This document shows positions 1 through 64,000 of a stretch of DNA of 64,000 bases, in pieces (positions within the stretch are counted from its first letter, which is position 1; each line of letters begins with the position of its first letter). Under the pieces are notes generated by a model. That model was given only the letters and a program-made list of their open reading frames with translations. It did no database searches and had not been told where the DNA came from. Source of the DNA: Burkholderia pyrrocinia. GTDB lineage: Bacteria > Pseudomonadota > Gammaproteobacteria > Burkholderiales > Burkholderiaceae. The DNA is taken from NCBI RefSeq assembly GCF_001028665.1, contig NZ_CP011504.1:248001-312000 (forward strand), written 5' to 3'. The position numbers and the translations under genes were made by a program.

Positions 1-1090
1 CGCCGCGGCGATGCTGCCCAATTCGCTCGCGCTGCTCAACGACGCGTGCCGGCACGACCCGCACCTGCGTGCGCGGGCCGTCGGCTGGTGGACGGCCGCC
101 GGCTCGATCTCGATCGCGGCCGGCCCGGTCGTCGGCGGCCTGCTGATCGCGGCGTGGGGCTGGCGCGGCATCTTCCTCGTGAACCTGCCGCTGTGCGCGG
201 CGGGGCTCGCGGCCGCGTTCGCGTGGGTACCCGCACGCCGTGAGGTAGCCGCGCGCACCCGCTCCATCCGCGCGCTCGACCTGCGCGGCCAGCTCATCGC
301 GATCGCGATGCTGACCGCGCTGACCGGCGCCGTGATCGAATGGCGGCCACTCGGCTTCGCGCACCCGGTCGTCGCCGGCGGCTTCGCGCTGGCGGCGCTC
401 GCCGCGCTCGCGTTCGTCGCGGTCGAGTCGCGCACGGCCACGCCGATGCTGCCGCTGTCGCTGTTTCGCCATCGCACGTTCAGCGCGGCCGTGCTGTTCG
501 GGATCTGCGTGAACCTCACGTACTACGGCACCGTGTTCGTGCTCGCGCTGTACCTGCAGCGCGCGCGCGGCGAATCGGCGTTGCAGGCGGGCCTCGCGTT
601 CCTGCCGCTGACGGGCGGCTTCCTGCTGTCGAATCTCGCGAGCGGCCGGGTCGTCGCGCGTCACGGCCCGCGCGTGCCGATGATCGCGGGCGCGCTCGTC
701 GCCGCGCTCGGCTACGGGTCGCTGCATTTCGTCGATGCGTCGACGCCGCTGGCCGTGCTGCTGGTGCCGTTCCTGCTGATTCCGTTGGGAATGGGTTTCG
801 CGGTACCGGCGATGACGACGGCCGTGCTCGCGTCGGTCGCGCCCGAGCGGGCCGGGATCGCGTCGGCCGTGCTGAATACCGCGCGGCAGGCCGGCGGCGC
901 GATGGGCGTCGCCGCGTTCGGCGCGCTCGCGGGCGGCGGCGGTGCGTGGCAGGTCGTCGACGGGTTGCGGATCGAAACGGCCGTGTCGGTCGCGCTGCTG
1001 GTCATCGCCGCGCTGCTCGCAACGCTGGTCCGGCCCGATGCGCATCGCGGCGCATCGCCCGCGGGTCGGGCGGTGCCGGCCGTCGACTGA
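1..1090 (+). CDS. DHA2-type MFS multidrug exporter, 5' end cut off by the window
   Basis: Inner-membrane proton-driven efflux protein of the major facilitator superfamily. The reading frame is open from base 2, with no ribosome binding site near the ATG at 11, so the real start lies outside the window. About 360 C-terminal residues are present. They begin near a conserved helix segment with GWWTAAGSISIAAGPVVGG and GWRGIFLVNLP, which resemble the antiporter motif C region and following loop of 14-helix DHA2 (EmrB/QacA-like) transporters. About ten hydrophobic helices follow. A downstream HxlR regulator reads toward it. Substrate cannot be told from sequence. Confidence 0.85.
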   Translation, partial: AAAMLPNSLALLNDACRHDPHLRARAVGWWTAAGSISIAAGPVVGGLLIAAWGWRGIFLVNLPLCAAGLAAAFAWVPARREVAARTRSIRALDLRGQLIAIAMLTALTGAVIEWRPLGFAHPVVAGGFALAALAALAFVAVESRTATPMLPLSLFRHRTFSAAVLFGICVNLTYYGTVFVLALYLQRARGESALQAGLAFLPLTGGFLLSNLASGRVVARHGPRVPMIAGALVAALGYGSLHFVDASTPLAVLLVPFLLIPLGMGFAVPAMTTAVLASVAPERAGIASAVLNTARQAGGAMGVAAFGALAGGGGAWQVVDGLRIETAVSVALLVIAALLATLVRPDAHRGASPAGRAVPAVD

Positions 1091-1107
1091 CCGGGTGCGC
1101 ATGATGC

Positions 1108-1578
1108 TCACCGCCGCGTCGCGCCCGCTTCGTCGCCAACTTTCCTCACGACCGTGTCGGCCGCCTTCACGGGCCGGCCATCGTCGTGCCGCAGCGCGAG
1201 CTTGCGGATCGCGCGCCCCGTGTCGCGGTCGACCAGCACCGAATGCGGCTCGCCGCGCGCGAACAGGTTCGCCTCCCCCCACTGCCGCAGCATCACGATG
1301 ACCGGAAACAGCCCCTCGCCCTTCTTGGTCAGCGCGTACTCCTGATACGCGGTGCCGTCCGACGCCGGCACGACGTCGAACACGCCGGCGTCCACCAGCA
1401 TCCTGAGCCGGTCGGACAGGATGTTGCTCGCGACGCCGAGGCTCGCGCGGAAATCGCCGAAGCGGCGCACGCCGTCGAACGCATCGCGCACGATCAGCAA
1501 CGCCCAGCGATCGCCGACGATATCGGTTGCCCGCGCCACCGGGCACGGCGAATCCGCAAGACTCTTCTGCCTGGCCAT
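1108..1578 (-). CDS. HxlR-family transcriptional regulator
   Basis: 156-residue winged-helix regulator. The core with CPVARATDIVGDRWALLIVRD near residues 12-32 is the classic HxlR/MarR-like N-terminal helix; a GVRRFGDFRASLGVASNILS recognition region and an EYALTKKGEGL wing follow. Length fits the family (100-160 aa). I chose the ATG at 1578; a 44-residue upstream extension would run through the divergent promoter and is compositionally unlike the domain. The gene is divergent from an MFS exporter. HxlR proteins often control a neighbouring divergent gene in response to electrophiles or redox stress, so local control of that exporter is the natural inference. Confidence 0.88.
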   Translation of the reverse strand: MARQKSLADSPCPVARATDIVGDRWALLIVRDAFDGVRRFGDFRASLGVASNILSDRLRMLVDAGVFDVVPASDGTAYQEYALTKKGEGLFPVIVMLRQWGEANLFARGEPHSVLVDRDTGRAIRKLALRHDDGRPVKAADTVVRKVGDEAGATRR

Positions 1579-1659
1579 GTTCCTCTCCGCAGTCCTGCCG
1601 GCCGCCCTCGCGGCAGCACCGGCCATTCGTGCGCGGGCCCATCGCCCGCCGCACAACAG

Positions 1660-1711
1660 GTTGCATTTTAAAACTACTTTTCCTACACTCACACTGGTTT
1701 CAAATTGCAAC
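1660..1711. promoter_or_regulatory. Inverted repeat in the hxlR/MFS divergent promoter, likely HxlR operator
   Basis: Two 15-base arms at 1660-1674 (GTTGCATTTTAAAAC) and 1697-1711 (GTTTCAAATTGCAAC) match as an inverted repeat at 13 of 15 positions, with 22 bases between them. The stretch is AT-rich against a very GC-rich background. It lies 82 bases upstream of the regulator start and 20 bases upstream of the exporter start, so it probably overlaps the promoter of the exporter. HxlR proteins bind as dimers to such repeats; binding here is inferred. Confidence 0.6.
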
Positions 1712-1731
1712 TACATTGCGCGAGGAAACCC

Positions 1732-2955
1732 ATGGCGTCTTCCTGTCATTCAAGTACCGTTCCGTCGAACGCAGCGCATCCGGCCGGCGACGGCCGCCTG
1801 TCCGCGGCGAGCGTCGCATTACTGGCCGCCTGCTGTGCGGCGAGCGTCGCGAACGTCTACTACGCGCAGCCGCTGCTCGATTCGATCGCGCGGGATTTCG
1901 GCGTGTCGCAAGCCGCGGTCGGCGGCGTCATCACGGCCACGCAGCTCGGCTGCGCGCTCGCGCTGCTGTTCGTCGTGCCGCTCGGCGACCTGCTGAACCG
2001 CAAGCGGCTGATCGCCGTGCAGCTTCTGCTGCTGACGGCGGCCTGCATCGGCGTGGCGGCGGCATCGACGCGCATCGCGCTGCTGGCGGGGATGGTCGCG
2101 GTCGGGCTGCTCGGCACCGCAATGACGCAAGGGCTGATCGCGTGCTCGGCGGCGTTGGCCGGCGCCGGCGAACGCGGGCGCGTGGTGGGCGCCGCGCAGG
2201 GTGGCGTCGTGATCGGGCTGCTGGCCGCGCGCTCGCTGGCCGGCGTCGTCACCGATATCGCCGGCTGGCGCGCGGTCTATCTCGTCTCGGGTGCGCTCGC
2301 GATCGCGATGCTCGCCGTGCTGTCGCGGATGCTGCCCGACACGAACGGACCGCGCGAACGCATCGGTTACATGGCGCTGCTGCGATCGATGGTGTCGCTG
2401 CTCCGCGACGAACGCGTGCTGCGCGTGCGCGGTGCGATCGCGCTGCTGATGTTCGCGGCGTTCAGCATCTTCTGGAGCGCGCTCGTGCTGCCGCTGAGCG
2501 CACCGCCGCATTCGATGTCGCATACGCAGATCGGCGCGTTCGGCCTCGTCGGCGCACTGGGCGCGGCGGCGGCCACGCGCGCAGGCCGGCTCGCCGATCG
2601 CGGGCGGGGCGAAGCGACGACCGGCGCCGCGCTCGCACTGCTCGCGTGCTCGTGGCTGCCGCTCGCGTTCGCCAATACGTCGATTGCGCTGCTGATCGTC
2701 GGCATCGTGCTGCTCGACGTCGGCGGGCAAGCCGTCCACGTCGTCAACCAGAGCATGATTCTCGGCACGCGGCCCGACGCGCATGCGCGCCTCGTCGGCT
2801 GCTACATGCTGTTCTACTCGGCCGGCAGCGGGCTCGGTGCGATCGCATCGACGATGATGTATGCGCGCGCCGGATGGACCGGCGTCTGCGCGCTCGGCGC
2901 GGTCGTGAGCGTGGCCGCGCTCGGCGTGTGGGCCGCGACGCTCAGGCGCGCGTGA
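1732..2955 (+). CDS. MFS transporter, 12-helix drug/metabolite exporter type
   Basis: 407-residue inner-membrane transporter of the major facilitator superfamily (DHA1-like). It has about 12 hydrophobic helices; helix 1 is followed by SVANVYYAQPLLDSIARDFG and the loop 2-3 motif GDLLNRKRLI, both typical of this subgroup of small-molecule exporters. The ATG at 1732 is preferred because GAGGAAA lies 5 bases upstream; an ATG at 1705 falls inside the inverted repeat. It is divergent from the HxlR regulator gene and probably controlled by it. Substrate unknown. Confidence 0.85.
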   Translation: MASSCHSSTVPSNAAHPAGDGRLSAASVALLAACCAASVANVYYAQPLLDSIARDFGVSQAAVGGVITATQLGCALALLFVVPLGDLLNRKRLIAVQLLLLTAACIGVAAASTRIALLAGMVAVGLLGTAMTQGLIACSAALAGAGERGRVVGAAQGGVVIGLLAARSLAGVVTDIAGWRAVYLVSGALAIAMLAVLSRMLPDTNGPRERIGYMALLRSMVSLLRDERVLRVRGAIALLMFAAFSIFWSALVLPLSAPPHSMSHTQIGAFGLVGALGAAAATRAGRLADRGRGEATTGAALALLACSWLPLAFANTSIALLIVGIVLLDVGGQAVHVVNQSMILGTRPDAHARLVGCYMLFYSAGSGLGAIASTMMYARAGWTGVCALGAVVSVAALGVWAATLRRA

Positions 2956-2994
2956 CGCGTGACGCGTGCCGGCGATGCGGATCGAACGAGAAAA

Positions 2995-3022
2995 GCCGGC
3001 GCGCCCGTAACGGGCGGCCGGC
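2995..3022 (-). terminator. Probable terminator after bceK
   Basis: A hairpin (arms about 2995-3008 and 3010-3022, one bulge) lies 70 bases past the bceK stop. Four A's just left of it become a short U tract on the minus strand. A second strong palindrome, CGAACCGGCCGCGCA with its near-perfect complement (3026-3054), lies between it and bceK. Together they probably end the long leftward bce transcript and insulate it from the rightward MFS gene. Confidence 0.5.
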
Positions 3023-3092
3023 GCACGAACCGGCCGCGCATGCGCGCCGGTTCGATCTTCGGTTCGGCACGCACGGTGCGCGCCGCGGGCGC

Positions 3093-4259
3093 TCAGCCTG
3101 CCGCCTGGATCGCCTCTTCGTACACGCCGGCGACGCGCCGCGCGATCACCGCGTTGTCGAAATGATCGCGCGCATAACGCTTGCACGCGGCCTCGTCGGG
3201 CAGCGCGATCGCGCCCGACAGCGCGCCACCAAGCCCTTCCGCGATCGCGTCCGCGCCGGTCGACGGCAGCACGAGATCGCTGGACAGCCCGGCAACCGCC
3301 TCCGGCAGCCCGCCGACCGGCGTGACCAGCACGGGCGTGCCGGACGCGAGCGATTCGACGGTGATCAGCCCGAAGCCTTCGAGCGCGACCGTCGGCACGA
3401 CGCTGACCGTCGCCGCGCGGTACAGCGCCGCGAGATGATGGTCGGGCACGAAACCGAGCAGCTTCACGTTGTCCTGCAGCCCTGCCGCGTCGATGCGCTG
3501 CTGCAGCTCCTCGCCGATCTTGCCCTTGCCGGCGATCAGCAGCAGCACGTCCGGGTGACGGTGCTTGACGAGGCCGATCGCGTCGATCAGGTCCTCCAGC
3601 CCCATGCGCCGCACGAGCCGGCGCACGGCCAGCACGATCGGCCGGTCCTGCGGCAGTTGCAGCTTGTGCCGCGCCTCGGCGGGCGTGAGCGGCGTGTCGA
3701 ACTGCGCGGTATCGACGCAGCCGGGAATCACGCGCACACGCGACGGTTCGATTCCGTAGCGGTTCGTCAGGATCTGGCCGAACGCCTGCGACAGCACGAT
3801 CAGCCGCGACGAGCGCGTATAGACGGCCTGTTCGAGATAGCGCTTCGCGCGCTGCCCGAGCGACGCGGCGCCCTCGACCTGGCTTTCGTCGGCCCACGGC
3901 CCCTGGAAGTGCGACACCTGCGGAATCCCGCGCGTCACGTCGAGGCCCGGGAACGTGTACAGCGCGAAGTGCGACGAAATCACGTCCGGCCGCTCGCTGC
4001 GGATCTCCTCGCGCAATGCGCGCCGCGCGGCGAGCATCCGGCGCGCGAGCGTCTGCGACGCGGGACCGAAGCCCTGGATCGCGCCGCCCGTGTCGTCGGC
4101 GACCTTCGGCGAGCCCGCGACGAGCCCGCGCACCTCGACGCCCGCGCCCGGCAGCGCGCCGACGAGCGAGTAATACATCCGGTCGAGGCCGCCCGCACGT
4201 TCGGGGAACCAGTGCATGCCGATCTGCAACGATTTGATCGGCCGGGAAGATTGGGACAT
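3093..4259 (-). CDS. bceK: Glycosyltransferase family 4, cepacian cluster BceK
   Basis: 388-residue GT-B fold retaining glycosyltransferase, predicted to add a sugar to the lipid-linked cepacian repeat unit on the cytoplasmic face of the inner membrane. The N-terminal region has HWFPERAGGLDRMYYSLVGAL, near-typical of acceptor-side GT4 proteins; the C-terminal Glycos_transf_1 domain has VLAVRRLVRRMGLEDLIDA, LLIAGKGKIGEEL and the donor-binding segment EGFGLITVESLASGTPVL with the EX7E pair. Its ATG shares one base with the bceJ stop (TGATG), so translation is coupled. It is the last gene of the run. The gene name rests on order and family; the exact donor and linkage are not visible. Confidence 0.85.
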   Translation of the reverse strand: MSQSSRPIKSLQIGMHWFPERAGGLDRMYYSLVGALPGAGVEVRGLVAGSPKVADDTGGAIQGFGPASQTLARRMLAARRALREEIRSERPDVISSHFALYTFPGLDVTRGIPQVSHFQGPWADESQVEGAASLGQRAKRYLEQAVYTRSSRLIVLSQAFGQILTNRYGIEPSRVRVIPGCVDTAQFDTPLTPAEARHKLQLPQDRPIVLAVRRLVRRMGLEDLIDAIGLVKHRHPDVLLLIAGKGKIGEELQQRIDAAGLQDNVKLLGFVPDHHLAALYRAATVSVVPTVALEGFGLITVESLASGTPVLVTPVGGLPEAVAGLSSDLVLPSTGADAIAEGLGGALSGAIALPDEAACKRYARDHFDNAVIARRVAGVYEEAIQAAG

Positions 4260-5443
4260 CACGACTGCTCCTGCGTGACTGCATGCTCGACCCGCTCGAA
4301 AGCGGACGGCTGCGTGGGTTGGCCGATGCGCCGGTAAAGCGCGACGTACTGGGCACCCATGTGTGCCCAGCCGAAACGGGTCATCAGTTCGCGGGCCGCG
4401 TCGCCCATCGCGCGGCAGGTGTCGCGCGACGCCGCCAGCGAACCGATCGCCTGCGCGAGCGCAGCCGGATCGTCCGGATCCTCCAGCACGATCCCGCATT
4501 CGCGCGTGATGATTTCCGCGCCGCCCGCAGTGCGCGCGGTGACGACCGGCAGGCCGGCCGCCATCGCCTCGAGCAGCGACAGGCTCATCGCTTCGTAGCG
4601 CGACGGGAACACATACGCGTCGACCGAGCGCATCAGCGTCGGCATGTTCTTCACGAGACCGAGGAAATGCACGCGCGAATCGATGCCGAGCGCGCGCGCC
4701 TCGTCCGGATACGGGCTGCCCGGCAGATAGCCGGCCACCGCCAGATGGACGTTCGCCGGCAGCTTCGTCAGCGCCTTCAGCACGGTGCCGAGATTCTTGC
4801 GCGGCGTGCGCAGGTCGCCGACGAACAGCAGCAGGAACGCGTCGTCCGGCAGCTTGAACGCCGCGCGATCGGCCTGCGCGCCCGCGAACGCACTGCCGTC
4901 GACGCCGTTGTAGATCACGCTGATCTTGCGGCTGTCGATGCCGAGCGCGGCGATCTCGTCGGCCACCTTCTGCGACACGGCGGTGATCGCACGCGAACGC
5001 CGGTAGGCCCAGCGCTCGAGCGCGGTGTTCACGCGCGTATAGACGTACTGGTAAGCCGACCACATCCCCTTCGTGAGCCCGAACGGATAGTACGGGCTCC
5101 TGAACCAGCCGCCGTGCACGAAGTGCGCGGTATTCACGTCGGCCTTGATCCACGAGATGAAGCCGTTCACGTGCAGCACGTCGTACTCGCTGCGATGCGT
5201 GCGCAGCCACCACGCGCTCTTCAGCGCGAACACCTGCTGCTTGACGAGATTCGACGGCCAGAAGCGCCCGACCTTCACGGGCACCCAGCGCACGCGCGGG
5301 TCGGCCAGCAGTTCGGGCGCGACGTGCGACGCGACCAGCGTGACTTCGTAGTGCTCGGCCAGCGCCGCGCGCGCGATTTCGTAATTGACGCGGCCCTGCC
5401 CGTCGTTATGTCGCACGACATGCGTGACGATCGCGATTCTCAA
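4259..5443 (-). CDS. bceJ: Glycosyltransferase family 4, cepacian cluster BceJ (TTG start)
   Basis: 394-residue GT4 enzyme acting in assembly of the cepacian repeat unit. It opens with RIAIVTHVVRHNDGQGRVNYE and has the C-terminal donor domain: LLLFVGDLRTPRKNLGTVLKA, HLAVAGYLPGSP, and SRYEAMSLSLLEAMAAGLPVV with the EX7E motif. A longer frame upstream runs antiparallel-free through bceI but is only a shadow of that gene. The start is a TTG at 5443 that overlaps the bceI stop as TTGA, with GGAGGCGA just upstream. The rare start codon probably lowers the yield of this enzyme relative to BceI, or depends on translational coupling. Confidence 0.83.
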   Translation of the reverse strand: MRIAIVTHVVRHNDGQGRVNYEIARAALAEHYEVTLVASHVAPELLADPRVRWVPVKVGRFWPSNLVKQQVFALKSAWWLRTHRSEYDVLHVNGFISWIKADVNTAHFVHGGWFRSPYYPFGLTKGMWSAYQYVYTRVNTALERWAYRRSRAITAVSQKVADEIAALGIDSRKISVIYNGVDGSAFAGAQADRAAFKLPDDAFLLLFVGDLRTPRKNLGTVLKALTKLPANVHLAVAGYLPGSPYPDEARALGIDSRVHFLGLVKNMPTLMRSVDAYVFPSRYEAMSLSLLEAMAAGLPVVTARTAGGAEIITRECGIVLEDPDDPAALAQAIGSLAASRDTCRAMGDAARELMTRFGWAHMGAQYVALYRRIGQPTQPSAFERVEHAVTQEQS

Positions 5444-6906
5444 AGGTCGCCTCCCCGTAGACGCGCGGCGACCTGCAAGCGCTTCGACTTCTGCCAGTGC
5501 GCCGCGGAAAGTATCGAAAAAATGGCTGTAAACATCAGCAGGCCGCCCGTGCCGATCAGCGAGTTCGTGAACACGAGCATCGCGAACGTCGACAGGCACA
5601 GGCTCAGGCACGCGCCGACGAACTTGTCCTTGCGCAGCTTGAACGCCGCGCGCAGCGTGCGGCCGAACAGCATCACGACGCCGGCGAGGTACAGCAGCGT
5701 GCCGGGCCAGCCGAGCACGAACGGCACGTTCATCACGCCGCTGTCGAAGCTGCCGTACTTGCCGAGCTCGCCGCTGTCGCTCGACAGCTTCGTCGATGCG
5801 CCCGTCGCGCCCATCCCTTCGCCGGCGACGTCGGTAAACGCCGTCTGCGCGAAGGTGGCGTAGAACTTGTTGCGGTCGTCGTAGCTGCGGTCGTCCTTCA
5901 GGTTCGTGATCGACTGCAGGCGCGCGCCGAGACGATCGGCCACCGGCCCGACGGTCAGGAGCGGCACGCATAACCCGACCAGCACGACGCCGCTGATGAG
6001 GATCCGCATCCGCACGCGGTTGTTCGACTGCGCGAGCTGGATCGCGAGTGCGATCACCCAGCCGCCCCACGTCGAACGCACGAGACACAGCGCGAACGAC
6101 ACGAAACCGGCTGCGCCCGCGAACCAGCGGATCTTCTGCGGCGCCGCGAGCACGAACACCAGCGCGCCCATCATCGCGAACGCGAACGGCCCCGACGAGT
6201 TCATCGTGCTGAATACCCGCACGCCGTACGGCACCGGCTCACCCTGCGAACCCATGTCCGAGCCGATCATCCACAGCACGTCCCACTGCGGCATCACGAA
6301 ATACTGCACGACGCCGTACACGCCCATCACGAGCATGCCCCACATGAACGTGGACAGCAGCACGTCGCGGTACTCGGGATAGTCGCGCGCGTTGACCATG
6401 ATGTGAAAGCCGATCAGCACCGGATACACCCAGTTCGCGAGGTCATAAGTCGCGGCCATCACGCCGCTCGACACGATCCCGACGAGATACGCATACGCGA
6501 GCCCGAACAGCATCAGCAGCACCGGTATCCCGCGCCGCTGCGCGAGCACGCGGTAATGCCGGATCAGCCCCAGGCCGGCGATCATCGTCACCGCGAGCGG
6601 CGCGACCTGGATCAGGCTGGTCGGCGTGAACGCGCCCTTCGACCAGTCGGCGAGACGGCGCACTTCCGGGCTCAGGAACCACACCCACCACATGAAGCCG
6701 ACATAACGCGCCGGGCTCTTGAAATACAGCCAGATGCCGACCGCGATGGCCAGCACCGGAAACGCGAGCGTCAGCACCTTGCCCTGGTGAATGGCGATCA
6801 GCGCGGCGGTGAACGACCACAGCCCGGCCTGCCCGATCCAGTGCTTCGGTTCGGCAAACCAGCTGCGGTTGCGCGACGGTGCGCGTTCGGCGGCAATCGT
6901 ACTCAT
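5440..6906 (-). CDS. bceI: Exopolysaccharide polymerase-like membrane protein BceI
   Basis: 488-residue integral membrane protein with about ten to eleven hydrophobic segments and a large periplasmic loop in the second half, the layout of Wzy/O-antigen ligase-type polymerases. Visible features include LTLAFPVLAIAVGIWLYFK near residue 50 and a soluble loop around residues 315-385 (RLQSITNLKDDRSYDDRNKF). In the bce cluster this position encodes the predicted repeat-unit polymerase, which joins lipid-linked heptasaccharide units in the periplasm. It starts 10 bases after bceH ends and overlaps bceJ at TTGA. Polymerases diverge fast, so the role rests on topology and context. Confidence 0.8.
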   Translation of the reverse strand: MSTIAAERAPSRNRSWFAEPKHWIGQAGLWSFTAALIAIHQGKVLTLAFPVLAIAVGIWLYFKSPARYVGFMWWVWFLSPEVRRLADWSKGAFTPTSLIQVAPLAVTMIAGLGLIRHYRVLAQRRGIPVLLMLFGLAYAYLVGIVSSGVMAATYDLANWVYPVLIGFHIMVNARDYPEYRDVLLSTFMWGMLVMGVYGVVQYFVMPQWDVLWMIGSDMGSQGEPVPYGVRVFSTMNSSGPFAFAMMGALVFVLAAPQKIRWFAGAAGFVSFALCLVRSTWGGWVIALAIQLAQSNNRVRMRILISGVVLVGLCVPLLTVGPVADRLGARLQSITNLKDDRSYDDRNKFYATFAQTAFTDVAGEGMGATGASTKLSSDSGELGKYGSFDSGVMNVPFVLGWPGTLLYLAGVVMLFGRTLRAAFKLRKDKFVGACLSLCLSTFAMLVFTNSLIGTGGLLMFTAIFSILSAAHWQKSKRLQVAARLRGGDL

Positions 6907-6916
6907 CGATCCTCTC

Positions 6917-8053
6917 TCACCGCGACGACGGATGCGAATCCGCCAGCGGCATCGCCAGGCCCGCGGCCGCCGGCGTGCGGCGCCGGCGCAGCATGTCGCG
7001 CGTGATCCGCACGTGCTGCTCGGCGAACGCCTGCGTGGTCAGGTCGCGCTCGCGCAGGCACGCGGCGGCGGCCCGCGCGCAGCCGAGCGCCGCAACCGGG
7101 TCGGCGACGAAGCGGTCGGCGGCCTGGCGCATCGCCTGCGCGTCGAACGCCGGCACATAGGCGGCCGTATCGTGCGGGAAGTAGTCGCTGAGCCCGCCGA
7201 CGTCGGACACGATCATCGGCTTGCCGACGGCTGCCGCCTCGAGCATCACGGTGATGCCCGACGCGTGGAAGTTCGGCCGCAGCGGCACGACGATCACGTC
7301 GGCCCACGCGTACAGCTCGTGCTGCTTCGCGAGCCCCGACGCCGAGCCGATCTGCACGTTCGGCGCATGCCACTCGCGCGGCACGCGGCGTCGCGTCGCG
7401 AGCCGCACGTCGTAGCGCTCGTCGCCGCCGAACGCGGCGAGGAACGTGCGCCAGTCGCGGTCGCGGTCGTTGCCGATCGCCGCGATCCGCAGCGGCCGGT
7501 TCGGTTTCCACTGCTGCGGCTCGGTAAGCGGGAAATCCTGCGTGTTCAGCCCGTAGTAGACGAACTCGGCATCGCGCCCGAGGTAGCGGCGGCACAGGTC
7601 GGCGTTGTCGCGGGCGAGCGTGGTCAACGCATCGGCGCGCGCAAGCAGCTTGCGGTACAGCCAGCGGCGCGGGCCGCCGAAGCTGCTCCACTTGTCGAAC
7701 AGCCACACGCTCTGCGCGAGCAGCAGCGGGCGCTTGCCCTGCGCACCGGCGAACTTCAGGATCAGCGAAGCGGCGAGGTGCTCCTGCTCGGTGTGCGTCC
7801 AGATCACATCGGTGTTCAGCAGCGCGGCGCGGTTGCGCCATGCATGCACGACGTCGAAGCCGAGCGCCGCCTTTAGCGCGCGGCGCGCGAGGCTGGCGAC
7901 ACGGCTCTCGCCGCCGTCCTGCGAATACGTCAGCCGGAACTCGTCGGATTCGGCATGGTGATAACCGTACAGGCAGCCGATGTTCTCGCCTTTCCGATAG
8001 GTACGCGGATCGGCGCCGTAAAACAGGTGGACGTGAACGTTTGTTGAAGTCAT
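6917..8053 (-). CDS. bceH: Glycosyltransferase family 4, cepacian cluster BceH
   Basis: 378-residue GT4-like glycosyltransferase for the cepacian repeat unit. The N-terminal half carries VHLFYGADPRTYRKGENIG and the acceptor-side domain; the C-terminal half has LRIAAIGNDRDRDWRTFLAAF, a donor domain with ELYAWADVIVVPLRPNFHAS and TVMLEAAAVGKPMIV in the nucleotide-sugar site. The ATG at 8053 (MTSTNVHVHLF) is chosen; 20 residues of apparent upstream frame come from a dispersed intergenic repeat. The gap to bceG (127 bases) is the widest within the glycosyltransferase part of the operon and holds that repeat. Confidence 0.83.
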   Translation of the reverse strand: MTSTNVHVHLFYGADPRTYRKGENIGCLYGYHHAESDEFRLTYSQDGGESRVASLARRALKAALGFDVVHAWRNRAALLNTDVIWTHTEQEHLAASLILKFAGAQGKRPLLLAQSVWLFDKWSSFGGPRRWLYRKLLARADALTTLARDNADLCRRYLGRDAEFVYYGLNTQDFPLTEPQQWKPNRPLRIAAIGNDRDRDWRTFLAAFGGDERYDVRLATRRRVPREWHAPNVQIGSASGLAKQHELYAWADVIVVPLRPNFHASGITVMLEAAAVGKPMIVSDVGGLSDYFPHDTAAYVPAFDAQAMRQAADRFVADPVAALGCARAAAACLRERDLTTQAFAEQHVRITRDMLRRRRTPAAAGLAMPLADSHPSSR

Positions 8054-8130
8054 GTCAGCCTCCGCCGGGCCGCCCCAAGGAGGCTGACCGCCCCCTCGGG
8101 GGGCAGAGCGCAAGGCGCGCGTGGGGGTTG
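8054..8130. repeat. Dispersed palindromic intergenic repeat between bceG and bceH
   Basis: A 10-base arm GTCAGCCTCC (8054-8063) pairs perfectly with GGAGGCTGAC (8079-8088), followed by a C/G-run hairpin with CCCCCTCGGGGGG and the tail GCGCGCGTGGGGGTTG. I recognise this string type as a repeated intergenic element of Burkholderia genomes, from memory only. It abuts the bceH start codon, so the bceH leader is inside it. Possible roles are mRNA stabilisation or partial attenuation between the upstream and downstream parts of the bce transcript. Confidence 0.55.
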
Positions 8131-8180
8131 TTTCATTTCGAGCCCTCCGGGGGTTACCGCGCGCGATGCGCGCAGCCCGT

Positions 8181-9140
8181 TCAAGACGTCACCGGCGGCA
8201 TCGCCGCACGATGGGAGGCAAGGTTCGCGCGGCGTGCATCGCGTGCGCCGCGGCGCACCGCGCGCCAATGCTCGCGGATCCGGTCGCGCTGCGCCGTGTG
8301 CAGCGACAGCAGCACGTGCGCGAACCCCGGATAGACGCGCGTGCCGACCAGCGTCCACCACCACCACGCGATCTCGCGCCGAAGCGGCGGCAGATGCTCG
8401 CGCAGGATCAGATGCATGTTGTACGCGCCGTTGCTGATCGCATTCAGCGACGCGGCATCGCGCCGGTCGTCGTCGAAGCGCTCGGCCGGGAAATGATCGA
8501 CCGCGATCGCCGGGTCGTAGACGAGCTTCCAGCCGGCGCGCTGCACGTGCATGCTGAAACCCATGTCGTTGTGCATCTGCGCACCGGCGCCGCGCAGCCG
8601 CGTGTCGAAACGCAGCCGTTCGATCGCGGTGCGGCGGTAGCTCATGTTCGCGCCTTTCAGCATGTCGACTTCGCGCGTGCCGCCGACGCCGAGGTGATGA
8701 TTGCCGACGATCTTGCCGGACAGCGTGAGCTGGCCGACGCGTTCGCGCGACTCGTCGAGCAGGCGGCCTTTCTCGTGCACCCAGTCGCGCCCGCCGACCG
8801 CACCCACGCGCGGATCGGCCTGGAATGCCGACTCGACGCGCGCCAGCCAGTCGGGACGCGGCGCCGCATCGTCGTCGGTGATCGCGACGATGTCGCCGTT
8901 CGCCGAGTCGAGCCCCTTGTTCAGCGCGGCGACCTGCCCCGGCACGTCGACCGGCACGATGCGCAGCGGCAGCGCGCCGCCGACCGCCGGATCGGCGAGC
9001 CGTTCGTGCGTGGCGTCGTCCTCCGGGCGCGCGACGACGATCACCTCGTCGGGCAGCCGCTGCTGCCGCTGCAGCGCCAGCAGGCAGCGCGCGAGGTCGG
9101 CCGGGCGCCGGTAGGTCGGAACGAGCACGGAAATTTTCAT
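8181..9140 (-). CDS. bceG: Glycosyltransferase family 2, cepacian cluster BceG
   Basis: 319-residue GT-A fold inverting glycosyltransferase. It begins with MKISVLVPTYRRPADLARCL, the typical GT2 opening, and has the metal/nucleotide-sugar aspartates in VAITDDDAAPRPDWLARVE near residue 88, plus a GGRDWVHEKGR segment and a MSYRRTAIERL acceptor-side motif. There are no long membrane helices, so it is a cytosolic or peripheral enzyme adding one sugar to the lipid-linked cepacian unit. The start at 9140 has a GGAGAACCATCG leader; an upstream frame of 19 residues lacks support. It lies 62 bases after bceF. Confidence 0.85.
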   Translation of the reverse strand: MKISVLVPTYRRPADLARCLLALQRQQRLPDEVIVVARPEDDATHERLADPAVGGALPLRIVPVDVPGQVAALNKGLDSANGDIVAITDDDAAPRPDWLARVESAFQADPRVGAVGGRDWVHEKGRLLDESRERVGQLTLSGKIVGNHHLGVGGTREVDMLKGANMSYRRTAIERLRFDTRLRGAGAQMHNDMGFSMHVQRAGWKLVYDPAIAVDHFPAERFDDDRRDAASLNAISNGAYNMHLILREHLPPLRREIAWWWWTLVGTRVYPGFAHVLLSLHTAQRDRIREHWRAVRRGARDARRANLASHRAAMPPVTS

Positions 9141-9202
9141 CGATGGTTCTCCAGTCGGCCGGGCTGGCGCGCTGCGCGCCGGCCCAGTTTCGCGCACTGC
9201 GG

Positions 9203-11428
9203 TCAGGCGCTCAGGTATTCGTGCACGGCCGCATAACCGCGGCCGTAGCCGCGCGCCTTCGGCGGCACGCCGTTGAAGATCCCGCCTTCCAGATCGACGC
9301 CCGCGGTGCGCAGGCGCTTGATCGCGTCGGCGATCTCGCCTTCGGTGTGCATGCCCGAGCGCAGCACGAGGAACGTCGAGCCGGCCATGCGGCCGATGAT
9401 GGTCGCGTCGGTCACCGCCAGCACCGGCGGCGAATCGATCAGCACGACGTCGTAGCGCTTGCTGAGCCCTTCGAGGTATTGCGGCAGGCGCGTCGACATC
9501 AGCAGCTCCGACGGGTTCGGCGGGCGCGTGCCGGCCGCGATGAACGACAGGCCCTGCACCGGCGTTTCGCGCACGGCATCCTCCAGCGGCGACTGGTCGC
9601 TCAGCAGCTCGGACAGGCCCGGCTGCGCGGTAAGGCCGAAGTAGCGGTCGAGCAGGCCGCGACGCATGTCGGCGTCGATCAGCAGCACACGCTTGCCCGA
9701 ATGCGCGAGCAGCACCGCGAGGTTGACCGCCAGGAAACTCTTGCCGATGCCGGGCGTCGGGCCTGTCAGCACGATCACGCGGTTCTTCGCATCCATCATC
9801 GCGAACTGCATCGCGGTGCGCAGGCTGCGCAGGCTCTCGACGCTGAGATCCTTCGGACGCAGGCTCGCGAGGATCGGCCGCGCGCGGCTGCCGCTCTTCT
9901 CGGCCGCGGCGTCGAGCTTCACCTGCTCGGCGCTTTGCGGCACCAGCCCGTACAGCGGCAGGTTGAAGGTGCGCTCGACGCGATCGGGATCCTCGATGCC
10001 CTGGAACAGGTTGCGGCGCAGGAACACGACGCCCGTGCCGAGAATCAGCCCCAGGAACACGGCGGCCGACAGGATCAGCACCTTCTTCGGCTTGACCGGA
10101 TCGCCCGGGCGCAGCGCCGAATCGACGAGGTGGATGTTGCCGCCCGTGCCGGCCTTCTGCACCGACAGTTCCTGCACGCGGTTCAGCAGCAGCACGTAGA
10201 TGTCCTCGGCGACCTTCGCGTCGCGCTGGAGCTGGACGGCCTTCACTTCGGTCGCCGGCAGGCTGCGGAAGCGGTTGCTGTACTTGTCCTTCTCGCCCTG
10301 CAGCTCCGCGAGCTGCTGCTTCGCGGCGATCACCATCGGGTGAGATTCGGTGAAGCGCTGCGCGAGCGACGCGAGCTGCAGGCGCTGCGCGGCGATCTGC
10401 TGCTCGTACTGCACGCTGCCCTCGAGGTAGACCTTCGCCTCGTCGCTCGCGTTGATCGAGCCCGACGTGCGCTGGTACTGCGTCAGCGCGGCTTCCGCGC
10501 GTTCGAGGTCGGACTTCAGGCGCGGTTCCTCGCCCTTCAGGAAGTCGAGCATCTTGGTCGCTTCGGCCTGCTTCGCAATCACGTGCTGGTTCAGGTACGA
10601 CTGCGCGAGCGCGTTCGCGATCGCGGCGGTCTGGTCCGGGTCCTTGCCTTCGAGCGAGATCTGCACGACGCCCGTCTGCTTGCCCTGCTCGCTCACCTGG
10701 ATACCGGCCTGGAAGCCGCCGATCGCATCGAGATCGTTGTAGCGGACCACTGTGAACTGCGTGCCGGGGCGCGCGACGAGCTTCTTCACGAGCAGCGTCA
10801 CGCCGCCGCCCTGCGCCGATTCGCCGACCTGGCCCGCCAGCAGCCGGGTGCCGTTCTGGTCGACGATCGAATACGTGTCGTTCGGGCCGGCCGTCAGCGT
10901 CAGCTTCTTGCCTTCGAGCGCGGGCGCGACGCTGATCGAATCGACGTCGGCGACTTCACCGCCCCACGCATACGATTTCAGGCCGAGCCACGGCCGTGCC
11001 GGCGTGCCCGGCGTCGCGACGCGCGCGGCGAGGCTGCCGATCACGGGCAGCGTCTTCGGCACGACCGAGAAGTTCAGCTTGAACTGCTCGACGACCGGCG
11101 CGACGACGCCGCGGCTCTTGATGATCTCGATTTCCGCATCGGTCTGCGCCTGCTGCGGACCGGTGTTGATCGTCGCGCCGGTCTGCGTCTGCGTGAGCGC
11201 CTGCGACGTGTTGTCGTTGCTCTCGACCCGCACGTGCACGTCGGCCTGATACACCGGCTTCGCGATGTAGCAGTAGAGGCCGGCGAGCGCGATGACGGTC
11301 ACCGCGATGCCGAGCAGCAGCCAGATGTCGTCCATGATGACCTGGAGCAACTGGCCGAGGACGACGTCCTCTTCCTCGGTTTTCACGGACAGATCCGCGT
11401 AGGAGTGTTTCGCTTGCGTGTTCACCAT
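9203..11428 (-). CDS. bceF: Tyrosine autokinase / polysaccharide co-polymerase BceF
   Basis: 741-residue inner-membrane BY-kinase (Wzc family) that controls chain length and export together with the polymerase BceI, exporter BceE and phosphatase BceD. TM1 lies near residues 34-56 (WLLLGIAVTVIALAGLYCYI) and TM2 near 445-468; between them is the periplasmic Wzz/GNVR domain with coiled-coil stretches. The cytoplasmic kinase has Walker A GPTPGIGKS (about residues 552-560), Walker A' VLLIDADMRRG and Walker B VVLIDSPP. The C-terminus has three tyrosines (about 728, 732 and 738), the expected autophosphorylation cluster. All key motifs are intact. It is 50 bases after bceE. Confidence 0.93.
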   Translation of the reverse strand: MVNTQAKHSYADLSVKTEEEDVVLGQLLQVIMDDIWLLLGIAVTVIALAGLYCYIAKPVYQADVHVRVESNDNTSQALTQTQTGATINTGPQQAQTDAEIEIIKSRGVVAPVVEQFKLNFSVVPKTLPVIGSLAARVATPGTPARPWLGLKSYAWGGEVADVDSISVAPALEGKKLTLTAGPNDTYSIVDQNGTRLLAGQVGESAQGGGVTLLVKKLVARPGTQFTVVRYNDLDAIGGFQAGIQVSEQGKQTGVVQISLEGKDPDQTAAIANALAQSYLNQHVIAKQAEATKMLDFLKGEEPRLKSDLERAEAALTQYQRTSGSINASDEAKVYLEGSVQYEQQIAAQRLQLASLAQRFTESHPMVIAAKQQLAELQGEKDKYSNRFRSLPATEVKAVQLQRDAKVAEDIYVLLLNRVQELSVQKAGTGGNIHLVDSALRPGDPVKPKKVLILSAAVFLGLILGTGVVFLRRNLFQGIEDPDRVERTFNLPLYGLVPQSAEQVKLDAAAEKSGSRARPILASLRPKDLSVESLRSLRTAMQFAMMDAKNRVIVLTGPTPGIGKSFLAVNLAVLLAHSGKRVLLIDADMRRGLLDRYFGLTAQPGLSELLSDQSPLEDAVRETPVQGLSFIAAGTRPPNPSELLMSTRLPQYLEGLSKRYDVVLIDSPPVLAVTDATIIGRMAGSTFLVLRSGMHTEGEIADAIKRLRTAGVDLEGGIFNGVPPKARGYGRGYAAVHEYLSA

Positions 11429-11478
11429 TCGTTCCCGCTTGAGTGGTGCCGGGGCGGAGGCGCCGCCCCGGCGGGCTA

Positions 11479-12666
11479 TCAGCGCGTGATTTGCTTCATG
11501 AAGAAAATCGTCTGGATCGTCGGCAGCACCTGCTGCAGCACCCGGTTGAACTGCACCGAGCTCGCCGTGCTGACATAGACCACATCGAGCGGCTGAAGCG
11601 GGAAGCGGCTCGACAGCATCAGCGCATCGGGCTGCGTCATGTCGAGACGGAACACTTCAGGCTTCGTCGGGTTGTCGCGCATCCCGCGCATCACGTAGAT
11701 CTTGCGCGGGTTCGCATCGGTGTCGAGGATGCCGCCGCCGGCCGTCAGCGCGTCGGCGATGGTCAGCTTGCCCTTGAGCATCGGCACCGTGACCGGCGTC
11801 TTGACCTCGCCCATGATGTACACGCGGCTGTCGCTGCGGTCCGGCACGTTGACGATGTCGCCCTGCTGCAGCATCACGTTCTGCCGCACTTCGCCGCGGT
11901 CGAGCACGCCGTTCGCGTCGAGCGTGTAGAGCTTGCCGTCGCGCGTCAGGCGCACGCGCTGCAGGTCGGCCTCGGTGGTCGAGCCGCCCGAGCGCGAGAT
12001 CGCGTCGACCAGCGTCAGCGGCACGTCGCTCATCGCGAGCGGGCCCGGCGTCTTCACCTCGCCCGTCACCTGCACCTTCTGGCTGCGGAACGACAGCACG
12101 CGCACGTCGAGCTGCGGGTTCTTCACATAGCGCGCGAGACGCGTGGCCAGCTCGTCACGGGTCTGCGCGATCGTCTTGCCGGCCACGTGGATGCGGCCGA
12201 CAAACGGGAAGAAGATCGTGCCGTCGGCGGCCACCGTCTGGCCATAAGGATCGGCCTGGCCCGGCAGCGACGACGAATAGGGCTGCTGCAGCGCGCCCGC
12301 GATCGTCTGCGTCGTGTTGCCGCCGCTCGAGAACGACTGGCCCTGCGGCGTCGTCAGCTCGGGGTGGTCCCAGACGGTCACGCCGAGGATGTCCTGCGGG
12401 CCGACGCGGTACACGTACTGCGACGGATCGGTATAGCGTGCAGGCGGCAGCGGGTGCTCGACCTGCTGCTTCTGCAACTGGTCCATCACCACTTTGGCGT
12501 CGATGTAATGAACCGGATAGGTCTCGGCCGCTTGCTGGCGGCCTTCGTCCTTCAGGTTCGACGAGTCGAGGTAGTTGCCGGGCGCGGTTGCACAGGCTGA
12601 CAGGAAAGTCGTCAGCGCGACGGCAAGCGCCACCGGGCGCATTGGGCGCATCGGGCGTTTCAGCAT
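11479..12666 (-). CDS. bceE: Outer-membrane polysaccharide exporter BceE (Wza family lipoprotein)
   Basis: 395-residue Wza-type exporter forming the outer-membrane channel for cepacian. A basic N-terminus, hydrophobic core and lipobox LSAC (Cys25) mark a signal peptidase II lipoprotein. The Poly_export domain follows (YRVGPQDILGVTVWDHPELT, TIFFPFVGRIHVAGKTIAQT), then SLBB-type repeats (KVQVTGEVKTPGPLAMSDVP, RVYIMGEVKTPVTVPMLKGK). The ATG at 12666 gives a normal lipoprotein signal and overlaps the bceD end by 7 bases; an ATG at 12681 would add five residues. It works with the BceF co-polymerase next door. Confidence 0.92.
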   Translation of the reverse strand: MLKRPMRPMRPVALAVALTTFLSACATAPGNYLDSSNLKDEGRQQAAETYPVHYIDAKVVMDQLQKQQVEHPLPPARYTDPSQYVYRVGPQDILGVTVWDHPELTTPQGQSFSSGGNTTQTIAGALQQPYSSSLPGQADPYGQTVAADGTIFFPFVGRIHVAGKTIAQTRDELATRLARYVKNPQLDVRVLSFRSQKVQVTGEVKTPGPLAMSDVPLTLVDAISRSGGSTTEADLQRVRLTRDGKLYTLDANGVLDRGEVRQNVMLQQGDIVNVPDRSDSRVYIMGEVKTPVTVPMLKGKLTIADALTAGGGILDTDANPRKIYVMRGMRDNPTKPEVFRLDMTQPDALMLSSRFPLQPLDVVYVSTASSVQFNRVLQQVLPTIQTIFFMKQITR

Positions 12667-13103
12667 AATTTCTGTAGCCATCCTTGAACCAGACGTTCGA
12701 TCAGTGAGTAGCTCTCGCGGTAATCGGCCTCGCGGCCGCCGTGCGGATCGGCAATCTCGGCCCCTTCCCACTTGCCGAGCAGGTGGACCTTGCCGCGCGC
12801 GAACGGATCGACCGATTCGACGGCCGCGATCTGTCCGCGCTCGCTGACGAGAATCAGGTCGGCGTCGCGCACGAACCGGCGCGACAGCCGCCGCGAGCGG
12901 TGGGTCGTCGCATCGACGCCGCGCTCGGCGAGCAACTGCCGCATCACCGGATCGATGCCGTCGCCGTCGTTCGCATGAACGCCGGCCGAGTGGAACGTCG
13001 GACGCGGGCCGCCGCGCGACGCGGCGTGCGACTTGAACAGCATTTCCGCCGCCGGACTGCGGCAGACGTTCGCGTGGCAGACGATCAGGATGTTCCGGAA
13101 CAT
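12660..13103 (-). CDS. bceD: Low-molecular-weight protein tyrosine phosphatase BceD
   Basis: 147-residue cytoplasmic phosphatase (Wzb/Etp family) that dephosphorylates the tyrosine autokinase BceF and so permits cycling of polymer synthesis. The P-loop CHANVCRS at residues 9-16 fits CX5R(S/T) with Cys9 as nucleophile and Arg15; the general-acid loop is ADPHG near residue 125. Length is normal for the family. It lies 30 bases after bceC and overlaps the first codons of bceE, so stoichiometry with the exporter is probably set by coupling. Confidence 0.93.
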   Translation of the reverse strand: MFRNILIVCHANVCRSPAAEMLFKSHAASRGGPRPTFHSAGVHANDGDGIDPVMRQLLAERGVDATTHRSRRLSRRFVRDADLILVSERGQIAAVESVDPFARGKVHLLGKWEGAEIADPHGGREADYRESYSLIERLVQGWLQKLC

Positions 13104-13133
13104 GGCGTCTCGTAACGAGTGACGTGAAACGGG

Positions 13134-14546
13134 TTACGCGCTCGCGCGCGCGGTGCCCGGCACGCGGGCGGCGACGGCCTGGCGCGATCCCGGCCGGCCG
13201 ATCGGGTGGTATTCGATACCCTGCTCGCTCATCGTCTCCGGCTCGTACAGGTTGCGGCCGTCGAAGATCACCGGCGACTTCCACAGGCGGCCGAGCGCGA
13301 CGAAGTCGGGGCTCTTGAACGCCTTCCATTCGGTGACGATCACGAGCGCATCGGCATCGCGCGCGGCCTGCGCTTCATCGTCGACGAAGCTCAGGCGCTC
13401 GAGCCAGCTCGGGTGATCGGCAAGATCGAGCGCGATCACGCGGCGCGCTTCCTGCTGCGCGACCGGGTCGTACGCGGCGATGCGCGCGCCGCGCGACAGC
13501 AGCTCGGCGATCAGCTCGCGGCTCGGCGCTTCGCGCATGTCGTCGGTATTCGGCTTGAATGCGAGGCCCCAGATCGCGAACGTGCGGCCCGTCAGGTCCT
13601 CGCCGAAGCGCGCGACGATCTTGTCGGCGAGCACGCGCTTTTGCGTCGCGTTGACCGACGACACGGCCTTCAGGATCTGCAGCGATTGCCCGTGCTCGTC
13701 AGCCGTGCGGATCAGCGCCTCGACGTCCTTCGGGAAGCACGAGCCGCCGTAGCCGCAGCCGGCGTACAGGAAGTGATAGCCGATGCGCGGATCGGAGCCG
13801 ATCCCGCGGCGCACGGCCTCGATGTCCGCGCCGAAGCGGTCGGCAAGGTTCGCCAGCTCGTTCATGAACGAGATGCGCGTCGCGAGCATCGCGTTCGCCG
13901 CGTATTTCGTGAACTCGGCCGAGCGCACATCCATGTACAGCGTGCGTTCGTGGTTGCGGTTGAACGGCGCGTACAGCTTCTTCATCAGCTCGCGGGCGCG
14001 CTCGCCCGGCACGTCGTCGTCGCAGCCGATCACGATGCGGTCCGGCCGCGTGAAATCGTCGACCGCCGCGCCTTCCTTCAGGAATTCCGGATTCGACACG
14101 ACCGAGAACATCTGGTCGCCGCCGCGCTTCGCGAGCTCCTCGGCGACCGCCGCGCGCACGCGCTCGGCCGTGCCGACCGGCACCGTCGACTTGTCGACGA
14201 TCACCTTGAAGCCCGTCATGTAGCGGCCGATGTTGCGCGCCGCCGCGAGCACGTATTGCAGGTCGGCCGAGCCGTCCTCGTCGGGCGGCGTGCCGACCGC
14301 AATGAACTGCACGTCGCCGTGCGCGACCGCGGCCTCGACGTCGGTCGAGAAACGCAGGCGGCCGGCCGAGCGGTTGCGCGCGATGACCTCCTTGAGGCCC
14401 GGCTCGTGGATCGGCACGCCGCCGTTGTTCAGGATGTCGATCTTTGCCTGGTCGACGTCGAGACAGAACACGTCGTGCCCGATGTCGGCGAGACAGGCGC
14501 CGGTGACAAGACCTACGTAACCGCTGCCGATGATAGTCAGATTCAT
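13134..14546 (-). CDS. bceC: UDP-glucose 6-dehydrogenase BceC
   Basis: 470-residue NAD+-dependent enzyme that oxidises UDP-glucose twice to UDP-glucuronate, a donor for cepacian. The N-terminal Rossmann motif is [20 protein letters not shown] (residues about 8-27); the catalytic cysteine sits in [16 protein letters not shown] near residue 269, with [17 protein letters not shown] as the central helix. The C-terminal UDP-binding domain has [20 protein letters not shown]. The ATG at 14546 gives the standard family length; the longer open frame upstream is the shadow of bceB. A 128-base gap separates it from bceB, long enough for an internal promoter. Confidence 0.94.
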
Positions 14547-14674
14547 GATGTGTCGGACCTCGTGACCAATGATTCGAAAATCGTTAAACCGGAATGCCTG
14601 CACGGGAGTGCGTCTCGGGAAAACGCCGGGCCGTCCCGGGTCTTCCGCCCCGCAGGAAGTCCCCTTGGGTGCAC

Positions 14675-16048
14675 TCAATACGCGTTGCTGCCGGTGAAGC
14701 CTTTCCAGAGCGTCAGCGCGACGATCTTGATGTCGAGCCAGAACGACCAGTTCTGCATGTAGTACAGATCGAGCTTCACGCGGCCCATCATCTTCTCGAT
14801 CTGGTCGGTCTCGCCGCGAAAGCCGTTGATCTGCGCCCACCCGGTGATGCCGGGCTTGATCCGGTAGCGGAACATGTAGCCCTTGACCAGATCCTTGTAG
14901 ATGTCGTCGTGCGCGAGCGCATGCGGGCGCGGGCCGACGACCGACATCTCGCCCTTCAGCACGTTGATGAACTGCGGCAGCTCGTCGAGGCTCGTGCGGC
15001 GCAGGAACCGGCCGACCGGCGTCACGCGCGTGTCGTGCTTGGTCGCCTGCGTCACCGTGCCCGCCGCTTCCTGGTGCACTTTCATCGAGCGAAACTTGTA
15101 GATCTCGAACTCGTGCCCGTCGATGCCCTTGCGTTTCTGGCGGAAGAACACCGGCCCGCGCGACGTCAGCTTGATCAGCCCCGCGATCAGCAGCATCACC
15201 GGCGCGAGCGCCGTGAGCGCCGCCAGCGCGAACAGCCGGTCGAACACGAACTTCGGCAGGATCCGCACGTCGGTGATCGGCGACGCCGCGAGATTGATCG
15301 CCGGCACGCCGAGCACCTCGACCACTTCCTGGTTGAAGAACGACAGCGTGCGCACGTCCGGAATGAAACGGATGTTCACGAAGTCGTGGCGGAACACCGT
15401 CACGATCTGGTGAATCCTCGGTTCCTCCGAGATCGGCAGCGTGAGCCACAGCTCGCTGATCGCGCGGCTGCGCACGAGCCACACCAGCGATTCGAACTGC
15501 CGCTCGATGCGCACGTTGTCGAGTGCGACATCGCCCCGCGCTTCGCTTTCGTCGTACACGCACACCGGGTTGAAGCCCGCTTCCGGCCGCGCCCGCATCT
15601 GCGCAATCAGCCGCCGCGCCGCCGGCGTACCGCCGACGATCGCGACCGCCTTCAGGTTGTAGCCGCCGCGGCGCAGTTGCCGCAGCACGACGTGCACGCA
15701 CGCCTTCGAGCCGGCGAGCAGCGCCATCGTCACGAGCGCCCAGTAACCGAGCCACAGCCGCGACAGGTCGCCCGACTGGTGAAAACTGAAGCTCATCAGG
15801 ATGCCCGCGAGCTCGACCACGAGCCACGCGAACGCGACACGCCCCATCAGCCCGACGAGACGCTTGCCGCGCCACGACTGATAGATGCCGATGGCCGGAA
15901 AGAACACCACGACCAGCAGGCAGTCGAACAGCACCGTCGTGCGCTGCAGGTCGTTGAGCCAGATGCTGCCGTCGTGCAGCGCGGCGGCGATCAGCGCCCC
16001 CGCCACGACCATCGCGATATCGATGACTCTCGCCAGCACGCTCAACAT
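14675..16048 (-). CDS. bceB: Undecaprenyl-phosphate glucose-1-phosphate transferase BceB
   Basis: 457-residue polyprenyl-phosphate hexose-1-phosphate transferase that starts cepacian synthesis by loading sugar-1-phosphate onto undecaprenyl phosphate. Four N-terminal membrane helices are followed by a CoA-binding-like domain ([20 protein letters not shown]) and one helix before the catalytic sugar-transferase domain with [41 protein letters not shown] and VGPRPHA. The ATG at 16048 is preferred since AGAGGAAG lies 6 bases upstream; a GTG at 16108 is weaker. Some cepacia-complex strains carry a frameshift in bceB and do not make cepacian; here the frame is intact to a normal C-terminus. Confidence 0.92.
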
Positions 16049-16476
16049 GTCTGCTTCCTCTTTGAACAGGCGTTTGCCGAACAGCTCCTCGTGCAGCCCT
16101 TGCCGCACATTCGATTCAAACGTTGCATGACGCTATTGAAGCGGCAAGAAATTCGCCCCTCAAGCGCACAAGTATTTCGAAAAATAATCGGAAATTCTTG
16201 CTGCGAACTTTTCGATTTAATTCGGCAGGTTTTCCCGAATCGATCGGAAATCGGGAAGATTTCGGAAACTTTACGTTCGCCGCAAGCCCTTTGCAGGAAC
16301 GGGATGGCCAACAATGCCCGGAATTATTTTTTATTTTTTTATTTGCATCCGATGCTATCGCGGAAAATTTTTCCAGATGAATGCCTGGCGAATATCAGCC
16401 AATGGACCCGGTTTTATTGTCGATTTACTTCATGCTACAACGACAGGCACTGACTTCAACCGTGGAGAGTATCATC
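16049..16476. promoter_or_regulatory. AT-rich divergent control region between bceB and bceA
   Basis: 428 bases without a convincing gene, far more AT-rich than either flank, including runs of A/T around 16320-16350. It must hold the promoters for the leftward bceB-K operon and rightward bceA. An inverted repeat TTCCCGA (16232-16238) / TCGGGAA (16251-16257) and three copies of TCGGAAA-like strings (about 16187, 16244, 16263) are candidate regulator sites. I did not find a JUMPstart/ops element. Confidence 0.55.
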
Positions 16477-18003
16477 ATGAATGCTCCGGCCGTGGCCGCC
16501 GAAACGCGCCAATCTTCTTCCGCCGCCCCCGCCGCAGGCACGCGCGTCGCCGTGCAGCCGGTGATTCTTGCCGGCGGTTCCGGCACACGCCTGTGGCCGA
16601 TGTCGCGCGAACGTTTTCCGAAACAGCTCATCGGCCTGCTCGGCGATCATTCGCTGCTGCAGTCGACCGCGCTGCGCCTCGACGGCCTGACGGCCGACCA
16701 CCCGCTGAACGACGACGTGTTGATCGTGTGCGGCGAGGACCACCGCTTCACGACCGCCGAACAACTGCGCCTGACCGCCAAGCCCGCGACGATCATGCTC
16801 GAGCCGCTCGGCCGCGACACCGCGCCCGCGCTGACGCTCGCCGCGCTGCGGCTCGTCGCCGACGGCAACGATGCGGTGATGACCGTGATGCCGGCCGACC
16901 ATGCGGTCGCCGACCTGCCGCGCTTCCACGCGGCCGTCGCGGCCGGCGTGCACTGCGCGGTGCAAGGCAGGATCGCGACGATGGGCATCGTGCCCACGCA
17001 CGCGGAAACCGGCTACGGCTACATCCGCGTCGGCGCGCCGCTCGGCGACGCCGCGAGGGGCGACCTCGACGTGCGCCGCCTCGACCGTTTCGTCGAGAAG
17101 CCGCACCTCGAACTCGCGCAGCAGTACGTCGCGTCCGGCGAGTACTGGTGGAACAGCGGGATCTTCATCGTCCGCGCGTCGGTATGGCTGAAGGCGATCC
17201 GCCAGCTCGAACCGGCGATCTACGCAGCCTGCGAACAGGCCGTCGCACAGGGCAAGGCCGATGGCGACTTCTTCCGCGTCGATCGCGATGCGTTCGCCGC
17301 ATCGCCGTCGAACTCGATCGACTACGCGGTGATGGAGCCGCTCGCGAGCCTGCCGCAACTGTGCGAGAGCGTCGTCGTGCCGCTCGACGCGGGCTGGTCG
17401 GACGTCGGCTCGTGGGACGCGATCTGGCAGATCTCGCAGAAGGACGAGGCCAGTAACGTCGGCCGCGGCCACGTGCTGTTCGAAGGCGCCGAATCGACCT
17501 TCGCGCATTCGGAAAGCCGGCTCGTCGCCTGCGTCGGCACGCAGAACCTCGTCGTCGTCGAAACGCCCGACGCGGTGCTCGTCGCGGACAAGTCGCGCGT
17601 GCAGGACGTGAAGAAGATCGTCGGCCGCATCAAGGCGCAACAAGGCGCGGAAGCCACCGATCACCGCAAGGTGCATCGTCCGTGGGGCCACTACGATTCG
17701 GTCGACATGGGCGAGCGCTTCCAGGTGAAACGCATCGTCGTGAAGCCGGGTGCGCGACTGTCGCTGCAGATGCACCACCACCGCGCCGAACACTGGATCG
17801 TCGTGCGCGGCACCGCGCGCATCACGCGCGGCGACGAAACGTTCCTGCTGTCCGAAAACGAATCGACGTACATCCCGCTCGGCGTATCGCACCGCCTGGA
17901 GAACCCGGGCAAGATGCCGCTCGAACTGATCGAAGTGCAGTCGGGCGCGTATCTCGGCGAGGACGACATCGTCCGCTTCGACGATACCTACGGCCGGCAG
18001 TGA
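16477..18003 (+). CDS. bceA: Mannose-6-phosphate isomerase / GDP-mannose pyrophosphorylase BceA
   Basis: 508-residue bifunctional type II enzyme that makes GDP-mannose, precursor of mannose and rhamnose donors in cepacian. The pyrophosphorylase domain has the nucleotide motif GGSGTRLWP (residues 33-41), RFPKQ, and the FVEKP motif near residue 204. The C-terminal cupin isomerase domain has the zinc motif QMHHHRAEHW near residue 431 and NPGKMPLELIEVQSG. The ATG at 16477 follows GGAGAG; upstream in-frame codons lie in the AT-rich control region. It is divergent from the rest of the cluster. A hairpin follows its stop. Confidence 0.93.
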   Translation: MNAPAVAAETRQSSSAAPAAGTRVAVQPVILAGGSGTRLWPMSRERFPKQLIGLLGDHSLLQSTALRLDGLTADHPLNDDVLIVCGEDHRFTTAEQLRLTAKPATIMLEPLGRDTAPALTLAALRLVADGNDAVMTVMPADHAVADLPRFHAAVAAGVHCAVQGRIATMGIVPTHAETGYGYIRVGAPLGDAARGDLDVRRLDRFVEKPHLELAQQYVASGEYWWNSGIFIVRASVWLKAIRQLEPAIYAACEQAVAQGKADGDFFRVDRDAFAASPSNSIDYAVMEPLASLPQLCESVVVPLDAGWSDVGSWDAIWQISQKDEASNVGRGHVLFEGAESTFAHSESRLVACVGTQNLVVVETPDAVLVADKSRVQDVKKIVGRIKAQQGAEATDHRKVHRPWGHYDSVDMGERFQVKRIVVKPGARLSLQMHHHRAEHWIVVRGTARITRGDETFLLSENESTYIPLGVSHRLENPGKMPLELIEVQSGAYLGEDDIVRFDDTYGRQ

Positions 18004-18016
18004 CGCATCAAGCGCC

Positions 18017-18045
18017 GGGGGCGCCGCTGCGACAGCGGCGCCCCC
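18017..18045 (+). terminator. Strong hairpin after bceA
   Basis: A perfect 13-base stem GGGGGCGCCGCTG (18017-18029) with CAGCGGCGCCCCC (18033-18045) and a CGA loop lies 14 bases after the bceA stop. There is no U tract, so it may act as a 3' stabilising hairpin or a bidirectional stop between bceA and the convergent gene ending at 18130. Confidence 0.5.
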
Positions 18046-18129
18046 CCCGGTGCGGCAAGCATGGAGAGACGAAGCCTCCGCGCGGGCGTCGTGGCACACG
18101 ACGGCCCGCGCGATGCATTCGACCGGTGC

Positions 18130-19071
18130 TCAACCTACGCGGTACGAATATTCGCGGCGATCCGACTGCACGGGATCGTTGCGGCTTTCGGACAGCGCGC
18201 CCGCATGACGCTCGGCGATGAAGCGCTTGATATCCGACTCCGCACGCGCCAGCGCGGACAAACCGGCCAGCACCTCGCTTTGCGGCGCACGCGCCGGCTC
18301 GTCGCTCGCACCGTGGCGATCGATCCACTGGCGTGCCCAGTCCAGCGCGAACTGCTCGGCTTCCTCGGCATCGGTGAAACGCGGGCCGATGAGACCCGAG
18401 CGCTCGACGCGCCGGTCGTCCTGCGAAATCTCGGCCCACGCGCGATACATCAGGTTCTGCACGGGCTGCGCGATCCCGCAGATCGTATAACCGCGATACT
18501 CGTCGACTTGCGGCTCGGCCGCGGCGAAGCTCGCCGACGACGCGCGCGCATGGCGCAGTTCCGCCGCAGGCGTACCGGGCACCGCGAACGACGTGCCGGC
18601 CGGATCGGCCACTTCGTCATCCGGCCTCGCGCTCAGCGACGCACCTTCGCCCTCCCAAACGTTTGCCTGCGCAACCGGCAATTGCCACGACTCGGGGTTT
18701 TGCCAGAACACGCCGCGCAAGCGATCGTTGTCGGGCACGGGCTCCGCGCGACGCGCAGGCACGACCGGCACCGGCGGCGGCGGAATATACGCGAACGTGC
18801 GCCCGCTGAACTGGGTCAGCACGTCGATCATCTGCAGCAACGTGCCGCTCGCGAGCCACTCCTCGTAGCGACGACGGCACGTCGGCCCGGACGGATAACG
18901 ACCGGGCAGCTTGGACCAGGCTTCACCGGTCGTCAGGATCCAGAGCACCGCGTTGGCAACGACGCGCGGTTCGGCTCGTGGACGCCCACGACGATTCAGC
19001 CGGATGGGTTCATCGGCGATCAGCGTTGAAAGACGAAACCACTCTTCATCGTTAAGCTCATCGAAGAACAT
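18130..19071 (-). CDS. Protein with IS5-type transposase N-terminal domain and unrelated C-terminus
   Basis: 313 residues. The first 85 residues (FFDELNDEEWFRLSTLIAD, GRPRAEPRVVANAVLWIL, GEAWSKLPGRYP, TCRRRYEEWLASG) look like the DUF4096 helix-turn-helix domain that opens IS5-group transposases. No DDE catalytic domain follows. A proline-rich linker (about residues 100-115) leads to a different C-terminal part with YRGYTICGIAQPVQNLMYRA and a DAEEAEQFALDWARQWIDRH region. No terminal inverted repeats were seen nearby. This looks like a domesticated DNA-binding domain fused to a new partner, perhaps a regulator. The start at 19071 has GGAGAGAT 5 bases upstream. It is convergent with bceA. Confidence 0.7.
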   Translation of the reverse strand: MFFDELNDEEWFRLSTLIADEPIRLNRRGRPRAEPRVVANAVLWILTTGEAWSKLPGRYPSGPTCRRRYEEWLASGTLLQMIDVLTQFSGRTFAYIPPPPVPVVPARRAEPVPDNDRLRGVFWQNPESWQLPVAQANVWEGEGASLSARPDDEVADPAGTSFAVPGTPAAELRHARASSASFAAAEPQVDEYRGYTICGIAQPVQNLMYRAWAEISQDDRRVERSGLIGPRFTDAEEAEQFALDWARQWIDRHGASDEPARAPQSEVLAGLSALARAESDIKRFIAERHAGALSESRNDPVQSDRREYSYRVG

Positions 19072-19795
19072 AGTAGATCTCTCCACGCAGCCAGGCCGGG
19101 CTGCGATTGGCGGCGCCGTCGCGACTTATCGCGTCGCGGGGCGGCCAGGTTGCACATTATGTTTATCCGGTGTTGTGCATGCCGGCCGACACCGCACTTT
19201 CACGGTGCCGGAATTCCCGGCAATGGCGCACAAGTCACGGTCTCACTCCAATGTGGGAATTTTTGTGCACGAAGCATACCATCCTCAGGGTTTATCTCAA
19301 TATGACAATGACTTAATGTTACGCACTGAAACAACCTGCCATGAATGCGCAATGCATTTACGGATGAATTTTTTTGCGAGATCTTTATGCCCGGCGCCGC
19401 AAAGGCCCGCCTGGCGGGGCTCTACAAGGTATGAAGAATGGCCGCCAACGGGCCCTTCCGGGCTGATCCGCCCCCTGTCGGCAACAATCCCCGGAATTGC
19501 CCCATAAAATCGGTAAATCAGGGAAAATTCAGTAACAAGATATTCATGAATCGGTAAATCATTCAATTTCCGTTCAACTGAATTATCTCCATGCACAATC
19601 TTTTTATTGTTTCACCGCGAGTGATGAAAGCACGCTGACGCGGGACGCACATTATTTCTCGGTATGCAAGCGCGGGGCGCCTGTTACATCTTCGCGGCGA
19701 CAGGCGAGCGCCCGTGCCACGCTAATCGCGGAAAGCCTGTTTTCGGGTCGGAACGGAAAAGCGGGATACGCCGCGCAGGACGCGCGGCGGTCGTG
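19072..19795. other. 0.72 kb AT-rich gap without a supported gene
   Basis: Composition drops to clearly lower GC than the flanks, especially 19140-19420 and 19500-19660. Two small hairpins stand close together at about 19189-19216 (CACCG..CGGTG and GCCGG-AATTC-CCGGC). The string GCACATTAT occurs at about 19153 and 19648. A 99-codon minus-strand frame (19297-19596) has no ribosome binding site or recognisable domain and I do not call it. The promoter of the 18130-19071 gene lies at its left end. The rest may hold a small RNA or be a remnant of transferred DNA. Confidence 0.4.
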
Positions 19796-20377
19796 TCAGC
19801 GCAGGTCGCCGGCCAGCGACGCGGCCACATCCGGATCCACGCGCTGCGGCGGCATCGTGTAAGCCGGGTGATCGCAGCCGATCGACAGCGCCGCCCCGCC
19901 CTTGAGCGCCGCGCGCATCGGCGCGTCGAGCTCGAAGCGCACGAAATGCACGGCCGACGTCTTCTCGTCGTTGTCGCGCTCGAGATCCTCGTCGGCGATC
20001 GCATAGACGCGCGCCTGCCCGTCGACCTGCAGGTACACGCGATCCTCGACGCCGATCAATCGCGCGAGCGCCGCGCGCCGCTCGATCTCGTGCTCGTATT
20101 CGATCTGCAGCGTCGCCTTCAGGTTGGTGCCGTCGGGCACGAGCGGCAGGTACGCTTCCAGCTCGCCTTCGATGCCCGCCTCGTCGAAGATCTTCTCGAC
20201 GTGCAGCATCTCCTGGATCTGATAGCGGATCGTCGTCTCGTCCTCGAACAAAAAACGCAGGTGGTTGCCGAGCGCGACCGCGCGGCGGCGCTTGTACGCG
20301 ACGAGCCGCGCGTGTTCGGTCCTGCGGATCTTCGCGTACGCTTCGAGCGTCAGCAGGGAGTCGCGGGTCAGCGTCAT
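19796..20377 (-). CDS. DUF3501 family protein
   Basis: 193-residue soluble protein of the DUF3501 family, function unknown. It begins with MTLTRDSLLTLEAYAKIRRT and has GNHLRFLFEDETTIRYQIQE, typical of the family, and FVRFELD..MRAALKGG further on. It follows the Fe-S protein gene by 31 bases on the same strand, and the pair sits behind a rubrerythrin gene. This three-gene order recurs in proteobacteria, which suggests a shared role in peroxide or redox protection. The ATG at 20377 gives the family N-terminus; upstream residues in frame are a shadow. Confidence 0.85.
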   Translation of the reverse strand: MTLTRDSLLTLEAYAKIRRTEHARLVAYKRRRAVALGNHLRFLFEDETTIRYQIQEMLHVEKIFDEAGIEGELEAYLPLVPDGTNLKATLQIEYEHEIERRAALARLIGVEDRVYLQVDGQARVYAIADEDLERDNDEKTSAVHFVRFELDAPMRAALKGGAALSIGCDHPAYTMPPQRVDPDVAASLAGDLR

Positions 20378-20408
20378 GGGTTGTCCTCGTGGGTCGGCCG
20401 GCAGCGGC

Positions 20409-21746
20409 TCAGATGCCATATGCGCGGCGCAGCAGCGTGAGCGGATGCGCGAGCGGCGCGGACGGCAGCCCCTTCTCGTCGATGCCCTGCACGATGTGAT
20501 GGCCGGCCAGCGCGCAGTCCGACGACACGAAATCCGGCTGCGGCTCGGCCATCGCCTTGAACACCGGCGTGCCGATCCGCATCGCGTCCGCATGGAATTC
20601 CTTCTTCACGCCGAACGTGCCCGCATGGCCCGAGCAGCGCTCGACGACATTCACGCGCGTATCGGGCACGAGCGACAGCGTGTCGGCCGTCTTGCGGCCG
20701 ATGTTCTGCACGCGCGCATGGCAGGGCACGTGATACGACACGGTGCCGAGGCCGGTCTTGAAATCGGTCTTCAGCAGCCCGTCGCGATGCCGCGCGATCA
20801 CGTATTCGAACGGATCCCAGAATGCATCGGCCACCGCACGCACCGCTTCGTCGCCGGGGAACATCAGCGGCAGCTCGCTCTTGTACATCAGCACGCAGCT
20901 CGGGATCGCGCCGATCAGCGCATAACCTTCGCGCGCATAGCGTTCGAGCACGGGCAGGTTCACGTCCTTCTTCGCGGCGACACCGGCAAGGTTGCCCTGC
21001 TCCAGCAGCGGCATCCCGCAGCACGCTTCGCGCGTGACGAGCTCGTACGGAATGTCGTTGTGCGCAAGGATCGCGAGCAGGTCGTGGCCGATGCCGGGCT
21101 CGTTGAAATTCACGTAGCACGTCGCGTAGATCGCGACCTTGCCGGGCGTGCGTTCGCCGTCGCGCGCGGGCGGGTTGTCCGAGCGCTTCGCGGCGCGCCG
21201 GAACTTGCGCGGCGCGAACTCCGGCAGCCACGCGTTGCGATCGACGCCGAGCGTCGCTTCGAGCGCATGCCGAGCGGGCGCCGTGCGGTTCACCGCGTTC
21301 ACCGTCTGCGTGACGATCGGGATGCCCGCGAAGTGCCCGAGCGCATCGGTGTTCGACAGCACCTTGTCGCGCAGCGATGCTTCGCCGCGCTTGTAGCGCG
21401 CCGCCTTGCCGCGCAGCATCAGGTGCGGGAAGTCGACGTTCCATGCGTGCGGCGGCACGTACGGGCATTTCGTCATGTAGCAGAGGTCGCACAGATAGCA
21501 CTGGTCGACGACCTTGCCGAAGGCTGCCTTCGGTACTTCGTCGATGTCGCCCATCGGCGTGTCGTCGACCAGATCGAACAGCGCCGGGAACGCGCCGCAC
21601 AGCGACACGCAGCGCCGGCATCCGGCGCAGATGTCGAACACGCGCGTCATTTCCGCATCGATCGCGGCCTGGTCGTAGAACGCATCGGACTGCCAGTCGA
21701 GCGGATGCCGGGTCGGGGCTTCGAGACTGCCTTCCTTGTGGGGCAT
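20409..21746 (-). CDS. GlpC/heterodisulfide reductase-like iron-sulfur protein
   Basis: 445 residues. Two 4Fe-4S ferredoxin motifs are visible: CAGCRRCVSLC (Cys40, 43, 46, 50) and CYLCDLCYMTKCPY about 60 residues on. Two C-terminal CCG-type cysteine domains follow (ATCYVNFNEPG with REACCGMPLLEQGN, and HVPCHARVQNIG with ERCSGHAGTFG), as in GlpC and HdrD/LutA subunits. It probably carries electrons between a quinone or flavoprotein and the neighbouring rubrerythrin, which is inference from context. The ATG at 21746 has GGAG 6 bases upstream. Confidence 0.87.
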   Translation of the reverse strand: MPHKEGSLEAPTRHPLDWQSDAFYDQAAIDAEMTRVFDICAGCRRCVSLCGAFPALFDLVDDTPMGDIDEVPKAAFGKVVDQCYLCDLCYMTKCPYVPPHAWNVDFPHLMLRGKAARYKRGEASLRDKVLSNTDALGHFAGIPIVTQTVNAVNRTAPARHALEATLGVDRNAWLPEFAPRKFRRAAKRSDNPPARDGERTPGKVAIYATCYVNFNEPGIGHDLLAILAHNDIPYELVTREACCGMPLLEQGNLAGVAAKKDVNLPVLERYAREGYALIGAIPSCVLMYKSELPLMFPGDEAVRAVADAFWDPFEYVIARHRDGLLKTDFKTGLGTVSYHVPCHARVQNIGRKTADTLSLVPDTRVNVVERCSGHAGTFGVKKEFHADAMRIGTPVFKAMAEPQPDFVSSDCALAGHHIVQGIDEKGLPSAPLAHPLTLLRRAYGI

Positions 21747-21868
21747 GGGGCGCTCCAGCGTGGCGCGCATGCGCGCGAGCGCGCCGCCCGCGCGCTGCGG
21801 GCAGCGATGAACGAACGGCCGGCCGCTTGCGGGCCACACGGCCGTACCGTGCGGCCTGCGGCGGCCCG

Positions 21869-22291
21869 TCAGTCGACGAGGCTGCCCAGCGCCTTCGTAT
21901 AGCGGTTCGCGTGGCTGCGTTCGGCCTTCGCGAGCGTCTCGAACCAGTTCGCGATTTCGTCGAAGCCTTCGTCGCGCGCCGTCTTCGCCATGCCCGGATA
22001 CATGTCGGTATATTCGTGCGTCTCGCCGGCGATCGCCGATTCGAGATTCAGCCGCGACGAACCGAACGGCAAGCCCGTGGCCGGATCGCCGACGGCTTCC
22101 AGGTATTCGAGGTGGCCGTGCGCATGGCCGGTTTCGCCTTCGGCGGTCGAGCGGAACAGCGCGGCGAGGTCGTTCTGGCCTTCTACGTCAGCCTTCGAAG
22201 CGAAATACAGATAGCGTCGATTCGCTTGCGATTCGCCTGCGAATGCAGCCTTCAGGTTCTCTTCGGTTTTGCTGCCCTTGAGGTGAGCCAT
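21869..22291 (-). CDS. Rubrerythrin-type diiron protein (erythrin domain only)
   Basis: 140-residue four-helix ferritin-like protein. Diiron ligand segments are visible: [20 protein letters not shown] (helix 1), [14 protein letters not shown] (helix 2), [15 protein letters not shown] (helix 3) and [16 protein letters not shown] (helix 4). The C-terminal rubredoxin domain of classical rubrerythrin is absent. Such proteins reduce hydrogen peroxide at the diiron site; without the rubredoxin domain they need an outside electron donor, and the Fe-S protein encoded just downstream is a candidate. It is the first gene of a leftward three-gene unit. Confidence 0.9.
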
Positions 22292-22522
22292 TTACGCCTC
22301 CGTTCGAGTCGGCGCGGCCGCATGCGAAGCCGGGCCGATCAGATATGTGGGGAACGATGCGTTTGCCGGAGGGCGTACGCATCGTGCCTTTCAATCTAGG
22401 CGCTCGCGTTCGCATCCCCCAATAGGCTTTTTCAATCCGGGCGATAGTCCCGGGCGCGCATCGGGGGGCATCGGGAGGGTGTGTAAGCGTCGCGTAGGCC
22501 GCGCTTGCGCGCGCTTCATGCG

Positions 22523-23791
22523 TCACGCATCGATCGCGCGCTTGAGCAGCAATTCGCGTTCGCGCTCGTTGCGCGTCAGTTCCGCCGCGCGGCGGAACTC
22601 GAGCTTCGCCTCGTCGGCACGGCCGAGCTTCGCCAGCAGGTCGCCGCGCACGCTCGGCAGCCAGTGATAACGCGCGAGCGCGGGATCGTCGCGCAGTGCG
22701 TCGACGAGTTCGAGCGCCGCGGCCGGCCCGAACGCCATTCCCACAGCCACGGCGCGGTTCAGTTCGACGACCGGCGACGGGGCGACTTCGGCGAGCGCGT
22801 CGTACAGCGCGACGATCTGCGCCCAGTCCGTTTCCGATGCGTGGCGCGCCCGCGCATGGCAGGCGGCCAGCGCGGCCTGCAGCGCATACGGCCCGCGCAC
22901 GCCGCCGAGCTTCGACGCCCGTTCGAGCGCCGCGAGGCCACGCCGGATCAGCAACTGATCCCAGCGGCTGCGGTCCTGGTCGAGCAGCAGCACCGGCCGG
23001 CCCTGCGCATCGGTGCGCGCATGCATGCGCGACGCCTGCAGCTCCATCAGCGCGACGAGCCCGAGCACCTCGCTCTCGTCCGGCGCGAGCCCGGCCAGCA
23101 CGCGGCCGAGCCGCAGTGCCTCTTCGCACAGCGCCGGACGCGTCCAGTCGTCGCCCGCGGTCGCCGCATGGCCTTCGTTGAACACCAGGTAGATCACTTC
23201 GAGCACCGACGCGAGCCGCGCGGGCCGCGCATCGGCGGCCGGCACCTCGAACGGCACGCGCGCCGCCGCAAGCGTGCGCTTCGCGCGTACGATCCGCTGC
23301 GCGATCGTCGGCTCGGGCGTCAGGAACGCACGTGCGATCTCGCCCGTCGTCAGCCCGCCGAGCAGCCGCAGCGTCAGCGCGACGCGTGCGTCGGTCGACA
23401 GCACCGGGTGGCACGACGTGAAGATCAGCCGCAGCAGGTCGTCGCCGATGTCGTCGGCAGTCGCGTCGGCGAGCGCATCGGCGATGTCGGGGACGACATG
23501 CGCTTCGAGCGCGTCCATCTCGTGGCCGAGCTGGTCGCGCTTCGCCGCATGAAGCGACTCCTGCCGGACGCGGTCGAGCGCGCGACGCTTCACGGCCGTC
23601 ATCAGCCATGCAGCCGGGTTGTCGGGCACGCCGTCGACGGGCCAGTGCTCGAGCGCCGCGACGAGCGTGTCCTGCGCCAGTTCCTCGGCCACGCCGACGT
23701 CGCGCACCACGCGCGCGGCGCGCGCGATGATCTTCGGCGCCTCGATCCGCCAGACCGCCTCGATCGCACGATGCGTCGCCTCGCGCGTCAC
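22523..23791 (-). CDS. ECF sigma factor, ECF42 type with C-terminal extension
   Basis: 422-residue extracytoplasmic-function sigma factor. The sigma-2 region includes ELAQDTLVAALEHWPVDGVP and AWLMTAVKRRALDRVR; sigma-4 includes LTLRLLGGLTTGEIARAFL and EPTIAQRIVRAKRTL. A long helical C-terminal domain (about residues 180-422, DQDRSRWDQLLIRRGLAALE, TPR-like) is characteristic of ECF42 proteins, which lack a classical anti-sigma factor and sit beside DGPF proteins. That is exactly the context here. The GTG start at 23791 overlaps the upstream stop as GTGA. Confidence 0.9.
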   Translation of the reverse strand: MTREATHRAIEAVWRIEAPKIIARAARVVRDVGVAEELAQDTLVAALEHWPVDGVPDNPAAWLMTAVKRRALDRVRQESLHAAKRDQLGHEMDALEAHVVPDIADALADATADDIGDDLLRLIFTSCHPVLSTDARVALTLRLLGGLTTGEIARAFLTPEPTIAQRIVRAKRTLAAARVPFEVPAADARPARLASVLEVIYLVFNEGHAATAGDDWTRPALCEEALRLGRVLAGLAPDESEVLGLVALMELQASRMHARTDAQGRPVLLLDQDRSRWDQLLIRRGLAALERASKLGGVRGPYALQAALAACHARARHASETDWAQIVALYDALAEVAPSPVVELNRAVAVGMAFGPAAALELVDALRDDPALARYHWLPSVRGDLLAKLGRADEAKLEFRRAAELTRNERERELLLKRAIDA

Positions 23792-24204
23792 GCCGATGCC
23801 CCCTGCGCGGACGCGTCCAGCGGCATGGCCATCAGCTCCCATGCGTGGCCGTCCGGATCGTCGAACCCGTGGCCGTACATGTTCGGATACTCGCGCGGCG
23901 CTTGCGGCGCGGACCCGCCGGCCGCGACCGCCTTCGCGACGATCGCGTCGACCTCGGCGCGGCTGTCGCACGACAGGCACGACAGCACCTGCACCTGCGT
24001 CGCCGGATCGACGATGGTCTTGCCGGTGAAGGTCTGGAAAAACGGCCGCACGAGCAGCATCGCGAAGATCGTGTCGCTGATCTTGATGCAAGCAGCCTGA
24101 TCGTTCGTATAGGCCGGCACGACCTCGAAGCCGAGCGCCTGGTAGAACGTCTTCGAGCGCGGCAGGTCGGCCACGGGCAGGTTGATGAAAACCATTTTGT
24201 GCAT
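23788..24204 (-). CDS. Glyoxalase/VOC-fold protein
   Basis: 138-residue single-domain member of the glyoxalase/bleomycin-resistance/dioxygenase fold. It starts MHKMVFINLPVADLPRSKTF and has FQTFTGKTIVD, a cysteine pair LSCLSCD and the C-terminal FDDPDGHAWELMAMP, where a conserved metal-site Glu lies. Similar proteins bind divalent metals or small ligands, but the substrate cannot be assigned. It lies between a DGPF gene and the ECF42 sigma gene and shares the GTGA overlap with the latter, so it belongs to that regulatory unit. Confidence 0.85.
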   Translation of the reverse strand: MHKMVFINLPVADLPRSKTFYQALGFEVVPAYTNDQAACIKISDTIFAMLLVRPFFQTFTGKTIVDPATQVQVLSCLSCDSRAEVDAIVAKAVAAGGSAPQAPREYPNMYGHGFDDPDGHAWELMAMPLDASAQGASA

Positions 24205-24242
24205 GACGGGTGCTCCGGGTGAGGTTGGATTCAGGCTGGGAT

Positions 24243-24665
24243 TCAGGCGGCGTTGCCGCGGCCGACATGAAGTTCGCGGAACCGCTCGACCGCTTCGCTC
24301 GGCGTGAGGTCGTCGAGTTCGAACAGCGGCCGCACCTCGATCTCGCAATCCATCTCGGCGCCGAACGGCGCGGGGAACCGGCGCGTCCATTCGAGCGCCT
24401 CGTCGCGCGAACGCACCTGGATCAGCGTATAGCCGGCGATCAGCTCCTTCGTTTCGGCGAACGGGCCGTCGACCACCGTGCCCTTGCCGCCCGTGTAGCG
24501 CACGCGCCAGCCGCGCGCGCTCGGCCGCAGGCCGTTCGCGTCGAGCAGCACGCCCGCATTGGCCAGTTCCTCGTGATAGACGGTCATGGCCTCGACCAGC
24601 CGGTTGTCCGGCAACGCGTCGGATTCGCTGACGGCGTTGGCCCGGATCATGATCATGAATCGCAT
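24243..24665 (-). CDS. DGPF (YCII-like) domain protein
   Basis: 140-residue YCII-like protein with the namesake motif VVDGPFAETKELIAGYTLIQ at about residues 64-83 and MRFMIMIRANAVSESDAL at the start. Proteins of this family are genomic partners of ECF42 sigma factors; their activity is unknown, although a signal-sensing or enzymatic role has been proposed. It lies 38 bases before the glyoxalase-fold gene. ATG at 24665. Confidence 0.87.
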   Translation of the reverse strand: MRFMIMIRANAVSESDALPDNRLVEAMTVYHEELANAGVLLDANGLRPSARGWRVRYTGGKGTVVDGPFAETKELIAGYTLIQVRSRDEALEWTRRFPAPFGAEMDCEIEVRPLFELDDLTPSEAVERFRELHVGRGNAA

Positions 24666-24790
24666 CGTTCACTCCTTGTCGTCGGTGGCAGGAGGCGCCC
24701 GTTCATCGGCGCCCTATCCAGACGACGGGCGGAAGACGAACGGATCGACACTCGCCACGACAAATCAGGGTAAATACCGAGTCACGGCCT

Positions 24791-25144
24791 TCACAGGAAG
24801 CACGGGCCAACCGCGCGCACCTCGACCGTGCACCATTGCGCGGCCGGGCACTGGCGTGCGATCTCGATCGCTTCCTCGCGCGTGTCGACGTCGACGAGAA
24901 AGAAGCCGCCGACCATCTCCTTCGCCTCCGCGAACGGGCCGTCGAGCAGGCGCGTCTCGCCGTCGCGCACCTGCACGCGCGTGCCGCGCTCGGAGCGCTC
25001 CAGCGACTCGACGCCGCGCAGCACGCCGCGTGCCTTCAGCGTCTCGGCGAAATCGACCATCCGCGCGTAAAGTGCCTGGCCGTCGTCGAGCGTGCGTTCG
25101 GCGCGCTGGTCGGTCGGTTCGACAATCAACAGCATGTAAGACAT
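24791..25144 (-). CDS. DGPF (YCII-like) domain protein, second copy
   Basis: 117-residue YCII-like protein with LLDGPFAEAKEMVGGFFLVD near residues 67-86, a diverged paralogue of the next gene downstream. The start at 25144 has an excellent AGGAG 5 bases upstream (MSYMLLIVEPTDQRAE); upstream in-frame residues are not supported. It is the first gene of the leftward unit DGPF-DGPF-glyoxalase-ECF42. A 125-base gap separates the two DGPF genes, so an internal promoter there is possible. Confidence 0.87.
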   Translation of the reverse strand: MSYMLLIVEPTDQRAERTLDDGQALYARMVDFAETLKARGVLRGVESLERSERGTRVQVRDGETRLLDGPFAEAKEMVGGFFLVDVDTREEAIEIARQCPAAQWCTVEVRAVGPCFL

Positions 25145-25350
25145 GGAATTCTCCTGTGGGGACGGGTGCGGCAGCGTTCGCTGTGCGATCGGAATGCGGC
25201 ACCCGATGCGAAAGCGTAACAGCCGCGGCAGGGCCTGCATGCATCGTTAGCCATCCGGCACTGGCCGGACGGCCAATTCGGCCGCTTCCCGACATTTTGC
25301 CGTCAAGATGCGTTCCCGAACTGTCGGATTTTCTTCCAGTGGACCGTCCC

Positions 25351-27198
25351 ATGTCACGCCTGCTTCCGTCGCTTGCCGTTGCACTATCGCTCGCCCTCTC
25401 CTTCCCGCCGGCCGCGGCTGCGCTGCCGGTCAGCGCCGGCTGCGGCGGCGCAACCACGGCGATTGCCGACCTCCGCAGTGCCGGCGGCCCGTCGCCGCTG
25501 GCCGGGCAAACGACGTCGATCGAAGCGGTCGTCACCGCGGTGTTCGGCGGCGCCGACAGCTTCGGCGGCTTCTTCGTCCAGCAGGCCGACGCGCAGCGGC
25601 GGCATCGGCCGGGCGTGCCGGAAGGCCTGTTTGTCTACGCGCCGAACGCGCGCGCAAACGCCGGCGATCTCGTGCATCTCACGGGCCGGGTCGACGATAA
25701 ATACGGCCGCACGCAGTTCGCTCTGTCGGGCGGCATCGCCATCTGCGCACGCGGGCAGACGGTCACGCCTGCGACGCTCACGCTGCCGGTCGACACGCCG
25801 GCCGTGCTGGCCGCGCACGAAGGCATGCGGGTGCGCCTGCCGCAAACGCTGACGGTCAGCGATACCTACGAACTCGGCCGCTACGGCACCCTCGTTCTCA
25901 GCAACGGCCGGCTGCGCATCCCGACCCACGTCGCGCCGCCGGCCGAAGCCGCCGCGCACGCGGCGGCCAACGCGCGCAACCGCATCGTGCTCGACGACGG
26001 CTCGAGCCGCCGCGATCCCGGGACCGTCCGCTATCCGCCGCCCGCGCTGGGCGCCGCCAACACGCTGCGCACGGGCTACACGGTGCGCGGCGTCGAAGGC
26101 GTGCTCGAACTGCGCTACGGCACGTGGCGGCTGCAACCGACAGCCGGCGCGGCGCCCGTCTTCGACGTCGCCGCGAATCCGCGTACCGATGCGCCGATCC
26201 GGCATGCGGACGCCGACGTGCGCATCGCGTCGTTCAACGTGTTCAACTATTTCAACGGCGACGGCCATGGCGGCGGATTCGACGCGCCGTCCAACCGTGG
26301 CGCAAAGACGCACGCTGTCTTCGCGCGGCAGGAAGCGAAGATCGTCGCGGCGTTGCGCGCGCTGCGCGCCGACGTGATCGGGCTGATGGAAATCGCGAAC
26401 AACGGCCACGGCAACGCGAGCGCCGTGCGGCGTCTCGCGGCGCAACTTGGCGACAGCTGGCGCGCGGTCGATCCCGGCACCGCACGGCTCGGCCGCGACG
26501 CCATCGCGGTCGCGCTGCTATACGACAGCCGCACGGTCGAGCCGGTCGGGCGCGCGGCGACCGTCGCGCTCGGCGGCCGGCACCGCCCGCCACTTGCTCA
26601 GACATTCCGGCGCATCGATGGCACGCGCGCGTTCACGGTCGCGGTCAATCACCTGAAGTCGAAGAACTGCCCGAACGCGACCGGCGCCGATCTCGACCAG
26701 GCGGACGGCCAGGGCTGCTGGAATGCGGCACGCGCGCGCGCGGCCACGCGCATCGCCGACTGGCTCGCCGCGTCGCCGACGGGCGCCGCGGCCGACGGCA
26801 CACTGCTGATCGGCGACCTGAACAGCTACGCGAAGGAAGATCCGATCCGCGCGCTCGAATCGCGCGGTTTTGCGAACCTGGTTGCCCGCTTCGTCGGCGA
26901 TGCTGCGTACAGCTACGTATTTCGCGGCGAAGCCGGCAACCTCGACCACGCGCTGGCCACGTCGACGCTCGCCGCACGCGTGAAGGCCGTGCACATATGG
27001 CACATCAACGCCGACGAGCCGGTTGCGCTGCAAGCCGTGCCCGATTACAAAACGCGCGTGCACCGGTCGTCCTATTACGCACCCGACGCATATCGCTCGT
27101 CGGACCACGATCCCGTCATCGTCGATGTCGCGCTTGGCGATGGCGGCCCGCAGCGTGGCTCGGGAACAAACCGTGCTCCGCCAAACGGCGTCGACTAG
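25351..27198 (+). CDS. ExeM/NucH-family secreted endonuclease
   Basis: 615-residue extracellular or periplasmic nuclease. A signal peptide (RLLPSLAVALSLALSF, cleavage after about residue 25) leads to an OB-like N-terminal domain (IEAVVTAVFGGADSFGGFFV) and a C-terminal endonuclease/exonuclease/phosphatase domain from about residue 290. Catalytic motifs are all visible: RIASFNVFNYF, IGLMEIANNG, TVAVNHLKSKNC, LIGDLNSYAKEDP and RSSDHDPVIVDVA. A CPN..GCWN cysteine pair probably forms the family disulfide. Such nucleases degrade extracellular DNA and can remodel biofilms. The ATG at 25351 is divergent from the DGPF unit; the longer frame upstream is spurious. Confidence 0.9.
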   Translation: MSRLLPSLAVALSLALSFPPAAAALPVSAGCGGATTAIADLRSAGGPSPLAGQTTSIEAVVTAVFGGADSFGGFFVQQADAQRRHRPGVPEGLFVYAPNARANAGDLVHLTGRVDDKYGRTQFALSGGIAICARGQTVTPATLTLPVDTPAVLAAHEGMRVRLPQTLTVSDTYELGRYGTLVLSNGRLRIPTHVAPPAEAAAHAAANARNRIVLDDGSSRRDPGTVRYPPPALGAANTLRTGYTVRGVEGVLELRYGTWRLQPTAGAAPVFDVAANPRTDAPIRHADADVRIASFNVFNYFNGDGHGGGFDAPSNRGAKTHAVFARQEAKIVAALRALRADVIGLMEIANNGHGNASAVRRLAAQLGDSWRAVDPGTARLGRDAIAVALLYDSRTVEPVGRAATVALGGRHRPPLAQTFRRIDGTRAFTVAVNHLKSKNCPNATGADLDQADGQGCWNAARARAATRIADWLAASPTGAAADGTLLIGDLNSYAKEDPIRALESRGFANLVARFVGDAAYSYVFRGEAGNLDHALATSTLAARVKAVHIWHINADEPVALQAVPDYKTRVHRSSYYAPDAYRSSDHDPVIVDVALGDGGPQRGSGTNRAPPNGVD

Positions 27199-27475
27199 TG
27201 CACTGGCATCAACGCGAGGCCTGAAACGGCACTATTTACCTGAACCCCCTGGCTACGCCATATTTACCGGGCGTTCACTTCGTACCGCTGCCTGACACAC
27301 CTGATTGCGAAATTTTTTCAACCGCCGCACCGCCCCGCGCGACGGGGCTTCGCGGCGATCCGGCCGACGAATTGAAAATTTGTCGCGAAACTCAACTGGA
27401 TCAAGTGAATCACACTAGTTGCTGGGATTCGTCTTATCTTCAAAATTAGCGTTGAATCGAAGGAGGATAAACACC

Positions 27476-27862
27476 ATGGCACTCACCGACTCGATCGAAC
27501 ACAAGCTGGACCGCGGGCTGGCCGACATCCGTCGCACCGGCCGCCGCGTGGGACGCACGACGCGCTCGGCCGCCCGTGACCTGCATGCGGATGTAACCGA
27601 CGACCTGCGCGGGCTGGTCGACGAACTGGAAGACTTGCTGAAAAACGATGGCGACGGCGATATCGCCGCGCTGCGCAAGCGCGTGCAATCCCGGCTCGAC
27701 GAAGCGCGCAGCACGCTCGACTACGCGTCGGGCAGCGCGGCCGCCCGGCTGCGCGATTCGGCCGAACGCGTGTCGCAGGTCGTGCACGACAACCCGTGGC
27801 AGACCGCCGGCGTCGTCGCGGGCCTCGCATTCGTTGCGGGCCTGCTCCTCGCCCGCCGTTGA
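27476..27862 (+). CDS. DUF883 / ElaB-YqjD family inner-membrane protein
   Basis: 128-residue protein: a charged, helical N-terminal part (about residues 1-100, with heptad-like spacing) and a single C-terminal membrane anchor with the family signature DNPWQTAGVVAGLAFVAGLL followed by ARR. ElaB/YqjD homologues in Escherichia coli bind ribosomes and are made under general stress in stationary phase. A strong AAGGAGG lies 8 bases before the ATG at 27476. An SYLF-domain lipoprotein follows 64 bases downstream, another stress-type envelope protein. Confidence 0.9.
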   Translation: MALTDSIEHKLDRGLADIRRTGRRVGRTTRSAARDLHADVTDDLRGLVDELEDLLKNDGDGDIAALRKRVQSRLDEARSTLDYASGSAAARLRDSAERVSQVVHDNPWQTAGVVAGLAFVAGLLLARR

Positions 27863-27926
27863 ACGGGGCGGCCCGCACCGCCGCCCGCCCCGTCCGCTCT
27901 CAATCAGACAACGAAGGAGAACCGCC

Positions 27927-28511
27927 ATGCAGAAGTCTCTCGCCATGAAAGCCGCCGCCGCCGTGATGCTCGGCAGCCTCGCGCTCGCCGGCTGCACGAC
28001 CACGCCCGACAAACCCGAAAACGCGTCGACCAGCGCATCGAAGCGCCAGTCGATCGACGCGAGCGTGAACGCGACGCTGTCGCGGCTCTATTCGACGGTG
28101 CCGGGTTCGCGTGAACTCGTCGCGAAATCGCGCGGCGTGCTCGTGTTCCCGAACGTGCTGCAGGCCGGCTTCATCGTCGGCGGCCAGTCCGGCAACGGCG
28201 CGCTGCGGGTCGGCGGCAGCACCGTCGGCTACTACAACACGTCGTCGCTGTCGGTCGGCCTGCAGGCCGGCGCGCAATCGAAGGCGATCGTGTTCCTGTT
28301 CATGACGCAGGATGCGCTCGACTCGTTCCGCAAGTCCGACGGCTGGGCCGCCGGCGCCGACGCGTCGGTCGCGGTCGTGAAGGTCGGCGCGAACGGCGCG
28401 GTCGACACCAACACGGCCACCGCGCCGGTCGAGGTGCTGGTCCTGACCAACGCGGGCCTGATGGGCGACCTGTCGGTGAACGGCACGAAGGTCACGAAGC
28501 TCGATATCTGA
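27927..28511 (+). CDS. SYLF-domain (Ysc84-like) lipoprotein
   Basis: 194 residues with a lipoprotein signal (LGSLALAGC, Cys about 23) and a C-terminal SYLF/Ysc84 lipid-binding domain: SRELVAKSRGVLVFPNVLQA, GFIVGGQSGNGALRV, SSLSVGLQAGAQSKAIVFLF. In bacteria this domain is found in envelope proteins of unclear function; some bind phospholipid. The ATG at 27927 has AAGGAG 8 bases upstream. It is followed by two hairpins, the second with a T run. Confidence 0.9.
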   Translation: MQKSLAMKAAAAVMLGSLALAGCTTTPDKPENASTSASKRQSIDASVNATLSRLYSTVPGSRELVAKSRGVLVFPNVLQAGFIVGGQSGNGALRVGGSTVGYYNTSSLSVGLQAGAQSKAIVFLFMTQDALDSFRKSDGWAAGADASVAVVKVGANGAVDTNTATAPVEVLVLTNAGLMGDLSVNGTKVTKLDI

Positions 28512-28553
28512 CGATGCGGCACGCGGCCTTCGGCCGCGCCCGCTTCCCGGCAG

Positions 28554-28579
28554 CGCCGCGGCCCCGGCCGCGGCGTTTT
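28554..28579 (+). terminator. Rho-independent terminator after the SYLF gene
   Basis: A 10-base GC stem CGCCGCGGCC / GGCCGCGGCG (28554-28575) with a two-base loop is followed by TTTT. An extra palindrome GCGGCCTTCGGCCGC lies just before it (28523-28537). Together they should end the DUF883-SYLF transcript. Confidence 0.7.
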
Positions 28580-28737
28580 CGCATGGGTCGCGCGCAGCGG
28601 CTATGATGGCGGCACCTTTGCGGGCATACTCCGGTTGGGCCGCCCGGCGGCGCGTTTCGCCGCGAACCCGTGACGTTCGCGAGCCGATCGCGCCCGAGGC
28701 AACGAGATTCAATCAAACCAAGCATCAATCTGCGCAA

Positions 28738-29799
28738 ATGCCACCCATGGATAGCGGACACGATCACCAAAAATTCTTCTATTTCCTGCTGTTCGCGGTC
28801 ACCGTCGGCATGTGCGGGATTCTCGCGCCGTTCTCCGGAGCCGTGTTCTGGGGCACCATTCTCGCGATCCTGTTCCAGCCCGTGCAGCGCTGGCTCGCTG
28901 CGCGCTTCGGCAAGCGGCGCAACCTGGCCGCGCTCGTGACGATGACGCTGATCGTCCTGATCGTGATCCTGCCGCTCGTGTTCGTCACGGCCACGCTCGT
29001 ACAGGAAATCGCTTACGTCTACCAGGAACTCAAGACCGCGCAGCCGAACTATGCGCAGTACTTCCAGGACCTCATCCACGCACTGCCGACCTCGATCCAG
29101 CGCCTGCTCGCGAAATACGGGCTGTCCAACATCCCCGGCATCCAGAAGAAGCTGACCGACGGCGCCGCGCAGATCAGCCAGTTCGCCGCGGCCCAGGCGT
29201 TCAGCATCGGCCAGAACACGTTCCAGTTCATCGTCAGCTTCGGCGTGATGCTGTACATGGTGTTCTTCCTGCTGCGCGACGGCGGCGAGATCGGCCGCCG
29301 CGTGCGCCGCGCGCTGCCGCTCGACGAGGAGCACAAGAACCTGCTGCTCGCGAAGTTCACGACGGTCGTGCGCGCGACCGTGAAAGGCAACGTCGCGGTC
29401 GCGCTCGTGCAGGGCGCGCTCGGCGGGCTGATCTTCTGGATCCTCGGCATCCAGGGCGTCGTGCTGTGGGGCGCGCTGATGGCGTTCCTGTCGCTGCTGC
29501 CCGCGATCGGCGCGAGCCTCGTGTGGATACCGGCTGCGCTCTACTTCCTGGCGACCGGCGAAATCTGGAAATGCGTGATCCTCGTCGCGTTCTGCGTCGG
29601 CGTGATCGGCCTCGTCGACAACCTGCTGCGCCCGATCCTCGTCGGCAAGGACACGAAGATGCCCGACTGGGTCGTGCTGATCTCGACGCTCGGCGGGATG
29701 GCGCTGTTCGGCATCAACGGCTTCGTGATCGGGCCGCTCGTCGCCGCGCTGTTCATGGCGAGCTGGGACATCTACGCGCGCGCCGAACAGGGCGAATGA
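28738..29799 (+). CDS. AI-2E transporter / PerM family membrane permease
   Basis: 353-residue integral membrane protein of the AI-2E (TqsA/PerM) family with about eight helices: two near the N-terminus (FFYFLLFAVTVGMCGILAPF), a long amphipathic region with IPGIQKKLTDGAAQISQFA, and the paired C-terminal helices FWILGIQGVVLWGALMAFL and LVDNLLRPILVGKDTKMPDW, a conserved family segment. Members export or take up varied small molecules or ions; the substrate is not known here. The start is uncertain between ATG 28738 and ATG 28747, and neither has a strong ribosome binding site. Confidence 0.85.
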   Translation: MPPMDSGHDHQKFFYFLLFAVTVGMCGILAPFSGAVFWGTILAILFQPVQRWLAARFGKRRNLAALVTMTLIVLIVILPLVFVTATLVQEIAYVYQELKTAQPNYAQYFQDLIHALPTSIQRLLAKYGLSNIPGIQKKLTDGAAQISQFAAAQAFSIGQNTFQFIVSFGVMLYMVFFLLRDGGEIGRRVRRALPLDEEHKNLLLAKFTTVVRATVKGNVAVALVQGALGGLIFWILGIQGVVLWGALMAFLSLLPAIGASLVWIPAALYFLATGEIWKCVILVAFCVGVIGLVDNLLRPILVGKDTKMPDWVVLISTLGGMALFGINGFVIGPLVAALFMASWDIYARAEQGE

Positions 29800-29865
29800 C
29801 GCCGCGCGTGGCCGCGTGCCACGCCCCCGTCCGCCACCGCTCCATCCGCATGCACACGCCCTCCG

Positions 29866-30390
29866 TCACGGATGGCGAATCCTGATCACGACGGGCGCCA
29901 CGGCGCCCGTCGCTTCATCCGCCGCGACGGTCATCACGCCGCCATACGGGCCCACGCGATGAACGCGGCCCGATACCAGCGGCACGCTTCGATCGTCGTG
30001 CGCATCGCGCCACGTTGCGCGCACGCCCGAACCGGCATCCAGCGCGAGCGGCGCACCGTCGGGCCCGACCAGTGCCACATGAGCCCCCGGCAAACGCCGG
30101 CCATGCGCATCGAACCGGAGCATCGCCGCGGCCCCGCTGCCCGCTGCTTCCCGTCCTTCGACAACCGCGCCCGACGGCGCGTCGAACGTCACGTCGTAGA
30201 GATCGACGAGCGCGCCGGTGAACCGCACGACACCGTCCGACACGGCCTGCCCGGCCGCCACCGCATTCGACATCGCCAGCACGACACCCAGCCCGATCGC
30301 CATCGTCCGCACGGCACCGGCACACCGCACCGTTCGATTGCGCATCGCTGCTGCCGATACCGATGCCGCCCGCTTCGCGGTGTTCCGCAT
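29866..30390 (-). CDS. Secreted fimbria-like hypothetical protein
   Basis: 174 residues with a signal peptide (hydrophobic AIGLGVVLAMSNAVAAG, cleavage near residue 48 after a long basic lead) and a small beta-rich C-terminal part: VRFTGALVDLYDVTFDAPSG, LRFDAHGRRLPGAHVALVGP and a terminal VAPVVIRIRHP that resembles the end strand of fimbrial-type subunits. There are no cysteine pairs in the mature part. The ATG at 30390 has GAGGAGAGGG upstream. I cannot assign a function; it stands alone, convergent with the AI-2E family gene. Confidence 0.6.
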   Translation of the reverse strand: MRNTAKRAASVSAAAMRNRTVRCAGAVRTMAIGLGVVLAMSNAVAAGQAVSDGVVRFTGALVDLYDVTFDAPSGAVVEGREAAGSGAAAMLRFDAHGRRLPGAHVALVGPDGAPLALDAGSGVRATWRDAHDDRSVPLVSGRVHRVGPYGGVMTVAADEATGAVAPVVIRIRHP

Positions 30391-30599
30391 GTTCCCTCTC
30401 CTCTGCCGCGTGACCAGAAAAAATAGGCGGCGTGACGCGTCGGTCACACCGCCTGTTCGCTGGCAATCACTTTAGGGAGAGACGCTCGGACAATATATGG
30501 GACAAGTCCGAAACTGAAGCCCGGTTGATCGAACTCACCGCGTTCGACAACACCTCGCGGCAACGCGCGACCGATCTCGCGCGCCGCACCGCAGGCCGG

Positions 30600-31616
30600 T
30601 CACGCGTCCGGATCGACGCGCAGCACGAGCTTGCCGCGATGGTCGCCGTCGAACAGGCGATTCAGCACGTCGGGCGCGTTTTCGAGACCGTCGGCAACGG
30701 TCTCCTCGGCCTTGAGCCGGCCGTCGCGCAGCCAGCCCGCGAGCGTCTGCACGGCTTCGCGGCTCTTGCGGTAATCGAGGATCAGGAAGCCGCGCATCGT
30801 CAGCCGCTTCGAGATCAGCACGCCGACGTCGTCGGCCGCGCGGCCGCTGTTGTAGTTCGAGATCACGCCGCACAGCGCGACGCGCCCGCCGATCACCATC
30901 CGCGACAACACCGCGCGCATCACCTCGCCGCCGACATTCTCGAAGTTCACGTGCACGCCGTCCGGCGTCGCCGCCTTCAGTTGCTGACGGAAATCGTCGG
31001 CCTTGTAGTCGACGGCCGCGTCGAAGCCGAGCGTCTCGGTCAGGTAGCGGCACTTGTCAGCGCCGCCCGCGATGCCGACCACGCGTGCGCCGTGGATCTT
31101 GCCGATCTGCCCGGCGATCGAGCCGACCGAACCGGCCGCCGCCGACACGACGAGCGTTTCGCCGGGCTGCACCGGCGCGATGTCGGTCAGCCCGTAGTAC
31201 GCGGTCAGCCCGCTCATCCCGCACGCGCCGAGCAGCGTCGGCAACGGCAGGCCCGACTGCGCGGGCAGCTTCACGAGCTGCACGGCCTGGTCGGCCGGCA
31301 CGACCGCGTAGTCCTGCCAGCCGACGAGCCCCTGCACGAGATCGCCTTCCGCGAAACCGGCATGGCGCGACGCAACCACGCGCCCGATGCCGAGCGCGCG
31401 CATCACCTCGCCGATCGCGACGGGCGGCAGGTACTGCGGCACGTCGCTCATCCACACGCGGTTGGTCGGGTCCATCGACAGGTACAGCACGCGCACGAGC
31501 ACCTCGCCGTCCGCGAGCGCCGGCACCGGCGTCTCGACGAGCGAGAAGTGTTCGCGGCCGACCCGCCCTTCCGGGCGCGTCTTCAGCAGCAGTTGGCGGT
31601 TCACGGGTGTCGACAC
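30600..31616 (-). CDS. CurA-like NADP-dependent oxidoreductase (MDR superfamily)
   Basis: 338-residue zinc-independent medium-chain reductase of the leukotriene B4 dehydrogenase/CurA group. The N-terminus has NRQLLLKTRPEGRVGREHF; the nucleotide-binding motif is VVSAAAGSVGSIAGQIGKI with K-rich GGADKCRYL after it, and ENVGGEVMRAVLSRM and CGVISNYNS are typical of the group. It reduces alpha,beta-unsaturated ketones or aldehydes with NADPH; the natural substrate is unknown. It follows an SDR gene by 37 bases on the same strand, probably as one transcript. Confidence 0.9.
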   Translation of the reverse strand: MSTPVNRQLLLKTRPEGRVGREHFSLVETPVPALADGEVLVRVLYLSMDPTNRVWMSDVPQYLPPVAIGEVMRALGIGRVVASRHAGFAEGDLVQGLVGWQDYAVVPADQAVQLVKLPAQSGLPLPTLLGACGMSGLTAYYGLTDIAPVQPGETLVVSAAAGSVGSIAGQIGKIHGARVVGIAGGADKCRYLTETLGFDAAVDYKADDFRQQLKAATPDGVHVNFENVGGEVMRAVLSRMVIGGRVALCGVISNYNSGRAADDVGVLISKRLTMRGFLILDYRKSREAVQTLAGWLRDGRLKAEETVADGLENAPDVLNRLFDGDHRGKLVLRVDPDA

Positions 31617-31653
31617 GATGTTCTCCTCCGGTAGTTGTTACTCGGGATGCGCG

Positions 31654-32442
31654 TCAGACCGCGCACATGCCGCCGTCGATCACGAGTTCGGCGGCCGTCA
31701 CGAAGCGGCTCTCGTCGGATGCGAGATACACGGCTGCATGCGCGACGTCGTCCGGCTCGCCGAGCCGGCGCAGCGGAATGCCGCGCGCGAGCTTGCGCGT
31801 CGCGTCGCGTTCGCCGAGCGTCTGGAACAGCGGCTCGACGATCCCCGTGCGGATGAACGCCGGGTGAATCGAGTTGCAGCGCACGTCGAGCTCGCGGCGT
31901 GCGCAGTCGATCGCGACCGACTTCGTCAGCGACGCAACCGCCGCCTTCGACGCGTTGTATGCGGTGAAATCCGGCTCGACCTTGAACGCGGCGACCGACG
32001 AGATGTTGATGATCGACGCGGGATGGCTCTCGGCCAGGTACGACAGCGCATGCTTGCAGCCGAGCACGATGCTTTCGACGTTGATCGCCATCACGCGCCG
32101 CCATTCGTCCAGCTCGATTTGCGCGGGCGAGCCGATCGAGCCGACGCCCGCGTTGTTGACGAGCACCGACAGCCCGCCCATCGCATCGTCCGCCTGCGCG
32201 AGCAGCGCCTGCCAGCGCGCCTCGTCGCGCACGTCCTGCGTCGCGGCGAACGCGACCGGCGTCGCGTGGCCCGCGTTGAGTTCCTGCGCGAACGCGTCGA
32301 GCACCGCCGCTTCGGCGATGTCAGTCAAGAACACGCGCGCGCCCTGCTCGACCATCCGGCGCGCGATCGCGCGGCCGAGGCCGCCCGCGGCGCCCGTGAT
32401 GTATGCGCACTTGCCGGCGAGGCGCGGAGAAACGACTGTCAT
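31654..32442 (-). CDS. Short-chain dehydrogenase/reductase
   Basis: 262-residue classical SDR. The cofactor motif is [17 protein letters not shown] (TGxxxGxG) near residue 14, NNAG is in [12 protein letters not shown], catalytic Ser in [10 protein letters not shown], and the active-site YxxxK in [14 protein letters not shown]; the C-terminus ends GGM. ITD..A after the second strand favours NAD(H). Substrate unknown. The ATG at 32442 has CAGGAG 6 bases upstream. It is the first of a two-gene unit with the CurA-like reductase, a pairing that suggests a hydroxy/keto lipid or xenobiotic substrate. Confidence 0.9.
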
Positions 32443-32893
32443 GTGAGTTGCTCCTGTCGTGAATCGTCGTCGCTGCATGCTGCCGCGACGGGGTTTCCGT
32501 GCATGTTGCGGCCGACGCATGCCGGTCGACGGCGCATCGGCTTCATAAGGTGCCGCACGGTTTCCGCGAGTATATCGAGACGAGCGTGACCCGCGCCGGG
32601 CAGCCGGCCGCGCTCGAACGACAGCCAGCGTACGCGAATGCCGCCTATCGATGAAATGAATATTCGTTATGCCCGGTCATAGATTCCGTTCATGACCTTC
32701 GCGCGCCTGCGTCGTTGCGCAAAACGGCACGGCCGATCCTGCGGAGCGGCCGGTTCATTGACTCGGGGGAATGACGGGCGATGCGTTCCGCACCGGGCAG
32801 GAAACGATCGGAAAAGGAATCGTGCAACAGCCGGGCAATCGCCGGCGGCAACCTGGCGGCACCGGCTCACCGGACCGCCGCAACCGGCAACCG
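32443..32893. other. 451-base gap between the SDR and PAP2 genes
   Basis: No gene supported. The right half ends at the PAP2 stop, the left end should hold the SDR promoter; the segment around 32640-32690 is locally AT-rich (GAAATGAATATTCGTTATGC) and is the best promoter candidate. Confidence 0.35.
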
Positions 32894-33484
32894 TCAGAAT
32901 CCGTCGCCCGACGGCGCGCGCACGAACGCGCAGAGTTGCGGCGAATGCGTATCGATCATCTGCTGGAACGGCGCGCGATGCCCGTACGCGATGCCCGACA
33001 CGAGCAGCAGGCAGGCAGCCGCGATGCGCGGCGAGAACGCGCGCTGGCGCGCACCGTCGTAGCCGCGCAGGAACACCAGCGCGACCACCGCGCCGAGCAT
33101 CCAGCCGACGACGACTTCCGGAACCGTGTGCGAGTGATCGAACACGCGCGCGACGGCCGTGACCGCGCCGACGGCCAGCCCGGCCGCGACGCCGGGCGCC
33201 TTGCCCGGCAGGAACGCCTGCCACAGCATCGACAGCGCGACCGTCCACACGGATGTCGACAGCATCGTATGGCCGCTGATCACGCGGAAATCGAATTGGG
33301 GAATCTCGATGCCGCACCCGGCATACAGGATCTTGGTTGCGCCGACGAGGCCCATGCCGGCGGCCAGCAGCACGACCCAGCGCACGGCGAGGCGCCAGTC
33401 GGTCAGCGCCAGCCACACCGCGCAGGTCAGCGCGATCGGCAAGGTCAGCGCGGCATCGCCGATGTTGCTGATTTCACTCCACAT
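32894..33484 (-). CDS. PAP2-superfamily membrane phosphatase
   Basis: 196-residue membrane protein with about five helices. The phosphatase motifs are visible though diverged: a lysine in VGATKILYAG, SGHTMLS (motif 2 with catalytic His) and ARVFDHSHTVPEVVVGW (motif 3 with Arg and nucleophile His). Such enzymes dephosphorylate lipid phosphates, including undecaprenyl pyrophosphate, on the periplasmic face. Use in carrier recycling during polysaccharide synthesis is possible but only inferred. The ATG at 33484 (MWSEISNIGD) gives a normal N-terminus. Confidence 0.82.
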   Translation of the reverse strand: MWSEISNIGDAALTLPIALTCAVWLALTDWRLAVRWVVLLAAGMGLVGATKILYAGCGIEIPQFDFRVISGHTMLSTSVWTVALSMLWQAFLPGKAPGVAAGLAVGAVTAVARVFDHSHTVPEVVVGWMLGAVVALVFLRGYDGARQRAFSPRIAAACLLLVSGIAYGHRAPFQQMIDTHSPQLCAFVRAPSGDGF

Positions 33485-33565
33485 AACGGACTTCGGACGG
33501 CTATCGAAAGGCCGCAGTTTACCGCATGCGCGCACCGCGCCGGTGTCAGCCTGTGACAGGCTGTA

Positions 33566-34882
33566 TCAGCCCGCGACACCGGTAATCAGCAGCAGGTTCG
33601 TGCCGGTGATGACGACGAACAGCGCCCACGCGGCAACCTGCATCTTGCGGCCGATCGCGTGCTCGCCCATCGTGTTGCGATCGCTGACCGACCGGATCAG
33701 CGGCCACATCGCGAACGGCAACTGCAGGCTCAGCAGCACCTGGCTCCAGACGAGCAGTTGCCCGACCGACCCGTCGCCGAGCCACAGCACGCCGATCAGC
33801 GCCGGCACGAGCGCGAGCCCGCGCGTGATCAGCCGGCGCTGGTAGCACGGGATTTTCGTGTGCAGGAAGCCGTCCATGATCACCTGGCCGGCGATCGTGC
33901 CGGTCAGCGTCGAGCTTTGCCCCGACGCGAGCAGCGCGATGCCGAACAGCAGCGCGGCCGCGCCGCCCGCGATCGGCGTAATCAGCTTGTAGGCCTGCTC
34001 GATGTCGGTCACGTTGTGCTGGCCCGTCGCGTGAAACGCCGCGCCCGCGACGACCAGGATCGCCGCGTTGACGAGCATCGCGACGAACAGCGACACGCAG
34101 GTATCGATGCGCACCAGCGCGAGCGTGTCGCGCACCACGCCGCGCGCGCCGCCGACGACGCGCCGCGTCTGCACGACCGACGAATGCAGATACAGGTTGT
34201 GCGGCATGATCGTCGCGCCGACGATGCCGAGCGCGAGCACGATCGCGTCCTTGCGGTCGTGGCCCGGATCGCCGGGCACGAGCCCGCCGACCACCGCGTG
34301 CCAGTCGGGCGGCGTGATCGCGACCTGCGCGACGAAGCAGAACGCCATCGTCGCGATCAGCCCGAGCACGATCGCCTCGATCTGCCGGACCCCCTTGCCC
34401 TGCAGGCCGAGCACGATCACCGTGTCGAGCGCGGTCAGCACGATCCCCCACGCGAGCGGCACGCCGAGCAGCAGCTTGAACGCGAGCGCGCAGCCGAGGA
34501 CTTCCGCGATGTCGCACGCGATGATCGACACTTCGGCGGTGACCCACTGCACGATGCGGCCGAACCGGCCGTAGCGGTCGTAGCTGGCCTGCGCGAGATC
34601 CTTGCCGGCGACGAGGCCGAGCCGCGCCGCGAGCATCTGCAGGAAGATCGCCGCGAGGCTCGAGAACGCGACGACCCATAGCAGCGAATAGCCGAACTGC
34701 GAGCCGGCCTGGATGTCGGTCGCCCAGTTGCCGGGATCCATGTAGCCGATCGCGACGAGCAAGCCGGGGCCGAAGAAGCGCTTGAGCTTCAGCCAGCGCG
34801 ACGCGCCGGCGTCGATCGTGATGCTGCCCTTTACTTCCGACGGGCAGAAAGGGGCGGTGGCGGTAGTGGGGAGGAAGGACAT
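33566..34882 (-). CDS. mntH: NRAMP family manganese transporter MntH
   Basis: 438-residue proton-coupled Mn2+ (and Fe2+) importer of the inner membrane with about 11 helices. Metal-site motifs are GYMDPGNWATDIQAG in helix 1 and IMPHNLYLHSSVVQT in helix 6, and the GQSSTLTGTIAGQVIMDGF signature of the family is present. The ATG at 34882 lies inside the end of the upstream AraC-family gene, which overlaps by 52 bases; the two are probably coupled. No yybP-ykoY riboswitch or clear MntR box was found. The tail is followed by a small AGCCTGT hairpin (33548-33562). Confidence 0.9.
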   Translation of the reverse strand: MSFLPTTATAPFCPSEVKGSITIDAGASRWLKLKRFFGPGLLVAIGYMDPGNWATDIQAGSQFGYSLLWVVAFSSLAAIFLQMLAARLGLVAGKDLAQASYDRYGRFGRIVQWVTAEVSIIACDIAEVLGCALAFKLLLGVPLAWGIVLTALDTVIVLGLQGKGVRQIEAIVLGLIATMAFCFVAQVAITPPDWHAVVGGLVPGDPGHDRKDAIVLALGIVGATIMPHNLYLHSSVVQTRRVVGGARGVVRDTLALVRIDTCVSLFVAMLVNAAILVVAGAAFHATGQHNVTDIEQAYKLITPIAGGAAALLFGIALLASGQSSTLTGTIAGQVIMDGFLHTKIPCYQRRLITRGLALVPALIGVLWLGDGSVGQLLVWSQVLLSLQLPFAMWPLIRSVSDRNTMGEHAIGRKMQVAAWALFVVITGTNLLLITGVAG

Positions 34883-35949
34883 GGAAACCGGGAATCGAGA
34901 TCGCGACAGCACGATTCTACGGGTATCCGCCCCGTTTTCTCCCGAGCGTCGGCGCACGCGCCGTAACCTCCCCCGTCACCGTCGCAAAACGCGGCTGCGG
35001 GCCCGTCGTCCGCATCGGGCGATGCGGCGCCGTGGCTGAGGATCTTTTCCCGCTCGGCGACGCGAAATTCGGTCGGCGACATCAGCAGGCGCTGGCGAAA
35101 CAGCTTCGCGAGCCGCTCGCCGCTGCCGAACCCCGTGCGGCGCGCGACCTTGTCGGCCGGCAGCGTCGTATGGATCAGCATGTGGCATGCGCGCTCGAGC
35201 CGCACGTTCTGGACGAACTCGGTCGGCGTCACGCCGATCTCCTTCTTGAAGCGCCGCAGGAAATTGCGCTCGCTCATCGCGGCCGCCTGCGCGGCATTCG
35301 CGATCGAGATGCGGTTCACGCTCTGCGCGCGCAGCCGCTGCGCCGACATCCGGATCGACGGGCTCGCGCTCAGTTCGCGAAACGCCCACATCGACTGTGC
35401 ATAGCGCTGCTCGACCGGCCGCAGCATGTTGCTGGCGATCTCCTGCGCGGCGCTGTCGCCCAGATCGGCGCGGAACATGTCGAGCGCGGCGGCGAACACA
35501 TCGGTCTCGCCCGCCTGCAGCTCGACCGTCGCGGCGGGTCGGCGCCCGGCCCGGCCGGGCCGCACGTCGAGCGCCGTCGACGGCCGCTGCGTGGCCGCGA
35601 GCGACAGCAGGTCCATCGCGTCGACGATCCAGCGTGCGTGCCGGCGAATGTCGGTCAGGCGGCGCTGCAATGCGTCGTCCCAGTTGACGGCCGCGCGATC
35701 GCCATGAAGATGAAAGAACGCGAGCGCACGGCGGCCGTGCTCGTCGCCGAGCGGATCGGCCGCGATGCTCACGCCGGACGACGACTGCAACAGTCCCCCG
35801 CTTTCGGATACGTACTTCAACTGGTAATCCGCACTGAACGCATGCAGGCGATTCGCCAGATTGAAAGCCTCGCCGAGACGCGCGGCCTGGGCCAACGAAA
35901 ACCCCGTACTCAAATAGATAACGACCCACCGCTGATCTGCTGCATTCAC
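34831..35949 (-). CDS. GlxA-like AraC-family regulator with overlong C-terminal tail
   Basis: 372 residues. A DJ-1/PfpI-like N-terminal domain (about 1-200; WVVIYLSTGFSLAQAARLGE) lacks the clear nucleophile-elbow cysteine. The C-terminal AraC domain (about 215-305) has two helix-turn-helix units: NAAQAAAMSERNFLRRFKKE and KVARRTGFGSGERLAKLFRQ, closing with SPTEFR. After that the frame runs on for about 70 low-complexity residues (proline-rich end), the last 17 codons overlapping the mntH start. The ancestral stop may have been lost. It could regulate mntH, though the target is unknown. Confidence 0.82.
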   Translation of the reverse strand: MNAADQRWVVIYLSTGFSLAQAARLGEAFNLANRLHAFSADYQLKYVSESGGLLQSSSGVSIAADPLGDEHGRRALAFFHLHGDRAAVNWDDALQRRLTDIRRHARWIVDAMDLLSLAATQRPSTALDVRPGRAGRRPAATVELQAGETDVFAAALDMFRADLGDSAAQEIASNMLRPVEQRYAQSMWAFRELSASPSIRMSAQRLRAQSVNRISIANAAQAAAMSERNFLRRFKKEIGVTPTEFVQNVRLERACHMLIHTTLPADKVARRTGFGSGERLAKLFRQRLLMSPTEFRVAEREKILSHGAASPDADDGPAAAFCDGDGGGYGACADAREKTGRIPVESCCRDLDSRFPCPSSPLPPPPLSARRK

Positions 35950-36392
35950 TTGCCAAGCCCCCGACTTGTTTCGACTTCTTCTAATACCGTCGAACTGTCA
36001 GGCTTATATTTGGTTTGAATGCGTGCGACAGGACGGCTATCTCGAAATATGAAGCGACGGCATCTTAGCCGAACGGGTAGCGCCTTTGGCGCGAAATGGC
36101 CGACGTGGACAGCATGATGGCGGATTACTACAGACTGTCGCGGGCCACGGGTATGCCGGCACGGAATCGCGCCCGTCGATGCAGCCGATCATTGCGGCCG
36201 TCATGCGTCACGATGTGCACATTTCGTTTCATTGTGATGCGTTGCAGATCGGACGAAGCTGCGGTCGCTTACCGGTCCGAACGGCATCGACATGCATCGA
36301 ACGCCGCCGATCGCCGCGCACGAAAACCCGCGTATCCGTTGCCTGCGCATCCTTTAGAATCGATCCACCGTTCACCACGCCACCCGCGCCCC
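35950..36392. promoter_or_regulatory. Divergent region between AraC-family and LysR-family genes
   Basis: 443 bases with no supported gene. The segment at 35965-36060 is AT-rich for this genome and is the likely promoter area for the leftward AraC-family gene. The right end holds the LysR promoter. I could not fix a LysR T-N11-A operator by eye. Confidence 0.4.
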
Positions 36393-37316
36393 GTGCCCGC
36401 CGATCACCGTCTCGACCTGAACCTGTTTCGCGTGCTCGACGCCGTCTACGTGTACGGCGGCATCGGCGCGGCCGCCCGCGCGCTGCATCTCACGCAGCCT
36501 GCGGTCACGCACGCGCTCAACCGGCTGCGTGTGCATTTCGACGATCCGCTGTTCGTGCGACAGGGCAACCGCGTCGTGCCGACCGAACGCACGCGGTCGA
36601 TCATCGCGGACGTGCAGTTGCACCTGAACGGCCTGCAAGGCACCGCGCGCGATCCGTCGGCATTCGATCCCGCGACGCTCGACCTGAGCATCGCGGTCGG
36701 CATTCGCGACGTGCTCGAATCGATCGCGCTACCGCGAATCGTCGCCGCGTTCGCCGACGAAGCGCCGGGCCTGCGGCTCGTGAGCCGACGTGTCGCGGTG
36801 TCCGACATCGAGCGCGAACTCGCATCGGGCAATCTCGATCTGGTCATCGATCGTCGCGTACAGACAGGCCCGCGCATCGCCACCGAACACCTGCTCGACG
36901 ATTCGCTCGTCGTCGCGCTGCGCCGCGATCATCCGCTTGCGCGCGACCCGCTGCGGCGCGGCGACTATTTCGCGGCGCGGCATATCGCGGTGTCGTCGTT
37001 CGGCGAACCGCAATCGCTCGACGTATTGCTCGGCAACGACGGGCGCTTCCGCGATATCCGGCTCAGTTGCCAACACTATTTCGCCGCGTGCCAGATCGCC
37101 GCGACCGGCGACCTGCTGGTGACGCTGCCGCACACCTGTGCGCTGCGGATGGCCGCGCTGCTGCCGATCGTCGTGCGGCCGCTGCCGCTGCGGCTCAAGC
37201 CGTTCCCGCTGCTCGCGTACTGGCACGAATCGCGCGACACCGATCGCGCGCACCAGTGGGTACGCGAACGCATCGCCGCACTCGTGCGCAGCAGCGCCGG
37301 CATTGCGGACGCGTAG
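36393..37316 (+). CDS. LysR-family transcriptional regulator (GTG start)
   Basis: 307-residue LysR regulator. The winged helix-turn-helix lies at residues about 6-65 (LNLFRVLDAVYVYGGIGAAA, LHLTQPAVTHALNRLR, PLFVRQGNRVVPTERT) and the periplasmic-binding-like effector domain from about 95 onward. The sequence resembles NodD/LinR-type members. The GTG at 36393 gives the standard N-terminus (PADHRLDLNLF). Its target is not evident; the OsmC gene downstream is on the same strand, 97 bases away. Confidence 0.88.
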   Translation: MPADHRLDLNLFRVLDAVYVYGGIGAAARALHLTQPAVTHALNRLRVHFDDPLFVRQGNRVVPTERTRSIIADVQLHLNGLQGTARDPSAFDPATLDLSIAVGIRDVLESIALPRIVAAFADEAPGLRLVSRRVAVSDIERELASGNLDLVIDRRVQTGPRIATEHLLDDSLVVALRRDHPLARDPLRRGDYFAARHIAVSSFGEPQSLDVLLGNDGRFRDIRLSCQHYFAACQIAATGDLLVTLPHTCALRMAALLPIVVRPLPLRLKPFPLLAYWHESRDTDRAHQWVRERIAALVRSSAGIADA

Positions 37317-37413
37317 GCACGCTGCGTACGCCGTGACGATCGAAACGGTATGCTGACGGCTTCGCGCTGCCACGCGGCGCCCTGCTCCATATTCCGCTTA
37401 CCGGAGACTTGCC

Positions 37414-37815
37414 ATGTCGCTCATTCATGCCGCCGCCGTCCTCGATGCCGACGCGCCCGACTACGTCGTCCAGTTGCAGGCCGGCACGCATGCGCTGACC
37501 GGCGACGAAGCGCCGCGCGAAGGCGGCCAGGATCGCGGGCCGGCGCCGTACGAGTTCGTGCTTGCCGGTCTCGCGCAATGCACGGCCGCGACGCTGCGCA
37601 TGTATATGCAGCGCAAGTCGTGGCCGGCCGCGCGCATCGACGTGCGTACCGAGCTGCATGCCGATCGCGAAGGCGTGCAATACGTGCGCCGTGTCGTGAC
37701 GCTCGACGGCCCGCTCGACGACGCGCAACGCCAGCGCCTCGCGGAAATCTGCGAGAAGACGCCGGTGACGCAGTTCATCAAGCGCGGTACGCGAATCGAG
37801 ACGACGTTGAAATGA
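37414..37815 (+). CDS. OsmC/Ohr-family peroxiredoxin-like protein
   Basis: 133-residue OsmC-fold protein. The catalytic cysteine region is GLAQCTAATLRMYMQRK near residue 57-ish, with GGQDRGPAPYEFVLAGL in front, and the C-terminal pair-cysteine helix LAEICEKTPVTQF (Cys near 116). OsmC proteins reduce organic hydroperoxides with these two cysteines. A GGAGACTTGCC leader precedes the ATG. It is convergent with a Dyp peroxidase gene and shares its terminator. Confidence 0.9.
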   Translation: MSLIHAAAVLDADAPDYVVQLQAGTHALTGDEAPREGGQDRGPAPYEFVLAGLAQCTAATLRMYMQRKSWPAARIDVRTELHADREGVQYVRRVVTLDGPLDDAQRQRLAEICEKTPVTQFIKRGTRIETTLK

Positions 37816-37885
37816 CGCGCGCGGCGAGTGGTGCACGGCGAGCGGCGAGCAGAAAGCAACGCACGTTCGCCACCTGAAAAACAAA

Positions 37886-37920
37886 ACGGGCGGGCCGCGC
37901 ACGATGCGCGGCCCGCCCGT
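37886..37920 (-). terminator. Strong terminator hairpin between OsmC and Dyp genes
   Basis: A perfect 16-base stem (arms 37886-37901 and 37905-37920, CGA loop). On the minus strand it is followed by TTTTGTTTTTC, so it is a rho-independent terminator for the leftward Dyp gene and may also stop the rightward OsmC transcript. Confidence 0.8.
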
Positions 37921-37940
37921 CCATCGATATCAGCAGGTGC

Positions 37941-38822
37941 TTACAGCCCGAGCGCGGACAGGTCCAGCTTGCCGCCCTTCATCGGCGGGCACCAGAAATA
38001 CGCACCCGTCAGCGGCCGCGTGAAGCGGAACAGGCCGTCGACGATCCCGTCCTCCGCGCCGCTCATGCGGCGCATCTGCACGTCGAACGCGCGGAACGAG
38101 CAGCCGAACGCAACGAAGTAGAGACCCGCGCGGCGCGCGTCCGACCACGGCGACGAACGGCGCAGCATGAACGCCTCCGGCTCGAAGCTTTCCTGCGCGG
38201 TGCGCTTCACGTGCGCGAACTCGGGTGCGTCGTCGAGTTCCTCGTTGTCCGAGCGGCGGCGCCCGATGATGTTGTCCATGTCGCCCGACGGAATGCGTTC
38301 CATCTGGTCGAAGTCGTGCAGCCATTGCTGGACCGCGACGAAGCTCGACCCGTCGAGCCCTGCGCCCTGCCCCGCCACGATCGCCGCCGCGAGCGCGTCG
38401 TCGCCGGTCGGGTTCTCGGTGCCGTCCTCGTAGCCGGACAGGTCGCGATCGTTCGAATAGCGGAAGCCGTCGACGGCGTCCTGCAGCGCGAACGCCGGCG
38501 CCAGCGCGCGTTCGATCGCCCGCGCGCGCAGCACGATCTCGCCGCGATCGTCGGCGCGCAGCCAGACCCACACGTCGGCCGGCGTCGCCGGCAGCGTGCG
38601 GTCCTTCACTGCGAACGCCGGGTAGTCGGTCAGGCCCGGAACCGGGCGCCCGAGGTGCGCCGCCAGCGCCTGTCCGAAACCGACGACCGTGTCGCGTCCG
38701 TCGACGATCTCGCGCAGCGCGGCCAGCGCCGCCGCCACATTGCCGTCATTCGAAATCGTGAAAGTGAGGTATCGGGCCGCCGTGTCGATCGGAGCCAGGA
38801 TGCCTTGCTGAACGTCGCTCAT
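37941..38822 (-). CDS. Dyp-type heme peroxidase
   Basis: 293-residue dye-decolorising peroxidase (YfeX-like, B class). The distal GxxDG motif is seen in GYEDGTENPTGDD near residue 145, and the proximal heme-ligand histidine is in the AHVKRTAQESF segment; MLRRSSPWSD and GLYFVAFGCSF complete the fold. No signal peptide is present, so it is cytoplasmic or encapsulated. It uses hydrogen peroxide to oxidise bulky substrates. The ATG at 38822 has GAGGAAACG upstream. It may act with the neighbouring OsmC in peroxide defence. Confidence 0.92.
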   Translation of the reverse strand: MSDVQQGILAPIDTAARYLTFTISNDGNVAAALAALREIVDGRDTVVGFGQALAAHLGRPVPGLTDYPAFAVKDRTLPATPADVWVWLRADDRGEIVLRARAIERALAPAFALQDAVDGFRYSNDRDLSGYEDGTENPTGDDALAAAIVAGQGAGLDGSSFVAVQQWLHDFDQMERIPSGDMDNIIGRRRSDNEELDDAPEFAHVKRTAQESFEPEAFMLRRSSPWSDARRAGLYFVAFGCSFRAFDVQMRRMSGAEDGIVDGLFRFTRPLTGAYFWCPPMKGGKLDLSALGL

Positions 38823-39342
38823 CGTTTCCTCAGGAGTGTATCGGGGTGAATCTGCGAGGGCCGCATCGGCCGGCCGCTCGTCGTGCCGGGCCGCGCCGGG
38901 ACGCACGCACCGTCGCGTGCCGCGGACGCCGAAGTGTAATCGAAGCGCCCGCCGGCCCTTTGCGGAAGGTCCGCTAAAGAAGGGCCGAAACCCTGAATAC
39001 TAACCGTATCGACGCCGCAACGCCGCATTCGTCAGACGTTGCGGCGTGCAGAACACTGCTGATAGAATCTTTACACGTCTTTTCGGCGTCTTTTCAACCG
39101 TTCACTTCAGGGGAGGTGCAGATGTTCCGAATGCCAGCAACCTTCCCGAACGTGGTCCCACGGCGTAGCTGATCCAGCCCGCCGTCCGCGCCGGCTCCCG
39201 AGTTTTCCGCTAACCCGTCAGCCGCGCTTTTCCCGACAGCCCGTTTCGTTCCGCCCGCGTTTTCCACGCGGCTCCGGCTGTTGCGTTTTCGACGTTCTCC
39301 GAACCGGAAAGTCCCGTCGCGCGATGCGCCGGGCAACGATAA
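38823..39342. promoter_or_regulatory. 520-base divergent region between Dyp and ABC exporter genes
   Basis: No gene supported. Around 39050-39110 the sequence holds ACTGCTGATAGAATCTTTAC and a short direct repeat GTCTTTTCGGC / GTCTTTTCAAC, then GGGGAGG, which has no start codon at usable distance. The ABC exporter therefore has either a long leader of about 250 bases or a second promoter nearer its start. Confidence 0.35.
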
Positions 39343-41205
39343 ATGACCAGAAAAACCTCCCATCTGGGCGGCCACGCATTCAAGGCCGTCTTCGGCTTCA
39401 CCATCCGCTACTGGCGCAAGCAGCCGGCGCGCATCGCCACGGTCTCGACCTTCGCGCTGCTCGCCGCACTCGCCGACGTGCTCACGCCGCTGTTCGCAGG
39501 CCGCCTCGTCGACGCGCTGTCGACCGGCCTGACCGACCGCGCCGCCGCGTGGCATTCGGCCGTCGTCGCGTTCGGCACGCTCGCCGCGCTCGGCATCGGC
39601 GCGACGGTGCTGCGGCAAGGCGTCTACCTGAACATCATCACGCTCACGCTGAAGATGATGAGCGAGATCGCCGCCGCGTCGTTCCATCGCGTGCAGCGCT
39701 TCTCGACCGACTGGCACGCGAACAGCTTCGCCGGTTCGACCGTGCGCAAGATCACGCGCGGGATCTGGGCGCTCGACCTGCTGAACGACACCGTGCTGAT
39801 CGCGCTGCTGCCGTCGGTCACGATGCTGGTCGGCGCAACCGTGCTGCTCGGCACGCACTGGCCCGTGATGGGGCTCGTCGTCGGCGCGGGCTCGCTGCTG
39901 TACATCGCGGTGACGGTCGCCGTGTCGCTCGGCATCGTCGCGCCGGCCGCGCGGCTCGGCAACCTGTGGGATACGCGCATGGGCGGCGCGCTCGCCGACG
40001 CGGTGAGCTGCAACGCGGTCGTCAAGGCGTTCGGCGCGGAAACGCGCGAGGAAGCGCGGCTCGCGCGCGTGATCGGCAAGTGGCGGCAGCGCACGCGCCG
40101 CACGTGGGTGCGCGGCACGTTCAACGGCGGGTTGCAGGGCGCGATGCTCGTCGCGATGCAGGCCGCGATGATCGGCGTTGCGCTGCGGCTGTGGGCGAAC
40201 GACGAGGCGAGCGTCGGCGACATCGCGTTCGCGCTGACGATGTTCTTCATGCTGCAGGGTTACCTGCGCGACGTCGGCATGCACATCCGCAACCTGCAGC
40301 GTTCGGTGAACGACATGGAGGAACTCGTCGCGCTCGAACGCCAGCCGCTCGGCATCGACGATCGCCCCGGCGCGCCGGCCATCCGGATCGGGCAAGGCGA
40401 GATCCGCTTCGAGCACGTGACGTTCCGCTACGGCAACCATCCGGTGCCGCTGTACGACGATTTCTCGATGCGGATCGCGCCCGGCGAGCGCGTGGGCCTC
40501 GTCGGCCACTCGGGGTCGGGCAAGACGACGTTCATCAAGCTGATCCAGCGCCTGTACGACGTGTCGGGCGGCCGCATCACGATCGACGGGCAGGACATCG
40601 CGCGCGTGCAGCAGGAATCGCTGCGCAGCCAGATCGCGATCGTCCAGCAGGAGCCCGTGCTGTTCCACCGCACGCTCGCGGAGAACATCGCGTATGCGCG
40701 CCCCGACGCGAGCCGCGCGGACATCGAGCGCGCCGCACGGCTCGCCAGCGCGCACGAGTTCATCGCCACGCTGCCGGACGGTTATGACACCCTCGTCGGC
40801 GAACGCGGGATCAAGCTGTCGGGCGGCGAGCGCCAGCGCGTCGCGATCGCACGTGCGTTCCTCGCCGACGCACCGATCCTGATCCTCGACGAAGCGACGT
40901 CGAGCCTCGACAGCGAAAGCGAACTGCTGATCCAGCAGGCGATGGAGCGACTGATGGTCGGCCGCACGACGCTCGTCGTCGCGCACCGGCTGTCGACCGT
41001 GCGCGCGCTCGACCGGCTGCTCGTGCTCGATCGCGGCAAGGTGATCGAGGAAGGCAACCACGACGCGCTGATCCGCATCGACGGCGGTATCTATCGCCGG
41101 CTGTTCGAGCGGCAGGCGCTGGAGCTCGCGAAGGGGTTGATCGATTCGCCGCGGCGCACGGCGGACGACGCCGCCGGGCCGCTGGGCGAGCCGGCCGAGG
41201 CGTAA
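39343..41205 (+). CDS. ABC-type exporter, fused membrane and ATPase domains
   Basis: 620-residue half-transporter that should work as a homodimer in the inner membrane (MsbA/ATM1-like type I exporter). Six helices lie in residues about 30-310; the ATPase domain has Walker A GHSGSGKTT (about 388), Q-loop QQEPVLF, signature LSGGERQRVAIARAF (about 493) and Walker B ILILDEATSSLD, then the H-loop VVAHRLSTV. All catalytic motifs are intact. The N-terminal segment HAFKAVFGFTIRYWRKQPAR before helix 1 resembles lipid or drug exporters; the substrate is unknown. Confidence 0.9.
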   Translation: MTRKTSHLGGHAFKAVFGFTIRYWRKQPARIATVSTFALLAALADVLTPLFAGRLVDALSTGLTDRAAAWHSAVVAFGTLAALGIGATVLRQGVYLNIITLTLKMMSEIAAASFHRVQRFSTDWHANSFAGSTVRKITRGIWALDLLNDTVLIALLPSVTMLVGATVLLGTHWPVMGLVVGAGSLLYIAVTVAVSLGIVAPAARLGNLWDTRMGGALADAVSCNAVVKAFGAETREEARLARVIGKWRQRTRRTWVRGTFNGGLQGAMLVAMQAAMIGVALRLWANDEASVGDIAFALTMFFMLQGYLRDVGMHIRNLQRSVNDMEELVALERQPLGIDDRPGAPAIRIGQGEIRFEHVTFRYGNHPVPLYDDFSMRIAPGERVGLVGHSGSGKTTFIKLIQRLYDVSGGRITIDGQDIARVQQESLRSQIAIVQQEPVLFHRTLAENIAYARPDASRADIERAARLASAHEFIATLPDGYDTLVGERGIKLSGGERQRVAIARAFLADAPILILDEATSSLDSESELLIQQAMERLMVGRTTLVVAHRLSTVRALDRLLVLDRGKVIEEGNHDALIRIDGGIYRRLFERQALELAKGLIDSPRRTADDAAGPLGEPAEA

Positions 41206-41223
41206 CGCAAGCGTGTCGCGATG

Positions 41224-41256
41224 CGGCCCGGCGGTGGGGTCATCACCGCCGGGCCG
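41224..41256 (+). terminator. Perfect 13-base hairpin after the ABC exporter
   Basis: CGGCCCGGCGGTG (41224-41236) pairs with CACCGCCGGGCCG (41244-41256), loop GGGTCAT, 18 bases after the stop codon. No U tract follows, so the next hairpin probably does the termination. Confidence 0.5.
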
Positions 41257-41282
41257 TGTCGACCCGACCGGATTCGGATCGA

Positions 41283-41309
41283 GGCCGTGCCACGTGCACG
41301 GCCTTTTTT
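41283..41309 (+). terminator. Rho-independent terminator upstream of the riboflavin synthase-like gene
   Basis: Stem GGCCGTGC (41283-41290) / GCACGGCC (41296-41303) with a five-base loop and six T's (41304-41309). It isolates the following gene from the ABC exporter, so that gene needs a promoter within the next 100 bases. Confidence 0.85.
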
Positions 41310-41414
41310 GCGTCCGTGGGTATCGCCGGCCGCCCCTGAACCTCGTGCCGCCGCGTCGCCTTTTCCCGGATCACTTATCATGTCGGCCAGGAAATCTGCG
41401 ACGAGGGATCGATC

Positions 41415-42128
41415 ATGTTTACAGGAATTGTCCAGGGCGTTGCCGCCATCAAGGCCATCAAGGATCACGGGGAGCTGAGAACCTTCAGCGTCGAATTCCC
41501 CGAGCGGTTCACCGACGACATCGAGATCGGCGCCAGCGTCTCGGTCGACGGCGTGTGCCTGACGGTGACGACCATCCATTCGCCGGAACTGATCGACTTC
41601 GACGTGATGTTGCCGAGCCTGAAAATCACCACGCTGGCCGACCTCGCGACAGGCGCGCGGATCAACGTGGAGCGGGCCGCGAAGGACGGCGCGGAAATCG
41701 GCGGGCATCCGCTGTCCGGCCATGTCGACTTCACGGGGACCATCCTGCACATCGCGTCGTCCGAACATAACCGGATGATTCGTATCGGCGTGCCAGCCGA
41801 TTTCAAACGCTATGTGTTCGCGAAAGGCTATATCGCGATCAACGGCTGCAGCCTCACCGTTTCGGACGTCAATCGCGACGAAGGCTGGTTCGACGTCTGG
41901 CTGATTCCCGAAACGCGGCGCGCAACCACCTTCGATGCGAAGGGCGTCAACGACACGGTCAACATCGAGATCGAGCGAAGCACGCAGGTCGTCGTGGATA
42001 CGATCCGGGAATCGGTCAAGGAAACGCTCGGCGAATTGACCGGCATCGTCACGGCGCTGCTCGCGGAAAAAGGCGTCGATATCGAGGAGCTGCTGGCCCG
42101 CAACGTCGCGAAGCTGCCGAAGAAGTAA
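41415..42128 (+). CDS. Riboflavin synthase alpha-type protein with C-terminal extension
   Basis: 237 residues built of two lumazine-binding barrels. Barrel 1 starts MFTGIVQGVAAI, with SVDGVCLTVTTI and the inter-domain GGHPLSGHVDFTGT; barrel 2 has FAKGYIAINGCSLTVSDV and VWLIPETRRATTFD. This is close to the RibE/RibC dismutation enzyme (two 6,7-dimethyl-8-ribityllumazine to riboflavin). The usual length is 195-215; the extra C-terminal 30 residues (LLAEKGVDIEELLARNVAKL) form an acidic helix. It stands alone, not with other rib genes, and no FMN riboswitch was recognisable upstream. It may be a second riboflavin synthase or a flavin/lumazine carrier. GAGGGAT lies upstream of the ATG. Confidence 0.82.
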   Translation: MFTGIVQGVAAIKAIKDHGELRTFSVEFPERFTDDIEIGASVSVDGVCLTVTTIHSPELIDFDVMLPSLKITTLADLATGARINVERAAKDGAEIGGHPLSGHVDFTGTILHIASSEHNRMIRIGVPADFKRYVFAKGYIAINGCSLTVSDVNRDEGWFDVWLIPETRRATTFDAKGVNDTVNIEIERSTQVVVDTIRESVKETLGELTGIVTALLAEKGVDIEELLARNVAKLPKK

Positions 42129-42182
42129 CGGATGCCGGCGTGCCGGGTTCCGTCGGCGAACACCTCGACTCACGGTTCCGCC

Positions 42183-43424
42183 TCACTCCGCCTCGGCCTG
42201 CTCGCCCTTCCCCACCGCCACGCGCTGCGCGCGATAAATCCCCGCGTGCCCCGAAAACAGATACGCGACGACGCACGCGACCATCGCATACACGCCGATA
42301 TCGGCGCCGAACAGTTCGATCGCCATGATCGTCGACGCGATCGGCGTGTTGGCCGCGCCCGCGAACACCGCGACGAAGCCGAGCCCCGCGAGCACGGGCA
42401 CCGGCAGCGCCAGCACCTGGCCGAGCGCGTTGCCGAGCGTCGCGCCGATGTAGAACAGCGGCGTCACCTCGCCGCCCTTGAACCCCGATGCGAGCGTGAC
42501 GACGGTGAACGCGAACTTGCCCGCGAAATCGTACAGCGGCAGCGGGCCGTGAAACGCGGCCTCGATCGTCGGGATGCCGAGGCCGAGGTACTGCGGCACG
42601 TTCAGCACGGTGGCCGCCACCGCGACCAGCAGGCCGCCGAGCACCGGCTGCAGCGGCGCACAGCGGACGATGCGCCGGAACCACGCGGTCAGCGCATGCG
42701 TCGCAAACGCGAACAGCCGCCCGACGACGCCGAACGCGATGCCCGCGACGACCGTCACGGCCAGCCCCGTCGCCGATACGGCCGGCACGAACGGAATCGC
42801 ATAGGCCGTGTGATGCACGCCCCACGCGCGACACACGACGTCCGCGACGATCGCCGATGCGACGCAGGTCAGCAGCGCGTCGTACCGCACGCGCCCGATC
42901 GCGAGCACCTCGAGCCCGAACACGGCGCCCGCGAGCGGCGTGCCGAACACCGACGCGAAACCGGCCGCGATGCCGCCCATCAGCAGCACGCGGCGATGCT
43001 CGCGATCGAGGCGGAATACGTGCGTGACGCGATCGGCGAGCGCGCCGCCCATCTGCACGGCCGTGCCTTCTCGGCCGGCCGAGCCGCCGAACAGGTGCGT
43101 GACGACGGTCGCGACGAGTACGAGCGGCGCCATCCGCTTCGGCACCAGCGCCTTCGGGTCGTGAATCTCGTCGATCAGCAGGTTGTTGCCGCGCGCGACC
43201 GACTGGCCGAAACGATGGTAGATCCACCCGGTCGCGAAACCGGCGGCCGGCAGCCCCCACAGCAGCCACGGATGCGCGACGCGCGTGCCGGTCGCCCAGT
43301 CGAGCGCGATCAGGAATAGCGCGGAAGCCGTGCCGGCCAGCGCGCCGAGCAGGGCCGAGAGCGCGAGCCAGCGGCACACGTAGCGCACGGTCGCGAGAAG
43401 ATCGGCAGAAGTCGTGAAAAACAT
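42183..43424 (-). CDS. ClC-family voltage-gated chloride channel / antiporter
   Basis: 413-residue membrane protein with the ClC inverted-repeat fold (about 10-11 visible helices; somewhat short for the family). Selectivity and gating motifs are present: GGSAGREGTAVQMGGALAD (the GREG motif with gating Glu) and GFKGGEVTPLFYIGATLGN. The canonical GxGxEGP proline is replaced by threonine (GREGT). It exchanges chloride or fluoride-like anions, possibly for acid resistance; type not determinable by eye. The ATG at 43424 is chosen because the longer frame upstream is a shadow of wspF. Confidence 0.88.
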   Translation of the reverse strand: MFFTTSADLLATVRYVCRWLALSALLGALAGTASALFLIALDWATGTRVAHPWLLWGLPAAGFATGWIYHRFGQSVARGNNLLIDEIHDPKALVPKRMAPLVLVATVVTHLFGGSAGREGTAVQMGGALADRVTHVFRLDREHRRVLLMGGIAAGFASVFGTPLAGAVFGLEVLAIGRVRYDALLTCVASAIVADVVCRAWGVHHTAYAIPFVPAVSATGLAVTVVAGIAFGVVGRLFAFATHALTAWFRRIVRCAPLQPVLGGLLVAVAATVLNVPQYLGLGIPTIEAAFHGPLPLYDFAGKFAFTVVTLASGFKGGEVTPLFYIGATLGNALGQVLALPVPVLAGLGFVAVFAGAANTPIASTIMAIELFGADIGVYAMVACVVAYLFSGHAGIYRAQRVAVGKGEQAEAE

Positions 43425-43690
43425 GATTTCCAGATTCGACAGAACATCAAAACCTGGGCGGCAGAATACCGCATGGACGGCCTGCGACCTCCTGACGACC
43501 CAGGAACACGCAGGCATCATCAGCCGGGCAAACCGGCGGTTGAGGGCCGCACCGCGCGCAACGCGCCGGAACGACCGCAGGGAGGCATGCCATCTCCGCA
43601 GGCCGCAATTGTACGCGCCGCCGCGCACCGCACGCAACGCGGTCACCAGGACCGCCGGACAGGATGGCGCCCCTCCCCCCGGGCGCGCCG

Positions 43691-44710
43691 TCAGTCCCGC
43701 GGCGTGCGCGCGATGCGCGAGATCAGTTGCGGCGCGATCCGTTCGAGCGGCAGGATCGCCGACGCCGCACCGATCGCCGCGGCCGCCTTCGGCATCCCGT
43801 AGACGGCGCTGGTCGCCTCGTCCTGCGCGATCGTGTAGCAGCCTTTCGCGCGCATCGCCTTCAGGCCCAGCGCGCCATCGCGCCCCATGCCCGTCAGCAG
43901 CACGCCGAGCGCGTCGCCCTGCCAGCCGTCGGCGACGCTGTTGAAGAACACGTCGATCGACGGCCGGTACGGCGTCTCGGCCGGATGCCGCGTATAGCCG
44001 AGCACGCCGCGCGGCGACAGGGTCAGGTGATCGTCGGTCGCCGCGAGCAGCACCTCGCCGGCCTGCGGCACGCTGCCCTGCCGCGCGACGCGTACCGGCA
44101 GCCGCGTAAAACCGTCGAGCCATTCGGCCATCCCGAGCGCGAACGCCTGGTCGACGTGCTGGACGATCACGATCGCAGCCGGGAAATCGGCCGGCAACGC
44201 GCGCAGCAGCGCGGTAAGCGCGGTCGGCCCGCCCGCCGACGCACCGATCGCGACGAGCGTCGGCTGGCCGCGCGCGGGCGTCGGCCCCGGCGGCACGAGC
44301 GCCGCGGTGCGGCTTTCGAGCAGCCGGCCGATCTGGTCGATCTTCGCGAGCAGCGCCTGCGGCGACGCGTCGGTCGACAGCCCGAGCGCGAGCGTCGGCG
44401 TGTCGACCGCATCGAGCGCGCCTGCGCCCATCGCCTCGTAGACCGACGACGTGTTCGCGCTGACGCTCGCCGTCACCACCAGGATCGCGCACGGCGCGCG
44501 CGCCATGATCTGGCGCGTCGCGGCAACGCCGTCGACCTTCGGCATCACGAGATCCATCAGCACGAGGTCGGGCGGATGCGCGATGCAGAAATCCACGGCC
44601 TCGTCGCCGTCGGTCGCCACCCACAGCACGCGGTGGTCCGGCCGCAGCGCGAGCACGCGGCGCAGCGCCTCCACGGCCAGCGGCAGGTCGTTGACGATGC
44701 CGATGTTCAT
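43691..44710 (-). CDS. wspF: CheB-type methylesterase WspF
   Basis: 339-residue receptor methylesterase. The N-terminal receiver domain has DLVLMDLVMPKVDG with the phospho-accepting Asp near residue 54; the C-terminal esterase has the Ser-His-Asp triad in GASAGGPTALTALL, VIVQHVDQAFALG and LLTGMGRDGALGL. It removes methyl groups from WspA and dampens signalling; in Pseudomonas and Burkholderia, loss of wspF locks the system on and gives wrinkly biofilm colonies. Here the frame and triad are intact. The start overlaps the wspE stop as ATGA. Last gene of the operon. Confidence 0.9.
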   Translation of the reverse strand: MNIGIVNDLPLAVEALRRVLALRPDHRVLWVATDGDEAVDFCIAHPPDLVLMDLVMPKVDGVAATRQIMARAPCAILVVTASVSANTSSVYEAMGAGALDAVDTPTLALGLSTDASPQALLAKIDQIGRLLESRTAALVPPGPTPARGQPTLVAIGASAGGPTALTALLRALPADFPAAIVIVQHVDQAFALGMAEWLDGFTRLPVRVARQGSVPQAGEVLLAATDDHLTLSPRGVLGYTRHPAETPYRPSIDVFFNSVADGWQGDALGVLLTGMGRDGALGLKAMRAKGCYTIAQDEATSAVYGMPKAAAAIGAASAILPLERIAPQLISRIARTPRD

Positions 44711-47016
44711 CCGCGCGCGCCCCCGATCAGGTCGTGCACGGCATCGAGCAGCGCCTCGTCGTGGAAGCTGCTCTTCGCGAGGTAGTAGTCGGCGCCGGCA
44801 TCGAGCCCGCGACGGCGATCCTCGTCGCGATCCTTGTACGACACGATCATCACCGGCACGCGCTTGAGCATCGGATCGCTCTTGATCAGCGTGACGAGTT
44901 CGATGCCGTCCATGCGCGGCATGTCGACGTCCGTGACGACGAGATCGAATGCGTCGCTGCGCACCGCGTTCCAGCCGTCCATCCCGTCGACCGCGACGGT
45001 CACGTCGTAACCGCGCTTTTCCAGCAGCTTGCGTTCGAGCTCGCGCACCGTCAGCGAATCGTCGACGACGAGCACGCGGCGGCGCCGGTCGACGAGCGCG
45101 AGCTGCGGGTCGCGCTTGAGCCGCGCGAGCTGCCCGCCGCGCACGAGCTTGTCGACCGAGCGGATCAGGTCCTCGACATCGACGATCAGCACGGGGTCGC
45201 CGTTCTCGAGCAGCGCGCCGGCCGCGATGTTCTGGATCTTGTGCAGGCGGCTGTCGAGCGGCTGTACGACGAGCATCCGTTCGCCGAGGAAACGGTCGAC
45301 CGCGACGCCGTACAGCTCGGGTTCGCCGCCGACGACCACGACCGCCGTGCTCGCGCGCGCCGCGTCGGGCTCGCCCGCATCGAGCAACTGGTGCGCGGCG
45401 ACGAGCCCCGCGCGCCGGCCGTCGAACGGAAAATGCGGCTGCCCTTCGAGCACGTCGATGTCGTCGTGCGCGAGTTCGAGCGTGCGGCGCACGTGCGCGA
45501 GCGGGAACGCATACGGTTCGCCGCCGACTTCGACGAGCAGGCTGCGGATCACCGACAGCGTGAGCGGCAACTGCAGCACGAAGCGCATGCCCGCGCCCGG
45601 TTCGTTGAAGATCCGCACCGCGCCGCGCACGCCGCGCACCATCTCCTGCACCGCGTCGAGGCCGACGCCGCGACCCGACACGTCGGTCACCGCGTCGCGC
45701 ATCGAAAAGCCCGGCAGCAGCAGGAATTCGAGCAGTTCGGGATCGGACAGCCGCGCAGCCGTCTCGTCGTCGGTCAGGCGCTGGCGCACGACGGCCGCGC
45801 GCAGCGCGTCCATGTCGACGCCCGGGCCGTCGTCGATCACGCTGACGAGCAGCGAGCCGGCGCTATGGCGCGCCTCCAGCGTCACGCTCGCCTCGGCCGG
45901 CTTGCCGCGCGCGAGCCGCGCGTCGGGCGACTCGACGCCGTGGTCGATCGCGTTGCGCAGCAGGTGGCCGAGCGGCGCGTCGAGCAGGTCGAGGATGTCG
46001 CGGTCGACCTGCGTACCCTCGCCGACGATCGAGAAGCGCACCTGCTTGCCGAGCGAACGCGCGAGATCGCGGACGATGCGCGGATACGCGCGCGTCGCAT
46101 CGCCGAACGGCCGCATCCGGCATTGCAGCGCCTCGTCGTAGAGCTGCTCGGCGATATGCGTGCTGCGCCGCTCGAAGCGGTCGAATTCGTCCATGCGCTC
46201 GGCAAGCGAACGCTGCAGGTCGTTGAGCATGTGCCGCACTTCGTTCATCGACGCGAGCATGCCCGCGTCGAGATCGTCGGCGAACTGTTCGACCATCAGA
46301 TCGAGCGAACGGGCGGCGTCGCGCTGCGCGCGCTTCACGCGCAGCATCGATTCGGCGAACGGCTTGAGCCAGCGCGATTCGACCAGCGATTCGCCGGACA
46401 GGCTCAGCAGCCGGTTCAGCGTATCGGCGCGCACGCGGCGCATCGCGCCGGCACCGGCCACGCGGCCGGCCTGGACCGGATCGGGCACCGTGCCCGACAC
46501 CGCGAGCGGCGGCACCGGGGCGCCGGCCCCGACCGGCTCGTTCGCGGCGCCGTCGTGCTCGCGATACGGCACGGCCGACCGTGGCACCTGCGGCGGCACG
46601 ACGGCCGGCGCGTGCATCGTCTGCGCGCCGTCGGCGCCCGTCAGCGCCGCTGCGAACACGTCGATCTCGGTCGACGACACGGGCGGCCCCTGCGGATCGC
46701 CGACGCGCACCAGCAGGTCGACGCCGGCGAGCAGCACGTCGACGTGCGTGGCCGTCAGCGCGATCGTGCCGGCCTGCGCGGCGACGAAGCATTCTTCCAT
46801 CCGCCCCGCGATGTCGACGCCGAGCGGCACGCCGACGATGCGCGCGGCACCCTTCAGCGAATGCGCGGCGCGCATGCACGCCTCGAGCGCGACGGCATCG
46901 GGCTCGCCCGATTCGAGCGCGAGCAAGCGCTCGGACAGCGCCTGGGTCTGCGTGCGCGTCTCCTCTCGATACAGCTCGAGCAGCGACAGGTGGCTCAGAT
47001 CGTCATCGCCGCTCAT
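44707..47016 (-). CDS. wspE: Hybrid CheA-type histidine kinase WspE
   Basis: 769-residue kinase of the Wsp chemosensory system. Domains: HPt with MRAAHSLKGAARIVG (phosphorylated His52), a linker, dimerisation helices, a CheA ATPase with LLRNAIDHGVESPDARLARG, DDGPGVD and DVSGRGVGLDAV, a CheW-like regulatory domain, and a C-terminal receiver with LVVTDVDMPRMDG (Asp about 693). WspE autophosphorylates when WspA is active, and passes phosphate to WspF and the output regulator. The ATG at 47016 overlaps the wspD end and the stop overlaps wspF, so translation is coupled on both sides. Confidence 0.92.
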   Translation of the reverse strand: MSGDDDLSHLSLLELYREETRTQTQALSERLLALESGEPDAVALEACMRAAHSLKGAARIVGVPLGVDIAGRMEECFVAAQAGTIALTATHVDVLLAGVDLLVRVGDPQGPPVSSTEIDVFAAALTGADGAQTMHAPAVVPPQVPRSAVPYREHDGAANEPVGAGAPVPPLAVSGTVPDPVQAGRVAGAGAMRRVRADTLNRLLSLSGESLVESRWLKPFAESMLRVKRAQRDAARSLDLMVEQFADDLDAGMLASMNEVRHMLNDLQRSLAERMDEFDRFERRSTHIAEQLYDEALQCRMRPFGDATRAYPRIVRDLARSLGKQVRFSIVGEGTQVDRDILDLLDAPLGHLLRNAIDHGVESPDARLARGKPAEASVTLEARHSAGSLLVSVIDDGPGVDMDALRAAVVRQRLTDDETAARLSDPELLEFLLLPGFSMRDAVTDVSGRGVGLDAVQEMVRGVRGAVRIFNEPGAGMRFVLQLPLTLSVIRSLLVEVGGEPYAFPLAHVRRTLELAHDDIDVLEGQPHFPFDGRRAGLVAAHQLLDAGEPDAARASTAVVVVGGEPELYGVAVDRFLGERMLVVQPLDSRLHKIQNIAAGALLENGDPVLIVDVEDLIRSVDKLVRGGQLARLKRDPQLALVDRRRRVLVVDDSLTVRELERKLLEKRGYDVTVAVDGMDGWNAVRSDAFDLVVTDVDMPRMDGIELVTLIKSDPMLKRVPVMIVSYKDRDEDRRRGLDAGADYYLAKSSFHDEALLDAVHDLIGGARG

Positions 47017-47720
47017 CGCATGCTCCGTGTCACGGCGTCGAACAGGCGATCGTCGTCGAGCAGGCCCACCGACTTGCCGCGCCACGACAGCACGCCGCGC
47101 GACAGGCCGGCGCTCGCGCGCCCGACCGTCGCCGGCACGGGCACCCAGTCGGATGCGCCGAAGCGCAGCACGCCCTCGACTTCGTCGACCGGAAACACGA
47201 CCGGTTCGCCCTGGTACGCGGCCACCAGCAACCGCGTGAAACGGCCGTCGCCACCGCCGTTGCCGCCCTGGCCGGCATCGAGGCCGAGCAGCGCGCCGAT
47301 CGAGATCGCGATGCGCAGCGTGCCGCGGATGTTGACCACGCCGCGCACGGCCGAATTGCGGCGATGCGGCAGCGAATGGATCGGGCGGGTGCCGGCGATC
47401 TCGCGCAGCACGCCGATCGGCAGCGCGAGCCATTCGTCGGCCACGCGAAACGCCAGCGCCGCGTGGCGCGTATCGCCGTCGTCGTCGCGCACGCGGGTGG
47501 TGCCGAACGCGCTGATCCGGCGCGTCGCGTCGGCCATCTCGGCGTCGCCGAGCGGACGCTCGAGCAGCTTCGCCGCGTGATACGCGTAGACCGGGCAGTT
47601 CAGGCAGCGCTGGCAGTCGGCCAGCCGCTCGCACGAGCGGTCGCCGCGCGTGCCGATCCGGTTCCAGCAATCGTCGACGTCGATCGTCGTGTCGTCAGTG
47701 GCAGCGGCGTCGCGGTTCAT
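47013..47720 (-). CDS. wspD: CheW-like adaptor WspD with N-terminal cysteine cluster
   Basis: 235-residue adaptor joining receptor WspA to kinase WspE. A CheW domain covers about residues 85-230 (DEWLALPIGVLREIAGTRPI, VVNIRGTLRIAISIGALL). In front is a 50-residue segment with five cysteines (Cys18, 30, 36, 39, 42: DDCWNRIGTRGDRSC, CQRCLNCPVY), a pattern also present in WspD-like CheW proteins elsewhere. The spacing could bind a metal or an Fe-S cluster and make the pathway redox-sensitive; that is inference. It is 46 bases after wspC and overlaps wspE. Confidence 0.88.
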   Translation of the reverse strand: MNRDAAATDDTTIDVDDCWNRIGTRGDRSCERLADCQRCLNCPVYAYHAAKLLERPLGDAEMADATRRISAFGTTRVRDDDGDTRHAALAFRVADEWLALPIGVLREIAGTRPIHSLPHRRNSAVRGVVNIRGTLRIAISIGALLGLDAGQGGNGGGDGRFTRLLVAAYQGEPVVFPVDEVEGVLRFGASDWVPVPATVGRASAGLSRGVLSWRGKSVGLLDDDRLFDAVTRSMR

Positions 47721-47766
47721 GGATTCCTCTGGTCATCGCGGTGTCGGTCCCGATCCCGTATTCGTA

Positions 47767-49170
47767 TCAGCCGGCCGAGCGCCGTGCGCGCTCGAGCAGC
47801 CATTGCGCGCCCGCGCGATCGCCGCCGACGTCGAGCAGCGTCGCGAGATGGGTCAGCGCCTCGTGGTGCGTGGGCCGCAGATACAGCGCCTTGCGGTAGA
47901 AGTCGCCGGCTTCCGCCGCGCGCCCGCGCGCATCCGCGATCAGCCCGTTCAGGTAGAACGCATCGGCATGCGGGCCGACGCGCGCCGAGAATTGCGCAAG
48001 CACGCGCTCGGCCTCGTCGAACGCGCCGGCGTTCGCGAGCGCCTGCGCATCCTCGAGCGTCGGCGCAACACGTTCGTCGACGGACGCGGCCGCTTCGGCC
48101 GTCGCCACCGACAGGTCGGCCCGTGCGTCGAACGCGGCCGTACGCACGGCCGGGGCCGGCGCCGCGAACGGCTGCAGCCCGTCGCCGAACCAGGGCGGCG
48201 GCGCCACGGCCAGCACCGGGCGCGTCGCCGCGAGCGGCGCGACCGTGAGGCGCTCCGCGCGCCGGTACGCCGCTGCCGCGGACGGCGTTGCCGCAGCCCG
48301 GGCCGCACTTGCATCGGCCGCCACACCGGCGGCAGGCTCGCGATGAAACGCGAATGCCAGCGGCACGCGCGCCGAGCGCATCCCGTGCCGCATCGCGACG
48401 CCCGTTTCGGCCGGCCCGACGAACAGCATGCCGTCGTCGGCCAGACACGCGCCGAGCGAACGGATCACGCGATCCTGTGCGTCGCGATCGAAGTAGATCA
48501 GCACGTTGCGGCAGAACACGAAATCGTAGCGAATGCCCGTATCGGCGATCGGTTCGACGAGGTTCGCGTGACGGAACTGCACGCACGCGCGCACGCGCTC
48601 GTCGAGCAGCCAGCCGTCGGCGGCCGGCCTGAAGTAGCGCGCACGAAACTCCGTCGCGGTGCCGCGAAACGCGTTGCGCCCGTAACAGCCAAGCCGCGCC
48701 TGCTCGATCGCGCGCGCGCTGAGGTCGATCGCGTCGATCGTGAAGCTGGCGGGTTCGAGCCCCGCGTCGAGCAGCGCCATCGCCGCCGAATACGGCTCCT
48801 CGCCCGTCGAGCACGGCGCGCTCAGCACGCGGATCACGCGCCCGGGCGTCGCGGCGAACCGTTCGGCCGCGAGCCGCGCAAGCGTCGCGAAGGCCTCGCG
48901 GTCGCGAAAGAACCACGTCTCGGGCACGACGAACAGCTCGATCAGCGCACGCCGCTCGTCGGCCGACGCGTTGAGCTGCTGCCAGTACGCGTCGAGCGCG
49001 TCCTGCGTCACGGGCGGCCGCGCCGCCGACGGCAGCCGCTCGCCGTCCGTTTGCAGCGCGTGCACACGCTCCGTCAGCGCACGGATCAGAAAATCGTTGC
49101 CGAGCGAGTCGGGGTCGATGCCGGTTTCGCGCAGCAGCCAGCCGCGAAATCGCGATTCGGACTCTTTCAT
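47767..49170 (-). CDS. wspC: CheR-type methyltransferase WspC with TPR tail
   Basis: 467 residues. The CheR N-terminal helix bundle (residues about 1-75) is followed by the SAM-binding domain: FRDREAFATLARLAAERF, RVLSAPCSTGEEPYSAAMAL, FTIDAIDLSARAIEQARLG, and YDFVFCRNVLIYFDRDAQ. After about residue 280 comes an alanine-rich linker, then tetratricopeptide helices (YLNGLIADARGRAAEAGDFY, YLRPTHHEALTHLATLL), as in Pseudomonas WspC. It methylates WspA. The ATG at 49170 overlaps the wspB stop as ATGA. Confidence 0.91.
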   Translation of the reverse strand: MKESESRFRGWLLRETGIDPDSLGNDFLIRALTERVHALQTDGERLPSAARPPVTQDALDAYWQQLNASADERRALIELFVVPETWFFRDREAFATLARLAAERFAATPGRVIRVLSAPCSTGEEPYSAAMALLDAGLEPASFTIDAIDLSARAIEQARLGCYGRNAFRGTATEFRARYFRPAADGWLLDERVRACVQFRHANLVEPIADTGIRYDFVFCRNVLIYFDRDAQDRVIRSLGACLADDGMLFVGPAETGVAMRHGMRSARVPLAFAFHREPAAGVAADASAARAAATPSAAAAYRRAERLTVAPLAATRPVLAVAPPPWFGDGLQPFAAPAPAVRTAAFDARADLSVATAEAAASVDERVAPTLEDAQALANAGAFDEAERVLAQFSARVGPHADAFYLNGLIADARGRAAEAGDFYRKALYLRPTHHEALTHLATLLDVGGDRAGAQWLLERARRSAG

Positions 49171-49679
49171 GCGGATTCCTCCACGTGGCCCGGCAGGCCG
49201 TCGAACAGGTACAGGCGCGCAACGTCGTCGATCAGGTCGGATATCGACACCTGCTGCACGACGCCGTCGGGCGTGTTCGCGACGAGCCCGAGCCAGCGCG
49301 TGCGCGCGGTCGAGATGCCGCTCGCGCGGAACGCCGCGCGATCGATTCGCATCGTCTGCGTCGCGCGCTCGACGATCAGGCCGATCACGCGCTCGCCGTC
49401 GGCATTGCCCGCGCGGTAGCGCACCATTACGAGCCGGGTCGAGCGCAGCGCATGCGCGCGCCGCCCGAGCGCGAGCATCGGCACGTCGATCACCGGCACC
49501 GGCTGGCCGCCGCGCATCAGCAGCCCGGCGATCCATTCAGGCGCACCGGGCACGGCCTTCGTGATCGCGAGCGGCAGCACCTCTTCGATGCCGGCCGCGT
49601 CGAGCGCATAGCGCTCGCCGTCGAGCTCGAACATCAGGAACAGCGCGTGCGCGCCGCTCTGCGGGTCGGCGCGCGTCAC
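49167..49679 (-). CDS. wspB: CheW-like adaptor WspB (GTG start)
   Basis: 170-residue CheW-type scaffold: [78 protein letters not shown]. It links the receptor WspA to kinase WspE. The GTG at 49679 shares bases with the wspA stop (GTGA), and its stop overlaps wspC (ATGA), so expression is tightly coupled to both neighbours. Length and both CheW subdomains are normal. Confidence 0.9.
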
Positions 49680-51352
49680 GCGTCGACCTTGAACCGCGAC
49701 ACGCTGGTGCGCAACTGGTTCGCGACGAGCGTCAGGTCGTCGATCGCCTGCGACGACTGGCGCAGCGACTCGGCGGTCTGCTGCGCAGCTTCCGACAGTT
49801 GCGACAGCGCCTGCGTGATCTGCTCGGCGCCGTTCGCCTGCGTCTGCATCCCTTCGTTGACCATCTGGAAGCGCGGCGCGAGCGTCTGCACCTCGGCGAT
49901 GATCTGCGACAACTGCCCGCCGACCTGCTGCACGTCGAGCATCCCGCGGCGCACTTCCTCGGAGAACTTGTCCATCCCCATCACGCCCGCCGACACGGCC
50001 GACTGGATTTCCTTCACCGTCTGCTCGATGTCGTAGGTCGCCACGGCCGTCTGGTCGGCGAGGCGGCGGATCTCGGTCGCGACGACCGCGAAGCCGCGGC
50101 CGTACTCGCCGGCCTTCTCGGCCTCGATCGCCGCGTTCAGCGACAGCAGGTTGGTCTGGTCGGCGACCTTGGTGATCGTCGCGACCACCTGGTTGATGTT
50201 CAGCGCCTTCTCGTTGAGGATCGCGAGCTTCGCGTTCACCGAACCGGCCGCGTCCATCACGCTGCGCATCGTCTCGCCCATCCGCGTGAGCCCGCTCTGG
50301 CTCACGCCCGCGAGCGTCGCCGACTGCTCGGCCACGCCGGCCACCTCGTTCATCGTGCGCAGCAGGTCGCGCGACGTCGCGAAGATCTCGCGCGAGGTCG
50401 CGCCGATCTCGGTCGTCGTCGCCGCGGTTTCGTTCGCCGTCGCCTGCTGCTCGCGCGACGTCGCCGCGATCTCGGCGACCGACGTCGTCACCTGCAGCGA
50501 CGACTGCTGCGCTCGCGAGACCAGCTCGGTCAGCTCGTCGGCCATCCGGTTGAAGCCCGTCTCGAGCGTGCCGAATTCGTCGCGGCGGCGCAGGTCGAGG
50601 CGGCGCGTCAGGTTGCCGGTGCGCATCACGTCGTGCACTTCGACGAGCCGCGCCATCGGCACGGTGACCGAACGGAACAGCAAATAGCCGAGCGCGATCG
50701 CGGACAGCAGCATGACCGCCAGTGCGGTCGCGAGCACGACCTCGGTGTCCTGCACGGATTCGCGGATCAGCTTGGCGGACTGGTCGGCGAACTTGCGGTT
50801 CTCCTGTACCAGCGTATTGGCATTGCGCACGACCTCGATCCACACCGGCTGTACCTTCGCGTAGGCGGCAACGGCATCGTCGCGCGACATGCGGTGTTTC
50901 TGCACGGCTTCGTTCAGCAGCGGCTGGTAGCGGTCGTAGGAGCCGCGAAACGTCGCGAAACGCTGACGGTCGTCGTCGCGGAACGTCGTGTTCTGGTAAT
51001 CGACCGACAGCGACTCGACGTCCTTCAGCGCGTCGGCAATTTTCGCGAGATCGCGCTGCACGGCTTCGGGGTCGGTGTCGACGAACGTTGCCTGCTGCAG
51101 CAGCGCGAACGATTCGTTGACCGCGCCGCGCAGCGACGCCGCGAGGTAGACGCCGGGCAGCGAGTCGCGCTCGATGCTGACGGCTTCGCTGTTGATCGCG
51201 CGCAGGCGCTCGTAGGACACGCCAGCTGTCACCAGCATCAGCACGAACAGCACGCCGAAGCTGAGCAGAATGCGATTGCCGAGCGTCAGCCGGGTAGCGC
51301 CGATCGTCGGATGCAGGCTTTCATTGGTCGCGCGGGGCGTCACGGTGGCCAT
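49676..51352 (-). CDS. wspA: Methyl-accepting chemoreceptor WspA
   Basis: 558-residue inner-membrane receptor for surface contact or envelope stress. TM1 lies at about residues 29-50 ([20 protein letters not shown]); the periplasmic four-helix sensor spans about 50-195; TM2 is [23 protein letters not shown] domain ([20 protein letters not shown]) and the coiled-coil signalling domain follow, with the hairpin tip [40 protein letters not shown]. No C-terminal CheR-binding pentapeptide. An in-frame GTG at 51394 would add 14 residues; I prefer ATG 51352. It is 126 bases after wspHRR. Confidence 0.9.
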
Positions 51353-51478
51353 GTTCGTTATGGGCTTTCTAAAATCAGCGTTGAAAAAATCCACGCCCGC
51401 CTGCGCGCCGGTCGGCGCGCCACGAGCGCCTCGTGGTCGGATGCGGACGACGCGGCGCCGGCAGGCCGCGCCGCGAAA

Positions 51479-52612
51479 TCACCGCTCCGCTTGCGCCGGC
51501 AAACGTAGCGCGACCATGAAGCCGCGCGCCGTATTGCGCATCAAAATCTGGCCGCGATGCCGCGCCGCCGTCGCGCGGACGAACGCGAGCCCGAGGCCGA
51601 AGCCGCTGCGCGCCGCGCCATGCGCGGATTCGAGCTGCACGAACGACTCGGTCGCGGCCGTGCGCTGCTCCGGTGCGATGCCGGCGCCGGTATCCTCGAC
51701 GCCGATCAGCCAGGCACCGCCCTCGCCGCTCAGCGTGCAGTGCACGTCCGTGCCGGCCGGGCCGTACTTCAGCCCGTTGTCGATCAGGTTCGCGACCGCG
51801 CGCGTGAGCATCATGCGGTCGCCCATCGTCACGCACTCGGTATCGGGCACGTGCGCGACGACCCGGCTGCCGCACCCGGCCGCCTTCTCCCAAAGCTGGT
51901 CGACGGCATCGAGCGCGATCTCGTTGAGACTCACGACCTCGTGTGCGCGGCGCTCGGACTGCGCGCGGGTCAGGTGGATGAAGCCGTCGGCGAGCGCAAG
52001 CGCGCGCCGCGCATGGCCGGCAATGCGCTCCATGATCGCCGGCATGTCGCCGTGCTCGGTCCGGTAGACGTCGAGCAGCGCGAGGATCGACGTCTGCGGC
52101 GAACGCATGTCGTGCGACAGGAAATCGAGCGCCTCGTCGCGCTGGCGGGACATCAGGTACGAATTCGAGTGATAGCGGATGCGCGCGGTCAGTTCCATCG
52201 CGTCGGGGAGCTTCACCAGATAGTCGTTCGCGCCGGCGATGAACGCCTCGCGCTTGACGATCGGCTCCTCTTTCGCGGACAGCACGATGATCGGCACGCG
52301 TGCGGTGCCGGCGTCCGCACGCCATGCGCGAACGAGATCGAGGCCGTCGATCTCCGGCATCACGAGATCCTGCAGGATGACCGTCGGCTTCACGTCGCGC
52401 GCAACCGCCATCGCCCGGTGTGCGTCGGTGCACACGTGCAGGTCGATGTCGTGTTCGCTGCGCAGCGCGCGGCGGATCACCTCGCCGACGAACGGTTGAT
52501 CGTCGACCAGGAGAACCGAAAGCCCCGATTCAAGACAATCCGGGGCATTATCGCTGCTTGATTCTTTCATAAATACAGTTTCAAACGCCGAATCTCCAAC
52601 CGATTCTTTCAT
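51479..52612 (-). CDS. wspHRR: Receiver-histidine kinase hybrid output regulator WspHRR
   Basis: 377 residues. The receiver (about 31-150) has LLVDDQPFVGEVIRRAL, VILQDLVMPEIDG (Asp82) and IIVLSAKEEPIVKREAF, close to the receiver of the Pseudomonas diguanylate cyclase WspR as I remember it. Instead of a GGDEF domain, a histidine kinase follows: HisKA with FLSHDMRSPQTSILALLDV (His168) and a HATPase with NLIDNGLKYG, GVEDTGAGI and GFGLGLAFVRA. It should receive phosphate from WspE and signal through a further partner rather than making c-di-GMP directly. Two in-frame ATGs (52612 and 52570) share the string ATGAAAGAATC; the first is given. Confidence 0.87.
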   Translation of the reverse strand: MKESVGDSAFETVFMKESSSDNAPDCLESGLSVLLVDDQPFVGEVIRRALRSEHDIDLHVCTDAHRAMAVARDVKPTVILQDLVMPEIDGLDLVRAWRADAGTARVPIIVLSAKEEPIVKREAFIAGANDYLVKLPDAMELTARIRYHSNSYLMSRQRDEALDFLSHDMRSPQTSILALLDVYRTEHGDMPAIMERIAGHARRALALADGFIHLTRAQSERRAHEVVSLNEIALDAVDQLWEKAAGCGSRVVAHVPDTECVTMGDRMMLTRAVANLIDNGLKYGPAGTDVHCTLSGEGGAWLIGVEDTGAGIAPEQRTAATESFVQLESAHGAARSGFGLGLAFVRATAARHRGQILMRNTARGFMVALRLPAQAER

Positions 52613-52786
52613 GGGAGTTGTTTATCCGACTTGGACGCGATCTTATATTGGCGGTTGAAAACCCCGCCTGATTCCGCCGATTTGGCCTGTCGGCAATGCC
52701 TTGCGGGGCTCCGGACGCCGGATTTTCCCCGTCGACGGCCGCATTACCTCCGCATTCTTTCTCTCAATAAAGATAACCGGCTGATT

Positions 52787-52810
52787 CTAAATGAAATTAG
52801 AACACAGCAT
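52787..52810 (-). CDS. Possible 7-codon leader peptide upstream of wspHRR
   Basis: On the minus strand, GGAAGGAG (52816-52823) is followed after five bases by ATG at 52810 and a short frame encoding MLCSNFI, then TAG. It stands 175 bases before the wspHRR start. The ribosome binding site is better than that of wspHRR itself. It could be a translated leader or chance; nothing else supports it. Confidence 0.25.
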   Translation of the reverse strand: MLCSNFI

Positions 52811-53039
52811 CTATCTCCTTCCGGTTTAGTTTTGCCAAATATGCAGAAAGAGCCGCAATCAGATAAATCAGATCATTTCCGGATTCGAAACACGATAACG
52901 TTTGCGAGCTCGGCAAAGCGAGGTTTGCATGCGCTGCAAGGCTCGATTGCGAGACGTATTGGGGCCTGATGAAAATGCACCGAATCGGCCGGAGGAAGGG
53001 AGAAAAATACGGCGCCCAGGGCGAGGATCGACCCGCGCG

Positions 53040-53068
53040 CATCGGGCCGGCAGGAAGCCGGCCCGATG
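53040..53068 (-). terminator. Hairpin after the Na+/H+ antiporter gene
   Basis: Perfect 12-base stem CATCGGGCCGGC (53040-53051) / GCCGGCCCGATG (53057-53068), loop AGGAA, 16 bases past the antiporter stop. No U tract on either strand, so termination strength is uncertain. Confidence 0.55.
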
Positions 53069-53084
53069 ATGGAGGTGCGGCCGC

Positions 53085-54668
53085 CTACCCGCGCCCGTGC
53101 TGCGCGGACACTTCCTGCAGGTCGAGATCGCGTTCGAGCATGTGCAGCATCTCGTCGTGGATGCGGCCTGAACGATGCAGGCGCAACAGTTCCGCGCGCC
53201 CGGCCTTGATCGCGGCCAGCACCACGTCGTAGTGCGCGGTGCGCACTTCCGCCGGATACGCGGGCTCGTTCTTCGCCCGCTCGGTCATTTCCGCGCGATA
53301 CGTGTATTGCTCGAGCAGGCGCGGATGGATGACCACGCCGTTCTCGTCGCGCACGAGCGGCTGGATCGCCGCGAGCTGCGCGGCCTCGACGTACGCCCAC
53401 GTCTGCGGCTCGGTCAGGTGATGCGCGGCGCGCGCTTCGCGTTGCGGCAAACGCAGCAGCCGGATCAGTGGCCCGATCGTCGTGCCCTGCAGCAACACGG
53501 TGACGAGGATCACCGCGAACGACGCGACCAGGATCACGTCGCGGCCGGGCATCGCCTCGGGCAGCGACAGCGCGATCGCCAGCGTGACGACACCGCGCAT
53601 CCCGGCCCAGCTCATGATCGTCGCGGCCTTCCAGTCGGGCGCGTCGCCGCGCCGCGCGATCCCGCGCACCGGCCACTTCAGCGCCTCGACCGCGTAGATC
53701 CACACGAAGCGCGACACGATCACCGCCGACAGCACTGCGAGCACCGGCGGCACCATCGTGGCGAGCACCTGTTCGAAGCCGCCGAGCCGGTGCATCGCGC
53801 CGCGCAGCGACAGCCCGATCAGCACGAACACCATCGCTTCGAGCAGGAACACGATGACCTGCCAGAACGCGGTGCCGCGCGTGCGCACGGCCGCCGAGAA
53901 CACCTCGTGCTGATGCCAGCCGATGATCATGCCGGCCGTGACGGTCGCGATCACGCCCGACACCTCGACCATTTCGCCCGCGATATACGCGATCCAGCCG
54001 GCAATCACCGCGACGGTGATCACGAGATAGTCATCGTCGAGCAGCTTCAGGAACCACACGACGAGCCTGCCGACCACGAAGCCGACCACCACGCCGCCGA
54101 GCCCGAGCTCCGCGAAGCGCACGACCGCATGCTCGAGGCTGAACGCGCCGGTGAGCGCGGCCGCGACCGCGAAGCGGAACAGCACGAGGCCGGCCGCGTC
54201 GTTCAGCAGGCTCTCGCCTTCGAGCAGCACCATCAGCCGGCGCGGCAGCGCGACGCGTTCGAGCACGGCCTTCGCGGCAACCGCGTCGGGCGGCGACACG
54301 ATCGCGCCGAGCGCGAAGCATGCGGCCCACGGCAGCGCCGGCACGACCCAGTGCACGGCGAAGCCGACCGCGAACGTCGTGAACACGACCGCGCCGATCG
54401 CGAGCAGCAGGATGCCGCCGACGTTGCGCTTGAACTCCTCCCACACCGAAAAATACGCACCGTCCATCAGCAGCGGCGGCAGGAATACCAGCAGCACCAG
54501 TTCGGGATCGAGGTTGATCGGTGGCAAGCCGGGGATGAACGCGATGCCGATGCCGCCGATCAGCAGCGCGGCCGCGGGCGGCAGCCGCAGCCGCTTGGCG
54601 ATGCATTCGAGCGCGACGATCGCCAGGAATGACAACAAAACCAGCTTGAATGCCGAGACGGGAGACAT
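53085..54668 (-). CDS. CPA1-family Na+/H+ antiporter (NhaP/YjcE-like)
   Basis: 527-residue inner-membrane cation:proton antiporter with 12 or so helices in the first 400 residues and a cytoplasmic tail of about 110. Core motifs: LEGESLLNDAAGLVLFRFAV (the ND pair of the CPA1 ion site), SWAGMRGVVTLAIALSLPEA and VIVSRFVWIYAVEALKWPVR. The tail (HLTEPQTWAYVEAAQLAAIQ onward) resembles regulatory tails of bacterial CPA1 proteins. It exports sodium or potassium for protons and so supports pH and salt homeostasis. Confidence 0.9.
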   Translation of the reverse strand: MSPVSAFKLVLLSFLAIVALECIAKRLRLPPAAALLIGGIGIAFIPGLPPINLDPELVLLVFLPPLLMDGAYFSVWEEFKRNVGGILLLAIGAVVFTTFAVGFAVHWVVPALPWAACFALGAIVSPPDAVAAKAVLERVALPRRLMVLLEGESLLNDAAGLVLFRFAVAAALTGAFSLEHAVVRFAELGLGGVVVGFVVGRLVVWFLKLLDDDYLVITVAVIAGWIAYIAGEMVEVSGVIATVTAGMIIGWHQHEVFSAAVRTRGTAFWQVIVFLLEAMVFVLIGLSLRGAMHRLGGFEQVLATMVPPVLAVLSAVIVSRFVWIYAVEALKWPVRGIARRGDAPDWKAATIMSWAGMRGVVTLAIALSLPEAMPGRDVILVASFAVILVTVLLQGTTIGPLIRLLRLPQREARAAHHLTEPQTWAYVEAAQLAAIQPLVRDENGVVIHPRLLEQYTYRAEMTERAKNEPAYPAEVRTAHYDVVLAAIKAGRAELLRLHRSGRIHDEMLHMLERDLDLQEVSAQHGRG

Positions 54669-54897
54669 GAATCGACCTCGTGAAGAATGAATTCGCGCGT
54701 TCCGGCGTCGTACCCCGGTCGGCAGTTTGGCGCGATTACATCACGATGCGATGCCCGCAGTCGAGCGCGTTCGGGAGGCCCGCCACGCGGTACGGGCCCG
54801 TTGCGGGCCGGTGTGTGCGCCGCGATGGAAAACGGCACGCGGGCCGGCACGATCGCCCGCCCGCGTGCCGTCGCGGCACCGCGCTGCCCGCCCCGCG

Positions 54898-56331
54898 TTA
54901 CCGGCGCCGCACGACCATCAGCCGCGGCTCGGTCATGTCCTCGATCGCGTAGCGGATCCCTTCGCGGCCGAGGCCCGAGTCCTTCACGCCGCCGTACGGC
55001 ATGTTGTCGACGCGGAACGACGGCACGTCGTTGATCACGACACCGCCGACCTCCAGCTCGTCCCACGCGCGCTGCGCATGCGTGAGCGAATCGGTGAACA
55101 CGCCGGCCTGCAGCCCGAAGTCGCTGTCGTTCACGCGCGCGAGCGCGTCGTCGAACCGGTCGAATTTCTCGAGGATCGCGACGGGGCCGAACGCCTCCTT
55201 CCGGTACAGGTCCTGCTCATGCCCGACGTTTTCCAGCAGCGTCGCCTCGAACATCGCACCGTCGACCTTGCCGCCCGCGACGATCTTCGCGCCCGCCGCG
55301 ACGGCCGCATCCATCCACCCCGACAGCCGGCTCGATTCGGACTCGGAGATCATCGGGCCGACGAACGTCGACGGATCCTTCGGATCGCCCATCTTCAGCG
55401 AACGCGTCTTCGCGATCAGCTTCTCGCGCAGCGCGTCGTACAGATCGGCATGCACGAGGATCCGCTGCACGCCGATGCAGCTCTGACCCGACTGGTAGTA
55501 CGCGCCGAACGCAAGACGCTCGACCACGTAGTCGAGCCGGTCGTGCTGATCCGCATCGACGATCGCGGCAGCGTTGCCGCCGAGTTCCAGCACGACTTTT
55601 TTCTTGCCGGCCTTCTCCTTCAGCGCCCAGCCGACGGCCGGCGAGCCCGTGAACGACAGCAGCTTGAAACGCTCGTCGGTCGTGAAGAGATCGGCGCCGT
55701 CGCGATGCGCGGGCAGCACCGAGAACGCGCCCTTCGGCAGGTCGGTTTCCGCGAGCACCTCGCCGATGATCAGCGCGCCGATCGGCGTGCGGCTCGCGGG
55801 CTTCAGCACGAACGGACAGCCGGCCGCGAGCGCGGGCGCGACCTTGTGCGCGGCGAGGTTCAGCGGGAAGTTGAACGGCGAGATGAACGAGCACGGGCCG
55901 ACCGGCACGCGCTTCGTGTAGCCCGTATAGCCCTGCGCACGCGCGGAGATCTCGAGGTTGATGATCTCGCCGTCGATGCGCACCGATTCCTCGGATGCCA
56001 CGCGGAACGTGTCGATCAGCCGCGTCACTTCGCCCTTCGAATCGTTGATCGGCTTGCCGGCCTCGATGCACAGCGCTTCGGCCAGCTCGTCGAAGCGCTC
56101 GCGAAAGCGCGCGACGCAATGGTCGAGCACGGCCTGCCGCTTGAAGGCCGGCAGCTCGCGCATCGGCTTCGCGGCGTCGACCGCCGCGCCGATCGCCGCA
56201 TCGATCGCCTTCGCGTCGGCCAGCGCGACGCGCGTCGCGACCTTGCCGCTGAACTTGTCCGTCACTTCCAGATCGGTGTTCGCGTAGACGGCCTCGTTGG
56301 CGAGGTAGTACGGATAGGTTTCCTTCAACAT
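54898..56331 (-). CDS. NAD(P)-dependent aldehyde dehydrogenase
   Basis: 477-residue ALDH. Motifs: FISPFNFPLNLAAHKVAPAL and GCPFVLKPASRTPIGALII (cofactor site), FTGSPAVGWALKEKAG, catalytic Glu in VVLELGGNAAAIV, catalytic Cys in YYQSGQSCIGVQRILV and KEAFGPVAILEKF. It is closest in look to lactaldehyde/phosphonoacetaldehyde-type ALDHs (subunit about 475 aa). The ATG at 56331 has AGGAAGGAG upstream. It follows the acetolactate synthase-like gene by 29 bases, implying that the two act on linked substrates; which aldehyde is not known. Confidence 0.9.
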   Translation of the reverse strand: MLKETYPYYLANEAVYANTDLEVTDKFSGKVATRVALADAKAIDAAIGAAVDAAKPMRELPAFKRQAVLDHCVARFRERFDELAEALCIEAGKPINDSKGEVTRLIDTFRVASEESVRIDGEIINLEISARAQGYTGYTKRVPVGPCSFISPFNFPLNLAAHKVAPALAAGCPFVLKPASRTPIGALIIGEVLAETDLPKGAFSVLPAHRDGADLFTTDERFKLLSFTGSPAVGWALKEKAGKKKVVLELGGNAAAIVDADQHDRLDYVVERLAFGAYYQSGQSCIGVQRILVHADLYDALREKLIAKTRSLKMGDPKDPSTFVGPMISESESSRLSGWMDAAVAAGAKIVAGGKVDGAMFEATLLENVGHEQDLYRKEAFGPVAILEKFDRFDDALARVNDSDFGLQAGVFTDSLTHAQRAWDELEVGGVVINDVPSFRVDNMPYGGVKDSGLGREGIRYAIEDMTEPRLMVVRRR

Positions 56332-56360
56332 GGAACGACTCCTTCCTGTGAACGGTGAAT

Positions 56361-58001
56361 TCAGAGTTGCGCCGACAGCCGCTTGATCTCGCGGTTCAGC
56401 ACGCGCTCGTTGTCCGAATAGTCGATCGGCACGTCGATCACGTGCACGCCCGGCGACGAGAAGCACTCGCGCAGCAGCGGCTCGAGATCGTCGGCCGATT
56501 CGACGCGATGCCCGTGCGCGCCGTAGCTTTGCGCATACGACACGAAATCGGGGTTCTGCAGCGTCATCGCGAAATCGGGGAAATTCATGTTCTCCTGCTT
56601 CCAGCGGATCATCCCGAATGCATCGTCGCGCAGGATCATCACGACGATGTCGAGCTTCAGCCGCACGGCCGTTTCGAGCTCCTGCGAATTCATCATGAAG
56701 CCGCCGTCGCCGCACACGGCGATCACCTTGCGCTGCGGATGCACGATCTTCGTCGCGATCGCCGACGGCAGGCCCGCGCCCATCGATGCGAGCGCGTTGT
56801 CGAGCAACAGCGAGTTCGGCTCGTGCGCGCGCCAGTAGCGTGCGAACCAGATCTTGTACATCCCGTTGTCGAGACAGACGATCCCGTCGGCCGGCAGTGC
56901 GTTGTACAGGTCGTTGACGATGCGCACCGGGTATATCGGGAAGCGCGGGTCGTGCTGGCCCTTCTCCAGGTGCGCGTCGAAATGCTCCTTGATCATCGCG
57001 AAGCGCGCGAAATCCCAGTGCGGCTGCGGCGCGATCGCTTCCGTCATCTGCCACACCGCGTTCGCGATGTCGCCGACCACCTCGATCTGCGGGAAATAGA
57101 CGGGGTCGACCTGCGCACCGAGGAAGTTCACGTGGATCACGGTCTTGTCGTCCGCGCGCATGAAGAACGGCGGCTTCTCGATCACGTCGTGGCCGACGTT
57201 GATGATGCAGTCCGCATGCTCGATCGCGCGGTGCACGAAGTCGCCGTCGGACAGCGTCGCATTGCCGAGCCACAGCGGGTGCGTCTCGTCGATCACACCC
57301 TTGCCCATCTGCGTCGTGAAGAACGGGATGCCCGTCTTGTCGACGAATTCGACGAGGATCTTGCGGGTCGTCTTGCGGTTGCCGCCCGCGCCGATCATCA
57401 GCAGCGGATGGCGCGCGGCCTGGATCGCGTCGACCGCGTGCGCGACCGCCTTCTCCTCGGCGATCGGCCTCCGGCTGTAGCTGCGCGGGATCGGCTTGCC
57501 GTCGCCTTCCTCGTGCGCGATGTCTTCCGGCAATTCGAGGTGCGCGGCGCCCGGGCGCTCTTCCTCCGCGCGGCGGAACGCCTCGCGCACGGCCGACGGG
57601 ATGTTGCCGATCGACACGATCTGCCGCGTGAACTTCGTGAGCGGCTGCATCATGTCGACCACGTCGACGATCTGGAAGTGGCCCTGCTTGCTGGACTTGA
57701 TCGGCTTCTGCCCGGTGATCATCAGCATCGGCATCCCGCCGAGCTGCGCATACGCGGCGGCCGTCACGAAGTTCGTCGCGCCGGGCCCGAGCGTCGCGAG
57801 ACACACGCCGGTGCGGCCCGTCAGGCGGCCGTAGGTGGCGGCCATGAAGCCGGCCGCCTGCTCGTGCCGGGTCAGCACGAGCTTGATCTTCGATCGCCGC
57901 AGCGATTCGAGCAGATCGAGGTTTTCCTCGCCGGGAATGCCGAACACGTACTCGACACCTTCGGCTTCCAGCGCCTTCACGAACAGATCCGATGCTTTCA
58001 T
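56361..58001 (-). CDS. AlsS-like acetolactate synthase (ThDP-dependent)
   Basis: 546-residue thiamine diphosphate enzyme. The active-site Glu is in VLTRHEQAAGFMAATYGRLT; the ThDP motif is CGDGGFMMNSQELETAVRLK ending in LRDDAFGM, where the last Asn of biosynthetic IlvB is replaced by Asp, as in catabolic AlsS. No IlvN-like small subunit gene is nearby, and no acetolactate decarboxylase. It is likely to condense two pyruvates, but another 2-oxo acid or acceptor is possible given its ALDH partner. The ATG at 58001 (MKASDLFVKALEAEG) is chosen over an upstream GTG-type extension to 58043. Confidence 0.85.
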   Translation of the reverse strand: MKASDLFVKALEAEGVEYVFGIPGEENLDLLESLRRSKIKLVLTRHEQAAGFMAATYGRLTGRTGVCLATLGPGATNFVTAAAYAQLGGMPMLMITGQKPIKSSKQGHFQIVDVVDMMQPLTKFTRQIVSIGNIPSAVREAFRRAEEERPGAAHLELPEDIAHEEGDGKPIPRSYSRRPIAEEKAVAHAVDAIQAARHPLLMIGAGGNRKTTRKILVEFVDKTGIPFFTTQMGKGVIDETHPLWLGNATLSDGDFVHRAIEHADCIINVGHDVIEKPPFFMRADDKTVIHVNFLGAQVDPVYFPQIEVVGDIANAVWQMTEAIAPQPHWDFARFAMIKEHFDAHLEKGQHDPRFPIYPVRIVNDLYNALPADGIVCLDNGMYKIWFARYWRAHEPNSLLLDNALASMGAGLPSAIATKIVHPQRKVIAVCGDGGFMMNSQELETAVRLKLDIVVMILRDDAFGMIRWKQENMNFPDFAMTLQNPDFVSYAQSYGAHGHRVESADDLEPLLRECFSSPGVHVIDVPIDYSDNERVLNREIKRLSAQL

Positions 58002-58351
58002 GGGGGACTCTCGGTTGATGCCGCCTGCCCGGCCTACGGACACGCGGCGTACATGACGCGCGCCGGCCTACGGCACGCGGACGCTTTACCTACTGGACAC
58101 TGACCACGGCACTTCCCGCCGCGCAATGAGCGATGCGCGGCGGCGCCTCCGGATACCGGAGGACGAACGGACCCGCCCGTGCGCGACGGGCGCGCACGGG
58201 CGGCAAAGACGTGATTGATTGTAGACGGATTCGGAAAATTTCGACTTCGGCCGAATGGCCATTTGGCGCGCAAACGAAGCAGGCTGCCCTAATGTAGCGA
58301 CTACGGAATAGCCCGATATACCTGTGAACCATGGTTGACATACTGCAATCA
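58002..58351. promoter_or_regulatory. Divergent region between the acetolactate synthase and higBA-1
   Basis: 350 bases. Two hairpins stand in the acetolactate synthase leader (minus strand): CCTCCG..CGGAGG at about 58147-58163 and a 12-base stem CCGCCCGTGCGC / GCGCACGGGCGG (58173-58203). They may be a leader structure or a terminator-like stop. The AT-rich part 58205-58345 should hold the promoters of both transcripts. Confidence 0.4.
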
Positions 58352-58669
58352 ATGCCCTACAGTGCGCCTACGTTCAGCATCCGGACCACCGACGTCTTCG
58401 ACGCATGGTTTGCCGGCCTGCAGGATCGCGTCGCGAAGCGCCGCATCCAGGCACGCATCGACCGCCTGTCGATGGGCAATCCGGGCGACTGGAAATCCGC
58501 CGGCTCGCCAGTCGTCGAAATGCGTATCGACCATGGCCCCGGTTATCGCGTCTACTACGTCCGGCGCGGAACGATCTGGGTCATCCTGCTCTGCGGCGGC
58601 GATAAATCGACGCAACAGGCCGACATACGCGCCGCGCACGCGATGCTTGCGCATCTCGACATGGAGTGA
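58352..58669 (+). CDS. HigB/RelE-family toxin (first TA pair)
   Basis: 105-residue RelE/ParE-superfamily toxin of the addiction module killer type (TIGR02683-like): FDAWFAGLQDRVAKRRIQAR, RIDRLSMGNPGDWK, GPGYRVYYVRRG and VILLCGGDKSTQQADI are all typical. Such toxins cleave mRNA at the ribosome. The ATG at 58352 matches the family length; an in-frame ATG at 58331 would add seven residues, and neither has a good ribosome binding site. Its antitoxin gene follows after 3 bases. Confidence 0.87.
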   Translation: MPYSAPTFSIRTTDVFDAWFAGLQDRVAKRRIQARIDRLSMGNPGDWKSAGSPVVEMRIDHGPGYRVYYVRRGTIWVILLCGGDKSTQQADIRAAHAMLAHLDME

Positions 58670-58672
58670 TCG

Positions 58673-58972
58673 ATGGACAAGATCAGCACCCGGCCGTGGG
58701 ATTCGGCCGACCATCTGAAAACCGAAGACGACATGGCCGACTACTTCGAGGCCTGCCTGCAAGAGGCCGGCGACGATCCGGCCTTCATCGCGCACGCGCT
58801 CGGCGTGATCGCACGCGCCCGCGGCATGTCGCAGGTCGCGCGCGATGCGGGCCTGTCGCGCGAAGGGCTGTACAAGGCGCTGTCGCACGACGGCAACCCG
58901 AGCTTCGGCACGATCCTGAAGGTCATCAAGGCGCTCGGCCTGCAACTGCACGGCTCGAAAGCGCACGCGTGA
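58673..58972 (+). CDS. HigA-like antitoxin (first TA pair)
   Basis: 99-residue antitoxin with a C-terminal helix-turn-helix: FIAHALGVIARARGMSQVAR, DAGLSREGLYKALS, NPSFGTILKVIKALGLQL, the pattern of the TIGR02684 antidote family paired with this toxin type. It should neutralise the toxin and repress the operon. GGAGTGATCG lies before the ATG. The frame ends in HA just before the DUF445 3' remnant, as does the antitoxin of the second pair. Confidence 0.87.
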   Translation: MDKISTRPWDSADHLKTEDDMADYFEACLQEAGDDPAFIAHALGVIARARGMSQVARDAGLSREGLYKALSHDGNPSFGTILKVIKALGLQLHGSKAHA

Positions 58973-59020
58973 TGCGTGGGCGCGCGCCACCGCGCCGTCT
59001 GCGCGATGGCCGCGGCCGCA

Positions 59021-59112
59021 TCAATGCAGCCACCCGGCCGCCCAGCGCGGCACCAGCGACACCAGATACAACCCGAGCCCGATCAGCCCGCCGACCAGCG
59101 TACCGTTGATGC
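59021..59112 (-). pseudogene. Detached 3' end of a DUF445 gene (repeat copy A)
   Basis: 92 bases on the minus strand encode the last residues of the DUF445 protein (INGTLVGGLIGLGLYLVSLV, then PRWAAGWLH and stop). It matches 59981-60072, the true 3' end of the downstream gene, at 88 of 92 bases, exactly 960 bases away. The four differences are all silent in this frame (GGC/GGT, CTG/TTG, TTG/CTG, CAC/CAT). No start codon or rest of the gene is present. It forms one edge of the segment that carries the second higBA pair. Confidence 0.85.
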
Positions 59113-59322
59113 AATGGATCGTCCGAATGGCATAGCGGACCCGTAAAGGCAACGCGCGCCCCTATACTCGTCGGGACGACAGAAACCGGCCGGCATGCAT
59201 TGGCGATACCTGTCATCACGCGTTGACCTCACCCATTCCCAATCATTTAGGTTTCCTATTTGTCGTTTCACGCGGCGGCGCTTCGACGTACGCATCGTTG
59301 AAACCATTTCGCCCTTATTGAC

Positions 59323-59343
59323 GTATTACGCCAAACGTAATAC
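59323..59343 (+). promoter_or_regulatory. Palindromic operator of the second higBA pair
   Basis: GTATTACG (59323-59330) and CGTAATAC (59336-59343) form a perfect 8-base inverted repeat with a CCAAA spacer, ending just before the toxin start. Promoter-overlapping palindromes of this kind bind HigA-type antitoxins, so autorepression is likely. TTGAAA at 59298 is a possible -35 element. Confidence 0.7.
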
Positions 59344-59353
59344 CATGCCCGTA

Positions 59354-59632
59354 ATGATCAGATCGTTCCGATGCAAGGATACCCAGTTGCTGTTTGCTGG
59401 AGAATCGCCCAAGCGCTTCCGCACGATCGAAACCGTTGCCACCCGGAAACTGCAAATGGTCGCCGCTGCGAAAGAACTGCGCGATTTGCGGGCGCCTCCC
59501 GGCAACCGGCTCGAGGCGTTGCAAGGCGATCGGGGAGGCCAGCACAGCATCCGCATCAACGAGCAATGGCGGATCTGTTTCGAATGGAGCGACGATGGCC
59601 CCACCCAGGTCGAGATCGTCGACTATCACTGA
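59354..59632 (+). CDS. higB: HigB-family toxin (second TA pair)
   Basis: 92-residue HigB toxin (RelE fold, ribosome-dependent mRNA nuclease). MIRSFRCKDTQLLFAGE is the family N-terminus; LRAPPGNRLEALQGDRGGQH, SIRINEQWRICFEW and the C-terminal VEIVDYH contain the usual catalytic Arg, Trp and terminal YH. The ATG at 59354 matches homologues; an ATG at 59345 would add three residues. The gene follows its palindromic operator and precedes higA by 12 bases. It is flanked by the two DUF445 3' copies. Confidence 0.9.
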   Translation: MIRSFRCKDTQLLFAGESPKRFRTIETVATRKLQMVAAAKELRDLRAPPGNRLEALQGDRGGQHSIRINEQWRICFEWSDDGPTQVEIVDYH

Positions 59633-59644
59633 CTGGAGCCTCGC

Positions 59645-59947
59645 ATGCTCAAGAATGGAATGCGCCCGATTCATCCGGGCGAGGTCCTGCGGGAAGAGTT
59701 CCTCGTTCCGCTGGAAATGAGCGTCAACGCACTGGCGCTCGCGTTGAACGTGCCGGCGACACGCTTGCACGAAATCGTCAAGGAACGGCGCGGCATCACG
59801 GCCGATACGGCTTACCGGCTTGCGCGCTACTTCGATACGTCGCCGGAATTCTGGTTGAACCTGCAAGCCGCTTACGATCTCAAGACACTGCCGACGCGCA
59901 GCGAGATCGACCGCAAGGTCGAACCGCGCGAGCGCACGCACGCGTAG
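59645..59947 (+). CDS. higA: HigA-family antitoxin (second TA pair)
   Basis: 100-residue XRE-type antitoxin: NGMRPIHPGEVLREEFLVPL, MSVNALALALNVPATRLHEI, VKERRGITADTAYRLARYFD, TSPEFWLNLQAAYDL match the TIGR02607 HigA family. It should bind HigB and repress the operon at the 59323-59343 palindrome. The reading frame ends HA-stop 33 bases before the DUF445 stop codon, convergent with that gene. Confidence 0.92.
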   Translation: MLKNGMRPIHPGEVLREEFLVPLEMSVNALALALNVPATRLHEIVKERRGITADTAYRLARYFDTSPEFWLNLQAAYDLKTLPTRSEIDRKVEPRERTHA

Positions 59948-59980
59948 GCACCGCGGCCGCCGTTCGCCGGCATGGCCGCG

Positions 59981-60072
59981 TCAGTGCAACCACCCGGCCG
60001 CCCAGCGCGGCACCAGCGACACCAGATACAGCCCGAGCCCGATCAGCCCGCCGACCAGCGTGCCGTTGATGC
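59981..60072 (-). repeat. Direct repeat copy B: 3' end of the intact DUF445 gene
   Basis: This is the functional C-terminal coding segment of the DUF445 gene and the second member of the 92-base direct repeat (copy A at 59021-59112, 4 mismatches, all synonymous). Similarity stops sharply at 60073 on the gene side; on the other side it fades into the short spacer behind the antitoxin gene. The unit length is 960 bases. Confidence 0.85.
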
Positions 60073-61267
60073 GGATGTACTGCAGATCCTTGCCGATGTT
60101 CAGCTCGATCTGCCGCGACATCTCGCGCGCATCCCAGTTGCGCACCGTGTCGCGGATGTGGCGCATCAGGAAATCGGCGAAATCCGGCGCCATCTCGTGC
60201 ACGGCCTTCTCGATATGCTCGTTCAGCGACGCGCGCAGCGCCGGGCTCTCGGCGAGCCGCGCGCCGAGCCAGCCGCCGAGCGTCGCGGCCTGCCGGTGCA
60301 GCACCGAATCGGGGCGCGCGAGATCGGCCTTCAGCCACGCGCGCAACTGGTCCCACAAGTCGCGCGCGTATTCGTTGAACGCATCGCCGTCGCGAATGTA
60401 GCGCTTGATCTCCTCGCCCTTTTCGATGAACACGGGATCGTGCTTCAGCCGGACGGTCAGCCGCACGACCGTCCGGTCGAAGCGCTGCCGCAGCTCGTGC
60501 TCGGGATCCGCCGCCACGTCTTCCAGCACGCGGCTCACCGCGCTCGCGAGCATCCGCGCGCCGTTCTCGCCGAACCACTGCGTCGGCATGATCTTCTCGA
60601 TTTTCGGATACTGCGTCTTCAGCCATTCGACGATGAATCCCGCGATCACCTCGCGGTTCTCCTCCTTGTCGAGCACGTCGACCACCTGTTCGATCGCATC
60701 GTCGAGCAACGCCTGGTGGCGGCCGTCCTTCGTCAGCGTGTCGAGGATCGCGCCGGCCGATTGCGACAGGTCGACCCGGTCGATCACCGCGCGGAACGCG
60801 TCGTGGACGAACGACTGGATCCGCGCGTCGTCGGTCATGTCGAGCGCGAAGCTCATCAGCTTCGTCACGTAGACGCCCAGCGCGTCGGTGTTCGCCGGCT
60901 CGCCGAGCCATGCGCCGAGTTTCTGCGCGGGATCGTGCTGGCGGATCTGTGCGGCGAGCGCATCGGGGCCGAGAAACTTCTCGCGCACGAACACCGCGAG
61001 GTTGTCGGCGATCTTGTCCTTGTTCTTCGGGATGATCTCGGTATGGCGCGACACGAACGGAATCGGCACGCGACGGAACAGCGCGACGACCGCGAACCAG
61101 TCGGCGAGCGCACCAACCATCGCGGCCTCGGCCACGGCCTTGACGCCGTCGACCCACGGGCCGCGCGGCAGCAGGATCGTCGTGACGAACACCGCGACTG
61201 CGGCCAGCAGCAGCCACAGCGCGCGGCGCTTGCTTCGTTTCAGTTCGAGGGCTTTGTCAGGCGTCAT
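59981..61267 (-). CDS. DUF445 family membrane protein
   Basis: 428-residue DUF445 protein, function unknown. One helix near the N-terminus (ALWLLLAAVAVFVTTILLP) and one at the C-terminus (GTLVGGLIGLGLYLVSLVP) flank a long helical middle region with EAAMVGALADWFAVVALFRR, RHTEIIPKNKDKIADNLAVF and a coiled-coil-like EKIMPTQWFGENGARML segment. The last 30 residues lie in the repeat duplicated beyond the higBA-2 module. The ATG at 61267 (MTPDKALELKRSKRR) is preferred; an upstream start at 61324 would add 19 residues. Confidence 0.87.
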   Translation of the reverse strand: MTPDKALELKRSKRRALWLLLAAVAVFVTTILLPRGPWVDGVKAVAEAAMVGALADWFAVVALFRRVPIPFVSRHTEIIPKNKDKIADNLAVFVREKFLGPDALAAQIRQHDPAQKLGAWLGEPANTDALGVYVTKLMSFALDMTDDARIQSFVHDAFRAVIDRVDLSQSAGAILDTLTKDGRHQALLDDAIEQVVDVLDKEENREVIAGFIVEWLKTQYPKIEKIMPTQWFGENGARMLASAVSRVLEDVAADPEHELRQRFDRTVVRLTVRLKHDPVFIEKGEEIKRYIRDGDAFNEYARDLWDQLRAWLKADLARPDSVLHRQAATLGGWLGARLAESPALRASLNEHIEKAVHEMAPDFADFLMRHIRDTVRNWDAREMSRQIELNIGKDLQYIRINGTLVGGLIGLGLYLVSLVPRWAAGWLH

Positions 61268-61478
61268 GGAGGACGGGCGGATCGGCGATGTCGCTAATAT
61301 CCCCGATTTCGCCCCGGCCGACAAACGCGCGGCATGATGCGCGACGGGCCCGCGCGATCGCCGCCGCGCATCAGGTCACCCTCCGCTCGCGCAACCGTCC
61401 GGTAAGCGCGCGGCCGGCGACGTCATCGCCGACGCAATCCGTCCGCCGCGCCGGCCATGCTCGCCGCGCCTGCCGCCG

Positions 61479-62699
61479 CTACAGAAACGTTTTCAGGTTC
61501 ACCGCCGGATCGGCGAGTTTCACCGGATCGGGCACCGCTCCTGCCGCGATCAGCCGGCGCGATGCGCCGATGTCGCGCCCCAGGTTCGCCGCGGCCACCG
61601 CGGCGATTCGGCCGTCGTCGCCCAGCCCGAACACCGTGAACGGCCCGCTCGCCGGATCGCCGCGCACGACGGTCGTGCATTCGCTGCCGAACAACCCGAG
61701 CATCTGCAGATTGCAGTCGTACTGATCGGACCATAGCCACGGCAGTTCGGCATAGGTCTCGTCCGCGCCGAGCAGGTTCGCGGCCGCAACGGCCGGCTGG
61801 TTTTCGGCAACCTGCCAAGATTCGATCCGCACGTGACGCCCGAGCAGCGGATTGAAATGCATCGTCACCTCGCCCGCCGCGAAGATCGCGGGATCGGCGG
61901 TGCGGCAGCCCGCGTCGACGCGTATCCCGTTGTCGACGTCGAGCCCGGCCGCCTGTGCAAGCTCGACATTGGGCACGACACCGATGCCGACCACGACGAT
62001 ATCGGCCGGCACATCGCCGCGATCGGTCTCGACGATCGCACCGCCGGACGGCGCACGTCGGATCGCACGCGGCAGCGTCGCCATCTGAAACACCACGCCA
62101 CGCGCGTCGTGCAACTGACGCGCATACGCACCGACGACTTCCGGCAACGCACGCTGCAGCAATCGGGGTGCCGGATCGATCACCGTCACGTCGCAACCTA
62201 GCTGGCGCGCCGCAGCCGCGACCTCGAGGCCGATGAAACCGCCACCGAGCACCGCGACGCGGCGGCCCGGCGCGAGTCGCGTGCGCAACGCACGCGCATC
62301 GTCAACGGTGCGGACGTAATGCGGCTCGACGCCTTCGTCGATCGCACCGCCGAACGTGCGCACCCGCGAACCCGTCGCGAGCACGAGCCGCGCGTACGGC
62401 AGCGTCGTGCCGTCGTCGAGCTGCACGCGCTGCGCGTCGCGCCCGATCGCATCGACGCGCGTGCCGAGCCGCAGCTCGATACGCTGCGTGTCGTACCACG
62501 CCGCATCGCGCACGAACGCGCGCTGCTCGCCGCCGTCGCTCATCAGCGCATCCTTCGACAGCGCGGGCCGGTCGTATGGCAGCTCGCGCTCCGCGCCGAT
62601 CATCACGATACGCGCGGCGGCATCGCGCTCGCGCAGCGCTTCGGCCGTGCGCCGGGCCGCGTGGCCCGCGCCGACGATTACGAACGGATCAGCCGACAT
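61479..62699 (-). CDS. andAa: Ferredoxin reductase component of anthranilate dioxygenase (AndAa type)
   Basis: 406-residue FAD/NADH reductase that feeds electrons to the Rieske ferredoxin. FAD motif VIVGAGHAARRTAEALR at the N-terminus, NAD motif VAVLGGGFIGLEVAAAA near residue 150, and the second FAD contact DPAIFAAGEVTMHFN near 285. The family is that of BphA4/AndAa-type reductases. It overlaps the ferredoxin gene by 11 bases and is last in the order large-small-ferredoxin-reductase, the known order of andAcAdAbAa in Burkholderia cepacia DBO1. The name rests on this order. Confidence 0.85.
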   Translation of the reverse strand: MSADPFVIVGAGHAARRTAEALRERDAAARIVMIGAERELPYDRPALSKDALMSDGGEQRAFVRDAAWYDTQRIELRLGTRVDAIGRDAQRVQLDDGTTLPYARLVLATGSRVRTFGGAIDEGVEPHYVRTVDDARALRTRLAPGRRVAVLGGGFIGLEVAAAARQLGCDVTVIDPAPRLLQRALPEVVGAYARQLHDARGVVFQMATLPRAIRRAPSGGAIVETDRGDVPADIVVVGIGVVPNVELAQAAGLDVDNGIRVDAGCRTADPAIFAAGEVTMHFNPLLGRHVRIESWQVAENQPAVAAANLLGADETYAELPWLWSDQYDCNLQMLGLFGSECTTVVRGDPASGPFTVFGLGDDGRIAAVAAANLGRDIGASRRLIAAGAVPDPVKLADPAVNLKTFL

Positions 62700-63015
62700 T
62701 GACTTCCACCTGCCCGTCGACGATCCGGAGCGGATAGGTCCGCACCGGCTCCGTGATCGGCGCGCATTTCGGCGCGCCGGTGCGGATGTCGATCAGCCCC
62801 TGGTGCAGCGGGCATTCGACGCAACCGTCCTCCACATAACCTTCGGACAGCCGCGCATGGCCGTGCGTGCAAAGGTCGTGCATCGCGAACAGTTCGTCGC
62901 CGATCCGGAACACGGCGATCGGCTTCTGGCCGGCGACACGCGCCGCCGGTTCGTCTTCGGAGAATTCGTCGAAAGCGCCGAGCGGATGCCACTCGGCGAG
63001 CGTTGCTTCGGTCAT
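62689..63015 (-). CDS. andAb: Rieske ferredoxin component (AndAb type)
   Basis: 108-residue [2Fe-2S] Rieske ferredoxin. The cluster ligands are visible as CTHGHARLSEG (Cys48, His50) and CPLHQGLIDIRTG (Cys68, His71). It carries electrons from the reductase AndAa to the oxygenase. The ATG at 63015 lies 17 bases after the small-subunit stop, and its end overlaps the reductase start, so the last genes are translated together. Confidence 0.88.
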   Translation of the reverse strand: MTEATLAEWHPLGAFDEFSEDEPAARVAGQKPIAVFRIGDELFAMHDLCTHGHARLSEGYVEDGCVECPLHQGLIDIRTGAPKCAPITEPVRTYPLRIVDGQVEVNVG

Positions 63016-63032
63016 GTCGGTTCCTTGCTTCG

Positions 63033-63509
63033 TCAGATCGGGGTGGCGAGCAGCGTCTGCACGCGCGACGTGTCGTAAATCACCCGCTTGGTCTTGTAGC
63101 GCAGCCCGTCGGGCGTGCGCACGACCGTGTCGTAGTACTTGCCGGCCTGGTACACGTTCGATTCGCCATTGCTGCGCGTCTGCACGACGACGTAGTTGCT
63201 CTCGGTGTCGATCTCGCCGTCGCGTTCGGCGACGATCGTCAGGCCCGACGTCATGTGCCGGTACGTGTGCTCCTCGAAAATGTTCGCGTGCCGCAGCGAC
63301 ACCACGCGATCGCGCAGCATCCGCTGGTTCGTGCAGTGGACGATCCCGACCGGCAGCCCGAGATCCGCGTTCTCCTTCGGCACGATCTCGTACGTGCAGT
63401 CCTCGGTGAACATTTCCGGCCAGTGTTCGAGCCGGTCGTTGTCGAGGTGCCCGATGTAGCGGTTCTGGAGCATGTAAATCTCGAACCACGTCTTCATGTC
63501 TTCCGTCAT
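63033..63509 (-). CDS. andAd: Ring-hydroxylating dioxygenase small (beta) subunit (AndAd type)
   Basis: 158-residue beta subunit with the cone-shaped NTF2-like fold: MKTWFEIYMLQNRYIGHLDN, LEHWPEMFTEDCTYEIVPKE, RMLRDRVVSLRHANIFEEHT, RHMTSGLTIV and YDTSRVQTLLATPI are typical. It is structural and forms an alpha3beta3 oxygenase with the large subunit. The ATG at 63509 (MTEDMKTW) has GGGAGCG upstream; an in-frame ATG at 63527 overlaps the large-subunit stop and is possible. Confidence 0.87.
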   Translation of the reverse strand: MTEDMKTWFEIYMLQNRYIGHLDNDRLEHWPEMFTEDCTYEIVPKENADLGLPVGIVHCTNQRMLRDRVVSLRHANIFEEHTYRHMTSGLTIVAERDGEIDTESNYVVVQTRSNGESNVYQAGKYYDTVVRTPDGLRYKTKRVIYDTSRVQTLLATPI

Positions 63510-63523
63510 TTCTCGCTCCCGCT

Positions 63524-64000
63524 TCAATAGCCCATCAGCTTCTGGTAACCGACCCAGAACTTGCGGATCAGGCTTTCGGTGATCACCGTGTCCTGCTGGT
63601 CCGGATTGCCGCGCGACATCTCGATCACCGACGTCGCATCGCCGTCGCGCACCGTACCGCGCTGCACGAGTTCGGTCGCCTCCGTATCCTCCATCGAGAT
63701 ATAGCCGGCCGGCCCGACCAGGTTCGCCTGCTTGATGCGCAGCGCGCGCAGCTCGGGCGTGTCGTCCGCATAACCGAAGAAGTGGAAGATCAGCTCGAAG
63801 TTGTCGGGGCCCTTCGGCAGGATCTGCCGCGCGACCAGCGTGTTGTGGATCTGCTGGATCACGAGCTGCGGGAAGATCGGCTGGATATGGTTCGTGCAGT
63901 CCTCGTCGTATTCCGACACGAGATCGAGGATCGATTCGTCCTCGAGGTGGAAGCCCTCGTCGAACGAACGGATGTTCTGCTGCTTGTACGCGGCCGACGT
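63524..64000 (-). CDS. andAc: Ring-hydroxylating dioxygenase large (alpha) subunit, C-terminal part (AndAc type)
   Basis: About 158 C-terminal residues are present; the frame is open through 64000, so the Rieske and most of the catalytic domain lie outside the window. Visible: QQNIRSFDEGFHLEDESILD, YDEDCTNHIQPIFPQLVIQQ, ILPKGPDNFELIFHFFGYAD and FWVGYQKLMGY, the end of the mononuclear-iron domain. With the three following genes it forms a three-component dioxygenase, most likely converting anthranilate to catechol with release of carbon dioxide and ammonia. The ATG at 63919 is internal, not the start. Confidence 0.83.
   Translation of the reverse strand, partial: TSAAYKQQNIRSFDEGFHLEDESILDLVSEYDEDCTNHIQPIFPQLVIQQIHNTLVARQILPKGPDNFELIFHFFGYADDTPELRALRIKQANLVGPAGYISMEDTEATELVQRGTVRDGDATSVIEMSRGNPDQQDTVITESLIRKFWVGYQKLMGY

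Follow-up and report, generated by a model that had tools for sequence, protein, structure and literature searches.

A HigBA toxin-antitoxin pair next to a displaced DUF445 gene end in Burkholderia pyrrocinia probably stems from the fusion of two versions of one gene slot

In Burkholderia pyrrocinia, a HigBA toxin-antitoxin pair lies between two copies of the 3' end of a DUF445 membrane protein gene, beside a second toxin-antitoxin pair (T1A1) that occupies the interval between the DUF445 gene and an acetolactate synthase gene in most of the relatives compared here. The arrangement is probably, though by no means certainly, the product of a head-to-tail fusion, in which a HigBA version of this interval was joined to the T1A1 version through two crossovers, one of them homologous and the other illegitimate.

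Within the window, the whole stretch of 64,000 nucleotides that was analyzed, the locus begins with the gene for the acetolactate synthase large subunit (56361-58043, minus strand; NF006187), followed by T1A1 on the plus strand, the displaced DUF445 end (copy A), HigB-HigA on the plus strand, and the intact DUF445 gene, which ends in copy B. The synthase gene constitutes the right border of the gene slot; the interval between this gene and T1 (58044-58330) is termed T1up. T1 is an HI1419-type toxin of the RelE/ParE family (58331-58669, plus strand; TIGR02683, E = 3e-35), and A1, the antitoxin of this native slot occupant, is of the HI1420 type (58673-58972, plus strand; TIGR02684, E = 4e-36); the pair (58331-58972) directly adjoins copy A and was absent from the initial annotation of this DNA. 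The DUF445 ORF (59981-61324, minus strand; PF04286, E = 7e-119) opens at a TTG codon, and its likely start is an internal ATG near 61267.

The HigB-family toxin of 92 amino acids is encoded on the plus strand at 59354-59632, since the listed higB ORF (59195-59632) begins too early. The protein belongs to the HigB/RelE-like family (PF05015, 57.6 bits on the longer ORF against a cut-off of 27), no NCBIfam toxin model matched it in the family search, and its nearest solved relative among toxins, PDB 6f8s_B (E = 1e-34 over residues 2-92), is presumably GraT of the GraTA pair. HigA (59645-59947, plus strand), which also has solved relatives, falls among the XRE antitoxins encoded downstream of their toxins (TIGR02607, 112.6 bits against a cut-off of 47.7, E = 6e-33). 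An inverted repeat, GTATTACG-N5-CGTAATAC, precedes higB (59323-59343) and, as read from the sequence, is a probable operator; in DNA comparisons, the match to most of the other HigBA loci starts at 59316-59336. By family, HigB and HigA are predicted to form a type II toxin-antitoxin pair that resembles the HigBA family in the position of a HigB-like toxin before a HigA-family antitoxin and in its probable palindromic operator; the proteins displayed no unusual traits, and none of the PADLOC anti-phage families matched the five proteins searched.

Copy A (59014-59112, minus strand) and copy B (59974-60072, minus strand), the latter consisting of the 3' end of the intact gene and 7 nt beyond its stop codon, match over 99 nt with 95% identity and five mismatches (self-search, E = 2e-41). 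The initial annotation had located the two copies at 59021-59112 and 59981-60072, 960 nt apart, and had counted four mismatches, all synonymous in the DUF445 frame; both statements hold for the 92 coding bases, where four of the five mismatches fall and all four are silent, and the similarity extends for another 7 nt beyond the stop codon. Its observation that higBA sits between the copies without an integrase agrees with the family assignments: HigB and HigA occupy most of the stretch between the copies, and no integrase or recombinase was seen among these two ORFs, the ones searched against families in a stretch that also has overlapping ORFs in other frames.

The locus was compared across a sample of 65 genomes of the genus, one per species; 64 contain the DUF445 gene, and the match is absent from the remaining one (G057, 82% complete). 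The stretch downstream of DUF445 was fetched in all 64 (about 7 kb in most), and seven window proteins were mapped on each. A near-complete match to the synthase was found downstream of DUF445 in 59 of the 64, T1A1 lies between the two genes in 49, HigBA in seven, and slots with a single DUF445 end and without HigBA were recovered. Six of the seven HigBA genomes (G000, which contains the window, G033, G041, G049, G056, and G061) carry HigBA between DUF445 and T1A1, with a displaced DUF445 end between the pairs; self-searches detected this end in five of the six (78-108 nt), and the degraded copy A of G056, 31% different from the gene end, was recognized by position and alignment. In the seventh genome, G034, HigBA is the sole pair in the slot, and both T1A1 and the repeat are missing.

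Several slots hold other material. In G012 and G060, about 5 kb separate the DUF445 stop codon from A1, with ORFs that by eye resemble a LysR regulator, a ketopantoate reductase, a glyoxalase, MaoC, CaiB, and shikimate dehydrogenase; in G047, an insert of about 4 kb between DUF445 and A1 contains ORFs that by eye are MocR-like, GlyA-like, and BenE-like, and the T1 match is split in two pieces. A TnpB-like ORF was noted by eye between T1 and the synthase gene of G043, and the DUF445 match of G040 contains a single in-frame TGA. The slots of three outgroup genomes (G038, G042, and G015) contain, by eye, a Na+/H+ antiporter ORF and no T1A1; the T1A1 pair may have been acquired by the common ancestor of the cepacia-like genomes.

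The position of copy A relative to T1A1 identifies it as the original gene end. Copy A ends exactly 48 nt away from the stop codon of A1 in each of the six tandem genomes (in G041 and G056, where copy A is altered, its end was placed by alignment). Among the 43 T1A1 genomes without HigBA, 48 nt is also the commonest distance between the DUF445 and A1 stop codons, found in 20; the distance is 32 to 93 nt in another 20 and amounts to thousands of bases in three with other inserts. Since this flank is kept, copy A on its A1 side marks where the slot originally ended, and what was added is HigBA together with the second DUF445 end, in support of the earlier proposal that copy A is the original DUF445 end left behind.

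The opposite edge of copy A is also shared. In all six junctions, copy A starts at the same DUF445 base (position -91) after the same spacer, with a deletion a few bases beyond this joint in G033; in the window, the novel joint (59112-59115) consists of the outer spacer end, 3 nt, and DUF445 position -91, and its edge is identical in the six genomes. DUF445 homology beyond the 92-nt edge was considered and rejected, as shuffle tests in four genomes revealed nothing clear past the sharp edge at -91 (the strongest signals, from G041 over 80 nt and G049 over 230 nt, were equaled by 14 and 30 of 300 shuffles, respectively). At this edge, the two sequences meet without extended homology, as one end does in homology-facilitated illegitimate recombination; on the side of the putative homologous anchor, the gene is continuous and copies A and B are homologous. 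The fixed 48-nt flank and the same joint in six genomes point to one old event, and a joint common to six species-level genomes speaks against a recent exchange.

Copy A has since decayed. Between copy A and the gene end, the number of codons with amino acid changes is 0 in G000 and G061, 1 in G033, 2 in G049, 9 in G041, and 12 in G056, and the number of gap columns 0, 0, 18, 7, 6, and 12, respectively (about two of the 18 in G033 are an artifact of the cut that removed the first two bases of copy A). Indels or amino acid changes in four of the six genomes show that copy A is not preserved for coding, and its status as a maintained coding piece was rejected. The inference from purely silent changes to two functional DUF445 alleles, on which the initial annotation had relied, fails for the same reason. 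The chance that four of four differences are silent is about 0.007 if random single changes are equally likely, and 0.02 if only transitions are considered. The gene copy is limited to silent changes by being a gene, and copy A of the window has simply changed little. Ends were compared among 45 single gene ends and the six A/B pairs, leaving out 13 distant genomes. At three of the four silent sites, both bases are known from the single ends (copy A base in 19, 41, and 28; copy B base in 26, 3, and 17), and at the fourth the copy A base occurs once; three of the four variants, found at three or more of the 45 single ends, need not date from the event.

Overall, the two copies of one genome resemble each other more than randomly paired copies do (an equally low distance arose in 5 of 720 permutations), and in four of the six genomes copy A is closer to its own gene end than to any of the other five. 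The window's copy A has a distance of 0.06 to its own copy B and of 0.02 to copy B of G033, and in G056 the own gene end is likewise not the nearest. The overall closeness suggests later homogenization of copies A and B, possibly by gene conversion.

About 240 nt of spacer separate copy A from the start of higB. The inner portion of this spacer comprises the probable higB operator and about 110 nt without counterpart in G034 or T1up, the profile of which performed no better on T1up regions than controls. With a profile built from the outer 95 nt of the six spacers, the T1up region of G010 reached 12.7 bits, that of G022 12.5 bits, and that of G062 11.8 bits, compared to a best score of 5.4 among 980 shuffles and of 8.9 among 2478 genomic control pieces. 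Five of the 49 T1up regions exceeded the best shuffle and three the best control; the next scores (8.4 bits in G034, 6.1 bits in G009) are within the range of the 2478 controls. Seven of the 16 best matches listed, these five genomes included, end 48-52 nt from a common landmark, and nine end elsewhere. The reverse search, with a profile of 42 T1up regions against the six spacers, found no match, and direct comparison of the spacer with the T1up of its own genome gave mixed results (in G041, 54 of 200 shuffles did as well as the real sequence; in G000, 5 of 200 did). Judged by these scores, the outer spacer end, here termed T1up' (approximately 59116-59169, minus strand; delimited by profile matches and alignments), is likely homologous to T1up and reaches the joint, by a match that is short (54 nt) and contains an inverted repeat. 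By eye, a repeat of the form GTCCGA-N8-TCGGAC was seen in several spacers (window ~59116-59169) and in the T1up of G022 and G062, whereas the window and G010 have imperfect forms of it; it might be a shared operator, control site, or terminator. If the spacer does end in T1up', then the DUF445 end, HigBA, and T1up' together make up a complete second version of the slot, and the foreign piece was probably such a whole version instead of just higBA with a DUF445 C-terminus, as had been proposed.

As G034 shows, HigBA can fill the slot by itself. The DNA upstream of higB in this genome passes directly into the usual sequence upstream of the synthase gene (268.7 bits over profile positions 30-360), and the nearest match to its synthase-side part is about 90% identical over 242 nt. 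Its DUF445 gene groups with that of the window genome (support 94) and its synthase gene does not; from this discordance, G034 may itself be recombinant, and it might be a deletion product or a recombinant instead of a survivor of the donor type. The seven HigBA genomes fall in the same group of 29 genomes in the DUF445 tree (support 97) and in the synthase tree (support 92), and HigBA is absent from 22 of the 29. Divergence of HigBA among the seven (0.03-0.11) correlates with that of the synthase (Spearman 0.83) and little with that of DUF445 (0.15), in 21 pairs that are not independent; the HigBA pattern requires four changes on the DUF445 tree (none of 500 shuffles as low) and six on the synthase tree (98 of 500). 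The joint shared by six genomes, the confinement of HigBA to one 29-genome group, and the divergence that tracks the synthase indicate that the fusion is probably old; the patchy occurrence of HigBA would then reflect later losses, spread by ordinary recombination, or both.

The events can be envisaged as follows. The interval between DUF445 and the synthase is a single slot that different toxin-antitoxin pairs can occupy. DNA carrying the HigBA version of the slot would have entered a T1A1-type cell, an ancestor within the group of 29 sampled cepacia-like species, and crossed over homologously within the DUF445 gene; its other end, in T1up' beyond higB, would have been joined illegitimately to the resident DUF445 at position -91. 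The product would read DUF445 end B, HigBA, and T1up', then DUF445 end A, A1T1, and T1up, followed by the synthase gene. The DUF445 gene would have remained whole through copy B, copy A as a spare piece would decay and sometimes be rewritten by conversion with copy B, and the two direct repeats would permit precise loss of HigBA. The outline first suggested, a foreign segment that recombined into the gene and restored it, stands insofar as the original end was displaced and HigBA lies behind a second end; the argument from silent changes does not.

A rather unlikely alternative, but the one that survives best, is that HigBA entered the DUF445 3' end by an insertion that duplicated about 100 bp of target, without any donor DUF445 end, as described for some restriction-modification systems. 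These systems are reported to insert with long target duplications, and repeats of this kind permit unequal crossing-over (PMC3874152; PMC3031569); the stated size, "in the order of 100 bp" (PMC3874152), and the form, an addiction-type module between direct repeats with no transposase seen, fit the present locus. Direct repeats of the target do flank HigBA, no integrase was seen, and the overall closeness of the two copies within one genome is also in line with such an insertion. In contrast to the restriction-modification insertions, sequence from the far side of the slot seems to be duplicated in the spacer, short as the match is, which a plain insertion would not have brought; that this class implies such an absence is our own inference. 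Moreover, G034 carries HigBA in the slot without T1A1 or the repeat.

HigBA loci elsewhere also argue against insertion with target duplication. Among the matches listed from 398 genomes of the family, at least 17 genomes of other genera contain a HigA with 84-91% identity. At 22 other HigBA loci, four of them in the same genus (G003, G014, G025, and G052), the match to the window DNA is confined to 59316-59960, no DUF445 piece was found, and comparable flanking repeats are missing: 19 have none and three have only 17-29 nt, in a test that, applied as a control to the six tandem loci, recovered the repeat in all but G056, where it is degraded. Flanking repeats as a general trait of HigBA were rejected on these counts; short and weak repeat matches (42 nt at most) beside 18 of the 49 T1A1 loci were taken as noise. 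The neighboring genes at seven of the 22 loci, inspected by eye, differ from those of the window. Searches for a HigBA carrier yielded 21 matching plasmid records, none covering 80% of the query, and three phage records, none matching near full length. In three genomes of another genus of the family (G245, G109, and G334), HigBA relatives lie near an ORF that by eye resembles recJ; with such similar neighbors, HigBA looks vertically kept there.

Somewhat less likely still is a tandem duplication of the T1A1 slot, followed by replacement of the first T1A1 by HigBA. It would produce the same final order and the same repeats, but it requires two events, and two T1A1 units in one slot were seen nowhere in the 64 regions compared, most of which cover about 7 kb downstream of DUF445. 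The spacer end also scores higher on the T1up types of G010, G022, and G062, which differ from the window's own T1up, than on the latter (3.0 bits). Islands integrated at the 3' ends of tRNA genes leave an intact gene end and a displaced one, the likeness to which the initial annotation had drawn attention; site-specific integration at the DUF445 end, with attL/attR-like repeats and a recombinase since lost, is nonetheless very improbable, as HigBA, copy A, and T1A1 fill the tandem slots so fully that a recombinase gene would not fit, the ORFs identified by family between the copies are HigB and HigA and neither is an integrase, a single shared joint was found where site-specific integration would give several independent ones, self-searches detected no second DUF445 end beside the larger slot inserts of G012, G060, and G047, and there is no sign of a mobile unit.

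The fusion of two slot versions finds its closest parallel in homology-facilitated illegitimate recombination, a mechanism named in PMC3240628 and proposed for the T6SS effector-immunity arrays of Vibrio cholerae (PMC5361080), alongside which orphaned 3' regions of Rhs loci are mentioned. In those arrays, as would be the case in the present locus, the incoming module is anchored by homology on one side and joined illegitimately on the other, and the resident gene is pushed downstream (PMC5361080). Unlike the V. cholerae arrays, the Burkholderia slot keeps both complete toxin-antitoxin pairs, and the leftover is the 3' end of an unrelated neighboring gene. The proposed event is probably an old, testable case of this known type. 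A text search found the DUF445-HigBA-T1A1 locus described in no title or abstract opening within its coverage, which leaves out most subscription journals.

For sequence interpretation, the locus illustrates that differences between a gene end and its duplicate that are only silent are no evidence for an origin from a second working gene. More tentatively, and with far more doubt than confidence, the DUF445-synthase interval can be regarded as an integrase-free exchange slot for toxin-antitoxin pairs, where unequal crossing-over between repeated border pieces, the DUF445 end and T1up, would allow competing pairs to accumulate side by side and to be lost again without a trace of imprecision, and where the stacked HigBA-T1A1 arrangement would be a long-lived polymorphism across species, shaped by gain, collapse, and gene conversion. 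To our knowledge, the carrier-free entry of chromosomal toxin-antitoxin pairs is seldom visible in sequence; here, the route of entry is readable and testable, since comparison is possible for the joint, for the native end that was displaced, and for slots of relatives that lack HigBA.
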